Source: Planotetraspora phitsanulokensis
GTDB taxonomy: Bacteria > Actinomycetota > Actinomycetes > Streptosporangiales > Streptosporangiaceae
Reading direction: 5' to 3'
Assembly (NCBI RefSeq): GCF_016863295.1
Contig: NZ_BOOP01000035.1
Location: 101,952 to 151,053 of the forward strand
Length of the DNA stretch: 49,102 nucleotides
The position numbers and the translations under genes are program-made. This document shows positions 1-49,102 of the stretch, piece by piece (position 1 is the first letter of the stretch; each line of letters starts with the position of its first letter). Under the pieces are notes generated by a model. The model searched no databases, was not told the origin of the DNA, and saw only the letters and a program-made list of their open reading frames with translations.

Positions 1-1356
1 GGCGACGGTCTGCAGGTAGTTCGCGTCGTTGGTGTACCGGTAGCGCATGTACATGCTGTAGGCGGCCTCGTAGCCCGTCGACAGGATGTTCTTGGTGTAG
101 TCGCTGCCGACCGTGCCGCGCGCGTTGCCGTCCCAGCCCATGGTCTCCGGCACCCACAGGCCGTCCACGCCGTACCGCGTCTGCGTGTACGACTTCAGCG
201 CGTTGTAGTTGCGGCTGTAGAGGTTGTTGTGCCGGTCGATCAGGTCCGGATGGTTGGAGGCCAGGAAGGACAGGTACACGTCGCGCTGGTTCCAGTACCA
301 GTACGCGTTGCTCCACTTGCTCTGGTCCTGGGTGGCACGGAAGACGCCGTTGATGAAGTGGGCCGGGTAGTTGCCGAAGCCCGCCGCGGCGATCATGTAC
401 GTGCTCAGGTAGTAGACGTTCTCCATGTAGTCGGCGTCCTTGGAGCCGTTGGAGTACTGGACGAACGACTTGTTCCAGAACGAGTGCCAGAAGTTCTTGT
501 AGTTGGTGAACGTCGTGGCGTATCCGGTCGCCTTGACCGAGGCGAGCTGGTTGCGCGCCTGCGTCACCGAGTCCCGGTTGGGGGCGTTGATCCTGCTCGC
601 CGCCGTGAGCCAGATCGTGTAGCTGGAGGTCGGCGTGATGTTCAGCCGCACCTTCCGCCCGTCCACGACCTGTGTGGTGAAGTTCGCGCCCTCCACGGTG
701 GCGGCCATCGAGTAGCCGAAGCCGTTGGCGTCGGTCTGGCCGCGGCTGAAGCCGGCGACGTTGGCGTCGGAGAACGTCGAGATGGTCTTCCACGTGTTCA
801 GGTCGGGCACGTCGGCCATGTTGGTGACGGTCGCCGGGTCCCACATGCTCAGGTCGAACGCGACGCTGGAGACGCCGCCGCGTGTGTCGTCCACGTGGAT
901 GCCCATGACCTCGGAGTTGGGCGATCCCATGATGGTGACGGTGCGGTTGGAGTCGTACTTGGTGGTCAGGGTTCCGTCATAGAGCGAGAGCCGCTGCTGG
1001 TAGTTCGTGTACCCGGTGTCCATGCCCGGGTTCGTGTACAGGTTCGCGGTTCCCGCGGCGTACGCCGACTGTTCGGACAGGTCGACGCCCGACACCTGCA
1101 TCGTCAGCCCGTTCTGATTCCACACCATGGCGCCCGTACGGCCGTTGCCCACGGTCAGGCCGTACAACGGGTTGGTGTTGGGACGGTTGTAGACGATGTC
1201 GTGCTTGGACAGGTAATTCGCGTAGTCGACCTTGAGCGTCCCCGCCGTCTGGTCGAAGGCCGAGTCGGTGGTCGAGGCCTGCGCCGGTGCGGCCAGGCCA
1301 CCCGCCGCCAGAGAACCGGCGAGAAGTAATAAGGAAAGGGAACGCAGCAACCTCAT
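1..1356 (-). CDS. Secreted GH95-like / DUF5703 glycoside hydrolase, 3' end cut by window
   Basis: The reading frame is open from an ATG at 1356 to the window edge, giving 452 codons without a stop. Residues 1-27 form a Sec signal peptide (MRLLRSLSLLLLAGSLAAGG, then an APAQA cleavage region). The mature part carries a DUF5703-type N-terminal block near residues 50-75 (YNRPNTNPLYGLTVGNGRTG), seen in GH95-like alpha-L-fucosidase/galactosidase relatives. It continues into an alpha/alpha-barrel-like part with W- and Y-rich stretches (QSKWSNAYWYWNQRDVYLSF). A GGGAG Shine-Dalgarno sits about 9 bases before the ATG; an earlier ATG is followed at once by a stop. The exact glycan substrate cannot be read. 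The catalytic end of the protein may lie outside the window. Confidence 0.75.
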   Translation of the reverse strand, partial: MRLLRSLSLLLLAGSLAAGGLAAPAQASTTDSAFDQTAGTLKVDYANYLSKHDIVYNRPNTNPLYGLTVGNGRTGAMVWNQNGLTMQVSGVDLSEQSAYAAGTANLYTNPGMDTGYTNYQQRLSLYDGTLTTKYDSNRTVTIMGSPNSEVMGIHVDDTRGGVSSVAFDLSMWDPATVTNMADVPDLNTWKTISTFSDANVAGFSRGQTDANGFGYSMAATVEGANFTTQVVDGRKVRLNITPTSSYTIWLTAASRINAPNRDSVTQARNQLASVKATGYATTFTNYKNFWHSFWNKSFVQYSNGSKDADYMENVYYLSTYMIAAAGFGNYPAHFINGVFRATQDQSKWSNAYWYWNQRDVYLSFLASNHPDLIDRHNNLYSRNYNALKSYTQTRYGVDGLWVPETMGWDGNARGTVGSDYTKNILSTGYEAAYSMYMRYRYTNDANYLQTVA

Positions 1357-1639
1357 CTACATGATCTCCCTTACTCGCTGCTGCTGTGACGCCACCTGGG
1401 CAGCGGCCTCGCCTGGCCGTACCTCGATCGATCGCGCGACTCACCCACACCAAGATCACCAAGGGTGCGGGGGACGCGAAACTGGCAGGGGGACGGCTCC
1501 GCCCCCGCCACCGGTGATCGGCGACCGGCGGCGACGGTTTCACCGCCCCCCTGCGCAGCGAAGACCGGTGCGAACCGGCACGGATGCGAGACCCGAACCA
1601 GTCGCACCCATCACAGCTGCAGACTGTTACGCGTAGTTA

Positions 1640-1650
1640 ACATTGGATGT
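1640..1650. promoter_or_regulatory. Second ACAT-N3-ATGT operator half-match
   Basis: ACATTGGATGT shares the ACAT-N3-ATGT architecture of the stronger palindrome at 1779-1793. It lies about 280 bases before the glycosidase start, 139 bases from the first site. Confidence 0.3.
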
Positions 1651-1778
1651 CTGAGGGCGTCAAGAGACGTTAAGACGCCCAATCGATCAGCCCAAATCGG
1701 GCATTTGTTGGGCTATGGCCAGCTATCTGGGCGGATTTCGTCCAGAGACATCAACCAGTTATGAACGCCGGTCAAAAA

Positions 1779-1793
1779 ATACATCCGATGTAT
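1779..1793. promoter_or_regulatory. 15-base palindromic operator candidate ATACATCCGATGTAT
   Basis: The sequence is a 7+1+7 palindrome, 11 bases beyond the stop of the oxalate decarboxylase gene and upstream of the glycosidase gene. Its core ACAT-N3-ATGT recurs at 1640-1650 (ACATTGGATGT). Such odd-length palindromes are typical of GntR- or LacI-type regulators of sugar genes. The regulator is not identifiable here. Confidence 0.45.
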
Positions 1794-1804
1794 CAACCTG
1801 CTGC

Positions 1805-2953
1805 TCAGCGGACGATGCTGTGCTTGCTCTTCGACAGCCCCTCGATCATGGAGCGCGGGACGTTGAGCGTGTCGGCGCTGACCTGTGGCGGCGTGTTGGC
1901 CATCCACTGGGTGGCCGAAATGTCCTCGAAACGCGGGTTACGGAACATCTCGAGGAACACGAGCGGCTCCTTCCCGAGGTTCTCGATGTAGTGCCCGTAG
2001 GCGAACGGCACGTAGCCGACGTCGCCCGCCTGGAAGTTGAAGGTCCGCGACAGGCCCGAGCTGGCGAACACCCCCATCCGGCCGAACCCGGAGATCCAGT
2101 ACTGCCACTCGTCGTCTGTCGGATGCCAGTGCAGCTCACGCAGGCCACCGGGCTCGATCTCCACCAGCGCGGCGCAGATGGTGGTGGCCGCGGTGAAGGT
2201 CTTCGAGTCGACGATGCGCACGGTGCCTCCGTCGAACCGGATCGGCTCCTGCGAGAGCATCCGGTGCTTGAACGTCCGGGGCACGTCGCCCGTGGGGCTG
2301 ACGACCCGGTCGGACTCCAGGGAGGGCGGCACCTGGCCCGGGAAGATGTACTTCTCCTTCTCCGGCATGTTCTCCATCTGCTGCATGGTCCAGCCGAAGT
2401 TCTTGGCCAGCACGCTCTTGGGCGTGTTCGCGAAGAAGTCGCTGATCATGAAGGTGGAGTTCTCGGAGAAGTTGCCGTCGTCGAAGACCAGCAGGAACTC
2501 CACGCCCTCGTCGAGCGCCTGGATGTAGTGCGGAATGCCCTTGGGGAAGAACCAGAGATCGCCCTTCTGCACGTCGTCGACGAAGTTGCAGCCCTCCTGG
2601 TCGACGGCGCCGATCCGGCAGCTGCCCTCGAGGACGTACGCCCACTCGGACTCCTTGTGCCAGTGCAGCTCACGGTAGGCCCCGGGGTTGAGGTGCATGT
2701 CGACGCCGGCGAGCGTGGTGGCGACCGGCAGCTCCCGCGCGGTCACCTCCCTGGTCCAGCCGCCCTCCTCGATGCGGGTGTGAGCCATCGAGAAGGAGAA
2801 CTTCATGTTCGGCAACGTGCCGTGGTCGGTGATCGGCGGAGTGAGCAGGTCCGGATTCTGCAGGTCCAGCTCGATGTTGCGCGGACCCGTGTCGACGCCG
2901 CCCTGCCCGTCGCGTTGGGGCTGCGGAATGTTCCTGAAAGTACGGTCGGACAT
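1805..2953 (-). CDS. oxdC: Oxalate decarboxylase, Mn-dependent bicupin
   Basis: The 382-residue protein matches the length of Bacillus subtilis OxdC (about 385) and should convert oxalate to formate and CO2. Two cupin domains are visible. Cupin 1 has the Mn ligands H97, H99, E103 and H142 (RELHWHKESEW and PHYI); cupin 2 has H275, H277, E282 and H321. The active-site lid reads SENST at 163-167, the decarboxylase form, not the lid of oxalate-oxidising relatives. A glutamate at 335 matches the second-domain glutamate. There is no signal peptide, so it is cytoplasmic. GGATGA before the start gives a usable ribosome site. It lies about 300 bases downstream of an Nramp Mn transporter on the same strand, which suggests matched metal supply. 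Confidence 0.93.
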   Translation of the reverse strand: MSDRTFRNIPQPQRDGQGGVDTGPRNIELDLQNPDLLTPPITDHGTLPNMKFSFSMAHTRIEEGGWTREVTARELPVATTLAGVDMHLNPGAYRELHWHKESEWAYVLEGSCRIGAVDQEGCNFVDDVQKGDLWFFPKGIPHYIQALDEGVEFLLVFDDGNFSENSTFMISDFFANTPKSVLAKNFGWTMQQMENMPEKEKYIFPGQVPPSLESDRVVSPTGDVPRTFKHRMLSQEPIRFDGGTVRIVDSKTFTAATTICAALVEIEPGGLRELHWHPTDDEWQYWISGFGRMGVFASSGLSRTFNFQAGDVGYVPFAYGHYIENLGKEPLVFLEMFRNPRFEDISATQWMANTPPQVSADTLNVPRSMIEGLSKSKHSIVR

Positions 2954-3164
2954 ACGTGCTCATCCTTTCGAGCGAGATTAATAAGTGATTCCGGGAAAAT
3001 CCGGATTGATCAGTCAGCAGGGCGGGACTCCGGGCACGACGTCGGCACAACAGGCGAGAAAACGAACAACGGCCGGCGGGAACGGATTCGGGCGAGACCA
3101 CGAACACAAGCACGGACACACGAACAAAACGGAGACGAACAATAAAGACGGTCGAGATGGTCGA

Positions 3165-3195
3165 GGCGGCCGATGCGAAGGCACGCTCGGCCGCC
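3165..3195 (-). terminator. Hairpin between mntH and oxdC
   Basis: GGCGGCCGA (3165-3173) and TCGGCCGCC (3187-3195) form a perfect 9-bp stem with a 13-base loop, 57 bases past the mntH stop. No clear T tract follows, so it is a terminator or attenuator of uncertain strength between the two co-directional genes. Confidence 0.5.
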
Positions 3196-3251
3196 CCGGC
3201 TGAGATCCGGCTCCGCCCGTCAGCCGGTCAGAGAGAACCAGGCAGAACGGA

Positions 3252-4550
3252 TCAGAAGAGGAGCGTCAACGGCAGGCAGACCCCGAGCCCGGCTACAAGC
3301 GCACCCGTCACCGCGGCGATCCTCGTGGTCAGTGGGGCGTTGACGAGCGAACCCATCAGTGTCCCGTCCCGGCAGAACCGGACGAGCAGGAACAGCGCCA
3401 CAGGCACGCCCAGCGAGATCACCACCTGGCTCGCGACCAGCAGGCCGGTCAGCGGCACGCCCAGAGTGAGAGCGAGCACGGCAGGTGCCATGGTCACGAT
3501 CCGGCGCGCGTGCGCGGGCACCCGCCAGCCGAGGAAGCCCTGCATCACCACGTCGCCGGCCAGCGTCCCCACCCCTGACGAGGAGACTCCCGAGGAGAGC
3601 AGTGCCACGGCGAACGCCAGGGCGGCCAGCCCGCCGATCCTGGCGGCCAGTTCCCCGTGCGCGGCGACCAGGTCGCCGGTCCAGGCGCCTCCGGTCGCCG
3701 CGCCCAGCCCGGCGCCCAGGGCGATCATCGACACGTTGACCACCGTGGCGACGCCGAGGGCGAGCACGCAGTCGAGTCGCAGGGCACGGCGCACCAGCGA
3801 GGGATTCCTGCGTGCCGCCTCCGCCGACAACCCTCGCCCCTGCACCAGCGCCGAGTGCAGGTAGACGGCGTGCGGCATGACGGTGGCGCCGACGATGCCC
3901 ATGGCCAGCACCAGCGAGTCCACGCCGTCGAATCCGGGGAGGAGGCCGCCGACCAGCCCCGCGGCCGACTGATGCCCCACGGTGAGGATGTCGTAGCCCA
4001 CGCCGGCGCCGACGAGCAGCAGCGCGGCCGCGCTCATGAGCTCGAAGCGCCGGGTACGGCCCTGCCGCCGCAGTTCCAGCAGGAGGAGCGAGACGACGGC
4101 CGTCACGGCCGCGGACAGCGCCACGGGCATCCCGAACAACAGGCGCATCCCGATGGCGGCGCCGACGAACTCGGCGAGGTCGGTGGCGAGCACAACGATC
4201 TCGGCCTGCACCCACATCAGCCGCGTCCCCCATCGCGGGAGGTGCTCGCGGCACAGCTCAGGCAGGCTCTTCCCCGTCGCCGTGCCGAGCTTCGCCGCCT
4301 GGAACTGGACGAGGATCGCCACGAGACTGGCCACCACGACCACCCAGACGAGCAGGTACCCGTAGGTCGCTCCCGCGGTGAGGTTGGTGGCCACATTGCC
4401 GGGGTCGACGTAGGCGATGGCCGCCACGAAGGCGGGGCCCAGTATCGGCGCGATCCGCGAACGCGCTCCCGCCGCCGGCGCCCGGTCGCCCCTGAGCGAT
4501 CCGCCGCGTCTGGGCGATCCGGAGGCGGGGGTCATGCTGCGAACGATCAC
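3252..4550 (-). CDS. mntH: Nramp family Mn2+/H+ symporter
   Basis: A 432-residue polytopic protein with about 11 membrane helices after a charged 30-residue N-terminus. The Nramp metal-site motifs are present: DPGN at 49-52 in helix 1 (D49, N52) and MPH at 225-227 in helix 6 (M225), the residues that bind Mn2+ or Fe2+. It should import divalent metal with protons. The GTG at 4550 follows GGGAAAGG; an ATG six codons later is an alternative start. It lies upstream of the Mn enzyme oxalate decarboxylase on the same strand, favouring Mn as cargo by context. No clear MntR or DtxR box was recognised in the AT-richer 4551-4800 promoter region. Confidence 0.92.
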   Translation of the reverse strand: MIVRSMTPASGSPRRGGSLRGDRAPAAGARSRIAPILGPAFVAAIAYVDPGNVATNLTAGATYGYLLVWVVVVASLVAILVQFQAAKLGTATGKSLPELCREHLPRWGTRLMWVQAEIVVLATDLAEFVGAAIGMRLLFGMPVALSAAVTAVVSLLLLELRRQGRTRRFELMSAAALLLVGAGVGYDILTVGHQSAAGLVGGLLPGFDGVDSLVLAMGIVGATVMPHAVYLHSALVQGRGLSAEAARRNPSLVRRALRLDCVLALGVATVVNVSMIALGAGLGAATGGAWTGDLVAAHGELAARIGGLAALAFAVALLSSGVSSSGVGTLAGDVVMQGFLGWRVPAHARRIVTMAPAVLALTLGVPLTGLLVASQVVISLGVPVALFLLVRFCRDGTLMGSLVNAPLTTRIAAVTGALVAGLGVCLPLTLLF

Positions 4551-4883
4551 GTACCTTTCCCCATTCAGGTCGATGTCCGATAAATCAGAGTTTCAGGACG
4601 TATTCCGAGAGAAGGGATTTGAGTCACGAATACCCGACCCAAGAGATGCCAACACGGCTAGAGGCCCCAGAAGAAAGTAAATAGGCGACAGGATCCAGGG
4701 AACGAGCGATTTCTTCCCTAAATAGGAATTTTCGTAAATCACGGTAAGCATCCCTACCGGATTAATCCCCTCACATCCGTCGATAATTCGACAGGAGGGC
4801 CGGTGGTCACCCGGGGCGAACCACCCGAAACACGTTCGCGGAGACTGGAAGACAGGGACGCCGCCGAGGGAAGGGCACACGAC

Positions 4884-5429
4884 ATGACCACCGAATCCAC
4901 GGAGAAGGTCTCGTGGTCGGGCAGGTACTTCGAGGACTTCGCGGTCGGGGACGTGTACCGGCATCCACTCGGGCGCACGGTCACCGCCACCGACAACGTC
5001 TGGACCACCCTCCTGACCCAGAACACGATGCCGGTCCACTTCGACGCCCACTACGCAGCGCAGACCGAGTTCGGCCGGAGGCTGGTGGACTCGACGTTCA
5101 CCCTGGCGCTGGTCACCGGCCAGAGCGTGACGGACGTGTCGCAGCACGTCATGGCCAACCTCGGCTGGGACAGGGTGCGGCTGCCGCATCCGGTGTTCGA
5201 GGGCGACACGATCTACTCGCAGTCGGAGGTGCTCAGGCTCAGGGCGTCAGGGTCGCGCCCGGGCGTCGGGATCGTGACCGTCCGCACGATCGGGTTCAAC
5301 CAGCGCGGTGAGATCGTCATCGTCTTCGAGCGGACGATGATGGTCTACCGGCGCGGCCACGGCCCCGACGTGACGGCCGTGCGTCCGGTCTGGGACGAGC
5401 GGGCGCGCCGGGCGGTGGATCGATCATGA
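4884..5429 (+). CDS. MaoC-family hydratase, itaconyl-CoA hydratase-like
   Basis: 181 residues with a single hot-dog fold of the MaoC enoyl-CoA hydratase type; the segment NTMPVHFDAHYAAQTEFGRR carries the expected active-site D and H. Next to a CitE-type lyase and a family I CoA-transferase, the likely job is hydration of itaconyl-CoA (or mesaconyl-C4-CoA) to citramalyl-CoA, as for RipB/Ich. The ATG at 4884 fits the family N-terminus; an in-frame GTG at 4803 has the stronger AGGAGG ribosome site and would add 27 low-complexity residues. The stop overlaps the next start (ATGA). First gene of a three-gene operon. Confidence 0.75.
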   Translation: MTTESTEKVSWSGRYFEDFAVGDVYRHPLGRTVTATDNVWTTLLTQNTMPVHFDAHYAAQTEFGRRLVDSTFTLALVTGQSVTDVSQHVMANLGWDRVRLPHPVFEGDTIYSQSEVLRLRASGSRPGVGIVTVRTIGFNQRGEIVIVFERTMMVYRRGHGPDVTAVRPVWDERARRAVDRS

Positions 5430-6196
5430 GAGTGCGTTCCTGGCTGTTCACGCCCGGCGACCGCCCGGACCGGTTCGCCAAGGCCGCGGCGAGCGGCGCC
5501 GACGTCGGCATCCTCGATCTCGAGGACGCCGTCACCCCGGAGAACAAGGCGGCGGCGCGGGCCGCCGTCGCCGACGCGCTGGGCTGGCACGGGGCCTACG
5601 TACGGGTCAACGGCGTGGACACCGTGTGGCACGACGACGACATGGCCGCGATCACCGGCCGTCCCGGCCTGCTGGGCGTGCTCCTGCCCAAGGCGGAGAG
5701 CCCGGAGGACCTGGACGGGCTCGGCGTCCCCGCGGTCGCGCTCGTCGAGACGGCTCTCGGGCTGGAGAACGCCGCGCTCATCGCGGCGCATCCGGACACC
5801 GTACGGCTGGCCTTCGGCAACGTCGACTTCTCCCTCGACATCGGGGCCACCGACGAGGACCTGCTGTACGCGCGGTCCCGCCTGGTGGTCGTCTCGCGGG
5901 CCCACGAGATCGCCCCGCCCCTCGACGGGGTGACCGTCGACCTGTCCGATCCGGCGCGGACGGCCTCCGACGCGCGGCGGGCCAGGCAACTCGGCTTCGC
6001 CGGCAAGTTGTGCCTGCACCCGCGCCAGGTCGAGCCGGTCAACCAGGCCTTCTCCGTGACCGACGCCGAACTCGATTGGGCACGCCGGGTGGTCGAGGCC
6101 GCCGCGGGCGGCGGGGCCGTACGCGTCGACGGCCAGATGATCGACAGGCCCCGGCTCGAACTCGCCCACCGTCTGCTCGCCGAGGAGGGGCCATGA
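5426..6196 (+). CDS. CitE-like CoA ester lyase, citramalyl-CoA lyase candidate
   Basis: 256 residues of the HpcH/HpaI aldolase / citrate lyase beta family, a TIM barrel needing Mg2+. Visible signatures are LFTPGDRP at the start, DLEDAV near residue 31, an active-site arginine in YVRVNG, the metal-binding glutamate in LVETA and the aspartate in FGNVDFSLDIG. By family and context it would cleave citramalyl-CoA to acetyl-CoA and pyruvate, as RipC or mycobacterial Rv2498c do. It overlaps its neighbours by 4 bases on both sides, so the three genes are translationally coupled. Without the operon context, malyl-CoA lyase activity would be equally possible. Confidence 0.78.
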   Translation: MRVRSWLFTPGDRPDRFAKAAASGADVGILDLEDAVTPENKAAARAAVADALGWHGAYVRVNGVDTVWHDDDMAAITGRPGLLGVLLPKAESPEDLDGLGVPAVALVETALGLENAALIAAHPDTVRLAFGNVDFSLDIGATDEDLLYARSRLVVVSRAHEIAPPLDGVTVDLSDPARTASDARRARQLGFAGKLCLHPRQVEPVNQAFSVTDAELDWARRVVEAAAGGGAVRVDGQMIDRPRLELAHRLLAEEGP

Positions 6197-7452
6197 ACGC
6201 TCCCGCCGACGTGCTCGGCCACATCCCGCCCGGCGCGGACGTGATCGTGCCCATCGGGCTGGGCGAGCCGGTCACGCTGCTCGACACCCTGGAGGCGAAC
6301 GCCGACCTCCTCGACGGTGTGCGGATCCACCGGATGGACCCCTACCGGGAGCGGGCCTACATCCGCGGGGAGTTCGGCGATCATCTGCGGCACGTCGACT
6401 ACTTCCTCGGCCCCGGCTCGCGCGAGGCGTTCTGGGCGGGCCAGGTCGAGCTGGTCCCCACGCACTTCAGCGAGGCGGCCCTGCTGATGCGGCGCTCGAC
6501 CAAGTGCACGATCGCGCTGGCCATGGTCAGCCCGCCGGACAGGCACGGATACGTCAGCCTGGGCACCAGCGCCGACTACACCGCCTCGTTCATCGGCGAG
6601 ATCCCGTTCTTCGTCGAGATCAATCCGAACATGCCGCACACCTTGGGTGAGAACCGGCTCCACGTCAGCCAGTTGGCGGGGTGGTGCTCCTCCGACCTGC
6701 CGCTGATCGAGATGCCGCCCGCCACGCCGGACGAGCGCGATCTCGTGATCGCGGGGCACATCGCCGGGCGCATCCCCGACGGGTCCTGCCTCCAGGTCGG
6801 GGTCGGGCGCATTCCCAACGCGCTGCTGTCCGCGCTCGTGGACCACCGCGACCTGGGGGTGCACACCGAGGCGTTCTCCGAGGGGATCATGGACCTCGTC
6901 GAGAAGGGCGCGGTCACCGGCACGCGCAAGCGGCGGCATCGCAACGAGCACGTCGCCACGTTCTGCGTCGGCACGCGACGGCTGCTCGACTGGCTCGACC
7001 ACAACGAGGCCGTGTCGCTGTTGCCGGCCGCGTGGGTCAACGACCCGCGCGTCATCGCCAGGGAGCCGAACTTCGTCTCGATCAACGCGACCAGCGAGGT
7101 CGACCTCATGGGCCAGGCCGCCAGCGAGACCATCGCCGGGCGCTACTGGTCCGGCTCGGGCGGCCAGTCCGACTTCGCCCGGGGCGTGCAGTACTCCGAG
7201 GGCGGCCAGGGATTCCTGGTGCTGCACTCGACCACGAGCACCGGGCTGGGAAGGATCAACGTACGGCTCACGCCGGGCAGCGTCGTGACCACGCTCAAGA
7301 ACACCGTGGACAAGGTCGTGACGGAATACGGGGTCGCCGAGTTGCGCGGCAGGAGCCTGTCGGCGCGGGCGAAGGCGCTCATCGAGATCGCCCACCCCGA
7401 CCACCGCGAGCGGCTCCGGCACGACGCGGAGCGGGCCGGCCTGTTCAGCTGA
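6193..7452 (+). CDS. Family I CoA-transferase, itaconate CoA-transferase candidate
   Basis: 419 residues of the acetyl-CoA hydrolase / 4-hydroxybutyrate CoA-transferase family. The catalytic glutamate lies in GVHTEAFSEGIMDL, and the downstream GSGGQSDFARG block is the usual CoA-binding region. The C-terminus (ALIEIAHPDHRERL) is family-typical, so the protein looks complete. The ATG at 6193 overlaps the lyase stop; the frame stays open far upstream but that part is antisense-like extension inside the lyase gene. The gene set matches the Yersinia/Salmonella rip operon, in which RipA activates itaconate with CoA from succinyl-CoA. Substrate is inferred from context only. Confidence 0.75.
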   Translation: MNAPADVLGHIPPGADVIVPIGLGEPVTLLDTLEANADLLDGVRIHRMDPYRERAYIRGEFGDHLRHVDYFLGPGSREAFWAGQVELVPTHFSEAALLMRRSTKCTIALAMVSPPDRHGYVSLGTSADYTASFIGEIPFFVEINPNMPHTLGENRLHVSQLAGWCSSDLPLIEMPPATPDERDLVIAGHIAGRIPDGSCLQVGVGRIPNALLSALVDHRDLGVHTEAFSEGIMDLVEKGAVTGTRKRRHRNEHVATFCVGTRRLLDWLDHNEAVSLLPAAWVNDPRVIAREPNFVSINATSEVDLMGQAASETIAGRYWSGSGGQSDFARGVQYSEGGQGFLVLHSTTSTGLGRINVRLTPGSVVTTLKNTVDKVVTEYGVAELRGRSLSARAKALIEIAHPDHRERLRHDAERAGLFS

Positions 7453-7731
7453 CCGGGACGCCGCTACGTGCTGGTGGCCTCCAACGGCGGCGCGCCGGAC
7501 CACCCGTTCTGGTACCTGAACCTCCTCGACTGCGCGGACGTCACCGTCCAGGTCGGCGCGGAGACGTTCGCCGCCAGGGCCGAGGTCGCGCAGGCCGACG
7601 AGCGGCCCCGGCTCTGGGAGCTGATGGTCTCGGTCTTCGCCCGCTACGCCGCCTACCAGGCGCAGACCGACAGAGTGATCCCCGTCGTGGTCGTCACCCG
7701 GACGCCGGAACCGCTTGTCACAGGGACTTGA
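7453..7731 (+). pseudogene. 5'-truncated deazaflavin-dependent nitroreductase (DDN/DUF385) remnant
   Basis: Immediately after the CoA-transferase stop, and in the same frame, comes GRRYVLVASNGGAPDHPFWY and then DVTVQVGAETF and RVIPVVV. These are the C-terminal two thirds of F420-dependent DDN-family reductases. The N-terminal 50-60 residues, with the LLLLTTTGRKSG-type region, are absent. A GTG at 7468 could start an 87-residue product, but that would lack part of the F420 pocket. This looks like a deletion scar that fused the tail of one gene to the end of the operon. Confidence 0.7.
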
Positions 7732-7739
7732 CAGACCTA

Positions 7740-7768
7740 TTGACAAAGAAACTTTACAGTAATACGTT
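7740..7768 (+). promoter_or_regulatory. Promoter TTGACA-17-TACGTT with AAAGAAACTTT inverted repeat
   Basis: A consensus -35 (7740-7745) is followed after 17 bases by TACGTT. A second TTGACA lies 12 bases upstream. The spacer holds an 11-base inverted repeat, AAAG-AAA-CTTT (7745-7755), a plausible repressor site. It would drive the secreted lectin/beta-helix gene with a leader of about 220 bases (7770-7991), in which nothing else was recognised. Confidence 0.5.
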
Positions 7769-7991
7769 TCCCGGCGGCGGCCTGGCCACAAGCCGGGCGC
7801 CGCCGTACCCGCCCGCCCGGACGGCGCACCCGGGCGGTGATTCGCCTGCCTTTCAGAGGGCTGCACGACTCAGAAGGCTTCACCGACCGCACCCGTCCGC
7901 GGGCGTCTCCCGCCGCCCCGGGACGGGCGAAGAACGACGTCCGCCATGTGCGCACCGGACTGCGGGGCGTACCGCGGCAAGAGGAGATCCT

Positions 7992-10277
7992 TTGACTCTG
8001 GGACGCGACGACACCGGCCTCATCCCTCCCCCTCCCCGGCGGCGCCGGCCCTTCATCCCGGCCCTGGCGACTGTGGCCGCCGCCGCCCTGACACTCGCGG
8101 TGGCCCCGAGCGCCGGCGCCGCAGCCGGCACAGCAGTTGGTACAACGGCCGGTACAACAGCCACTGCGGCCGCCCCGCCCACCGGCTTCACAACCGTTGT
8201 CAACGTCGGCAGCGGCAAGTGCGTGGACGCGCGGGCCGCCGCCACCGCGAACGGCACGGCCGTCCAGCAGTACGCCTGCAACGGGACCGGCGCCCAGCTG
8301 TGGCAGTTCCAGGCGACCAGCGGCGGCTACTACCGCGTCAACGTGAGCACCAACACCGCCCAGTCGTGGGACGTCAAGGACGTCTCCGCCGCCGACAACG
8401 CCCCCATCCAGCTGTGGAGCTACTCCAACGGCAACAACCAGCAGTGGTTGCCCGTCGAGGAGGCCGGCGGCGCCTACCACTTCGTCAACCGGTACAGCGG
8501 CAAGTGCCTGGACGTGCCCGCGGCCTCCACCGCGGACAGCGTCCAGCTCGGGCAGTACACCTGCAACGGGACGGCGGCGCAGAGTTTCACCATGGGCACT
8601 CCCTCGACTCCCCCACCACCCCCCGGCACCCCCGACCTCGGGCCGAACGTCTTCGTCTTCGACCCGTCGATGCCCGCCTCGACCATCCAGAGCCGCCTGA
8701 ACTCCGTGTTCGGCCAGCAGCAGTCCAACCAGTTCGGCAACAACCGCTACGCGCTGCTGTTCCGGCCCGGCTCGTACAACGTCGACGTGAACGTGGGCTT
8801 CTACACCCAGGTCCTCGGTCTCGGCATGTCCCCCGACAACGTGACCATCAACGGGGGCGTGCACGTCGAGGCCGACTGGTTCCAGGGCAACGCGACCCAG
8901 AACTTCTGGCGCGGCGCCGAGAACCTCTCGGTGAACCCCCCGTCCGGCACCGACAGGTGGGCCGTCTCGCAGGCGGCGCCCTACCGCAGGATGCACGTGC
9001 GGGGCAACCTCAGGCTCGACGACGGAGGCTGGTCGAGCGGCGGCTGGATCTCCGACTCGAAGATCGACGGTCAGGTCAACTCCGGCAGCCAGCAGCAGTG
9101 GCTGACGCGCAACTCCCAGATCGGCAGCTGGACCGGTGAGAACTGGAACATCGTGTTCACCGGGGTGACCGGCGCGCCCGCGACCACCTTCCCCAACCCG
9201 TCCTACACGACGGTCGGCACGACGCCGGTGGTGCGGGAGAAGCCGTTCCTCTACGTCGACCAGGCGGGCGCCTACCAGGTCTTCGTGCCCGCGCTGCGCT
9301 CCAACGCCCAAGGCGCGACCTGGACCTCGGGGACGACGGCCGGCTCCTCGATCCCGATCGACCAGTTCTTCATCGCCAAGCCCGGCAACTCCGCCGCCGA
9401 CATCAACGCCGCGCTCGCCCAGGGCAAGAACCTGCTGTTCACCCCGGGCATCTATCACCTCACCGACACCATCAGAGTGACCAGGGCCGACACGGTGGTG
9501 CTCGGTCTCGGGCTGGCCACGCTCCAGGCCGACAACGGCGTCATGGCCATGTCGGTCGCGGACGTCGACGGCGTGAAGATCGCCGGCCTCCTCATCGAGG
9601 CGGGCACGACCAACTCGCCGCTGCTGATGCAGGTCGGCCCGGCCGGTTCGACGCAGAGCCACGCGGCCAACCCGACGTCGCTGCACGACGTGTTCTTCCG
9701 CATCGGCGGCCCCATCGCGGGCAAGGCCACCCAGAGCCTCGTGATCAACAGCCACAACGTGATCGGCGACCACATGTGGCTGTGGCGGGCCGACCACTCG
9801 GACAGCTCCCATCCCGGCACCGTCGGCTGGACGGTCAACCCCGCCGACACCGGGCTGGTCGTCAACGGCGACAACGTCACGATGTACGGCCTGTTCGTCG
9901 AGCACTACCAGAAGTACCAGGTGATCTGGAACGGCAACGGCGGCCGGACGTACTTCTTCCAGAACGAGCTCCCCTACGACCCGCCCAACCAGTCAGCCTG
10001 GATGAACGGCTCCACCCAGGGCTGGGCGGCCTACAAGGTGGGCAGCTCGGTCACCAGCCACGAGGCCTGGGGGCTCGGCAGCTACGCGTACTTCAACGTG
10101 AACCCGAGCGTGGTCGAGGCCCGCTCCTTCGAGGTGCCGAACACGCCGAACGTGAAGTTCCACAGCTTGATCACCGTCTCGCTCGGCGGCACCGGAACGA
10201 TCAGCCACATCATCAACGACACGGGCGCCGCGGCCAATTCGTCGCACCTCGAGTCCCCCCTGGTCAACTACCCGTAA
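7992..10277 (+). CDS. Secreted ricin-type lectin (CBM13) plus right-handed beta-helix protein
   Basis: 761 residues from a TTG at 7992, set by GAGGAGAT five bases upstream. A run of arginines, a hydrophobic segment and AGA-type cleavage sites form the signal peptide (about 1-45). Residues about 65-200 are a ricin B-type beta-trefoil with repeated QxW motifs (QLWQFQ, QQWLPV, AQSF). A Pro-rich linker follows, then about 550 residues matching a family often called coagulation factor 5/8-type or adenylyl cyclase in databases. Its repetitive VVLGLGLATLQADNG / VDGVKIAGLLIEAG pattern indicates a parallel beta-helix. A secreted glycan-binding, probably glycan-acting enzyme is likely; catalytic residues were not identified. 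A strong hairpin follows. Confidence 0.8.
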   Translation: MTLGRDDTGLIPPPPRRRRPFIPALATVAAAALTLAVAPSAGAAAGTAVGTTAGTTATAAAPPTGFTTVVNVGSGKCVDARAAATANGTAVQQYACNGTGAQLWQFQATSGGYYRVNVSTNTAQSWDVKDVSAADNAPIQLWSYSNGNNQQWLPVEEAGGAYHFVNRYSGKCLDVPAASTADSVQLGQYTCNGTAAQSFTMGTPSTPPPPPGTPDLGPNVFVFDPSMPASTIQSRLNSVFGQQQSNQFGNNRYALLFRPGSYNVDVNVGFYTQVLGLGMSPDNVTINGGVHVEADWFQGNATQNFWRGAENLSVNPPSGTDRWAVSQAAPYRRMHVRGNLRLDDGGWSSGGWISDSKIDGQVNSGSQQQWLTRNSQIGSWTGENWNIVFTGVTGAPATTFPNPSYTTVGTTPVVREKPFLYVDQAGAYQVFVPALRSNAQGATWTSGTTAGSSIPIDQFFIAKPGNSAADINAALAQGKNLLFTPGIYHLTDTIRVTRADTVVLGLGLATLQADNGVMAMSVADVDGVKIAGLLIEAGTTNSPLLMQVGPAGSTQSHAANPTSLHDVFFRIGGPIAGKATQSLVINSHNVIGDHMWLWRADHSDSSHPGTVGWTVNPADTGLVVNGDNVTMYGLFVEHYQKYQVIWNGNGGRTYFFQNELPYDPPNQSAWMNGSTQGWAAYKVGSSVTSHEAWGLGSYAYFNVNPSVVEARSFEVPNTPNVKFHSLITVSLGGTGTISHIINDTGAAANSSHLESPLVNYP

Positions 10278-10311
10278 GGGGCGCCGGCTCGCGGATTCGG
10301 CAACTCACGGT

Positions 10312-10344
10312 GAAGCCCGCGCCGCTCCCGGCGGCGCGGGCTTC
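10312..10344 (+). terminator. Strong hairpin terminator after the beta-helix gene
   Basis: A perfect 14-bp stem (10312-10325 with 10331-10344) and 5-base loop lie 34 bases past the stop. There is no T tract. Being symmetrical, it may also stop the convergent kinase transcript. Confidence 0.8.
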
Positions 10345-10367
10345 CGCGCCATCGGCGGTGAAGTGCC

Positions 10368-11345
10368 TCAGCCGGCGGACAGCATGTCCTCCGTGGAGGA
10401 CCGGCGGACGGTCGGGCGTTCACGTTTGCGACGCACCGGCATCGTGCACCTGAATCCCCAACGACTCCGGACCCGGGCACCGAGGAGATCCTCGAGCCCG
10501 CGCTCGAGGCGGTTCGCGGGACCAGGCTCCGGCCGGGCACTGATCCACTTCTGGGAAGGAGGCGCGAGCCGGGCCGTCTCCGGACACTCGGAGCACTGCT
10601 CCTCAGCCGCCGGTCCGACGGCGGGGAGCCGGGCGACGAAGCGGGCACCGCCCGAAGCCGTGCCGTCCACCTCCAAGGTCCCCCCATGGGCTCTGATGAT
10701 CTCCCTGGCGATCGACAGGCCCAGTCCCGCCCCGCCCTTCCTGCGATCCCGGGCTGCGTCGAGCCGGGCGAACGGCTCGAAGATCCGCTCCCTGTCCGCG
10801 GCGGCCACTCCCCCGCCGTCGTCGGTGACGGACAACTCGGCCGCCTCACCGTCCCACCGCACCTCGACGCGGATCGAGCTCTTGGCATGGCGGTAGGCGT
10901 TGTCCACCAGGATCGCCACCACCCGCCGGACCTGGAAGCGGTCGGCGTCGACGACGACCCCGGCGTCACCCCCCGTCACGAGGAGCACAGGCGTCCCATA
11001 ACGGTTCCCGTAGCTCAAGACCTCGAGCCCGACCAGATGGGCCAGATCGAACCGTTGCCGGTCGATGGGCGCGGTGGACTGGGCCCGTGCGAGCGTCAGC
11101 AGATCGGTCACGATCGTCTGCAGGCGGTCGACGTTCCCCAGCGCGCGATCGAGCAGCTCGCACAGGTCGGTCTGCTCAGGGTGCAGCCGGGCCTCCTCCA
11201 GTTCGACGCGCAGCGCCGCGACCGGCGTGCACAGTTCGTGGGCGGCGTCGGAGGCGAACCGGCACTGCACCTCGGTCGGCGAAGGCTCCCGAGGTGCGTC
11301 GACGGCCGTGGTCTCACGGTCGGACGGTGGGATCGAGCCGGTCAT
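10368..11345 (-). CDS. Soluble histidine kinase without sensor domain
   Basis: 325 residues from an ATG at 11345 with GGAAGGA upstream. HisKA is at about 25-90 with the phospho-accepting H36 (SDAAHELCTPVAALR), and HATPase_c at about 130-244 with N, G1 (DDGGGV) and G2 (GGAGLGLSIA) boxes. There are no membrane helices, HAMP or input domain, unlike the close paralogue at 21856-23271, which shares the ELEEAxLHPxxTDLxxLLD stretch. Residues 245-325 form an unusual Arg/Pro-rich tail with no family match. The usual arginine of HELRTP is a cysteine. No response regulator adjoins it; it may be a remnant kinase or act with a distant partner. Confidence 0.8.
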   Translation of the reverse strand: MTGSIPPSDRETTAVDAPREPSPTEVQCRFASDAAHELCTPVAALRVELEEARLHPEQTDLCELLDRALGNVDRLQTIVTDLLTLARAQSTAPIDRQRFDLAHLVGLEVLSYGNRYGTPVLLVTGGDAGVVVDADRFQVRRVVAILVDNAYRHAKSSIRVEVRWDGEAAELSVTDDGGGVAAADRERIFEPFARLDAARDRRKGGAGLGLSIAREIIRAHGGTLEVDGTASGGARFVARLPAVGPAAEEQCSECPETARLAPPSQKWISARPEPGPANRLERGLEDLLGARVRSRWGFRCTMPVRRKRERPTVRRSSTEDMLSAG

Positions 11346-11480
11346 CGATGGTTCCTTCCTTGGTCGGGCTTTGTCGGCCACTCGCCACCATTCCAGACAA
11401 CCACGATCGACCGGCCCATAGCGTCTTTGACCAGGCCCTATCCAGACACGGACCAGCAGGGCCACCCTGAGCCCTCAAAC

Positions 11481-11506
11481 TGTGCCATAGGGCACATAAT
11501 GGACGA
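11481..11506 (+). promoter_or_regulatory. Leaderless promoter and TGTGCC-N4-GGCACA operator of first MmyB regulator
   Basis: The 16-base inverted repeat (11481-11496) overlaps a -10 hexamer CATAAT (11495-11500) lying 6 bases before the ATG, the leaderless layout. The same layout recurs before the second regulator at 12369-12394, so autoregulation is likely. Confidence 0.6.
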
Positions 11507-12373
11507 ATGGACCGCCTCGTGAGGCTGGGGGACTTCCTCCGCTCACGCCGAGCCCGCCTCCAGCCCGTCGAGGCGGGAACGGTCGCTCATGGCCGTCGAC
11601 GGGTCCCTGGACTGCGGCGTGAGGAGCTGGCGCGACTCGCCGGCGTCAGCGTCGAGTACTACACCCGGCTGGAACAGGGCCGCAGCAGGAACGCCTCCCC
11701 TACGGTGCTCGACGCCATCGCCCGCGCGCTCCGGCTCAACGAGACCGAACGTGATCACCTGTTCGCGCTGGCCAGCCCCCTTCTGCACCCGATCCGCGAT
11801 CATCCCGGCACCAGGCAGCGGGTGCCGCCCGCCACCTACGAGTTGCTGGACACCCTGGAGCAGGCCGGCGTCCCCGCGTGCGTGCTCAGCCGGTGCCTGG
11901 ACGTCTTGGTCGCCAACCGGCCGTACCGTGCCCTGCTGATGTGGTCGGACGACAGACCGGCCCGGGACAGGAACCTGGCGAGGTTCTGCTTCCTGGATCC
12001 GAGCGCACGCGAGTTGTACGCCGACTGGGAGACCGTGGCGGCCGACCTCACCGCGGTTCTCCATTTCGCGGTCGGCAGGCATCCCGGCGAGCCGAAACTC
12101 AACGAGCTGATCGGAGAGTTGCTCGAAGACGAGGACTTCAGGCGGGTGTGGGCCGCCCACCACGTCCACGAACGGACCTCGGGAACGAAGGGCTTCCATC
12201 ATCCGATCGCCGGAGACATAACGACGACTTACCAGATCCTGCGCCTCCCCGAGGAGCAGGAGCAGTTCCTGTGTGTCTGCACGGCCGCCCGGGGATCACC
12301 GTCCGCCTCGTCCTTGGCCCTGCTCGTCAAGTGGGCGACATCCGGCGATGCCCCTCACCACGACCAAAAGTGA
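11507..12373 (+). CDS. XRE-family regulator with MmyB-like ligand-binding domain (copy 1)
   Basis: 288 residues. The N-terminal helix-turn-helix (about 30-85) includes GLRREELARLAGVSVEYYTR and the typical LEQGR. The C-terminal 180 residues are the MmyB-type PAS-like ligand-binding domain (NLARFCFLDPSARELYADWE, with GTKGFHHPIAGD near the end). Such proteins in actinobacteria usually regulate adjacent oxidoreductase genes or themselves. Here the neighbour is a second, paralogous copy starting 22 bases downstream. The ATG is right after a -10-like hexamer, so translation is probably leaderless. Confidence 0.88.
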   Translation: MDRLVRLGDFLRSRRARLQPVEAGTVAHGRRRVPGLRREELARLAGVSVEYYTRLEQGRSRNASPTVLDAIARALRLNETERDHLFALASPLLHPIRDHPGTRQRVPPATYELLDTLEQAGVPACVLSRCLDVLVANRPYRALLMWSDDRPARDRNLARFCFLDPSARELYADWETVAADLTAVLHFAVGRHPGEPKLNELIGELLEDEDFRRVWAAHHVHERTSGTKGFHHPIAGDITTTYQILRLPEEQEQFLCVCTAARGSPSASSLALLVKWATSGDAPHHDQK

Positions 12374-12394
12374 CGTAAAGCACATACTGGACAC
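12369..12394 (+). promoter_or_regulatory. Duplicated leaderless promoter and operator of second MmyB regulator
   Basis: Aligned without gaps to 11481-11506, it keeps GTG, GCACATA and TGGAC and has CATACT (12383-12388) exactly 6 bases before the ATG. It overlaps the stop codon of the first regulator. The dyad is decayed compared with copy 1. Confidence 0.5.
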
Positions 12395-13279
12395 ATGAAC
12401 CGCCTCGTGAAGCTGGGGGACTTCCTCCGCTCACGCCGAGCCCGCGTCGACCCCGAAAGCGTCGGGTTGATCGTTCGCGGACACAGACGCGTCACCGGGC
12501 TGCGCCGCGAGGAACTGGCCCAACTCGCCGGCGTCAGCGTCGACTACTACACCCGGCTGGAACAGGGCCGCAGCAAGAACGCCTCCCCCGTGGTGCTCGA
12601 CGCCATCGCCCGCGCACTTCAACTCGGCGAGACAGAACGCAAACACCTGTTCCATCTCGCCAACCCCATCTGCATCCCGACCCGCTGCGGGAAGGTCCGC
12701 CCTCAACGCGTACGCCAGGCGACCCACATCCTGCTCGACACCCTGGAGCGCGGCGACATCCCGGCCGCCGTGATCGGCCTTGGTACGGACATCCTCGCCG
12801 CCAACCTGATGTTCCGCGCCATGATGACCGGCTTCGACGCCATGTCGCCACGCGAACGCAACCTGGCGAGATTCGTCTTCCTGGATCCCCGGTCCCGGGC
12901 GCTCCACCTCGACTGGGAGGTCATCGCGGCCGACGCCACCGCCATGCTGCGCTTCTCCATCGGCAGGCATCAGCACGACCCTCGGCTCCATGAGCTGACC
13001 ATGGAGCTCTGCCTGCACAGCGAAGACTTCCGGCGGATCTGGGACGAACACCACGTCATCGATCGCATCTCCGGGACCAAGCGCTACCAGCACCCGGCCG
13101 TCGGCGCGTTCACCCTCGGCTACCAGGCGCTCACCCTTCCCGGGGACGCCGACCAGATGCTGCTGATCTACACCGACGATCCCGCCTCGCCGTCCGGGAG
13201 CGCCCTCCAACTCCTCGCCAAGTGGGCGAGATCCAGCGACTACGACGCCTCGGACTCCCCAGCCCGTTCCCCAGCCTGA
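12395..13279 (+). CDS. XRE-family regulator with MmyB-like ligand-binding domain (copy 2)
   Basis: 294 residues, co-linear with copy 1 across the whole length: the same NRLVKLGDFLRSRRAR opening, GLRREELAQLAGVSVDYYTR helix-turn-helix, NLARFVFLDPRSRALHLDWE and GTKRYQHPAVGAF. The first 50 coding bases are almost identical to copy 1 while later parts have drifted, so this is an old tandem duplication with a conserved DNA-binding end. The differing ligand domains suggest two effectors read on similar operators. No target gene apart from the regulators themselves is evident. Confidence 0.88.
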   Translation: MNRLVKLGDFLRSRRARVDPESVGLIVRGHRRVTGLRREELAQLAGVSVDYYTRLEQGRSKNASPVVLDAIARALQLGETERKHLFHLANPICIPTRCGKVRPQRVRQATHILLDTLERGDIPAAVIGLGTDILAANLMFRAMMTGFDAMSPRERNLARFVFLDPRSRALHLDWEVIAADATAMLRFSIGRHQHDPRLHELTMELCLHSEDFRRIWDEHHVIDRISGTKRYQHPAVGAFTLGYQALTLPGDADQMLLIYTDDPASPSGSALQLLAKWARSSDYDASDSPARSPA

Positions 13280-13318
13280 CCGACCTGACATGTGAGCTCA
13301 ATGTCCGGTTAAGAACTC

Positions 13319-13351
13319 TGTGACGCCCCGGTGACATCCCGTCGTTAGCGT
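13319..13351 (+). promoter_or_regulatory. Candidate PHO box and leaderless promoter of 5'-nucleotidase gene
   Basis: GTGAC occurs at 13320 and 13331, an 11-base period. On the minus strand these read TGTCACCGGGG and CGTCACAGAGT, resembling the 11-base direct-repeat units of the Streptomyces PhoP box (GKTCAYYYRSG). A -10-like TAGCGT (13346-13351) sits 7 bases before the ATG. Phosphate control of a secreted nucleotidase is biologically sensible; the match is partial. Confidence 0.45.
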
Positions 13352-13358
13352 CGCAGGA

Positions 13359-15143
13359 ATGTCCTCCAAGATCGGCAAGGTCCTGGCCGCCGGCGCCGCC
13401 GTCGCGACGATCGGCGTCCTGGCCCCCAGCGTCCCCGCCACCGCGTCTTCCGGCCTCTCGTCCTCCGGTCACCCGGTGAAGGTCACCGTGATGGCCAGCT
13501 CCGACATCCACGGAAACGCCGTCAACTGGGATTACTTCAAGAACGCCGAGTACGACGACAGCGCGCACAACGACGTCGGCCTGGCGAAGATCTCCACCCT
13601 GGTCAACCAGATCCGCGCCGACCGCGGCGCCGACCACACGTTGTTGTTCGACTCCGGCGACACCATCCAGGGCACCCCGCTCGACTACTACTACGCGAAG
13701 GTCGAGCCGGTCACCGAGACCGGCAAGACTCACCCGATGGCCAAGGCGATGAACGCCATCGGATACGACGCCGTCACGCTGGGCAACCACGAGTTCAACT
13801 ACGGCCTGCCCCTGCTGGCCAAGTGGATCGACCAGATGAAGGCGCCCGTGCTCGGGGCCAACGCGGTGTCGGCGAGGACGGGTCTCCCGGCGTACCAGCC
13901 GTTCATCATCAAGACGATGAAGGTCAAGGGCGAAAAGCCGATCAAGGTCGGCGTCCTGGGCCTCACCAACCCGGGCATCGCGATCTGGGACAAGGGCAAC
14001 GTCGAGGGCAAGCTGAAGTTCCTCGACCTGGTCGCGACCGCGAAGAAGTGGGTACCGGTCATCCGCGCCAAGGGCGCCGACGTGGTGCTCGTCACCGCGC
14101 ACGCCGGCGACAACGGCATGTCCTCCTACGGCTCGGACCTGCCCGTGGAGAACGCCTCGGCCATGGTCGCCGAGCAGGTCCCGGGAATCGACGCCGTCCT
14201 GTTCGGCCACGCCCACAACGACGTGCCGCAGCGGTTCGTGACCAACAAGGTCACCGGGCAGCAGGTGCTGCTGACCGAGCCGGGCCGGTGGGGCCAGCGC
14301 CTGTCGGTGGTCGACTTCACGCTCACCAAGCAGCGCGGCAGGTGGACCGTCTCCGGCAAGTCCTCCACCACGTTGAACGCCAACACGGTCGCCGAGGACC
14401 CCAAGATCGTCGCGCTCATGAAGGAGCAGCACGACAAGACGGTGGCCTACGTCAACCAGGTGATCGCCCAGTCGAAGGAGCAGCTGTCCGCCGCGGAGTC
14501 CCCGTACAAGGACACCCCGATCCTCGACTACATCCAGAAGGTCCAGACCGACCTGGTCAGCAAGGCCGTCGCGGGCACGCCCGACGCGTCCCTGCCGGTG
14601 TTGTCGATCGCCGCGCCGTTCAGCCGCAGCGCGGTCTTCCCCGCGGGACCGGTGAGCGTGCGCGACATGGCCGGCCTGTACGTCTACGACAACACCCTGC
14701 TCGGGATCAAGCTGACGGGCGCCCAGATCAAGGACTACCTGGAGTACTCCGCCAGGTATTTCAATCAGGTCGCCCCGGGTGCGCCGATCGACCTCAGGAA
14801 CCTCACCAACGCCGGCGGCACCCCTGACTACAACTACGACCAGCTGTCCGGCGTGACGTACGACATCGACATCTCCAAGCCGGTGGGGCAGCGGATCGTG
14901 GGCCTGTCCTACCAGGGGCAGCCGGTCGCCGCCGACCGGCAGTTCGTCGTGGCGATCAACAACTACCGGCAGTCGGGCGGCGGCGGCTTCCCCGGCGTGA
15001 CCACGGCGCCCGTGGTCTACAACGCCCAGGTGGAGATCCGCCAGGCGCTGATCGAGTACGCCACCGCGTCCGGCACCATCGACCCCGCCACCTTCGCCGA
15101 GGCCAACTGGAAGCTCGTGCGCGAGGGCGTCCCGGTCTTCTGA
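13359..15143 (+). CDS. Secreted bifunctional 5'-nucleotidase / 2',3'-cyclic phosphodiesterase
   Basis: 594 residues with a signal peptide (about 1-30, ending PATASS). The metallophosphatase domain shows DIHGN (D49, H51), FDSGDTIQGTP, TLGNHEFNYG, a histidine in VTAHAGD, and GHAHNDVPQ, all dimetal ligands. The C-terminal 5_nucleotid_C domain covers about 370-590 with the substrate-stacking stretch NNYRQSGGGGFPGV. It should release phosphate from extracellular nucleotides (UshA/CpdB type). It has a possible PHO box and leaderless start upstream and a strong terminator downstream, so it is probably monocistronic. Confidence 0.92.
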   Translation: MSSKIGKVLAAGAAVATIGVLAPSVPATASSGLSSSGHPVKVTVMASSDIHGNAVNWDYFKNAEYDDSAHNDVGLAKISTLVNQIRADRGADHTLLFDSGDTIQGTPLDYYYAKVEPVTETGKTHPMAKAMNAIGYDAVTLGNHEFNYGLPLLAKWIDQMKAPVLGANAVSARTGLPAYQPFIIKTMKVKGEKPIKVGVLGLTNPGIAIWDKGNVEGKLKFLDLVATAKKWVPVIRAKGADVVLVTAHAGDNGMSSYGSDLPVENASAMVAEQVPGIDAVLFGHAHNDVPQRFVTNKVTGQQVLLTEPGRWGQRLSVVDFTLTKQRGRWTVSGKSSTTLNANTVAEDPKIVALMKEQHDKTVAYVNQVIAQSKEQLSAAESPYKDTPILDYIQKVQTDLVSKAVAGTPDASLPVLSIAAPFSRSAVFPAGPVSVRDMAGLYVYDNTLLGIKLTGAQIKDYLEYSARYFNQVAPGAPIDLRNLTNAGGTPDYNYDQLSGVTYDIDISKPVGQRIVGLSYQGQPVAADRQFVVAINNYRQSGGGGFPGVTTAPVVYNAQVEIRQALIEYATASGTIDPATFAEANWKLVREGVPVF

Positions 15144-15157
15144 GCCGAGTCGGCTAC

Positions 15158-15191
15158 GGGGATCCGGCGTGAATCTCCACGCCGGGTCCCC
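15158..15191 (+). terminator. Rho-independent terminator after 5'-nucleotidase gene
   Basis: A 14-bp stem (15158-15171 with 15178-15191, one G-U pair) and 6-base loop are followed by a pyrimidine tract ending TTTT. Confidence 0.85.
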
Positions 15192-15234
15192 TCCCTTTTC
15201 CGGCCTTTCGCTAATCTGGCGCCTGGAGGTACAA

Positions 15235-15834
15235 ATGGGGTTCATTTCGCGCGGTTTTCACGGCCGGCCCAGAGATGAGGGCGTGAAGCTGCCACCAGGC
15301 CAATACCTGGTCCACGACTTTCCGGTCCTGTCGGCCGGGCCGACTCCGAGGGTTCCGCTGGACCGCTGGGAGTTCGCCATCGACACCGAGGACGGGCGGA
15401 CACATCGCTGGTCGTGGCGGGAGCTGATGGCCCTCCCCAGCGAGACCCCCACGGTCGACCTGCACTGCGTCACCAAGTGGTCGAAGCTCGGCACCGCCTG
15501 GAAGGGGGTGTCCCTGGACACCCTGTTCGCCGACGTCGAGTCGAGCGCCGAGTACGCCCTCGTGTACTCCTACGGCGGCTACACGACGAACCTCCCGGTC
15601 GAGGACCTGCTCGACGGCAAGGCCTGGATCGTCTACGAGTTCGACGGGGAGGAGTTGGCCGCCGCGCACGGCGGCCCGGCCCGGCTCCTGGTCCCCCACC
15701 TCTACCTGTGGAAGTCCGCCAAATGGGTTCAGGGCATCCGGCTCCTGAACGAGGACTGGCCCGGATTCTGGGAGACGGCCGGCTACCACAACTACGGCGA
15801 CCCGTGGCGCGAGCAGCGCTACCAGGGAGATTGA
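15235..15834 (+). CDS. Sulfite oxidase-like molybdopterin oxidoreductase
   Basis: 199 residues from an ATG at 15235 with GGAGG five bases upstream. It is a single oxidoreductase molybdopterin-binding domain (SUOX/MsrP fold). C78 in TVDLHCVTKWSK is the expected molybdenum-ligating cysteine, and the LVPHLYLWKSAKWVQGIRLL end is family-typical. No signal peptide or haem domain is present, so it is a cytoplasmic, reductase-linked member. The stop overlaps the start of a flavin reductase that could be its redox partner. The physiological substrate of this actinobacterial subgroup is not known to me. Confidence 0.87.
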   Translation: MGFISRGFHGRPRDEGVKLPPGQYLVHDFPVLSAGPTPRVPLDRWEFAIDTEDGRTHRWSWRELMALPSETPTVDLHCVTKWSKLGTAWKGVSLDTLFADVESSAEYALVYSYGGYTTNLPVEDLLDGKAWIVYEFDGEELAAAHGGPARLLVPHLYLWKSAKWVQGIRLLNEDWPGFWETAGYHNYGDPWREQRYQGD

Positions 15835-16562
15835 ACGGCCGCAGACTGGTCTGGCGCATCGCCAGGCTGGTCGAGATTCGTGACGAGACCCCGAGTGCGC
15901 GCACCCTGGTGTTCCAGATTCCCGACTGGCCCGGGCATCTGGCGGGCCAGCACGTGGACATACGGCTGACCGCCGAGGACGGCTACAGCACCCAGCGCAG
16001 CTACTCCATCGCCGCTCCCGCAGACGGTGAACGGGTCGAGCTGACCATCCAGCGGGTGCCCGATGGCGAGGTCTCGCCGTACCTGTCCGAGGAACTCGCC
16101 GTCGGCGACGAGGTCGAGATCCGCGGGCCCGTGGGCGGCTGGTTCGTGTGGCGGCCGGACGGCACCGCACCCGTGCTGCTGGTCGCGGGCGGTTCGGGGA
16201 TCGTCCCGCTGATGGCCATGATCCGCGCCCGCCGTCAGGCGGGCAGCCGCACTCCGTTCCGGCTCGTCTACTCGCTGCGTGAGCCGGGCGAGCGCTACTA
16301 CGCGGGGGAGTTGCGCCGGCCGGACCCGGGCCTGGACGTGACCTACCTCTACACCCGCGTCGTCCCCGACGGCTGGGCCCGCCCGCCCGGCCGGCTCACC
16401 GTGGCCGATCTGAACACCGGCGGCTGGCCGGCCGACTTCACGCCCGCGTGCTACGTCTGCGGGCCGACCGGCTTCGTCGAGACGGCCGCCGACATCCTGC
16501 TCGCCATGGGTCACGACGCACGTGCGATCAAGACCGAACGATTCGGCCCCACCGGAGGGTGA
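15831..16562 (+). CDS. FAD/NAD(P)-binding ferredoxin reductase-like partner
   Basis: 243 residues from a TTG at 15831 that overlaps the preceding stop. FNR-type modules: FAD-binding RSYSIAAP near 63, NAD(P)-binding VAGGSGIVPLMAMI near 120, and the CGPTGFVE motif near 208. There is no iron-sulfur domain, so electrons probably pass from NAD(P)H via FAD straight to a partner, most simply the molybdopterin protein encoded just upstream. The start is uncertain because the ribosome site AGGGAGA abuts the TTG; translational coupling would explain this. Confidence 0.85.
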   Translation: MNGRRLVWRIARLVEIRDETPSARTLVFQIPDWPGHLAGQHVDIRLTAEDGYSTQRSYSIAAPADGERVELTIQRVPDGEVSPYLSEELAVGDEVEIRGPVGGWFVWRPDGTAPVLLVAGGSGIVPLMAMIRARRQAGSRTPFRLVYSLREPGERYYAGELRRPDPGLDVTYLYTRVVPDGWARPPGRLTVADLNTGGWPADFTPACYVCGPTGFVETAADILLAMGHDARAIKTERFGPTGG

Positions 16563-16563
16563 C

Positions 16564-16878
16564 ATGACCGAACCCGCTCAGGACTCCTATCAGGACGGCA
16601 ACGCCCTGGCCGGCCCGCTGCGCGAGATCTTCGCCGTCGACGTCACCGCGGCCGGGGGCCAGTGCGTCCACTGCGGCCTCACCGGGCCGGTCGCCTCGCT
16701 CCGGGTGTACGGCCATGCCCCGGGGCTGGTGGCGCGCTGCCCCGGCTGCGACGAGGTCGTGCTCCGCCTCGTCCGCGGGCCCGAGAGCGCGTGGCTCGAC
16801 CTGCGCGGGACCGTTTCCCTGCGCATCCCCCTGCCCGCCCAGGGCGTGCCGGACGGGAGCGAGGCGGGACCGGCCTAA
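16564..16878 (+). CDS. Small zinc-ribbon protein, DUF6510 family
   Basis: 104 residues beginning 1 base after the reductase stop with GGAGGG upstream. Two CxxC pairs (CVHC about 35-38, CPGC about 58-61) suggest a zinc ribbon. The family commonly follows this molybdopterin oxidoreductase and reductase pair, so it may assist that redox unit, but its role is unknown. Last gene of a three-gene operon. Confidence 0.75.
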   Translation: MTEPAQDSYQDGNALAGPLREIFAVDVTAAGGQCVHCGLTGPVASLRVYGHAPGLVARCPGCDEVVLRLVRGPESAWLDLRGTVSLRIPLPAQGVPDGSEAGPA

Positions 16879-16886
16879 CTTCGCAT

Positions 16887-16908
16887 GCCGGGGGCGTCGG
16901 CACCCGGC
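16887..16908. terminator. Weak hairpin between convergent genes
   Basis: GCCGGG (16887-16892) pairs with CCCGGC (16903-16908) around a 10-base loop, followed by GTTTGT. It sits between the DUF6510 gene and the convergent SMP-30 gene. Confidence 0.45.
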
Positions 16909-16972
16909 GTTTGTGAGCGGTCGCCTGATACCGGTCGAGGATCGCCTGTGAGACGACCTCCTCGACCGTCGT

Positions 16973-17905
16973 TCATGACCGCTCGATTCCGGCCGGCTGG
17001 GGGTAGCGGGCGCCGTTGACGGTGACCCGAAGCGTGTAGACGCCGGTCCCCGCGGTGATGAAGAGGTCGTTGCGCCTGGGACCGCCGAAAGTGAGGTTCG
17101 CGACCGATTCGGGCAGCAGGAGCTTGCCGATGAGCGTGCCGTCCGTGTCGAAGCAGTGCACGCCGTCCCAGGCGGCGGCCCAGACCCGTCCGGCGTCGTC
17201 CACCCGGAGACCGTCGAAGCGTCCGTTGTCGCATTCGGCGAAGATCTTCCCGCCGGCCAGGTCGCCCTCGGCGGTGACGTCGAAGGCGCGGATGTGGCTG
17301 GGTTCCTGCCGGGTGTCGGCGATGTAAAGCCGCTGCTCGTCGGGTGCGAAGGCCAGGCCGTTGGGCCGGCAGAAGTCGTCGGCGACCACGCGCAGGTCAC
17401 CGCTGGCCGGGTCCAGGCGGAACACGTAGCAGGCGCCGCCGAACTCGCTGTCGCCCTTGTCGCCCTCGTAGTCGCTGAAGATGCCGTAGCTCGGGTCGGT
17501 GAACCAGATCGTGCCGTCGGCGCGGACGACCACGTCGTTGGGGCTGTTGAGCCGCCTGCCCTGATACCGGTCGGCCAGCACGGTGACCGCGCCGTCGTGT
17601 TCGGTGCGGGTGACCCGCCGGTTGCCCTGCTCACAGGTGATGAGCCGGCCCTGCCGGTCGACGGTGTTGCCGTTGGCGTGACCGGAGCCGTGGCGGAAGA
17701 CCCCGACGGCGCCCGTGGTCTCGTCCCAGCGAAGGAGCCGGTCGTTGGGGATGTCGCTCCACACCAGATAGCGCCCGGCCGGGAAGTACGCCGGGCCCTC
17801 GGTCTTGCGCGAGCCGGTGTGCAGCCGTTCGAGGACGAAGTCGCCGTCGATGTACCTGAAGCGTTCGTCGAGCATCTGGAACCGGGCGGGGATGGTGTCA
17901 GCCAT
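16973..17905 (-). CDS. SMP-30/gluconolactonase-family lactonase
   Basis: 310 residues forming a six-bladed beta-propeller typical of SMP-30/gluconolactonase/LRE proteins. Divalent-metal ligands are expected in TEGPAYFPAG (E), NSPNDVVV (N) and the D of FAPDEQRLYIADT/FDGLRVDD. No signal peptide, so cytoplasmic sugar-acid lactone hydrolysis is likely. AGGAG precedes the ATG by 6 bases. It is divergent from an Lrp/AsnC regulator with an AT-rich shared promoter region, so the regulator probably controls it. No sugar dehydrogenase lies nearby, so the lactone is unknown. Confidence 0.85.
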   Translation of the reverse strand: MADTIPARFQMLDERFRYIDGDFVLERLHTGSRKTEGPAYFPAGRYLVWSDIPNDRLLRWDETTGAVGVFRHGSGHANGNTVDRQGRLITCEQGNRRVTRTEHDGAVTVLADRYQGRRLNSPNDVVVRADGTIWFTDPSYGIFSDYEGDKGDSEFGGACYVFRLDPASGDLRVVADDFCRPNGLAFAPDEQRLYIADTRQEPSHIRAFDVTAEGDLAGGKIFAECDNGRFDGLRVDDAGRVWAAAWDGVHCFDTDGTLIGKLLLPESVANLTFGGPRRNDLFITAGTGVYTLRVTVNGARYPQPAGIERS

Positions 17906-17950
17906 CGCGAGCTCCTCATCGTGATCCGATTACCGTTCGACGCAAAGCTA

Positions 17951-17964
17951 ACATTGCCAAATGT
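17951..17964. promoter_or_regulatory. Lrp operator candidate ACATT-N4-AATGT
   Basis: This dyad lies in the 111-base AT-rich gap between the divergent lactonase and Lrp genes, suited to controlling both. Confidence 0.4.
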
Positions 17965-18016
17965 AGTATGGTCAATCACTTATACGGCTAGCTCACGTTC
18001 TAAGAGTTGGGGTGCG

Positions 18017-18478
18017 ATGGACGGCATAGACCGGGCACTGCTGGCGGCGTTGCAGGCCGACGCCACGCAGGCGTACGCGGACCTCGGCAAGGCGGTGGGG
18101 TTGTCGGCGGGATCGGCCCACGAGCGGGTACGCAAGCTGCGCGAACGCGGGGTCATCCGGCGCACAGCCGTCGACGTCGATCCGGCCGCCGTCGACCGGG
18201 GCGTGCTCGCGTTCGTCATGCTGCAGGCCAACGTGTGGATGGGCGACCCGCCGACCCGCGACGCCCTCGCGGCCATCCCCGAGATCCAGGAGGCCCACAT
18301 CATCGCCGGGTCCGCGTCGCTCCTGGTCAAGATCCGCGCCTCGACCCCGGAGCACCTGCAGGGAGTACTGCGCCGCGTCTTCGACGTCGAAGGCGTCACC
18401 GGCACCCAGACCATCGTCGTGCTGGAGACCTTCTTCGAACGGCCGCTGGACATCTCTGATCCCGACGCGGCCGGGTGA
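18017..18478 (+). CDS. Lrp/AsnC-family transcriptional regulator
   Basis: 153 residues: an N-terminal winged helix-turn-helix (ALLAALQADATQAYADLGKAVGLSAGSAHERVRKLRERGVI) and a C-terminal RAM ligand-binding domain (VLAFVMLQANV, IIAGSASLLVKIRA). The ATG at 18017 gives the standard family length; the frame runs far upstream but antisense to the lactonase. Divergent orientation makes the lactonase gene its best target candidate. Confidence 0.88.
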   Translation: MDGIDRALLAALQADATQAYADLGKAVGLSAGSAHERVRKLRERGVIRRTAVDVDPAAVDRGVLAFVMLQANVWMGDPPTRDALAAIPEIQEAHIIAGSASLLVKIRASTPEHLQGVLRRVFDVEGVTGTQTIVVLETFFERPLDISDPDAAG

Positions 18479-18481
18479 CGA

Positions 18482-18577
18482 TCAGTACGGCAGGAGCCTG
18501 CCCTTCGGGGTTCGCAGGTCCAGGGCGAGCCCAGGCGCCGGCCTTCGCGGCCTGCGGACGCGGATCTGCCGTGCCAT
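18482..18577 (-). CDS. Candidate 31-residue basic Pro/Arg-rich peptide
   Basis: A short frame with a GGAGG ribosome site exactly 5 bases before its ATG, in a 271-base gap. The peptide opens MARQIRVRRPRRPAPGLAL and ends with a TPKGRLLPY stretch: strongly basic (about 9 Arg/Lys), no membrane segment. It is antisense in orientation to both flanking genes but overlaps neither. A chance frame cannot be excluded; the ribosome site is the main support. No function is assigned. Confidence 0.35.
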   Translation of the reverse strand: MARQIRVRRPRRPAPGLALDLRTPKGRLLPY

Positions 18578-18749
18578 GAGGGCCTCCGGCTTCGAAGTGG
18601 GATGAAGTGGGCTTACCCCGACCACGATGCCGGGCGCGGGGGCCGGCCGTCTTCGATGCCAGCCGCCATCCGCCACGCACGCCAGTGGAACATGTGGCAT
18701 TACCGTTAGCTGCAATGCCCGGGCGGTCCCATACGGGGATCCTGGATTC

Positions 18750-19217
18750 ATGGCCCTGCGCTGCCTGATCGTCGACGACAACGACCACTTCCTCGAGGTC
18801 GCGTGCGATGTGCTGGGTCGCGAGGGGATCGAGGTCGTCGGCGTGGCGTCGACCCGGGCCGACGCCATCAGGCAGGCGGCGGCACTCCGCCCGGACGTCT
18901 CGCTGGTCGACATCAGCCTCGGTGAGGACTGCGGCCTGGATCTCGCCAGAGACCTGACCGAAGGTGGATGCGCGGAACCGTCCAAGGTCATCCTGATCTC
19001 CACCTACGCCGAGGGGGACCTGGTGGACGTCATCACGGCGAGTCCGGCGATCGCCTTCCTGCCCAAGGCGCGGTTGTCGGGCAGGGCGATCAAAGAGATC
19101 GTCCGGGCCGCCGAACTGCCCCCGGACGGGGAGTCACCCGACGGAGACCGGCACAACGGGCCCTGGAAAGCCCGCGGCAAGCGTCACCCGGGGCCTAGCG
19201 GGAATCGAGGAAGGTGA
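18750..19217 (+). CDS. Single-domain response regulator receiver
   Basis: 155 residues with a complete receiver domain: acidic pair D9-D10, phospho-acceptor D54 (SLVDIS), S84/T85 and K106 (LPKA). Only a 35-residue basic, disordered tail follows, so there is no DNA-binding output. Such stand-alone receivers act as phosphate sinks or protein switches. The tail overlaps by 23 bases the 3' end of the convergent NarL regulator. It belongs to a signalling block with two kinases. Ribosome site weak (GGGGATCC). Confidence 0.8.
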   Translation: MALRCLIVDDNDHFLEVACDVLGREGIEVVGVASTRADAIRQAAALRPDVSLVDISLGEDCGLDLARDLTEGGCAEPSKVILISTYAEGDLVDVITASPAIAFLPKARLSGRAIKEIVRAAELPPDGESPDGDRHNGPWKARGKRHPGPSGNRGR

Positions 19218-19872
19218 TCACCGCGAGCACCCGGCGGTGGTCGTCCGGCGTCTCCGGCAGCTGCATCCTCGCCATGATGCTGCGCACGTGTTTCTCGACG
19301 GTGCCCTCGGTGATCCACAGCCTGTGGGCGATGCCGGCGTTCGAACGCCCTTCGGCCATCAGAGCGAGCACCTCGCGCTCACGTTCGGTGAGCAGCTCCA
19401 GCGGGTCGTTCCTGTGCCGCGCCGCGAAGAGCTCGCGGACCAGCAGGGGATCGACGACCGAGCCGCCGGCGACGATCCGCTGGATCGTCTCGATGAAGTC
19501 CGTGATCGCCGTCACCCGGCTCTTGAGGAGGTAGCCGATCCGGTGGCCGGCGGCGAGCAACTCCATCGCCTGCTCCACCTCGACGTGCGCCGACAGCAGG
19601 AGGATGCCCGTCCGCGGGAACTCCTCCCTGATCGTCTTGGCCGCCTCGAGCCCCTCGGTCGAGTGGCCCGGCGGCATCCGGATGTCGACGATGACCAAAT
19701 CGGGGTCGTGCTTGCCGACGATCTCGATCAGCTCGGGACCGTCGCCCGCCTGGCCGACGACCTCGAACCCCGACCTTTCCAGGAGGCTCACCAGCCCCTC
19801 GCGGAGCAGCACGTCGTCGTCCGCCAGCGCGATCCGCGTCCGGGTAGGCTCCACCACTTCGTCGTCTCGCAC
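19195..19872 (-). CDS. NarL/FixJ-family response regulator
   Basis: 225 residues from a GTG at 19872: receiver with D18-D20 and phospho-acceptor D63 (IVDIRMPP), and a LuxR-type helix-turn-helix at about 157-210 (LTEREREVLALMAEGRSNAGIAHRL). A longer frame starts at 20028 but would overlap the divergent kinase, so the shorter start is preferred; GTGs a few codons later are also possible. It is divergent from the DUF4118-GAF kinase of the matching NarX/DesK class, so the two form a probable two-component pair. Confidence 0.88.
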   Translation of the reverse strand: MRDDEVVEPTRTRIALADDDVLLREGLVSLLERSGFEVVGQAGDGPELIEIVGKHDPDLVIVDIRMPPGHSTEGLEAAKTIREEFPRTGILLLSAHVEVEQAMELLAAGHRIGYLLKSRVTAITDFIETIQRIVAGGSVVDPLLVRELFAARHRNDPLELLTEREREVLALMAEGRSNAGIAHRLWITEGTVEKHVRSIMARMQLPETPDDHRRVLAVITFLDSR

Positions 19873-19968
19873 CGGTCTGCGCCACCCCTCATCGGGCGGC
19901 GCCACGAGGGTGATCGAGGTCGGCACCGGAGCGGATGGCCGCCCGATCTCCCCCGGGCGGAGCCCGGG

Positions 19969-19992
19969 TATATTCAGTAACTGTGCGCGCAC
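19969..19992 (+). promoter_or_regulatory. Leaderless promoter of GAF kinase with GTGCGCGCAC palindrome
   Basis: TATATT (19969-19974) lies 8 bases before the GTG start, in a short divergent gap. The start codon is the first half of a perfect 10-base palindrome (19983-19992). Confidence 0.4.
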
Positions 19993-21845
19993 GACTGTTG
20001 TCGTCGTTGCTACGCCCGGCGCGCCCACCCCTCATGCCGGGGATACTGACGGGCGCATTGCTGGTCGCGGTGGAGACCCTTGTCGCTTATCCACTGACGA
20101 AGATCGCACCGCCGAGTTCCCTGGGGCTAGTTTACTTGCCGGGTGTTCTCGCGGTCTCGGTCGTATGGGGGTGGGCGCTCGGTACGCTGACCGCTCTGGC
20201 CAGCGCACTCGCCTTCGGCTACTTCCACGTCGTGAAGTTCGCCACCGGTCCCGAGTGGGTGGCCCTCAGCGTCTTCCTCGTCGTCGCGGTGTTGTCCGGA
20301 TGCTTCGCGGCTCTGGCCCGCGCCGCGGCCGTCGAAGCCGAAAGGCGCCGCCAGGAGGCCGCCCTGGCGGCGGAGCTGGCCCGCGTCCTGCTGAACGCCG
20401 AAGACTTCCCCGCGGCCCTGCGCGCCGCCTCCGAGCGGCTCGCCGCCGACCTGGAAGCTCCAGGTCTCATGATCGAGCTGGAGCCGTCCAGAGACGATCG
20501 TCTGCGTACCGTCGCGGAACTCAGCGATCACGGCGATCCGCTCGGCAGAGTGGCGGTCCCGGCGAGTCTTCCCGAGCCGGAGGTCCAGCGTGTTCGCGAC
20601 GGCCTCCCGCGTTCGCTCGACGCGCTGCTGCGGGCGGCACTGGACCGCGAGACCATCGCGAAGGCCCTGAAGACCAGCCACGACGAGCTCCGGCGGGTCG
20701 CCGACGAGCAGGCCGCGCTGCGCCGCGTCGCGACGCTGGTCGCCCACCGCGTTGCTCCCGAGGAGCTCTTCGGAGCCGTCGCCGACGAGATGGGCAGGGT
20801 CCTGAAGGTCGAGAACACGGCGATAACCCGGTTCGACCCCGACGGGAGGATCCACGTGGTGGGCACGTGGAGCGCTCGCGGCCCCGGATACCTGGTCCCT
20901 AGCGGGACAAGCTGGCCCGTCGACGAACCGAGTGTGGCCAGCATGGTCTACCGGACCCGGCGACTGGCCCGGATGACGGACTACGCCACCGCTCCCGGCG
21001 GTCTCTGTGCCCAGGTCAGGCAGCAGGGGATCAATTCGGGGATCGGCATACCGATCGTCGTCGAGGGGCGGCTGTGGGGCGCGACGGTCGCCCTGTCCGT
21101 CGACCCCGATCTCCCGTCCAGCGTGGAAGCGCACATGCTCGAGTTCACCGAACTCATCGCCACCGCCATCGCGAACGCCCAGATGCGCCAGCAGCTCACC
21201 GCCTCGCGCGCCCGCGTGGTGGCGGCCTCCGACGAGACCCGCCGCAGGATCGAGCGTGATCTGCACGACGGGACGCAGCAGCGTCTCATCTCTCTCGGAC
21301 TACGGCTGCGTGCGGCGGAGGCCGCCGCCTCGCCGGATATGACGGACCTCAAGGAGCAGCTGGCAGGCGCGTCCGAGGAGCTTTCCGGTGTCGTCGAGGA
21401 TCTTCAGGAGCTGTCGCGTGGCCTGCGTCCAGTGATCATGTCCAGAGGCGGACTCGCCCCCGCGCTGCGCACCCTCGCGCGGCGCTCCGCCGTACCGGTC
21501 GAACTGAACGTGAACGCCCCCCGGCGCCTGGCCGAGTGCATCGAGGTGACCGCCTACTACATCGTCTCGGAGGCGCTGACGAACGTGGCCAAGCACTCCA
21601 GGGCCTCGATCGTGCACGTCGATCTCACGATCGATGAGTACCGCCTCCGCCTGTCCGTCCGCGACGACGGGATCGGCGGTGCCGACCCCGCCCGCGGCTC
21701 GGGGCTCATCGGCCTGCGCGACCGCGTCGAGGTGCTCAGCGGCACCATGGACATCACGAGCCCGCCGGGCAGCGGAACGACCATGGAGGTGATCATTCCG
21801 ACGCCGGTGAACGAGCCTCCACCCGGGCTGGTCGTCGCAAGGTGA
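19983..21845 (+). CDS. NarX/DesK-class sensor histidine kinase with DUF4118 and GAF domains
   Basis: 620 residues. Four N-terminal membrane helices (about 15-110) match the DUF4118/KdpD-type membrane module. A coiled linker, then a GAF domain (about 250-400), then HisKA_3 with phospho-accepting H428 in RDLHDGTQQRL, and HATPase_c (YYIVSEALTNVAKHS, DDGIGGAD, GSGLIGLRDRV). Together with the divergent NarL-type regulator at 19195-19872 it forms a likely two-component system sensing a small ligand, redox state or oxygen through GAF. No haem- or cGMP-defining residue could be assigned. Confidence 0.88.
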   Translation: MRARLLSSLLRPARPPLMPGILTGALLVAVETLVAYPLTKIAPPSSLGLVYLPGVLAVSVVWGWALGTLTALASALAFGYFHVVKFATGPEWVALSVFLVVAVLSGCFAALARAAAVEAERRRQEAALAAELARVLLNAEDFPAALRAASERLAADLEAPGLMIELEPSRDDRLRTVAELSDHGDPLGRVAVPASLPEPEVQRVRDGLPRSLDALLRAALDRETIAKALKTSHDELRRVADEQAALRRVATLVAHRVAPEELFGAVADEMGRVLKVENTAITRFDPDGRIHVVGTWSARGPGYLVPSGTSWPVDEPSVASMVYRTRRLARMTDYATAPGGLCAQVRQQGINSGIGIPIVVEGRLWGATVALSVDPDLPSSVEAHMLEFTELIATAIANAQMRQQLTASRARVVAASDETRRRIERDLHDGTQQRLISLGLRLRAAEAAASPDMTDLKEQLAGASEELSGVVEDLQELSRGLRPVIMSRGGLAPALRTLARRSAVPVELNVNAPRRLAECIEVTAYYIVSEALTNVAKHSRASIVHVDLTIDEYRLRLSVRDDGIGGADPARGSGLIGLRDRVEVLSGTMDITSPPGSGTTMEVIIPTPVNEPPPGLVVAR

Positions 21846-21855
21846 CGGTCGCGGG

Positions 21856-23271
21856 TCAGTCTTCGCGGGCGGGAATCCTGAAGACGAACCTGGCACCGCC
21901 CACCGGTGACTCGGCCGCCACCAGGCTGCCGTCGTGAGCGTGGGCGATGTCGCGCGCGATGGCCAGCCCGAGGCCGGTGCCGCCGTGGTTCCGGCTGCGC
22001 GCGCTGTCCAGCCGGGTGAACCGCTCGAAGATCCGCTCGCGGTCACACTCCATGATCCCCGGCCCGTCGTCGGTCACGGACAACTCGGCGTAACCGCCGT
22101 CACGCCTCAGATGGACCTCCACGCCGTGCTGCCCGTGCCGCTGGGCGTTGTCGACCAGGTTCGCCAGCACGCGGACGAGCTGCTGCCGGACCGCGTTCAC
22201 GGTCACCCCCGGCTCGACGCGCAGGCGGACCGGCAGTCGGTCGAGGCGCCGGCCGACCTCGTTCCGGACGAGTTCCGACAGATCCACCCGCGTCCGTTCG
22301 GTCTTTCCGTTCGTCCCCACCCGGGCCAGCAGGAGCAGGTCGGTGATGATCGACTCCAGCCTGTCCACGTCGTAAAGGGTGTGATCGAGCAGATCAGGCA
22401 GATCGGTCTCAGCAGGGTGGAGTTGGGCCTCTTCGAGCTCCGCACGCAGGCCCGCGAGCGGGGTCCGCAACTCGTGGGAGGCGTCGGCGACGAACTGCCG
22501 CTGCTGGCCGAGCGCCCGGTCGGTGATCCGTTTGGCGTCCTCAATCCGGCCCAGCGTGCCGTTCACGGTTCGCGCGAGCCGCGTGATCTCGTCCTGACCT
22601 GGCGGCTCGGGCACCCTGGCGCTCAGGTCGTCGCCGTTGATGGCGGCGAGATCGGTCCGGATGGCGTCCACCGGCTTGAGCGTGCGCCCTGTGATCACCC
22701 AGGTCGCCCAGGCCGCCAGGATGATCAGGACGCCGTCCTGGAGGCCGAAGAACCGGCCGAACACCTCGGTCGAGTTCAGGCTGGCCGACGGCCTGCCCGC
22801 GTAGACCACCGGTGAGTCCGCCGTGGGACCGACGCGGAGCGCGGAGAGCCGGAGGCAGCCCAGGTGAGCCGCGGACGAGCAGGTCTCCACATCCCGCTCG
22901 GGATTGGTCGCGGTCGGCCAGACCGAGGTCAGAGCCGGAAGGCCCTGCGCGGCTCTGGACGCGTCGACGACCTGATGGCCCGGCTTCACCACCTGGACGA
23001 GGCTGACGCCCTTGACGGTCGGCCGCAACGGATCGCTCAGCCGCCCGAGGCGGGCGGCCGCGGCGGTGAGGCCGGCCTGATGCCGGACCGCCAGCCACAT
23101 GCCGTTCGTGATGGCCTGCCGTCCGACCGCGCCCTCGGCGAGCCCGGTCGGTATCAGCAGCAGGAGGGCGACAAGGGTGACCAGCGCCGTGATGCGACTG
23201 CGGATGGACTGTGGACGCAGACGTGCCAGAAGTCCTCGCGTGACCGTCGCTGCTCGGGGCCTGCCGGGCAC
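21856..23271 (-). CDS. HAMP-type transmembrane sensor histidine kinase
   Basis: 471 residues from a GTG at 23271 with GGAGGAG six bases upstream; a frame extension to 23517 has no such site. TM1 about 28-48, an extracytoplasmic sensor of about 125 residues with cysteines at 131 and 139, TM2 about 177-197, HAMP about 198-250, HisKA with H266 (ADASHELRTPLAGLRAELEE), HATPase_c to the end. It converges on the GAF kinase, with 10 bases between the two genes. No OmpR-type regulator adjoins it; the orphan KdpE-like regulator at 34999 or a distant gene could be the partner. Confidence 0.88.
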   Translation of the reverse strand: MPGRPRAATVTRGLLARLRPQSIRSRITALVTLVALLLLIPTGLAEGAVGRQAITNGMWLAVRHQAGLTAAAARLGRLSDPLRPTVKGVSLVQVVKPGHQVVDASRAAQGLPALTSVWPTATNPERDVETCSSAAHLGCLRLSALRVGPTADSPVVYAGRPSASLNSTEVFGRFFGLQDGVLIILAAWATWVITGRTLKPVDAIRTDLAAINGDDLSARVPEPPGQDEITRLARTVNGTLGRIEDAKRITDRALGQQRQFVADASHELRTPLAGLRAELEEAQLHPAETDLPDLLDHTLYDVDRLESIITDLLLLARVGTNGKTERTRVDLSELVRNEVGRRLDRLPVRLRVEPGVTVNAVRQQLVRVLANLVDNAQRHGQHGVEVHLRRDGGYAELSVTDDGPGIMECDRERIFERFTRLDSARSRNHGGTGLGLAIARDIAHAHDGSLVAAESPVGGARFVFRIPARED

Positions 23272-23702
23272 CGTATCTCCTCCCAGGCTTATTGCATACT
23301 GTATTCGGATACCTCGCGCCCTACGTCCTTGGAGGACGTTGTGATGTTGGGCGGCCGAGAATGCCGTCGACCTCGACGGCCTCATCGCATCTGTGTCACG
23401 GGAAGCAAGGGTCCTCGCTCGCACCCTCCGGAATCGGAGGGGTTCGGCGGGTTCGACCCGTCCCCACACTGGCCACCATAGACGCCAGGTGTTCTCAGCT
23501 GCTCGAATGCCGGACACTAGTCAACGGATACCTACCGATTGTAACAGTAAACTGGATTGATTCAAGTAAAAGAACTGTTCCAGTATCGATAGAGAACCGC
23601 GACGGTGCTCGGCCGTGTCCGCGTTGATCGGCTGTGATCTGGATGTGGTAGCTACTACGTTCGACGCACCGCCTGAAATTCCTGCCTGCTGCGGAGATGT
23701 AT
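23272..23702. other. 431-base divergent intergenic region, AT-rich centre
   Basis: No gene is supported. Near the kinase start, ATACTGTAT (23296-23304) is a small palindrome in a likely promoter. The 23515-23600 part is strikingly AT-rich for this genome and contains AACAGT (23543-23548) and ACTGTT (23574-23579) as a widely spaced inverted repeat, plus the dyad GAACTGTTC (23572-23580). These probably serve the STAS gene promoter. Confidence 0.5.
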
Positions 23703-24056
23703 ATGAGCGACTTCCGCGTGACCGTCGAGACGCGACCTCCGTTCACGGTCGTCTCCGTCAGCGGGGAGATCGACATCATCACCGAGCCCGCGTTCCGCGC
23801 CCAGGTGGACGAGCTCCTCGACCGCCCGGTGACACGGCTGGTCTTCGACCTCACCGAACTCCGATTCCTCGACAGCGCGGGGCTCCGCGTCATCCTCGAC
23901 GCGTATACCCGGCTCGGCCGCGGCGACCGGGTGGTCGTCTGCGGGCTGCTGCCCAACATCCAGCGCCTGTTCCACATCCTGGGCCTCTCCGGGCGCCTGC
24001 CCATCTACCCCACCCTCGACGAAGCCCTCACCTCCTCCCCCACCCCCCCGCCGTGA
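23703..24056 (+). CDS. STAS-domain anti-sigma factor antagonist
   Basis: 117 residues, the usual SpoIIAA/RsbV size. VSGEIDIITEPAFRAQVDELL opens the STAS fold and LRFLDSAGLRVIL carries the phosphorylatable serine S58. It would release a sigma factor by binding a partner anti-sigma kinase, but no RsbW-type kinase or sigma gene is in the window, so it is an orphan. The second ATG at 23703 is 6 bases from GGAG; an ATG at 23697 abuts the ribosome site and is less likely. Confidence 0.88.
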   Translation: MSDFRVTVETRPPFTVVSVSGEIDIITEPAFRAQVDELLDRPVTRLVFDLTELRFLDSAGLRVILDAYTRLGRGDRVVVCGLLPNIQRLFHILGLSGRLPIYPTLDEALTSSPTPPP

Positions 24057-24064
24057 TCATGCAC
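24050..24064. repeat. 15-base repeat GCCGTGATCATGCAC, copy 1
   Basis: Identical to 47109-47123. It overlaps the stop of the STAS gene. A single 15-base match in a window this size is near chance expectation. Confidence 0.3.
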
Positions 24065-24230
24065 AGGTTCGGTCACATGCCGGGGATGCCCGGACTACTG
24101 GAGCGGTAGTAGCTGGAGGGGAGTGCGTACTCCTTGGGCCGTAGGCGATTAGTCGCCGGGCGGCGGACGACGGGGCGACCCATGCCGGGACACCATCGCC
24201 ACTGTCGGTCCACTTTGAAGGGAGCACGCC

Positions 24231-24677
24231 GTGCGCAGGGTCTATCTCGGGCTGGCCGGCCTGATGCTGGCCGCCGTGATGTTGCAGTGGTACTTCGCGG
24301 CAGTCGGTGCGTTCGACAAACCGCAGGAGGACGGCTCGTTCGCACTGCACAGCATGAACGGCATGATGATCATTCCAATCCTCTCGTTGCTGGCCACCGT
24401 GGCCGCCGCGCTCTCCAAGGCGCCCGGCCGAACGATCGGGCTCACCATCCTGCCGCTCGGGCTGATCATCGTTCAGGTTCTGATCATCGCGCTGGGCAAC
24501 GCCCTGAACGACAGTTCGGGCAACACCACACCGGCCTCGCTCGCGATCCTCGGGTTGCACGCGATCAACGGCATGGCGATCGCGATGGTCTCGGTCATGG
24601 TGTTCCGCCAGGCCCGGCGGCTCGCCATGGGCGCGCCCGCTGACGACGCGAAGAGCACGGCGGCGCACGCGTCATGA
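24231..24677 (+). CDS. Four-helix membrane protein, DUF6220-like
   Basis: 148 residues from a GTG at 24231 preceded by GAAGGGAG. Four hydrophobic helices with conserved-looking HSMNGMM and LHAINGMAIAM repeats, one in each half, suggest an internal duplication with histidines near the membrane face. Its stop overlaps the start of the multicopper oxidase (ATGA), so the two are coupled. Possible haem or copper-linked membrane partner; function unknown. Confidence 0.7.
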   Translation: MRRVYLGLAGLMLAAVMLQWYFAAVGAFDKPQEDGSFALHSMNGMMIIPILSLLATVAAALSKAPGRTIGLTILPLGLIIVQVLIIALGNALNDSSGNTTPASLAILGLHAINGMAIAMVSVMVFRQARRLAMGAPADDAKSTAAHAS

Positions 24678-26608
24678 CCACCGCCCTGCTCATGACGCTC
24701 GACCTGCTCGCCGCGGTGCTGGCCGCGGCGACCTGGCTGGGAGCCGGCGTGGCGGCCGCGTCCCACCGCCTCAGGACGGCGCTCGCCCTCCTCGCGGCGG
24801 CGGTGCTCGCCTCGCTGGCTCGCACGGGCGTCGTGTTCGGGCTCGCCAGTGCCGGCTGGTGGTTCGCGCAGGAGAAGGTCACGGTCGCCCTGCCGCTGCT
24901 TCTCGTCACGGGAGTGGCCGCGACCGCTCTGGCCGGGCCCCGGCTGGTCAGAGCGGCCCGCTCTCCGTCCGGCGACGGCGCGGCCGTGTCGCCCGCCGTC
25001 GTCGTGTCGCTGCTGGGCGCGGGATACGCGGCGGCGGGCGGCCTGGCCGGGACCCTGCTGATCGGCTACCCCGCGACCCTGAGCACCGCCCTCGTCACCG
25101 TGGCCGCGGTCGCGGGCGCCATGCTGATCACCTGGCGGATCGTCGCGGGTCCCGGCCGGTCGCCACGGGTGGCCATCGCGATCACGCTCGTGACCGGTCT
25201 GGCCGGAACAGGCCTCGCCTTCTTCCCCTCCCCCGAGATGGACGACGGCCGCGAAGTCGCCCTCAGCCACAGCGGCATGGGTCACCTCGCGATGGCCGCC
25301 GGTTCCCCTGTGACCCCGGTGGGCCGGCCGGTGACCTCGTTACGCGGGCCGGACGCACCCGCGACGGGCGGCGCCGTCCGCCGCTACACCCTCTCCGCGG
25401 GCACCGCCACGATCACGTTGTCGTCCGGACAGAAGGTCGCCGCGTGGACCTTCAACGGGCGGGTCCCCGGTCCGCCGATCACGGCGAACGTGGGGGATCT
25501 CGTCGAGGTACGGCTGCGCAACACCGACATCAGGTCGGGGGTGACGCTGCACTGGCACGGCTACGACGTCCCCTCCGGTGAGGACGGCGTGCCGGGACTC
25601 ACCCAGGAGGCGGTCCTGCCCGGGCAGGAGTTCGTCTACCGTTTCCTCGCCGACCGGCCCGGGACCTTCTGGTACCACACCCACGAGGTCTCCGACCTCG
25701 GCGTCAGGATGGGCCTGTACGGCACGCTGATCGTCGGGCCGCCCTCGGCGGGCGTCGATCTGACCCTCCCCGTCCACACGTTCGGCGGCAAAACGGTCGT
25801 CGGCGACCACGACCAACCCATCGACCAGCGTGTGTCTCCTGGCACACCGGTACGGCTCCGCCTCGTCAACACCGACAACACTCCGCACCGGTTCGCCCTC
25901 TCCGGCACGCCGTACCGGCTGGTCGCCGTCGACGGCACCGACCTGAACGGCCCGGGCGAGCTCGACCGGACGGCTCTGCGCCTGCCCGCTGGCGGCCGGT
26001 ACGACCTGGCCTTCACCATGCCCGCCGGCCGCGACGTCGTGCTGAACACCGACGACCGCACCCCGTCCGTACGGCTCACGCGGCAGGCCTCCGCCTCGGC
26101 GGCGGAGGAGGACACGAAGGCCTGGCCCGACCTGGACCTCACGACGTACGGCACACCGGCCGCGACGCCGATAACCTCGGCGGACAGGTTCGACCGCCGA
26201 TTCACCCTCGTGCTCGACCGCGGCCTCTCCCTGGCCGGAGGCCGGCCGATGTACGCGTACACGGTCAACGGCCACGCGTTCCCTTCGATCCCGACCGAGA
26301 TGGTGTCGCAGGGGGACCTCGTGCTGCTCACCGTGGTCAACCGGAGCCGCGACATCCACCCGTGGCACCTGCACGGGCACCGCGTCCTGGTGCTCTCGCG
26401 CGACGGGCGGGCCCCTACCGGCAGCCCGTTGTGGCTGGACACCTTCGACCTCCAGCCCGGCGAGGTCTGGACGGTCGCCTTCCGCGCCACCAATCCCGGC
26501 CTGTGGATGAACCACTGCCACAACCTCATCCACGCCGACCAAGGCATGGCGCTTCACCTGGCGTACGAGGGCGTCACGACGCCGTTCCACGGCGCCCACG
26601 GCGGCTAG
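24674..26608 (+). CDS. Multicopper oxidase with N-terminal membrane domain
   Basis: 644 residues. Five or so hydrophobic helices occupy about 1-185; the rest is a cupredoxin-type oxidase exposed outside the membrane. All copper motifs are present: HWHG 293-296, HTH 335-337, HPWHLHG 562-568 and HCH 614-616 with a methionine nearby for type 1 copper. Spacing fits a two-to-three-domain laccase or copper-resistance oxidase. The membrane-anchored form differs from the usual Tat-secreted enzymes. Coupled to the upstream four-helix membrane protein; the neighbours include a ZIP-like transporter and Cu/Zn superoxide dismutase. Confidence 0.9.
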   Translation: MTTALLMTLDLLAAVLAAATWLGAGVAAASHRLRTALALLAAAVLASLARTGVVFGLASAGWWFAQEKVTVALPLLLVTGVAATALAGPRLVRAARSPSGDGAAVSPAVVVSLLGAGYAAAGGLAGTLLIGYPATLSTALVTVAAVAGAMLITWRIVAGPGRSPRVAIAITLVTGLAGTGLAFFPSPEMDDGREVALSHSGMGHLAMAAGSPVTPVGRPVTSLRGPDAPATGGAVRRYTLSAGTATITLSSGQKVAAWTFNGRVPGPPITANVGDLVEVRLRNTDIRSGVTLHWHGYDVPSGEDGVPGLTQEAVLPGQEFVYRFLADRPGTFWYHTHEVSDLGVRMGLYGTLIVGPPSAGVDLTLPVHTFGGKTVVGDHDQPIDQRVSPGTPVRLRLVNTDNTPHRFALSGTPYRLVAVDGTDLNGPGELDRTALRLPAGGRYDLAFTMPAGRDVVLNTDDRTPSVRLTRQASASAAEEDTKAWPDLDLTTYGTPAATPITSADRFDRRFTLVLDRGLSLAGGRPMYAYTVNGHAFPSIPTEMVSQGDLVLLTVVNRSRDIHPWHLHGHRVLVLSRDGRAPTGSPLWLDTFDLQPGEVWTVAFRATNPGLWMNHCHNLIHADQGMALHLAYEGVTTPFHGAHGG

Positions 26609-26626
26609 GTCCGGTCCGACGGCCCA

Positions 26627-27805
26627 CTAGGGACGGCGCCCGGGGACCGTCGTCGAGCGGGGGAACGCCTTGATCAGCGCGCTGCGCTCGCGGGAGTCGA
26701 GGTCGTCGACCTGGCTCCTGCGGTCGACGCCGGCGGCGGCCAGCAGGGCGGCGGCCCGAGCCGAGCCGTAGTCGGGCAGGTGCCGCAGGACCCACAGGAC
26801 TCCGACCCGTCCCGCCACGCCGCCGTCGTCGCGGAGCACGTCGGCGAGGCTCATCCGGCCGGACGCCACAGCCGTGCCGAGGTCCGCACGGGTCATCGGA
26901 GACGCCGTGGCCGCGGGGGTGGAGGTGGGGGCGGCCGTCGGCGTGCCCGAGGCGCTCGCCGCCGCGTGATCGTCGTGTTCACGATGCGTGCGCACGCCGT
27001 ACGCGCCGACGAGGACGACGCCGCCGGTCACGACGATGGCCGCGGCGACGTCCAGGTGGCGTTTGGACACGATCGCCCGCTCGTGCCTGCTGGCGGCGTG
27101 GTGCATGCCGGCGATGGCCGTCCGCACCGCGACTCCCGTCACCATGCCCAGCAGGATCGGCACCACCTGGCCGGGAAGCGGACTCAGGGTCGCGGCGAGC
27201 ACTCCGACGGCAGGGCTCACACAGGCCACGACCAGCCACGGGGTGAGGCGCTGCCCGCCCACGTCGAGCAGCGCGGCCAGGGCCAGCCCCTCGCTGGCCG
27301 AATGGACCATCAGCGCGATCACCACGATGAGGGTGGCGTTCAACGCCAGCGTGGCGCCCTCGATCGCGCGGTGCAGAGTGAGCGCCGCAGCGGTCTCGAG
27401 TCCGCCGAAGACGGCCGCGCCGACCACGCCGCGCACACGGCGGTGCCGCCCGGGGGCGTGCTCGGCGGCGCGCGGCTGTGTGATCTCCAGGTCGCAGGCA
27501 CAGGACCTGCGGTTGTGGTGCGTGATCATCAGGAAGCCGAAAGCCGCCGCGAGTCCCACGGCCCACAGGGGGACGCCGCAGGCGACCGCGTCGCTCCAGG
27601 CATCGGGCAGCAGATCGGCGAGGGCCGTGACCAGCATCAACGCCGACGTGATCGCCAGCCATGCGGTCAACCGCCTGGAGTTGCGCCGCGCGAGCCAGGC
27701 CCCGGCGACGGTGGAGACCCCGACCAGGAGCACAGCCGTCCAAGTCCGCTCCGACACCGGGGGCACCATCGTCGCCACGGCCCGGGTCCAGTCGGCTGAG
27801 GGCAT
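26627..27805 (-). CDS. ZIP-like metal permease fused to an IHF-like helix-hairpin domain
   Basis: 392 residues, about eight membrane helices between 21 and 270. ZIP-type metal sites are HRAIEG at 145-150 and HSASEG at 168-173, with CAC at 102-104 and several histidines in the cytoplasmic-type loop. A His-rich (HREHDDH, 274-280) and Ala/Thr/Pro-rich linker (281-303) leads to residues 304-381. These align without gaps over 39 positions from LPDYG with actinobacterial integration host factor (LPGVGKVRAKQIMERLGIS), and the preceding SLADVL matches too. The hairpin GVGK has become DYGS and basic residues are partly lost. In ZIP topology the C-terminus is extracytoplasmic. GGAG stands 10 bases before the ATG. 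Confidence 0.75.
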   Translation of the reverse strand: MPSADWTRAVATMVPPVSERTWTAVLLVGVSTVAGAWLARRNSRRLTAWLAITSALMLVTALADLLPDAWSDAVACGVPLWAVGLAAAFGFLMITHHNRRSCACDLEITQPRAAEHAPGRHRRVRGVVGAAVFGGLETAAALTLHRAIEGATLALNATLIVVIALMVHSASEGLALAALLDVGGQRLTPWLVVACVSPAVGVLAATLSPLPGQVVPILLGMVTGVAVRTAIAGMHHAASRHERAIVSKRHLDVAAAIVVTGGVVLVGAYGVRTHREHDDHAAASASGTPTAAPTSTPAATASPMTRADLGTAVASGRMSLADVLRDDGGVAGRVGVLWVLRHLPDYGSARAAALLAAAGVDRRSQVDDLDSRERSALIKAFPRSTTVPGRRP

Positions 27806-28022
27806 GTCGCAACCACTCCTCGAATACGCGGCGGCCCCCCCGTGGAGATCTTCTTGACCGCCCCTTGGGCATCGCCCGCTGTCTGGATCCCCCCGGGTGC
27901 GGTCCCGGGAAACGCCACGACCCGCAAAGAAAAGAGCCATCGAGAACAGTGACCATCGAGGACATTTCGCAGCTCGCTCGCCATTTAACGGTAAAGAAAT
28001 CCCGCGTAGACGTCCTGGCGTT

Positions 28023-28058
28023 GTAAACAGAGAGTAACTGGTAACAACCGAGAGTGAC
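28023..28058 (+). promoter_or_regulatory. Tandem GTAAC repeats before the SH3b gene
   Basis: GTAAC at 28034 and 28041 (7-base period), flanked by GTAAA (28023) and GTGAC (28054). The array resembles direct-repeat sites of response regulators such as MtrA that control cell-wall genes. The rest of the 275-base divergent gap (27806-28080) shows no gene. Confidence 0.35.
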
Positions 28059-28080
28059 AACGCGTCCGAAGGGAGCCACC

Positions 28081-28695
28081 GTGGCAATCGTCAAGGGGAT
28101 CATCCCCGCCCTGACCGTGTGCGCCACCGCGGGAGTGCTCGTGATCGCCTCCGCGCCCGCCCTGGGCGCCGGCAAGCCCATCGACGAACCGGCCGCCGCG
28201 CCCGTCGTCAAGCCGGTGCACGAGCCGTACCGGCCGCCCATGTCGTGCATGTACCAGGTGGTCAAGGTCCGCCCGTCGAGCTTCCTCAACGTCAGACAGG
28301 GGCCGGGGCTGCGCTACCGGCCCGTCGGCGAGCTCACGGTGGCCGACGGCCGCTTCGTCGGAGCATGCGGCGTCTCTCACGGCTGGGTGGCGCTGACGTC
28401 CTCCTCCGGCAAGCTCGGCTGGGCCTCCGCCGGCTACCTGTACCGGATCCCCACGCCTCACCCCTCACTCGTACGGCGTCCCGCGCTCTCCTGCAGCTAC
28501 CGGGTCGCCAACGTGCGCAGGGGCGGTCACCTCCAGGTGAGGAAGGGGCCGGGCCTCACCTACGAGCAGATCGGAACGCTCGACGAGACCGACGGTCGCT
28601 TCGCCGGCGCCTGCAGCGCGTGGCGCGGCTGGGTCGCCGTGACGACCTCCGGCGGGCTGCCCGGCTGGGCCTCGTCCCGCTACCTCAAGAAGTAG
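28081..28695 (+). CDS. Secreted protein with two SH3b domains
   Basis: 204 residues from a GTG at 28081 with GAAGGGAG upstream. Signal peptide about 1-31 (ending ALGAGK). Two copies of a bacterial SH3 domain follow: residues about 56-125 and 135-204, each with an opening cysteine (SCMYQV, SCSYRV), LxVRxGPGLxY, a second cysteine (GACG, GACS) and a closing GWASxxYL. The paired cysteines suggest a disulfide in each domain. Such domains usually bind cell-wall peptide; no catalytic domain is attached. Confidence 0.85.
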   Translation: MAIVKGIIPALTVCATAGVLVIASAPALGAGKPIDEPAAAPVVKPVHEPYRPPMSCMYQVVKVRPSSFLNVRQGPGLRYRPVGELTVADGRFVGACGVSHGWVALTSSSGKLGWASAGYLYRIPTPHPSLVRRPALSCSYRVANVRRGGHLQVRKGPGLTYEQIGTLDETDGRFAGACSAWRGWVAVTTSGGLPGWASSRYLKK

Positions 28696-28717
28696 GCCTC
28701 CAGACCATCCGCCCCGC

Positions 28718-28758
28718 GTTTCCCGCCCCCGGCCTCCCACCAGCCGGGGGCGGGAAAC
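28718..28758. terminator. Bidirectional terminator between SH3b and sodC genes
   Basis: A perfect 16-bp stem (28718-28733 with 28743-28758) and 9-base loop lie between the convergent stops at 28695 and 28770. GTTT and AAAC at the stem base give short U tracts in both directions. Confidence 0.85.
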
Positions 28759-28769
28759 CCCTTCTCGGG

Positions 28770-29354
28770 CTATCGGCTCCCGATGACGCCGCAGGCGATC
28801 CGGGTGCCGGAGTCTCCCGCCTTCAGCGTCTCGGCGTCCGCGCCCGTCTTCCCGTCGGACCGGTATCGGGCGGGGATGTTGGCCATGTTGTCCGGCTTCG
28901 AGTGGATGACGACCGCGGTGCCCTGCCGGGTGAGCAACTGCCTGACGACGAAGCGGTTCGTCACGTAGCTCGCACCGGCGATCCCGTCCTCTCCCACCAG
29001 GAGATTCGGCAGGTCGCCCGTGTGATTCGGATGGTCGCCCTCGCCCAGATGCGGCCCCGAGTTGAAGAACGGGCTGCCCGTGGCGGGATCGATCGACTTG
29101 GGGTCGCAGACGCCCCTGCTGTGGATGTGCAACCCGTGGAAGCCCGGAGACAGGCCGGCGACCGCGATGGTCACGAGGGATTTGCCGCTCCCGTTGTCCT
29201 CGATCTGGAGCGTCCCGACGGACTGGCCGCGCACGTCCTTGATCACTGCGCTCACCCTCGAGCCCGCCGGCGAAGGCGGCGGCGTCTCGGCGGTGGGCAG
29301 GGCGATCGTCGTCCCCAGTACGGCGAGCAGGGCCACAGATGACATGCCGACCAT
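28770..29354 (-). CDS. sodC: Copper/zinc superoxide dismutase, secreted
   Basis: 194 residues from an ATG at 29354 with GGGGAGG five bases upstream. The N-terminus is a short signal peptide or anchor (MVGMSSVALLAVLGTTIAL). The metal motifs are GFHGLHIHSRGVCDP, GPHLGEGDHPNHTGDLPNL and GTAVVIHSKPDNM, giving the copper histidines, the bridging histidine, the zinc ligands and the disulfide cysteine; the partner cysteine is in IACGVIG. It protects the cell exterior from superoxide. It lies close to a multicopper oxidase and a ZIP-like permease, a metal/redox neighbourhood. Confidence 0.93.
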   Translation of the reverse strand: MVGMSSVALLAVLGTTIALPTAETPPPSPAGSRVSAVIKDVRGQSVGTLQIEDNGSGKSLVTIAVAGLSPGFHGLHIHSRGVCDPKSIDPATGSPFFNSGPHLGEGDHPNHTGDLPNLLVGEDGIAGASYVTNRFVVRQLLTRQGTAVVIHSKPDNMANIPARYRSDGKTGADAETLKAGDSGTRIACGVIGSR

Positions 29355-29568
29355 GAGGCCTCCCCGTGACAAGATCCCGTGCCTCTATGGCCAGGGTAAA
29401 CACGGCGGCGGACGCCATAGGGCCAAGGCCGCGTCAAGGTCTTGGGGTCAGCCCCTCATCGCCCCGACCGTGAGACCTCCGACCAGATGGGCGTTCGGCC
29501 ACGGCGGAGAAGCACAGATGGTCCACCAGTTCGGGTCGTCGAAAACGACGGGAGGGAGCATGGAGTGG

Positions 29569-31464
29569 CTAACCGACATGCACGTGTGGCCGGCAGGCGA
29601 CATCGGGCTCGGCCTTGCGCAGCACCTCACGGGTCAGCGCTGGGACGTCTCCGCCGCCGAACAGCACGTAGCGGATCATGGCGACGACCGGGTTGCCCTC
29701 GGCCCAGTGGAAGTAGATGTCCGGCACCTGTCCCGTGCGGTCGCGCAGGTAGAGCAGGAGGGCGGCCAGTGCGCTGGGCACCGTCGGGCTCTCCATGCGC
29801 AGCACGCGATGACCCCACCGGTCCTCGCCGCAAACCCGCACCTCGGCCTCGAACTCCGAGGCGTCCGGCACGGTCACCTCGACGAACATGATCGGTTCCT
29901 CGCTGCGCAGGCGATGGGTCAGCCACTGCTCACGCAGCTTCTCGTTGTACTCGGCCTGGTCGCGGGCGCCGGGCTCGTTGGCGATGAGGTGGATCCCGCC
30001 GGCCGCCTCGTTGACGAAGTCCTCGGCGACCGGATCGAGCCGCACGTGGGTGACCCGCAGCTCGATCGACCGCGTCACCCGCGAGATGAGCGAGGTCACG
30101 ATGATCGCCACGATGAAGAAGGACGCGATCTTCACGCCGTCCGGCCGTTCGATCACGTTGGCCACCAGCGTGTACGCGAGCACGACGTCGACCACGACGA
30201 ACAGGCCCGCGAGCCTGCGGTGGCCCTGCCTGCGGGCCGAGAGGGTGACCGCGACGGCCGCGGAGAGGATCAGCACGAGCACGCCCGTGGCGTACGCGCC
30301 TCCCTGGGCGTCGACGTCGGCGCGGAAGAGGATCGTGATCGCGAACGCGATCACGGTGAACACCAGGACCAGAGGCCGGACGGCCCGGGTCCAGTCGGGG
30401 GCCATGCCGTACCGGGGCAGGTAGCGGGGCACCAGGTTGATCAGGCCCGCCATCGCCGACGCCCCGGCGAACCACAGGATCGCGATCGTGCTGACGTCGT
30501 AGAGCGTCCCGAAGTAGTCGCCCAGGTACTCGTGGGCGAGATAGGCCAGGGCACGGCCGTTGGCGCTCCCGCCTTTGCGGAACTCCTCCTCCGGAATCAG
30601 CACGCTCGTCGCGAAGCTGCTGAGGATCAGGAAGACGCTCATGATCAGGGCGGCGGTCGTCAGGAGCCGCTTCGTCCCCCGGATCCGGCGATCCAGATCA
30701 CCCTTGACCAGCGGCATCACGGCCACGCCCGTCTCGAACCCGGACAGTCCGAGGGCGAGTTTCGGCATCACCAGCAGGGAGACCCCGATCATCGCGAGCG
30801 GGCTGCCGTGCTCGGTCAGCAACAGCCGCCGCCAGTCGAGGACGACCGACGGGTTCTCGGCGATGTGGAGCAGGGCGACCGCGACGACCACCGCGTTGAG
30901 CGCCAGATAGACGCCGACCAGCACCACCGCGATGCCGATGGCCTCCCTGAACCCGATCAGGAACACCGCGCCCAGTAACGCAAGCAGGCCGAGCGTCACC
31001 GCGACCTGGTGCCCCTCCACGACCCGCGGCGCGAACGGATTCTCCAGGATGTGCGCGGTGGCGTCGGCCGCCGACAGGGTCATCGTGATGACGAAGTCCG
31101 TCGCGGCGAACCCGAGCAGGACCAGCACGAACACCTTGCCCCACCACTTGGGGGCCAGGCGCTCCAGCATCGCGATCGACCCCTGGCCGTACGGGCTCTC
31201 CACGGCCACCCGCCGATAGACCGGCAGAGCGCCCAGCAGGGTCAGGAGCACGAGGAAGAGTGTGGCGATCGGGGACAGCGCGCCCGCCGCGAGCGCGGCG
31301 ATGCCCGGCTGATAGCCCAGCGTCGAGAAGTAGTCGACGCCGGTCAGGCACATCACCTGCCACCACCGGTGCCGCGCGTGCGGCTCCTCGGGGCCGTGCG
31401 GCCCCACGGCCTTCAGGTCGGCGTGCTGGAGTCCCTCAAGGAACCACGAGCGCAACCTGTCCAT
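29569..31464 (-). CDS. APC-superfamily permease with C-terminal cytoplasmic domain
   Basis: 631 residues from an ATG at 31464; the frame extends upstream but antisense to the next gene. About 12 membrane helices follow a [20 protein letters not shown] opening typical of a large actinobacterial amino-acid-transporter family. The C-terminal 150 residues ([32 protein letters not shown]) form a soluble domain. The overall plan resembles KimA-type potassium/proton importers as well as amino acid permeases, so substrate is left open. A weak CGTCG/CGACG hairpin lies at 29537-29550 past its stop. Confidence 0.82.
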
Positions 31465-31547
31465 GGCCGCCACATCACGAAACGCTACTGAGCACCGTGC
31501 ATACGGCCCGACTCCCAAGACGTCAAAAACCGGTATTGATCTGGCGG

Positions 31548-31596
31548 TTGACACCGTATGGCTAAGTACCTTAGCTTTTTGGCTATGAGCATTAGC
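31548..31596 (+). promoter_or_regulatory. Leaderless promoter with two TetR-type operators 21 bases apart
   Basis: TTGACA (31548-31553), 17 bases, TTAGCT (31571-31576), then 8 bases to the ATG. GCTAAGTACCTTAGC (31561-31575) overlaps the -10; GCTATGAGCATTAGC (31582-31596) spans the start codon. Both fit GCTA-N7-TAGC and are spaced two helical turns apart. The TetR gene of the same operon is the obvious binder. Confidence 0.7.
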
Positions 31597-32400
31597 GAAA
31601 CGAAGTTCCTGCACCTGCCCGGAGGGCGGCTCGCCTACAGCGTCGACGGGCCTCAGGACGGGCCTCTCGTGGTGTGCGCGCACGGCATGGGCGACACCCG
31701 GGCCGCCTACCGGCACCTGACACCGCTCCTGACCGAGGCGGGGTACCGGGTGGCCGTCGTCGACGTGCGCGGGCACGGCGAGTCGAGCGCCGGCTGGCCG
31801 TCCTACGCACCCGAGCACGTCGCGGGCGACCTGCTCGCCCTGGTGCGCCACCTTGGCGGCCCGGCCGTACTGGTCGGCAGCTCCTCCAGCACGGCGGCGG
31901 TGACCTGGGCCGCGGCCGACTCCCCCGGCGACGTGGCGGGCGCGGTGCTGATCAGCCCGTTCGTCCGCGACGCGCAGCTCAACTTCTTCCTGAGGGCGGC
32001 CCAGGGCCTCGTCCTGCGCAGCCCGCGGCTGTGGGGGGTCTACTACAGGACGCTGTTCCCGAACGTGAAGCCGGCGGACCTCGGCGACCACGTGCGCCAC
32101 CTCAGGACCGTGCTCGCGGAGCCCGGGAGGATGGCGGCGACCCGCGGAGTCATCGAGCCGACGGAGGTCCGCTGGACCGAGCGCGCCGGAGACGTGTGCC
32201 GCCCGGTGCTGATCATGATGGGCAGCCGGGACCCCGACTTCCCCGACCCGGAGGAGGAGGCCCGCATGGCGGTCGACCTGATGGCCCCGGTCGCCCGGCT
32301 GGCGATGATCGAGGGGTCGGGACACTACCCTTACCAGGACATGCCCAGGGCCACCGCCGAGGCGATCCGCGAGTTCCTCCTGGAGACCGTCAGTGCCTAG
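31585..32400 (+). CDS. Alpha/beta hydrolase
   Basis: 271 residues from an ATG at 31585. The oxyanion region is [12 protein letters not shown], the nucleophile elbow reads VGSSSSTAA (S in a G-S-S-S context instead of the standard G-x-S-x-G), the acid lies in GSRDPDF, and the histidine in [10 protein letters not shown]. It resembles small-molecule esterases or haloalkane dehalogenase-like hydrolases; the substrate is unknown. The TetR regulator gene overlaps its 3' end by 8 bases, so the hydrolase is probably the regulated output, induced by the TetR ligand. Confidence 0.88.
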
Positions 32401-32953
32401 AGCGGGCCTGTCCCCCGCCGCCGTCGTCGACGCCGCACTCGCCATCGTCGACGAACAGGGACCGGAGGCTCTCACGCTGTCCGCGGTCGCCACCCGCACC
32501 GGCGTGGCCACGCCGTCCCTCTACAAGCACGTGCGCAACATCGAGGAGTTGCGCACGCTGATCGCGCGCCGGGTCATGGAGGAGATGACGGAACTGGTGG
32601 GCGCCGCCGTGATGGGCCGCAGCGGCCCCGAAGCCGTCACGGCCCTGATGCGGGTGTGGCGTCGCTACGCCGTGGACCATCCGGCGCGCTACGCGGCCAT
32701 GCCCCCGGCCCCGCTGCAACATCCCGCGCTCGAAGAGTCCGGCAGGCGGCTGATGGAGGTCGTCCTCGCCGTGTTGCGCGGATGCGGGCTCGAGGGTGAG
32801 GCCGTCCTCCACTCCGCGCGCTGCCTTCGAGCCGCCGTGCACGGCTTCGCCGCTCTGGAGGTCGCCGGAGGCTTCGGGCTCCCCGAGGACCTGGACACGA
32901 CGTACCGGCTGATGGAGAAGACGATCATCGACGGGCTCCTGCCGACCCACTGA
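32393..32953 (+). CDS. TetR-family regulator (WHG-type C-terminal domain)
   Basis: 186 residues from a GTG inside the end of the hydrolase gene (8-base overlap). The N-terminal helix-turn-helix is [22 protein letters not shown]; the C-terminal part ([36 protein letters not shown]) matches the WHG subgroup. Co-transcription with the hydrolase and the two phased dyads at the operon promoter point to autorepression. Confidence 0.9.
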
Positions 32954-32963
32954 CACTCCGGAC

Positions 32964-33008
32964 TTGCTTAGCCCATCGAGAATCGATAGATTTCCATCGT
33001 GACTCGAT
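32964..33008 (+). promoter_or_regulatory. Promoter with two ATCGNGANTCGAT operators 21 bases apart
   Basis: TTGCTT (32964-32969), 17 bases, TAGATT (32987-32992). ATCGAGAATCGAT (32975-32987) lies in the spacer and ATCGTGACTCGAT (32996-33008) over the start site. The 13-mers differ at two positions and are 21 bases apart. The small helix-turn-helix protein at 33513 is the likely binder. AAGGAG precedes the ATG at 33022. Confidence 0.65.
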
Positions 33009-33021
33009 TGAAGGAGATGCG

Positions 33022-33513
33022 ATGGGCAGACTGACAGTGCTCGCGCTGCGCGCCGTGCTCGGGGTGGTGCTCGCCGGCACCGTGTTCGTACAGGCAGGGA
33101 TGGTGTGGGCGTTGGTCAGCGGGAGCGACCCGGAGGACGGGTCGCTCCCGCTGACCCCGCTGCGCGTGATCACGATCCTGGGCATGGTGTCGGTCCAGGT
33201 CGCCCTGGTCTGCGTATGGCGGCTGGTGACGATGGTGCGACGCGGAACAGTGTTCTCCCACGCCGCCTTCCGGTACGTGGACGGCGTGATCGGCGCGATC
33301 GTGGCGGCCGCCCTCGTGTGGTTCGCGGTCACGGCCATCAACGCGCCGGGCCAGCGGGACGACCCGGGCGTCACCGTCATCATGGGCGGGATCGGCGTGG
33401 CCATCCTGGGGGTCGCACTCATCGTGCTCGTGCTACGGATGCTGCTCGCCCAGGCCGTCGCGCGCGACGTCGAGGCCGCGCAGATGCAGGCCGAGCTTGA
33501 CGAGGTGATCTGA
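33022..33513 (+). CDS. DUF2975-family membrane protein
   Basis: 163 residues with four membrane helices (about 7-30, 46-68, 85-107, 118-140) and a charged C-terminal helix. The family is regularly coupled to a small YozG-type helix-turn-helix protein, as here, where the stop and next ATG share one base. The pair may form a membrane-linked transcription switch in which the membrane protein holds or modulates the regulator. The biological signal is unknown. Confidence 0.82.
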   Translation: MGRLTVLALRAVLGVVLAGTVFVQAGMVWALVSGSDPEDGSLPLTPLRVITILGMVSVQVALVCVWRLVTMVRRGTVFSHAAFRYVDGVIGAIVAAALVWFAVTAINAPGQRDDPGVTVIMGGIGVAILGVALIVLVLRMLLAQAVARDVEAAQMQAELDEVI

Positions 33514-33734
33514 TGGCGATCGTCGTCGACATCGACGTGATGCTGGCCAGGCGGAAGATGTCCGTGGGCGAACTCGCGGACCGCGTCGGGATCACGCCCG
33601 CCAACCTGGCGGTGCTCAAGAACGGCCGCGCCAAGGCGGTGCGCTTCACGACGCTCGCCGCGCTCTGCGACGTGCTGGAATGCCAGCCGGGAGACCTGCT
33701 GCGCTGGGAGGCCGAGGACGCCGCGGCCGGCTGA
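33513..33734 (+). CDS. Small YozG-type XRE regulator
   Basis: 73 residues, almost only a helix-turn-helix: MSVGELADRVGITPANLAVLKNGRAKAVRFTTLAALCDVLECQPGDLLRWE. It matches the Cro/CI-like YozG family in length and ending. Translationally coupled to the DUF2975 protein. Two near-identical 13-mer dyads upstream of the operon suggest it binds as two dimers. Confidence 0.9.
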   Translation: MAIVVDIDVMLARRKMSVGELADRVGITPANLAVLKNGRAKAVRFTTLAALCDVLECQPGDLLRWEAEDAAAG

Positions 33735-33764
33735 CAGGCGCGGCCGGGGCCCTCCCGGAAACGG

Positions 33765-33857
33765 CTAGGCGGGCTGGGTGATCATGTACGCAAGCCCGAC
33801 AAGGATGACGACCGGGATCAGCCACACGACGACCTCGCCGAAAAACTCCTTGTACAT
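33765..33857 (-). CDS. Candidate 30-residue single-span membrane peptide
   Basis: A short frame with GGAGG about 11 bases before its ATG. The peptide begins MYKEFFGEVVVWLIPVVILV: short polar start, one uninterrupted membrane helix (about 8-27), short tail. The helical composition and the ribosome site favour a real small membrane protein, perhaps a regulator or subunit of a transport complex. It is divergent from the reductase gene at 33963. No family recognised. Confidence 0.55.
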   Translation of the reverse strand: MYKEFFGEVVVWLIPVVILVGLAYMITQPA

Positions 33858-33962
33858 GGGCCTGTGTCCTCCGGATTGCGCGCGAAAGTGAATTGCTCGC
33901 AGCATATTCGTTCCCGGGACCTGCTGGAACCCCGGCCCGGCGCCACGTGCCAGGATCAAGCG

Positions 33963-34943
33963 GTGCGATACGTCATCATCGGCGCCGGCGCCATCGGGGG
34001 GACCATCGGCGGGCGGCTCTTCCAGAGCGGCCACGACGTCCTCCTCATCGCACGCGGCGCACACCACGAGGCCTTACGTGACGGCGGCCTGCGCCTGATC
34101 ACCCCCGAGGGCGAGGCCCGCCTGCCGGTTCCGGTCGCGGACGGGCCCGTACGGCTCGGCGGCGACGACGTGCTCGTCCTGGCGACCAAGACCCAGGACA
34201 CGGCCGCCGCCCTCGACGCGTGGGCGGACACGCCGGTCGAAGGGGGCGGCCGGGCCGCGGAGAGGCTGCCGCTCGTCTGCGCGCAGAACGCCGTGGAGAA
34301 CGAACGGATCGCCCTGCGCAGGTTCGCCCGGGTCTACGGGATGTGCGTGTGGATGCCCGCGCTGCATCTCGAACCCGGGATCGTCGCGTCGCACGGCAGG
34401 CCGCTGTCCGGGATGCTGCCGATCGGGCGTCATCCCCAGGGTGTGGACGAGACGGCCGAGCGGATCGCGGCCGACCTCACCGCGAGCAACTTCGCCGGTT
34501 TCGCCGTGGCCGACGTCATGCGCTGGAAGTACGCCAAGCTGCTGACCAACCTCGGGAACGCCGTCGACGCGCTGTGCGGGCACGCGGACGGTCGACAGAA
34601 GATCATCCAGCGGGCCTACGAGGAGGGCCGCGCCGTGCTCGACGTCGCCGGCATTCCGTACGCCTCCCGGGAGGAGGAGCGGGCGACGCGGGGGAAGTCG
34701 GTCGAGGTCGGCCCGCTGGACGGCGTCCCACGCGGCGGAGGGTCGTCGTGGCAGAGCCTGGCCAGGGGCACCGGCTCGATCGAGACCGGCTACCTCAACG
34801 GGGAGATCGTGCTGCTCGGCCGTCTCCATGGCGTGCCGACCCCGGTCAACCTCGTGCTCCAGCGGGAGTCCGACCGGTTCGCCCGCGAACGGCTGGCGCC
34901 CGGCACCCTGGGTGTGGAGGAGCTGGAGCGCCTCCTGGGGTGA
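33963..34943 (+). CDS. Ketopantoate reductase (PanE/ApbA) family protein
   Basis: 326 residues from a GTG at 33963. An N-terminal Rossmann GAGAIGGTIGGRL (6-18) binds NADP(H). DVLVLATKTQD, the CAQNAVENE stretch and WKYAKLLTNLGNAVDAL with the catalytic-type lysine follow. It could reduce 2-dehydropantoate to pantoate, but no other pantothenate gene is nearby and many actinobacterial paralogues act on other 2-keto acids. CAGGAT six bases before the GTG could be a leaderless -10 or serve as AGGA ribosome site. Confidence 0.8.
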   Translation: MRYVIIGAGAIGGTIGGRLFQSGHDVLLIARGAHHEALRDGGLRLITPEGEARLPVPVADGPVRLGGDDVLVLATKTQDTAAALDAWADTPVEGGGRAAERLPLVCAQNAVENERIALRRFARVYGMCVWMPALHLEPGIVASHGRPLSGMLPIGRHPQGVDETAERIAADLTASNFAGFAVADVMRWKYAKLLTNLGNAVDALCGHADGRQKIIQRAYEEGRAVLDVAGIPYASREEERATRGKSVEVGPLDGVPRGGGSSWQSLARGTGSIETGYLNGEIVLLGRLHGVPTPVNLVLQRESDRFARERLAPGTLGVEELERLLG

Positions 34944-34998
34944 GAGTGACACGACCCACGGTGCGGGTCACGGCGGTGGAAACGCATCGCGACAGCGG

Positions 34999-35694
34999 CT
35001 ACGGCTGGAAGCGGTAGCCCATCCCCGGCTCGGTCAGCAGATGCTCCGGGCGGCCGGGGTTGGCTTCGAGCTTGCGGCGCAACTGCGCCATGTACTGCCG
35101 CAGGTAGTTGGTCTCCTTCAGGTACGCCGGACCCCACACCTGGGTGAGCAGATGGCGCTGGCTGATCAGCTTGCCGGGGTTGCGCAGGAGGATCTCCAGC
35201 AGGTGCCACTCGGTCGGCGTGAGCCGTACTCCGCTGGAGATCGTCTTGTTGGCCAGGTCGACCTCCAGGTCGCCGAGCAGCACCTTCGACTCCCCGGTCT
35301 CCTTGGGTTCGGTGCGCCGGGTCACCGCCCGGATCCTGGCCAGCAACTCGTCGACGCCGAACGGCTTGGTGACGTAGTCGTCGGCGCCGGCGTCGAGCGC
35401 GTCGACCTTGTCGGAGCTTCCCGGCCGCCCGGACAGCACGATGATCGGGACGCTGGTCCAGCCCCGGAGCCCGTGGATGACGTCGACGCCGTCCATGTCC
35501 GGCAGGCCGAGGTCGAGGACGACGAGGTCGGGATGCCACTCGGCCGCCAGCCTCAGAGCGGCGCCGCCGTCGGGCGCGACCTCGACCTCGTAACGGCGCG
35601 CGGCGAGGTTGATCCGCAGCGCGCGGAGTATCTGCGGCTCGTCGTCGACGACGAGGATGCGGGACGTCGTCCCGCGCGGCGAAGGTTCACCCAC
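34999..35694 (-). CDS. OmpR-family response regulator, KdpE-like
   Basis: 231 residues from a GTG at 35694: receiver with D17-D18, phospho-acceptor D61 (LVVLDLGLPDMDG) and YVTKPF lysine, then a winged helix (LTPTEWHLLEILLRNPGKLISQRHLLTQVWGPAYLKETNYLR), whose wording is characteristic of KdpE. No kdpD or kdpFABC gene is in the window, so it is an orphan here. TAGCCT lies 7 bases before the GTG, the leaderless pattern. Relation to the KimA-like permease 3.5 kb away is speculative. Confidence 0.87.
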   Translation of the reverse strand: MGEPSPRGTTSRILVVDDEPQILRALRINLAARRYEVEVAPDGGAALRLAAEWHPDLVVLDLGLPDMDGVDVIHGLRGWTSVPIIVLSGRPGSSDKVDALDAGADDYVTKPFGVDELLARIRAVTRRTEPKETGESKVLLGDLEVDLANKTISSGVRLTPTEWHLLEILLRNPGKLISQRHLLTQVWGPAYLKETNYLRQYMAQLRRKLEANPGRPEHLLTEPGMGYRFQP

Positions 35695-35770
35695 AAGTTC
35701 CAGGCTACGACCTGAGGAGACGGCACTTGATCGGCTAGGGTGCTGAGCGCCAATCCCCCAGGAGGACGAC

Positions 35771-35980
35771 ATGAGCGACTACACCACGACATTTGCCTTC
35801 ATCGACGGCGACAACGACGGCTTGATCTCGGCCGCCGAACTGGTCCGGCTCATGGATGTGCTCGGCCAGCCGATCACCGCCGACGGCGCCCAGGAGGCGA
35901 TCGCCAAGGTGGACGCCGACGGCGACGGCCGCATCAACCTCAAGGAGTTCGGGGTGTGGCTGGAGAGCCGCTCGTCCTGA
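35771..35980 (+). CDS. Small EF-hand calcium-binding protein
   Basis: 69 residues with two canonical EF-hand loops, D12-G-D-N-D-G to E23 and D48-A-D-G-D-G to E59, each ending with the bidentate glutamate. It resembles half-calmodulin proteins of streptomycetes. AGGAGG precedes the ATG by 6-7 bases. The 3' 41 bases overlap the end of the convergent flavin oxidase gene. Confidence 0.92.
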   Translation: MSDYTTTFAFIDGDNDGLISAAELVRLMDVLGQPITADGAQEAIAKVDADGDGRINLKEFGVWLESRSS

Positions 35981-37067
35981 GCCCCCGGGCGGGCGACCGC
36001 TCGTGCAGGCCGAACCTCTGATCGGGTTCGGCCCGGCCGTCCACCACGTCGGCGACGTACTCGGCCAGGGCCGGGGCGTGTTTGAAGCCGTGCCCCGAGT
36101 CGCCGCCGAGCAGCCAGACCCCGTCGGCCGCCTCCGCGATGATCCACTCGGCGTCGGCGGTCAGGGCGTACTGGCAGACCTGGCTGAACAGAACCGGCGC
36201 GTCGGCGAGCGCGGGGAACCGGCGGGCGATGTAGTCCCTGGCGAGCTCCTCGCCGGCCGCCAGCACCTGCCGGCTCCCGGTCTCCGGATCGTACGGCTCG
36301 CCCTCGGCGTCGCTGGTGACCTTCATGCCGACCCCGCCGATGTCGCCGTGCCCGTACGCCGACAGGTCGAAGTCGCAGAACGCCGGCAACGGCGGCGAGG
36401 TCCAGTCGCGGGGGACGGCGAAGTGGAACGTGTCCTGCCTGGTGATCGTCATGGGCACGTCGAACAGGCCGGGCAGCCAGGCGCCGCAGGCCCACACGAC
36501 CCGGTCCGCGGTCAGCACCTCGCCGTCGGCCACCACGCCGGTCCGCTCGCCGTACGGCAGGGCCCTGGCGCGGACGAACGTGACCCCGGCGGCCCGGGCG
36601 AGCCTGGCGACCGCCAGCGTGGCGTCGCGGGCCCTGAGGACGCCCGCCTTCGGCTCCCACAGCACGAAGGCCAGATCGTCGCCCTTGAGGGAGGGGAACC
36701 GGCGACCGGCCTCCTCGGGTTCGAGCAGCTCATGCGGGATTTCCAGATTTTTCAGGACCTGGGCGCTTCTGCTCTCCCAGCCGTCCTCCTGATAGGCGAA
36801 CCACATCAGCCCCGACTGGATGACGAGCTCCTCGCCGGCCCGCTCACCGAGCCTCAGCCAGGACTCCCCGGCCCGCCAGGCCATCCGCGCGTACCACTCG
36901 TCCGACCCGTGCGAACTGCGCAGCAGCCGCGTGTGCCCCGCACTCGCCTGGCGGACGTGGCCGGGCGCGTACTGCTCGACCAGCGTGACCCGCCAGCCGG
37001 TCTCGGCCAGCCGTAACGACAGCGACAGGCCCCAGATGCCCGCTCCGACCACGATCACCGACTTCAT
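35940..37067 (-). CDS. FAD-dependent amine/amino acid oxidase, sarcosine oxidase-like
   Basis: 375 residues of the DAO superfamily. FAD-binding GAGIWGLS at 8-15; SAGHTRLLRSSHG matches the MSOX/MTOX SxHGxTRxxR-type block. C298 in VCQYALTADAEWII is at the position of the covalent flavin cysteine of monomeric sarcosine oxidase, and GGDSGHGFKHAP near 321-332 closes the FAD site. It should oxidise an N-methyl or secondary amine, releasing H2O2. Its ATG begins one base after the stop of the AAA+ ATPase, so the two are coupled. The C-terminal tail is Pro/Arg-rich and may be non-essential. Confidence 0.85.
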   Translation of the reverse strand: MKSVIVVGAGIWGLSLSLRLAETGWRVTLVEQYAPGHVRQASAGHTRLLRSSHGSDEWYARMAWRAGESWLRLGERAGEELVIQSGLMWFAYQEDGWESRSAQVLKNLEIPHELLEPEEAGRRFPSLKGDDLAFVLWEPKAGVLRARDATLAVARLARAAGVTFVRARALPYGERTGVVADGEVLTADRVVWACGAWLPGLFDVPMTITRQDTFHFAVPRDWTSPPLPAFCDFDLSAYGHGDIGGVGMKVTSDAEGEPYDPETGSRQVLAAGEELARDYIARRFPALADAPVLFSQVCQYALTADAEWIIAEAADGVWLLGGDSGHGFKHAPALAEYVADVVDGRAEPDQRFGLHERSPARGLRTSGSPATPRTP

Positions 37068-37068
37068 C

Positions 37069-38448
37069 TCAGTCTCCTCCTGGAGCGAAAATGTCCGCGG
37101 CCGTCACCGCCATGAGGTTCGGGTCGGCGTGTGTCACCTCGGTCCGCGCGCAGATCGCGTATCGGATGCCCTCCGGATCGGGCACGAGACGAGCGGCCTT
37201 GGCGGACAGCTTGGCCATGATCCGCGGAGCGGACACCGACCTGGCCCATTTCGACTCTCCGGCCAGAACCGGCTCGCGGGCGCGCCCGCGCAGGACGACC
37301 GCGTCGATCTGGTTCTGACCGTCGGCTTCCCACCAGGGGCCGACGGCGACGACCTGCGGATCGATCTCTGAGGCGCGACGGCGTAGATGATCTCGGAACG
37401 CGTCCTCGTACGCGGCCCCCATGTGGTCGTCGAGCCCTTCGAGGATGACGGGCAACACCGTGTCACCCAGGCCGATCTCGATCTTCGATCTGTTCCGCAT
37501 AAGGGGGCCGAGATAGAAGCTGAGGAAGTTGTCGGCGATCCGGTAGATCTTCCGCCTCGATTTCCTCTCGTCCTCCGTCACCGGGATCAGACGCTCGACC
37601 AGCCGCAGCCCGATGAGCCGCTCCAGCGTGCGTGTGGGATCGGTCCCCACGGCGTCCGCGATCTCCTGGAAACGGGTCCTGCCCGCCGCGATCGCGTCCA
37701 GAACCGCCCCCGGCTGATGACCCGCCCCCAGCTCGGTGGCGAGGATCAGCCGGCCCTCGTTGTAGAGAAGCGCCGACGGGCGCACCGCCAGACGACGCAG
37801 ATTGTCCTGGATCGAACCGTCCTGGTCCCAGAGCGAGAGGTAGAGCGGAACACCTCCCACGATCCCGTAGACCAAGGCCCGATCTTCCGGAGACAGTCGC
37901 GGCAACATCAACGCCGCCTCGTGCGGGCGGAACGGGTGAAGCTGCATCGCCAGGTCGAAACGTCCGTAGAGCGGAGCCCGGTACTCCTGCATCTCCCACA
38001 TCGCCCGGACCGAGGAACCGCTCAGCAGGATGCGCAACTTCGTCCGCCCCTGGATCCGGTCCAGGACCGCGCGCATGATGCCCGGCAGATCCGGGGACAT
38101 CGCGGTCAGCTCAGGGAACTCGTCCAGGACCAGCAACAGGGGATCGTGTTCCGCCTGGGCCGCGAGATGCTCGAACGCGTCGTACCAGTCCCGGTACGGG
38201 GTGACGTCGAGCTGTCGCAACCCGCCGGGCAGCGCCGCCGCCGCCTCCCGGGAGAGCTGCGCCAGCTCGAACGTGGGCGCGCTGCCGGCCCCGGTGTAGA
38301 AGACGAGCCTGCGCCCCTCGGCGAACCGGCGGATCAGCGCGGTCTTCCCCACCCGTCTCCGTCCCCAGATCAACGCCGGACGCGGATACGGCTGGGCCCA
38401 CCACTCTTCGAGAGCGGCGAGTTCCTGGACACGATTGACAAAGCCCAC
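37069..38448 (-). CDS. AAA+ ATPase with DUF234 / PD-(D/E)XK-like C-terminal domain
   Basis: 459 residues. Walker A GRRRVGKT at 29-36, Walker B LLLVLDE at 104-110, sensor-like LLSGSS near 160. A winged-helix segment follows (FQEIADAVGTDPTRTLERLIGLRLVERLIP). The C-terminal DUF234 domain carries QIDAVVL and AGESKWA, the D...ExK arrangement of PD-(D/E)XK nucleases. This archaeal-ATPase type is usually chromosomal and of unknown role, sometimes linked to defence or mobile DNA. GTG start at 38448 lies six bases from TAGGTT, so leaderless. Coupling to a flavin oxidase is unusual. Confidence 0.82.
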   Translation of the reverse strand: MGFVNRVQELAALEEWWAQPYPRPALIWGRRRVGKTALIRRFAEGRRLVFYTGAGSAPTFELAQLSREAAAALPGGLRQLDVTPYRDWYDAFEHLAAQAEHDPLLLVLDEFPELTAMSPDLPGIMRAVLDRIQGRTKLRILLSGSSVRAMWEMQEYRAPLYGRFDLAMQLHPFRPHEAALMLPRLSPEDRALVYGIVGGVPLYLSLWDQDGSIQDNLRRLAVRPSALLYNEGRLILATELGAGHQPGAVLDAIAAGRTRFQEIADAVGTDPTRTLERLIGLRLVERLIPVTEDERKSRRKIYRIADNFLSFYLGPLMRNRSKIEIGLGDTVLPVILEGLDDHMGAAYEDAFRDHLRRRASEIDPQVVAVGPWWEADGQNQIDAVVLRGRAREPVLAGESKWARSVSAPRIMAKLSAKAARLVPDPEGIRYAICARTEVTHADPNLMAVTAADIFAPGGD

Positions 38449-38454
38449 CGAACA

Positions 38455-38473
38455 AACCTACATCGCATGTAGG
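38455..38473. promoter_or_regulatory. 17-base palindrome over the AAA+ ATPase promoter
   Basis: CCTACAT-CGC-ATGTAGG (38457-38473) overlaps the minus-strand -10 TAGGTT (38455-38460) of the leaderless ATPase gene and lies in the divergent gap with the IclR gene. A repressor could control either gene. Confidence 0.55.
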
Positions 38474-38536
38474 CTACGCGGGGCGTAGGTAGCATTGAAC
38501 GTGGGTTGATCCACCGCCTCGACGATCGGGAACGTG

Positions 38537-39202
38537 ATGACGGCCGAGTCGGCACAGACGCTGGAACGAGGGTTACGGCTGCTCCGGCTGCTCGCGGACG
38601 GCCACGGGGGCCACACGCCCACCGAGCTCGCCCACGAGCTCGGCCTCAGCCGGCCCGCCGTCTACCGGCTGCTCACCACCCTCCAGGAGGAGGGTTTCGC
38701 CCGCCGCGACGCGGAGGGACGCGTGCATCTGGGGTTCGGCGTCCTCACCCTCGCCCAGGCCGTGCAGCCGCTGCTGCGCGCCGCCGCGCTGCCCGCATTG
38801 CGGACGCTGGCCGAGCGGGCGGGCGCGACGGCCCATCTGACCGTGGCCGAGGGCGACGACGGCCTGGCGGTCGCCGTGGTGGAACCGTCCTGGACGGACT
38901 TCCACGTGGCCTACCGCGAGGGCTCGCGGCACCCGCTGACGCGCGGCGCGGCCGGGCTGGCCCTGCTCGCGCTCCGGTCGGGAAGCTCGGAGCCGCCGCT
39001 CCACCTGACGAGAGACCAGCTCCAGGAGGGCGCCCGGGGCCTCGCCGCGCCCGTGCGGGGACTCGCCGGCCTGGAGGCGTCGGTGGGCGTGGTCACCTTC
39101 AGCGACCTCGACGTGGACACGGTCGGCCCTCTGGTGCTCGCCGCCGCCGACGAGATCGCCGCCGCGCTGGCCCATCCGAAACGGACCGATTTTTCACCAT
39201 AG
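38537..39202 (+). CDS. IclR-family transcriptional regulator
   Basis: 221 residues (an in-frame GTG one codon earlier is possible). The winged helix-turn-helix comprises TPTELAHELGLSRPAVYRLLTTL; the C-terminal IclR effector domain is shorter than usual (family about 250), ending soon after LVLAAADEIAAAL. It lies directly upstream of homogentisate dioxygenase with two dyads in between, as HmgR-type IclR regulators do, so homogentisate or a related aromatic acid is the probable effector. Confidence 0.88.
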   Translation: MTAESAQTLERGLRLLRLLADGHGGHTPTELAHELGLSRPAVYRLLTTLQEEGFARRDAEGRVHLGFGVLTLAQAVQPLLRAAALPALRTLAERAGATAHLTVAEGDDGLAVAVVEPSWTDFHVAYREGSRHPLTRGAAGLALLALRSGSSEPPLHLTRDQLQEGARGLAAPVRGLAGLEASVGVVTFSDLDVDTVGPLVLAAADEIAAALAHPKRTDFSP

Positions 39203-39251
39203 GCAGTGGTTTGACATCTGGTGCGCATTGGCGGATCGTCGTACGTATAGA

Positions 39252-39275
39252 GGACGCATGCGTCCGATATTCGGA
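39252..39275 (+). promoter_or_regulatory. Overlapping palindromes upstream of hmgA
   Basis: GGACGCATGCGTCC (39252-39265) is a perfect 14-base palindrome and runs into TCCGATATTCGGA (39263-39275). TATAGA (39246-39251) just upstream could be the -10, placing both over the transcription start. The upstream IclR protein is the best candidate binder. Confidence 0.6.
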
Positions 39276-39289
39276 CATGGAGGGTCGCC

Positions 39290-40462
39290 ATGCCGTACTA
39301 CCGCGTCGTCGGCGAGGTACCGGAGAAGCGTCATGTGCAGTTCCGCAGGCCTGACGGAGGGCTCTATCAGGAGGAGCTGATGGGCGAGGAGGGCTTCTCG
39401 TCCGATTCCTCGCTCCTCTACCACCGGTACGCGCCCACGGCGATCGTGAAGGCGGAGGCCGTCGACCAGGGGGCCTCGGGGCTCAGCCCGAACCTGCCGC
39501 TGTCTCCGCGCCACTTCCGCACGCAGGACCTGCGGCCGGACGGCGATCTGGTGTCCGGTCGCCTGCTGCTCGCGGGCAACTCCGACGTCCGCATCTCGTA
39601 CGCCGCGACCAGCGCCCCCAGCGAGCTGTACCGCGACTCGATGGGCGACGAGTGCGTCTACATCGCGAGCGGACGGGCTCGCTTCGAGTCCGCCTACGGG
39701 GCCCTGGAGGTGGGCGAGGGCGACTACATCGTCGTCCCGACCGGGGCGATCCACCGATGGGTGCCCGACGGCCCGGTGACCGCGCTCGTGATCGAGGCCG
39801 CGGGCCACATCCGCCCGCCGAAGCGCTACCTCTCCCAGTACGGCCAGTTCCTCGAGCACGCCCCGTACTCCGAGCGCGACCTGCGCGCCCCGTCCGAGCC
39901 GCTGCTCGTGGACGGCGAGGAGGTCCCCGTCCTGGTCCGCACGCGCGGCGGGCTGACCAGGCTGACCTACGCCCACCACCCCTTCGACGTGGTGGGCTGG
40001 GACGGCTGCCTCTACCCGTACGCCTTCAACATCCGCGACTTCGAGCCCATCGTGAAGCGGACCCACGCGCCGCCGCCGGTGCACCAGACGTTCGAGGGCC
40101 CGGGCTTCGTGATCTGCTCGTTCTGCCCGCGGCCGCTCGACTTCCATCCGGAGGCCGTGCCGATCCCCTACAACCACCACAACGTCGACTCCGACGAGTT
40201 CATGTTCTACGCGGGCGGCGACTACTCCGCGCGCAAGGGCTCCGGCATCGACGTCGGCTCGGTCTCGCTGCACCCGGCGGGCTTCACCCACGGTCCGCAG
40301 CCCGGCGCGGTCGAGGCCGTCGTCGAGGCCGTGCGCAAGGGCCTGTCCACGACCAGCGAGATGGCGGTCATGCTCGACACCTTCCGCCCCCTCGACCTCG
40401 GTCCGGCCGCCTTCGCCTGCGAGGACCCGGGCTACGCCTGGACGTGGGCGGTGCGAGCGTGA
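39290..40462 (+). CDS. hmgA: Homogentisate 1,2-dioxygenase
   Basis: 390 residues, cupin fold. Iron ligands are readable as H297 (PYNHHN), E303 (VDSDEF) and H334 (FTHGPQPG), matching human HGD spacing. It opens the ring of homogentisate to maleylacetoacetate in tyrosine and phenylalanine breakdown. GGAGGG lies before the ATG. The stop overlaps the fumarylacetoacetase start (GTGA). No maleylacetoacetate isomerase gene is present, as is common in actinobacteria, where an unlinked or thiol-dependent step may serve. Confidence 0.93.
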   Translation: MPYYRVVGEVPEKRHVQFRRPDGGLYQEELMGEEGFSSDSSLLYHRYAPTAIVKAEAVDQGASGLSPNLPLSPRHFRTQDLRPDGDLVSGRLLLAGNSDVRISYAATSAPSELYRDSMGDECVYIASGRARFESAYGALEVGEGDYIVVPTGAIHRWVPDGPVTALVIEAAGHIRPPKRYLSQYGQFLEHAPYSERDLRAPSEPLLVDGEEVPVLVRTRGGLTRLTYAHHPFDVVGWDGCLYPYAFNIRDFEPIVKRTHAPPPVHQTFEGPGFVICSFCPRPLDFHPEAVPIPYNHHNVDSDEFMFYAGGDYSARKGSGIDVGSVSLHPAGFTHGPQPGAVEAVVEAVRKGLSTTSEMAVMLDTFRPLDLGPAAFACEDPGYAWTWAVRA

Positions 40463-41559
40463 GCTTCGGCGTGGAGAACCTGCCCTACGGCGTGTTCTCC
40501 CGCCCCGGACAGACCCCCCGGGTGGGCGTGCGGATCGGGGACCAGGTCCTCGACCTCGCCCCCGCCCTGGGCGACCCGGTCTTCGCCTCGCCGTCCCTCA
40601 ACGCCTTCATGGCGCTGGGCCGTACGGCATGGGCGCGGGCGCGGGCCCGCATCAGGCAGGTGGCGGCGTCCGGGGATCCCCGGCATCTGATCCCTCTCGG
40701 CGACGTGACCCTCCATCTGCCGATCGAGGTGGCCGACTACGTCGACTTCTACGCCTCCCTCGAGCACGCCTCGAATCTCGGCCGGATGTTCCGGCCGGAC
40801 GAGGAGCCGCTGAAGCCGAACTGGCGGCATCTCCCCGTGGGCTATCACGGGCGGGCGGGCACGGTGGTGGTCTCCGGCACGCCGATCAGGCGGCCGTGCG
40901 GGCAGCGCCCGTCGTTCGGGCCGACGGAGAAGCTCGACATCGAGGCCGAACTGGGGTTCGTCGTCGGCGTGCCCACCGCGCTCGGCGGGCGGGCCGGCGC
41001 CTTCGAGGACCACGTCTTCGGAGTGACCCTGCTCAACGACTGGAGCGCGCGGGACATCCAGTCCTGGGAGTACGTGCCGCTCGGCCCCTTCCTGGGCAAG
41101 TCGTTCGCCACCTCGATCTCGCCGTGGATCACGCCGCTGGAGGCGCTGGAGGACGCCAGGATCGAGGGACCGGCCCAGGACCCCGTGCCGGTCGCCTACC
41201 TCAGGAGGTCCGCCCCGTGGGGCCTCGACCTCACGCTCCGCGTGGAGCTCAACGGCGAGCAGATCTCGGCCCCGCCGTACCGGGACGTGTACTGGACGCC
41301 CGACCAGATGCTCGCCCACATGACCGTGAACGGCGCGTCCCTGCGGACCGGCGACCTGTTCGCCAGCGGCACGGTGTCGGGGGACGGACGGTTCGGGTCC
41401 CTCATCGAGCTGACCTGGAACGGAGCCGAGCCGCTCAAGCTCAGGAACGGGGAGACGAGGACCTTCCTCGAGGACGGCGACCTCGTCACGATCTCCGCCG
41501 TGACCCCGGGCGGCCTCAGCCTCGGCGCGGTGTCAGGGAGCATCCTGCCCGCCACTTAA
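40459..41559 (+). CDS. fahA: Fumarylacetoacetase
   Basis: 366 residues from a GTG overlapping hmgA by 4 bases. An SH3-like N-terminal domain precedes the FAH fold, with SLEHASNLGRMFRPD, the metal ligands in KLDIEAELGFVVG (E-x-E) and LLNDWSARDIQSWEY (D). Cleaves fumarylacetoacetate to fumarate and acetoacetate. Slightly shorter than the eukaryotic enzyme (about 420). Last step of the homogentisate pathway, coupled with the first. Confidence 0.93.
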   Translation: MSFGVENLPYGVFSRPGQTPRVGVRIGDQVLDLAPALGDPVFASPSLNAFMALGRTAWARARARIRQVAASGDPRHLIPLGDVTLHLPIEVADYVDFYASLEHASNLGRMFRPDEEPLKPNWRHLPVGYHGRAGTVVVSGTPIRRPCGQRPSFGPTEKLDIEAELGFVVGVPTALGGRAGAFEDHVFGVTLLNDWSARDIQSWEYVPLGPFLGKSFATSISPWITPLEALEDARIEGPAQDPVPVAYLRRSAPWGLDLTLRVELNGEQISAPPYRDVYWTPDQMLAHMTVNGASLRTGDLFASGTVSGDGRFGSLIELTWNGAEPLKLRNGETRTFLEDGDLVTISAVTPGGLSLGAVSGSILPAT

Positions 41560-41595
41560 AGTGTTCCTGTCGTCACGCATCGCTACTCTGGGGCC

Positions 41596-41931
41596 ATGCG
41601 TCACACGGCAACGATCGTGATCGTTCTCTTACTGGCGGCCTGCGCGCGGGTGGTCCCTCCCGCCCCTCGGATCACGATGACTCCGGGGGCGGACACGGCG
41701 TCGGCCCCGACGGAACCCGGCCTCACCGTCACGGCGGACGGCGGCAGGCTGATCAGCGTGGTGGCCTACGCCGGGCGTGATCTCGTCTCCGGGTCCCTCG
41801 ACGCCTCCCGCACGAGGTGGCGCTCGTCGCGAGCGCTCAGACCCGGCACCGAATACGTGGTGAACGCCGTGGCCACCGGCCGGGACGGCGTCGCCGCCCA
41901 GATCGCCGGCAGGTTCCAAACCCGGCAGTGA
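41596..41931 (+). CDS. Lipoprotein with single Ig-like domain, possible L,D-transpeptidase remnant
   Basis: 111 residues. Signal peptide with lipobox LLAAC (cysteine at 16). The rest (ITMTPGADTASAPTEPGLTV, LRPGTEYVVNAVATG, AQIAGRFQTRQ) resembles the first Ig-like domain of actinobacterial L,D-transpeptidases such as LdtMt2, but no second Ig or YkuD catalytic domain follows. The 290 bases downstream (41932-42221) hold no supported gene, so a truncated gene is likely; an intact small lipoprotein is the alternative. TACTCT lies 6 bases before the ATG, leaderless pattern. Confidence 0.65.
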   Translation: MRHTATIVIVLLLAACARVVPPAPRITMTPGADTASAPTEPGLTVTADGGRLISVVAYAGRDLVSGSLDASRTRWRSSRALRPGTEYVVNAVATGRDGVAAQIAGRFQTRQ

Positions 41932-42221
41932 ATACGTCCGCGCCGTGGACGACGAATTGGCCCGGGCCCGCGTCGATGTGAGCCACATGGCGCATCGGCA
42001 CCCGGCCTGAACAGGCCCAATTGCGCTACGAGCACACCCTGCGCGGCGATCCGGTCATCACCCCCGGAACGCAGATAAAGCCGACACCGTGCAACTGCTG
42101 AAGATTTCGGCAATTCGCCTGAGACGATCGGCTCAACGGCGCCGACCTCCCATACAGAGTTAATGTAAAAGGGAGGAACCCTGCCCGATCGGAATCCGTT
42201 CATTGCTATGGAGGCGAGGCA

Positions 42222-42653
42222 ATGGACTCGTGGATCATCTGGATCATCCTGGCCGCGGCGCTCGGCGTCGCCGAGATCTTCACGCTGACCGCTGCACTCG
42301 GGATCCTGTCCGTCGCGGCGCTCCTCACCGCGGGGGTGGCCGCCGTCGGCTTCCCGCCCGCCCTCCAGATCATCGTCTTCGTCCTGGCCGCGGGGGCCGG
42401 GCTCATCGGCGTGCGCCCGATCGCCATGCGGCACATCCGGCAGCCGCCCGCCCAGCGCTTCGGGGTCTCCGCGCTCGTCGGCAAGCCGGCGTACGTGACC
42501 AGGGAGGTCACCGGCCGTGACGGCCGGGTCCGCATCGGCGGCGAGGAGTGGTCCGCGCGGGCCTACGACGAGACACTCGTCATCCCTCCGGGGGCCACGG
42601 TAGACGTCATCGAGATCGAGGGCGCCACGGCCCTCGTCTATCCACGGGAGTGA
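42222..42653 (+). CDS. NfeD-family membrane protein
   Basis: 143 residues: two or three membrane helices (about 5-75) and a C-terminal OB-fold NfeD domain (LVGKPAYVTREV, GEEWSARAYDETLVIPPGATVDVIEIEGATALVYP). NfeD proteins partner with SPFH proteins in membrane microdomains; the SPFH gene starts 3 bases after its stop. Ribosome site GGAGGCGAGGC. Confidence 0.92.
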   Translation: MDSWIIWIILAAALGVAEIFTLTAALGILSVAALLTAGVAAVGFPPALQIIVFVLAAGAGLIGVRPIAMRHIRQPPAQRFGVSALVGKPAYVTREVTGRDGRVRIGGEEWSARAYDETLVIPPGATVDVIEIEGATALVYPRE

Positions 42654-42655
42654 GC

Positions 42656-43765
42656 ATGGACGCAGCCCTGATCGCCTTCATCGTCGTCGCCGTCCTCGCG
42701 GTGTTCACGGTGTTGCGCACGGTCCGCATCGTGCCGCAGGCCAGAGCCGCGAACGTCGAGCGGCTGGGGCGCTACTCCAGGACGCTGGCCCCCGGACTGA
42801 ACTTCGTCCTGCCCTTCATCGACCGGGTCCGCCCGCTGATCGACCTGCGTGAGCAGGTCGTGTCGTTCAAGCCGCAACCGGTGATCACCGAGGACAACCT
42901 GGTCGTCGACATCGACACGGTCCTGTACTTCCAGGTCACCGATCCCCGAGCGGCGGAATACGAGATCGCCAACTTCATCCAGGGCGTCGAGCAGCTCACC
43001 GTGACCACGCTGCGCAACGTCGTCGGCGGCATGGACCTGGAGTCGACGCTGACCTCGCGCGACACCATCAACAGCCAGCTGCGCGGCGTGCTCGACGAGG
43101 CGACGGGGAAGTGGGGCATCCGGGTCAACCGGGTGGAGATCAAGGCGATCGACCCGCCGAAGTCGATCAAGGAGGCCATGGAGAAGCAGATGCGCGCCGA
43201 GCGGGACAAGCGCGCCGCGATCCTCACGGCCGAGGGCCAGCGGCAGTCGAACATCCTGACCGCCGAGGGCGAGAAGCAGAGCGCGATCCTGCGGGCCGAG
43301 GGTGAGCGGACCTCGCAGATCCTCAAGGCCGAGGGCCAGTCCCAGGCCATCGACGAGGTGTTCCAGGCCGTCCACCGCAACGACCCCGACCCCAAGCTGC
43401 TCGCCTACCAGTACCTCCAGGTGCTCCCGCAGCTCGCCCAGGGGCAGGGCAACACGTTCTGGGTGATCCCGAGCGAGGTCACGGGTGCCCTGCAGGGGAT
43501 CTCCAAGGCGTTCACCGAGGCACTGCCGGCGTCGCCGGCCACCCGTGAACGCGAGCCGAGCCGGGCGGGCAGCGAGGCTGTCGCGGCGGCCGAGCAGGCC
43601 GCCGCGGAGGCGAAGGCCGCCGCCGAGGACAGCGAGACGACCGGTCCGCGCCAGATCGGGCCGGGCTCCGCCGGCATCGGCGCGCTTCCCGAGTCGGCGC
43701 TTTCCGAGTCGGCGGTCGCCGACGCTCAGCCGGCCGACTCCACCCGGTCCACGAAGCGCACGTAA
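42656..43765 (+). CDS. SPFH/Band 7 protein, stomatin/paraslipin-like
   Basis: 369 residues: one N-terminal helix (4-22), SPFH domain (about 25-200; YSRTLAPGLNFVLPFIDRV), then an Ala/Glu-rich coiled coil with repeated AEGxxQS/AEGE units (about 205-265), a C-terminal VLPQLAQGQGNTFWVIPSEV block, and an Ala/Ser-rich tail. It should form ring-like oligomers on the inner membrane with NfeD, organising membrane domains. The 3' 40 bases overlap the end of the convergent GTPase gene. Confidence 0.92.
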   Translation: MDAALIAFIVVAVLAVFTVLRTVRIVPQARAANVERLGRYSRTLAPGLNFVLPFIDRVRPLIDLREQVVSFKPQPVITEDNLVVDIDTVLYFQVTDPRAAEYEIANFIQGVEQLTVTTLRNVVGGMDLESTLTSRDTINSQLRGVLDEATGKWGIRVNRVEIKAIDPPKSIKEAMEKQMRAERDKRAAILTAEGQRQSNILTAEGEKQSAILRAEGERTSQILKAEGQSQAIDEVFQAVHRNDPDPKLLAYQYLQVLPQLAQGQGNTFWVIPSEVTGALQGISKAFTEALPASPATREREPSRAGSEAVAAAEQAAAEAKAAAEDSETTGPRQIGPGSAGIGALPESALSESAVADAQPADSTRSTKRT

Positions 43766-45300
43766 CGGCTCTGCTCCTCGCAGGCGGGGATGATCACGAG
43801 TTCCTCGCCCACACGGTCGATGGCGGCCCGCAAGGTCTTGGCCACCTTGCGGGCCCTTCGCCGTCCGCCGATCCAGGCCGCGACCCGGGAGAGCAGGGCG
43901 ACGAGCACTCCGGCCGCCGCGCCGCCGAGCAGCAGCACGGTGGGCCAGGACGCCTGCCCCACCGTGGGCGTGGGCGGCCTCGGCAGCAGCAGGTAGCCGA
44001 GGGCCGCCAGGACGAGCAACCACAGCGCGCCGGCGGCCATCGTCCCTGTCACCAGCCACTGGAGCGTCCCGATCACCCGCCACCAGCGCGGTCTCTTCGA
44101 GGCGCCGAGTGTGGCTCTCGACACCGCCCGGTCGAGCGCGTCTCCCAGCTCGTCCGACCGCGCCCGCGCCGCGTGCCGCACGGCCGCCGCCCAGGGCTCG
44201 GGCAGGCCCTCCGAGACGGCGGCGCCCACATCCCGCACGGCCGTGTCGACCATGGTCAGCTGCACGGCCGTCGGCGCAGGCAACGACGTGCGGCCCCTGC
44301 TCGACAGATGGAGCCGGCGGAGCGGATCGGGACGCAGCCCGCGCACCCACCGGGTGACCGGCCATCCCGTCGCCGCGACCGCGCGGTGCCGGTGCGACTT
44401 GGCGACCGACCGCACCACCAGCGGCACCGCCGCCGCCTCGGCCAGCGCCCTCGACAGCGGGCGGACCAGCGCGGCCTGCGACACGGGAGCGGACGCTGTC
44501 CCGCCGGTCGTCTCCGACAGGGCGTCGGCCGCCGTGCCCACGTCGGCGGCCAGCCTCGCCGCCCACGCCGTACGGCGGGACACCTTCCGGTCGAGCGCGG
44601 CCCGCAGGTCGGGCAGGCCCTGACCGGTCCGGGCCGACACGCCGAGGACCGGGACCCCCTCGAGCCCGTCGGCCGCCAGCAGCCCGCGCAGGTCGTCGAG
44701 ACAGCGCCTGATCGCCCGCTCGGGCAGCCGGTCGATCTGGTTGAGCACCACGAGCATGGAGTCGCGATGCCGGCCGAGCGCCTTGAGGTAGCGCTCGTGC
44801 ACGGCCGCGTCGGCGTACTTCTGCGGGTCGAGCACCCACACGAGCAGGTCGACCACGCCGACGAGCCGATCGACCTCCAGCCGGTGGGAGAGCACGATCG
44901 AGTCGTGGTCGGGCAGGTCGAGCAGGATCAGCCCGGAGCCCTCCCCCACCACATGGCGCAGGGGCACGCTGAGCCAGTCGAGCAACGGGCCCGAGCCGTC
45001 GGGGCTCCAGAGGGCGGCCTGGGCCTGCGAGGTCGTGGGCCGGGTGGCGCCCACCTCGGCCAGGTCAGTGCCGGCCAGGGCGTTGAAGATCGACGACTTC
45101 CCGCTGCCCGTCGCCCCCGCCAGGGCGACCGCCGTGTGATCCACCGACAGGCTGCGCCGTACACCCGCACGGTCGACCACCGCGCGGGCGCGGTCCACCA
45201 CCGCCTGGTCCAGCCGTCCCTCTGCCAGGTCAGCCGCCTCGGCGAGCGCCGCCAGCCGGTCGTCGAGGGACGCCTCCGCCTTGCCGCGCAGGAGCTTCAC
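43726..45300 (-). CDS. Dynamin-like membrane GTPase (DynB-like)
   Basis: 524 residues. G1 GATGSGKS at 62-69, threonine switch region TRPTTSQ, G3 DLPDHDS at 128-134, G4 NQID at 187-190. Helical middle part, then two membrane helices (about 418-440 and 448-470) and a basic tail. With the GTPase encoded just upstream (4-base overlap, GTGA) it matches the paired dynamin-like proteins of streptomycetes that stabilise FtsZ at sporulation septa (DynA/DynB). Assignment to that pair is by architecture; YfjP-type GTPases are the alternative. Confidence 0.75.
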   Translation of the reverse strand: MKLLRGKAEASLDDRLAALAEAADLAEGRLDQAVVDRARAVVDRAGVRRSLSVDHTAVALAGATGSGKSSIFNALAGTDLAEVGATRPTTSQAQAALWSPDGSGPLLDWLSVPLRHVVGEGSGLILLDLPDHDSIVLSHRLEVDRLVGVVDLLVWVLDPQKYADAAVHERYLKALGRHRDSMLVVLNQIDRLPERAIRRCLDDLRGLLAADGLEGVPVLGVSARTGQGLPDLRAALDRKVSRRTAWAARLAADVGTAADALSETTGGTASAPVSQAALVRPLSRALAEAAAVPLVVRSVAKSHRHRAVAATGWPVTRWVRGLRPDPLRRLHLSSRGRTSLPAPTAVQLTMVDTAVRDVGAAVSEGLPEPWAAAVRHAARARSDELGDALDRAVSRATLGASKRPRWWRVIGTLQWLVTGTMAAGALWLLVLAALGYLLLPRPPTPTVGQASWPTVLLLGGAAAGVLVALLSRVAAWIGGRRRARKVAKTLRAAIDRVGEELVIIPACEEQSRYVRFVDRVESAG

Positions 45301-47012
45301 AGGGCGCCTCTCTCCTGTACGGCTTTCACGACCTCCCTGAGGCGGGCGGCCGTGTCATCCGCGGGCCCGAGACCGTCGATCAACGAGGTGAACCGGGCCT
45401 GCTCCAGATCGAAGATCTCGCGCACCCGGCGGCGGAGGTCCTCCCGCGCGTTCTGCGTCAGGGTCCGCACGGCCTGGTCGCCGAAGATCGCCTCCAGCAG
45501 CTTCTGGCTCAGGACGGTGGTGCCGCCCGCGATGCCGATCTCGATGCCGGTGATCCCGCCGGTGGACGTGAACACGGCCAGCATGAGCAGCAGCCCCAGG
45601 CTGTTGACGCCGAACGACGCGGCCCGCGCGGTCGTCCGCCGATCGGCGCCCTCCGACCTGACGAGGTCGAGGACGTAGCCCTGCCAGGCCCGTACGGCCG
45701 CGGCCGCCCCCGGCTGCAGGTCCGGGGAGGCTCGGCCGAGCCGGCCGCTGATCCGGACGCCGGAATGCTCCAGCAGGTCACGGCCCGCGGGCATGGCCAG
45801 CCATGACTCCACGGCCCGTTCGGCCGCGCCGTCGGCGCTCGCTCGGACGAGGGACTCGATCCCGCTCTCGAGCGCGGTCCGCAGCTCCCTCGCCGGCGCG
45901 GGCCGCCCGGTGAACACCGCGGTGATGCGGTCGCGCAGCCACCCGATGCGTGACTCCAGGGATCGCATGAGGTCCCCGGTGCCGACGAAGTCCTGCCAGC
46001 GGGCCAACACCTCCCCGCGGAGCAGCAGGCCGTCACGCATGCCCTCGTCGAACGCGGACATCCCCGAGTCGTAGGCCCGCTCCGCCACCGCCCGGAGCTC
46101 GGCTATTCCCGCCCGCTGGTGGTCGACCCGGTCGGCGAGGGCGGGCACCCGGGTGCTCAGGCTGTCGAGCGCCCCCGTCAGGGTCCGCCGCACCACGGCC
46201 GCCCGGGACCGCGCGTCGGCCGACAGCCCGGCGAGCCACGTGGCGATCGGCTGCACGGCCTGCGCGGGCAGCCGTGCATGCTCCGACGGCAACTCCAGCT
46301 CCGGGACGACGAACAGCGGCGTGCCGCCCAGGCCGTTCTCCCGGAGGAGCCGGGTGAGATCGGCGGTGACGGGCGCGCGCGCCTCCGACGGCGCCCGCTG
46401 GAGGATGACCGCGAGGGCCGTGCTGCGCTCCCTGGCCGTCCGCAGGAAGCTCCACGGGACCTCGTCGGCGTACCGCGCGGCCGTGGTGACGAACAACCAC
46501 AGGTCGGCCGCGGCGAGCAGTTGGGCGGCCAGCTCGCGGTTGGCGATGACGACCGAGTCGATGTCGGGTGCGTCGAGCAACGCCAGCCCGGGAGGCAGCA
46601 GGCCGGCGGTCGCGATCCTGAGGGTGCCCGGCTCGCCGCGGCCGTCTCCGGTGACCCGCGGCAGGCCGGGGAGGATGCTCGTCGAGGTGAACCAGGCCGA
46701 GTCGGCCGGGTTGGCCACCAGGGTCGGCGCCAGCGTCGTCGGGCGCAACACCCCCGGCTCGGTGACGCTCTCGCCCACGAGCGAGTTGACCAGTGTGGAC
46801 TTCCCGGCTCCGGTCGAGCCTCCGACCACCGCGAGCAGCGGCGCGTCGATGGCGGCGAGACGGGGCAGCAGGTAGTCGTCGAGCTGCCCGCGCAGCTCCT
46901 TCAGAGCACGCCGATCGGCCGCGACGTCGCCGATCGCCAGGGGGAACAGATCCGGATCGAGGTGGTGACGCAGGCTCTGGAGGGCCGCGAGTAGCCCTAC
47001 GTTTCCCTCCAT
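45297..47012 (-). CDS. Dynamin-like GTPase (DynA-like)
   Basis: 571 residues from an ATG at 47012 (an in-frame TTG at 47063 would add 17). G1 GGSTGAGKST at 64-73, PTTLAPTL switch region, G3 DAPDIDS; the G4 motif is replaced by an ILQRAP-type strand. A long helical region includes ALESRIGWLRDRITAVFTG and ends with a hydrophobic hairpin (about 475-520, LGLLLMLAVFTSTGG) like a membrane-inserting paddle. First gene of the two-GTPase operon; probably forms a hetero-oligomer with the second. Confidence 0.75.
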   Translation of the reverse strand: MEGNVGLLAALQSLRHHLDPDLFPLAIGDVAADRRALKELRGQLDDYLLPRLAAIDAPLLAVVGGSTGAGKSTLVNSLVGESVTEPGVLRPTTLAPTLVANPADSAWFTSTSILPGLPRVTGDGRGEPGTLRIATAGLLPPGLALLDAPDIDSVVIANRELAAQLLAAADLWLFVTTAARYADEVPWSFLRTARERSTALAVILQRAPSEARAPVTADLTRLLRENGLGGTPLFVVPELELPSEHARLPAQAVQPIATWLAGLSADARSRAAVVRRTLTGALDSLSTRVPALADRVDHQRAGIAELRAVAERAYDSGMSAFDEGMRDGLLLRGEVLARWQDFVGTGDLMRSLESRIGWLRDRITAVFTGRPAPARELRTALESGIESLVRASADGAAERAVESWLAMPAGRDLLEHSGVRISGRLGRASPDLQPGAAAAVRAWQGYVLDLVRSEGADRRTTARAASFGVNSLGLLLMLAVFTSTGGITGIEIGIAGGTTVLSQKLLEAIFGDQAVRTLTQNAREDLRRRVREIFDLEQARFTSLIDGLGPADDTAARLREVVKAVQERGAL

Positions 47013-47108
47013 AACCCCGGCTTTCCCCGTGCCCGGGCCCCCCAACGCCGCGATCAGTGACAAATTTCGGCGAAGGGGGGCACCCGGCGACGCTCAGGCC
47101 CTTCCCCG

Positions 47109-47123
47109 GCCGTGATCATGCAC
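47109..47123. repeat. 15-base repeat GCCGTGATCATGCAC, copy 2
   Basis: Identical to 24050-24064 and placed where base composition begins to fall towards the right end. See copy 1 for the limits of this match. Confidence 0.3.
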
Positions 47124-47233
47124 GTATGAAAGAAGTAATCCACCTAGTGTCCTGACCTGCTGTGTTGCCTCTGTGACCTACCTGACTCCGGACATCGCCG
47201 GGGGAAGCTCCCAGGTCTCCATGGCCATCAAAG

Positions 47234-47641
47234 GTGGAGCAGTACATCAAGCAGGCTGGAGAGGCTGGAGTCTCGGCTACGGAGATCCTTCGGAAGTTCA
47301 ACATCCGAGCGGCCGACGTGGAGGCCGCTGTGGCGGGCCTGGACACGATCGAAGTCTCCAAGGTCCAGGGAGGCCGTGGACGGCCTAGCACTCGGTACAC
47401 CTACGTGACTGCCACTCCCGTGGCTGACACGATCGAAGAAATGAACGAAGTAACGGAGACCACTCTCGTGGTCGAAGTCCGGGAGGAGTCGAAGGAAGTC
47501 CGGGAGACGGCTCCCGACGTTCCCTCTGCGGTCAGTGTCCTCCGGGCCAGGCTGGCAGTTCTGGAGGCTCCCAAGGTCGTGGAGGCTACCCCTGTGGCTC
47601 CCGTGGAGCCTCCAAGACTCTTACCGGAGTCGCTGCCCTGA
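47234..47641 (+). CDS. Winged-helix protein, frameshifted (N-terminal part)
   Basis: 135 codons from a GTG. Residues 1-60 (EQYIKQAGEAGVSATEILRK, then NIRAADVEAAVAGL and GGRGRPSTRYTYV) look like a small winged-helix DNA-binding domain; an acidic/valine-rich linker follows. Two oddities: an ATG at 47221 (ATGGCCATCAAA) would join in frame if one G before the GTG were absent, giving MAIKVEQYIKQ. At 47608 the repeat GGCTCCCGTGGAG lacks one G compared with its copy at 47664-47676, causing the stop at 47641. The intact gene would continue to 47823 (next entry). Not recognised as a known family. Confidence 0.55.
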   Translation: MEQYIKQAGEAGVSATEILRKFNIRAADVEAAVAGLDTIEVSKVQGGRGRPSTRYTYVTATPVADTIEEMNEVTETTLVVEVREESKEVRETAPDVPSAVSVLRARLAVLEAPKVVEATPVAPVEPPRLLPESLP

Positions 47642-47823
47642 GGGCTCTCCTGGACGCTCCTACGGCTCCCGTGGAGGCCGTCAAGGCTCCCAAGGTCAAG
47701 AAGGCCAAGAAGGGCAAGAAGTCCAAGAAGTTCGCGACCAAGAACGCTCCCGTGACGGAAGTGCCGTCCACCATCGGGACCAAGGTGATCCCCGTTCCTC
47801 AGGTCATCTTCCAGGCCGCCTAG
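47609..47823 (+). pseudogene. Out-of-frame Lys-rich C-terminal tail of the winged-helix gene
   Basis: After restoring one G at 47608/47609 the frame reads ASKTLTGVAALRALLDAP, then APVEAVKAPKV, a lysine-rich run (KKAKKGKKSKK at about 47697-47729) and ends at TAG 47821-47823. A terminator hairpin stands 13 bases after this TAG, so this is the natural gene end. The product would be a winged helix with a histone-H1-like basic tail. Confidence 0.6.
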
Positions 47824-47835
47824 CGGTACAGATAG

Positions 47836-47863
47836 GCCCCGGCTGGCTCAGGCTGGCCGGGGC
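47836..47863 (+). terminator. Terminator after the winged-helix / Lys-rich gene
   Basis: GCCCCGGC (47836-47843) and GCCGGGGC (47856-47863) form a perfect 8-bp stem with a 12-base loop, followed by TTACT. Confidence 0.7.
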
Positions 47864-48001
47864 TTACTGGCATTAAACCTTGGTCCCAAACTGGGGTTTC
47901 ATGATGCCCGAGATAAGTTCTAACTCACCACTGACGCGAAATCGGGCTGTATGTCGGGCGATAGCTGCACACTTGCCCACGTATCCCTCCGACTCCCCAG
48001 G

Positions 48002-48217
48002 ATGCGTGACCCGATGCTTCTTCCTCAGTCTCCCCGATGGCAGAGAGCAGTGATCGTTGCCCTGCTCACCCTTCCAGTGCTCGCGATCATTCTTCTGAGT
48101 TCCCCCGTGTGGCTTGTGCTGCCGTTCACGGCATCGGGGAAGGTCTTCATCCTTGAGATGACCGACAAACTGACGGACTGCCTTAAGGCGTTCATGCGTG
48201 ACCACGATCGAAAGTAA
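48002..48217 (+). CDS. Small membrane protein, unknown
   Basis: 71 residues from an ATG at 48002 (an in-frame start at 47951 is possible). A hydrophobic stretch (about 15-40: VIVALLTLPVLAIILLSSPV) makes one long or two short membrane helices; the tail is charged (EMTDKLTDCLKAFMRDHDRK). The ribosome site is poor. It lies in the lower-GC right end and stops just before the shared hairpin at 48221. No family recognised. Confidence 0.45.
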   Translation: MRDPMLLPQSPRWQRAVIVALLTLPVLAIILLSSPVWLVLPFTASGKVFILEMTDKLTDCLKAFMRDHDRK

Positions 48218-48241
48218 AAACCCCCGGCATGGCACCGGGGG
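48216..48241 (-). terminator. Rho-independent terminator of the DUF397 operon
   Basis: Read on the minus strand, CCCCCGG-N7-CCGGGGG (48241 to 48221) is followed by TTTTT (48220-48216), 28 bases past the DUF397 stop. It may also serve the convergent small membrane gene. Confidence 0.88.
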
Positions 48242-48269
48242 TGAGATGGATCTTTCGTTCTGGGAACTC

Positions 48270-48509
48270 TCAGACCTCTACGGAAGTGATCCACTCCTCC
48301 GACGGGTCGGGATCGAAGCAGGGTTCCAGGTCGAACTCCCCACCCTTCACAGCACGCAGGAACACAGCCCACTCTGTGAAGGTGTAGGAGAGCACGGGCG
48401 AAGCTTCCCCGTGCTTTGAATCACGGACCTTGACGCCATCGTTGGTGATGCCGACCTCTACGCACTGGCCCGTGCTGTTCGACTCCAGAGCCTTCCGCCA
48501 CACGATCAC
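48270..48509 (-). CDS. DUF397 domain protein
   Basis: 79 residues from a GTG at 48509 overlapping the upstream stop by 4 bases (GTGA). Family markers: VWRKALESN, CVEVG, VKVRDSKHG, VLSYTFTEWAVFLRAVKGGEFD. DUF397 proteins are small partners of WhiJ-type XRE/DUF5753 regulators in actinobacteria; here the coupled upstream gene is not an XRE protein, and the usual regulator is not in the window. Confidence 0.87.
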   Translation of the reverse strand: MIVWRKALESNSTGQCVEVGITNDGVKVRDSKHGEASPVLSYTFTEWAVFLRAVKGGEFDLEPCFDPDPSEEWITSVEV

Positions 48510-48835
48510 GAGGCCACTCCCGTGGCCCATCCGGCGATGAACCGAAGGGCTGACTCAGGACTCCTCACGTCCCCCAGGGGGACAATTGCCTTGGACTTCG
48601 GGAGAGTGATCTCAATGGATCGATCGTCGATCGTGAGGACGGCTACCTCTCGACCAAGACCGTAGATCTCCAGTTCCGGCGCTCCGTGCTCTCGCATGGG
48701 GTGGCCCTCCATCCGGAGGGTGAGATGAGTGATGAGACGCGATCGGACGCCGCGCGTCCGTAGCAGGTCCCGGAGATTACTCAGAAGGATCGTTTGCTTC
48801 GTCGCCGTTCCGGCGCTGACGGTCGCTTGGCTCAT
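48506..48835 (-). CDS. Hypothetical protein coupled to DUF397
   Basis: 109 residues from an ATG at 48835 (a longer frame reaches 48898). No recognised domain; an N-terminal helical, basic part (LSNLRDLLRTRGVRSRLITH) is followed by beta-type segments (APELEIYGLGREVAVLTIDD, SIEITLPKSKAIVPLG). TACGCT lies 7 bases before the ATG. Codon use is less GC-biased than in the left genes. Probably forms a functional pair with the DUF397 protein. Confidence 0.65.
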   Translation of the reverse strand: MSQATVSAGTATKQTILLSNLRDLLRTRGVRSRLITHLTLRMEGHPMREHGAPELEIYGLGREVAVLTIDDRSIEITLPKSKAIVPLGDVRSPESALRFIAGWATGVAS

Positions 48836-48941
48836 GCCTAGCAGCGTATGAGGCCCTGTGACGCCCTGTAAACACCTATGACATGCCAAGAAGTCCAATG
48901 ACCTTCTATGCCTCTACGTGAGGGCGTGGGAGGTTTCTGGC

Positions 48942-49102
48942 GTGATCCAGTGGAATCCTCGCGAACTCAAGTGGGTGCAGGTGGCCAACCTCATTCGTGA
49001 GCGCATCCGGTCAGGGCACTACGGCACTGACGGCCTGATCTCGGAAGTGGCGCTAGAGGCTGAGCTAGGCGTCGCCCGGCCGACCATTCGCAAGGCCATT
49101 GG
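48942..49102 (+). CDS. GntR-family regulator, 3' end cut by window
   Basis: 53 codons from a GTG with GGGAGG eight bases upstream. WVQVANLIRERIRSGHYGTD, SEVALEAELGVARPTIRKAI is a GntR winged helix-turn-helix. GntR regulators of this size class (KorSA-like) are typical in actinomycete integrative elements, which would fit the changed composition here. Confidence 0.8.
   Translation, partial: MIQWNPRELKWVQVANLIRERIRSGHYGTDGLISEVALEAELGVARPTIRKAI

Follow-up and report, generated by a model that had tools for sequence, protein, structure and literature searches.

A ZIP-like permease with a C-terminal IHF-type H2TH domain in Planotetraspora phitsanulokensis and related actinobacteria

The actinobacterial IHF is a known nucleoid protein. 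ComEA is membrane-anchored and presents an extracytoplasmic DNA-binding hairpin domain on a flexible linker. mIHF is called exclusively cytosolic (PMC6155035). For the ZIP transporter BbZIP the residues M99, H177, N178, E181, Q207, D208, E211 and E240 are named as site residues, and M99, H177, E181, Q207 and E211 as those moving at M1 (PMC9873690); on our reading N178, D208 and E240 are the M2 residues. Finally, the PacL1-CtpC zinc efflux platform pairs a metal transporter with a scaffold-like, metal-binding protein whose gene lies next to it (PMC9374683).

The stretch of DNA analysed here (the window) comprises 49,102 nucleotides of a P. phitsanulokensis contig. On its reverse strand, to which all parts of the gene described below belong, positions 26627..27805 encode a protein of 392 amino acids plus stop, whose translation joins a ZIP-like permease, a linker and an IHF-type H2TH domain in one frame, whereas free-standing IHFs have about 105 amino acids. 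The eight-helix ZIP-like core takes up about residues 19-268 (27002..27751), followed by a Pro/Thr/Ala/Ser-rich linker (residues 269-303, 26897..27001) and the IHF-type domain (residues 304-381, 26663..26896). In the structure model of the window protein the pLDDT block means of linker residues 271-300 are 58, 50 and 45. The host genome harbours three copies of this architecture, namely the window copy and paralogues on contigs C3 and C7, and four Planotetraspora orthologues of the window gene (L035, L036, L037, L046) share 68-93% identity with it, the highest value belonging to L036. The first-pass annotation had proposed an IHF-like C-terminal domain on a ZIP-like permease; this observation is confirmed and its reading is supported overall.

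The eight-helix ZIP fold of the ZIP (SLC39) family, which had also been proposed, is recovered for the core by structure comparison, but the structural identity to BbZIP and gufA-type ZIP transporters is just 15-19%. A PDB sequence search with the window protein found no ZIP chain, and the Pfam Zip profile scores 18.8 bits versus a curated cut-off of 35.1. Because this cut-off is missed, we name the core ZIP-like and do not treat it as a curated member of the family. A PHROGs search returned nothing useful.

Two metal motifs had been pointed out, HRAIEG in helix 4 (residues 145-150, 27356..27373) and HSASEG in helix 5 (residues 168-173, 27287..27304), and they are strictly conserved: H145, R146, E149, H168, S169 and E172 are invariant in 38 aligned rows. 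The motifs have the spacing of BbZIP H177/N178/E181 and Q207/D208/E211, respectively. By this spacing H145, E149, H168 and E172 fill the M1 places of helices 4 and 5, and H145, E149 and E172 correspond, again by motif spacing only, to the M1 ligands H177, E181 and E211 named in PMC9873690. The other binuclear-site residues of BbZIP (N178, D208, E240) are unmatched in the window protein: N178 and D208 are replaced by the invariant R146 and S169, and helix 6, which holds E240 in BbZIP, is free of Asp and Glu. Since the M1 places are filled, N178 and D208 replaced and helix 6 devoid of acidic residues, a mononuclear M1-type site is likely. Among the divalent metals zinc is the probable substrate. 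Metal transport by the core is only putative, because the second site is partly missing, the Pfam Zip cut-off is missed and no ZIP chain was found in the PDB by sequence; the ArsR and CDF neighbours described below would also fit a role as an export accessory.

ZIP proteins have both termini outside, and the distribution of basic residues in the loops agrees with this. With helix limits set by hand from the structure model, the predicted inside loops contain 3.9, 2.2, 2.2 and 2.9 Lys and Arg per 10 amino acids over the 38 rows, versus 0.6, 0.3, 0.0 and 0.2 in the outside loops and 0.8 in the C-terminal tail. The predicted cytoplasmic loop between helices 3 and 4 (residues 98-127, 27425..27514) is rich in Cys and His, contains on average 6.5 Lys and Arg and 3.3 His per loop in these rows and has the invariant residues H116 and H121. 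Eight helices combined with this strongly basic His/Cys-rich loop on the inside bring the C-terminus to the outside. From this indirect evidence we strongly infer that the C-terminus, and with it the IHF domain, is extracytoplasmic, as the first-pass annotation had expected from ZIP topology.

In the model of the full-length protein, residues 304-381 adopt the H2TH fold of actinobacterial IHF. Foldseek superposes them on sIHF and mIHF (NF041260) with an rmsd of 1.2-1.3 A over 78-79 columns at 24-28% identity, and the core residues follow in the same order. The NF041260 profile gives the window protein 36.1 bits, below the curated score of 60, and one fused relative reaches 63.7 bits. Structure and profile thus both identify the IHF/H2TH fold that had been suggested for this region, and a chance match is rejected. 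What separates the domain from sIHF and mIHF is its place at the C-terminus of a membrane protein, predicted to be outside.

A second difference concerns the residues by which IHF presumably touches DNA. In the 40 free IHFs of the comparison, position 335 is always Lys, positions 345 and 347 are the two Gly of the GxG hairpin, Arg364 and Arg365 form the RR pair, and position 368 is Gly; structural work on sIHF reportedly assigns DNA contacts to the Lys335, GxG and RR-pair positions. In the 46 fused domains these motifs are mostly altered. G345 is kept in 86%, the second Gly of the hairpin, G347, in 13%, R364 is found in 39% and R365 in 21%, and Lys335 is not one of the four commonest residues at its position. 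The invariant Gly368 has given way to a near-fixed acidic residue (Asp 80%, Glu 8%, together 88%). The window protein itself has D345 with G347 kept, S364/Q365 and G335, and most of the hairpin region is missing from the seven Herbidospora copies. The alteration of the DNA-contact motifs, originally noticed for the window hairpin, therefore extends across the family. The core of the domain is nearly unchanged, with L369 and L377 in 46/46 and R374 and G316 in 97% each. These replacements suggest that the fused domains may have lost DNA binding.

The architecture resembles ComEA in membrane anchoring, in the extracytoplasmic hairpin-type domain and in the flexible linker, while fold family and anchor differ, and the hairpin which binds DNA in ComEA is mostly changed in the IHF domain. 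By analogy, the outside domain might bind extracellular DNA or another polyanion such as wall teichoic acid and so keep the permease near metal-loaded polymers. We consider such a role unlikely. The kinship to IHF speaks for it, as does the predicted position outside at the end of a flexible linker, and three copies of an Actinomadura clade (L068, L073, L075) are very basic, with net charges of +10, +15 and +14, a preserved RR pair and Arg-containing linkers of 101-199 residues. Because of these three copies, binding of DNA or polyanions may persist in this clade. Averaged over all fused domains, however, the net charge is +3.2, with values between -2 and +15, whereas the two free IHF types average +5.2 and +6.0, and the loss of the second GxG Gly and of the conserved Lys, as well as the reduced hairpin in Herbidospora, speak against the idea. 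Combining both possibilities, the chromosome-packaging domain could have moved out of the cell to become the envelope-facing half of the permease: the basic Actinomadura branch would still grip polyanions (extracellular DNA, wall polymers) so that the permease draws metal from them, and the other branches, with their near-fixed acidic residue, would be retuned for a partner, protein or wall, that gates transport. This is a speculative variant to which we give little credence.

A scan of GTDB genome contigs yielded 61 loci with relatives of the permease, and the same fusion, sought in related genomes, is present in 43 of them, in one open frame and in many assemblies, which excludes a frameshift or assembly artefact as its source. 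The fused loci belong to Planotetraspora, Acrocarpospora, Herbidospora, Microbispora, Microtetraspora, Streptosporangium, Nonomuraea, Actinomadura, Actinoallomurus and unclassified Streptosporangiaceae; they are not independent, as near-copies (seven from Herbidospora, several from Planotetraspora and Acrocarpospora) are each counted singly. Their linkers have 26-199 residues (median 37) and consist on average to 56% of Pro, Thr, Ser and Ala. The permease is found mainly in Streptosporangiaceae and Thermomonosporaceae. Among 394 genomes of the class (the own genome included, 4 candidates scored per genome) at least 4 match at E 1e-15, all from the window's own family. The core nevertheless exists beyond this family, because four Pseudonocardiaceae loci encode domain-free relatives.

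Altogether the IHF domain is absent from 18 of the 61 loci. The domain-free homologues share the boundary of the fused ones, as 8 of the 18 stop directly after helix 8, and tblastn with eight fused domains found no hidden IHF remnants in these 18 loci at E 0.01. In the unfused permease L090 a long stretch of PLLRSGP-like repeats at the C-terminus takes the place of the IHF domain. In a quick tree of the core (64 rows) with several long branches the presence of the domain needs at least 10 changes, six of them forced by well-supported branches. Since it is missing in 18 loci and at least six changes are forced, the domain is dispensable.

The first-pass annotation compared the domain with sIHF. 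The kinship to IHF holds, but canonical sIHF is not favoured as nearest relative, as a second free-standing type of IHF is closer. Going by score only, 28 matches of about 92-123 bits are assigned to this type (for example L025-L034). They come from 27 of 100 genomes of the family, and nine of the sequences were examined. A two-residue insert present in 31/31 canonical IHFs is found in 0/9 second-type IHFs and 0/46 fused domains. The unrooted domain tree (86 rows, 79 columns) has a branch that keeps all 46 fused domains together on one side, with a support of 92, which is not conclusive, and the nine second-type IHFs stand between them and canonical IHF. The simplest reading would be a single gain from a second-type IHF with several later losses. 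One further IHF domain (L028/L135, G005:C16) is 95% identical to that of L086, no permease was found in front of it, and it is likely a remnant.

Such a history could mean that the domain is a relict passenger, a historical fusion retained with little function. Besides the 18 domain-free loci and the repeated changes on the core tree, L054 and L056 would fit this view: both are closely related to the C3 paralogue and have lost the domain, their reading frames ending in the linker. But dN/dS, computed for six orthologue pairs from Planotetraspora, amounts to 0.05-0.42 in the domain versus 0.5-1.2 in the linker and 0.18-0.25 in the core; the domain exceeds the core in four of the six pairs, on small counts and without a statistical test. 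Together with the occurrence of the domain in ten named genera and the nearly fixed residues L369, L377 and R374, this constraint makes a mere passenger, in our view, quite improbable.

The wider conserved neighbour of the permease is a gene of the DivIVA family. It directly adjoins the permease gene on the same strand in 46/61 loci, either overlapping it slightly or separated by at most 189 bases. The family assignment was confirmed by Pfam in both examples tested. Several of these genes (e.g. L044:7079-7816, L077:9078-9401; loci L035-L095) are His-rich at one end. The pairing would suggest a physical partnership of the two proteins. It is as frequent in unfused loci (13/18) as in fused ones (33/43) and therefore says nothing about the IHF domain; a tie between the domain and DivIVA is rejected. 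This also bears on a possible alternative, in which a cytoplasmic C-terminus would let the domain tie the chromosome to DivIVA-marked membrane. The pairing as such and the kinship to IHF would suit a nucleoid tether of this kind, but DivIVA accompanies unfused cores equally, the DNA-contact residues are mostly changed, and both the alternation of loop charge and the eight-helix ZIP fold place the tail outside, so that we regard it as very improbable.

Clustering across 62 neighbourhoods detected proteins of the CDF family in 35 of them and regulators of the ArsR family in 28. The genes of these neighbourhoods were called by a crude composition script, and their family labels are guesses apart from the Pfam-confirmed examples, one each for CDF and ArsR. 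The C7 paralogue lies near DivIVA and CDF genes, the C3 paralogue near DivIVA, CDF and ArsR genes. The window's four Planotetraspora orthologues are without a DivIVA neighbour, and tblastn with one query each detected no DivIVA, CDF or ArsR gene in the 49 kb window at E 1e-6. Here the permease gene sits between a multicopper oxidase gene and a gene (28054..28695, forward strand) whose small product contains two SH3 stretches of the bacterial kind, followed by sodC. According to clustering, relatives of the SH3 protein occur in L036 and L046 as well as in four further neighbourhoods. The adjacency of multicopper oxidase and sodC, which had been suggested as a feature to follow, persists in the four orthologues and is not seen elsewhere among the 62 neighbourhoods, which rejects these genes as general partners. 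The gene pair recalls PacL1-CtpC, in so far as a metal transporter gene stands beside a gene for a scaffold-like protein; this is an analogy only, as the transporter there is a P-type ATPase and the scaffold a small membrane protein (PMC9374683), in contrast to a ZIP protein with DivIVA.

We give slightly better than even credence to a ZIP-type permease with an outside docking or sensing domain of altered DNA contacts, whose core works inside with a DivIVA-family partner. To the C-terminus of a permease for divalent metal, probably zinc, an H2TH domain akin to second-type IHF would have been added, most simply once, and several lineages would have lost it later. As the domain, on its flexible linker, is predicted to lie outside the membrane and its DNA-contact surface is changed, its most likely role would be to dock to or sense a protein or cell-wall ligand outside the cytoplasm, and in this role it may position or gate the permease. 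The first-pass annotation had already thought of a sensor or protein-binding domain. Inside, the core and the DivIVA-family coiled-coil neighbour, His-rich at several loci, could form a localised metal-handling platform running under ArsR/CDF-type zinc homeostasis.

An IHF fusion as such is not new, because other partners occur. Seven stretches with odd or long frames were read; G001:C133, G003:C344 and further long frames stand outside this count. In five of them the IHF domain shares its open frame with a partner, as in the permease. Judged by reading the sequence, this partner is a guanylate-kinase-like domain in four (L129, L130, L131, L133) and a MarR-like regulator domain in one (L132), but these partners look soluble and cytoplasmic. 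Of the other two, L134 is an ordinary IHF whose open frame merely runs upstream, and L135 is the remnant mentioned above. Among the matches examined, only this permease sets an IHF domain into a membrane protein. In titles and abstract openings of the CC-licensed PMC literature neither a ZIP-IHF fusion nor a ZIP-DivIVA pair appeared among the matches listed; since the search spanned CC-licensed and not subscription papers, this silence is weak evidence of novelty.

If the outside function is true, the permease would clearly exemplify how a DNA-packaging fold can switch both compartment and job. The ZIP-DivIVA gene pair, in turn, makes the location of metal permeases in hyphal cells a testable question.
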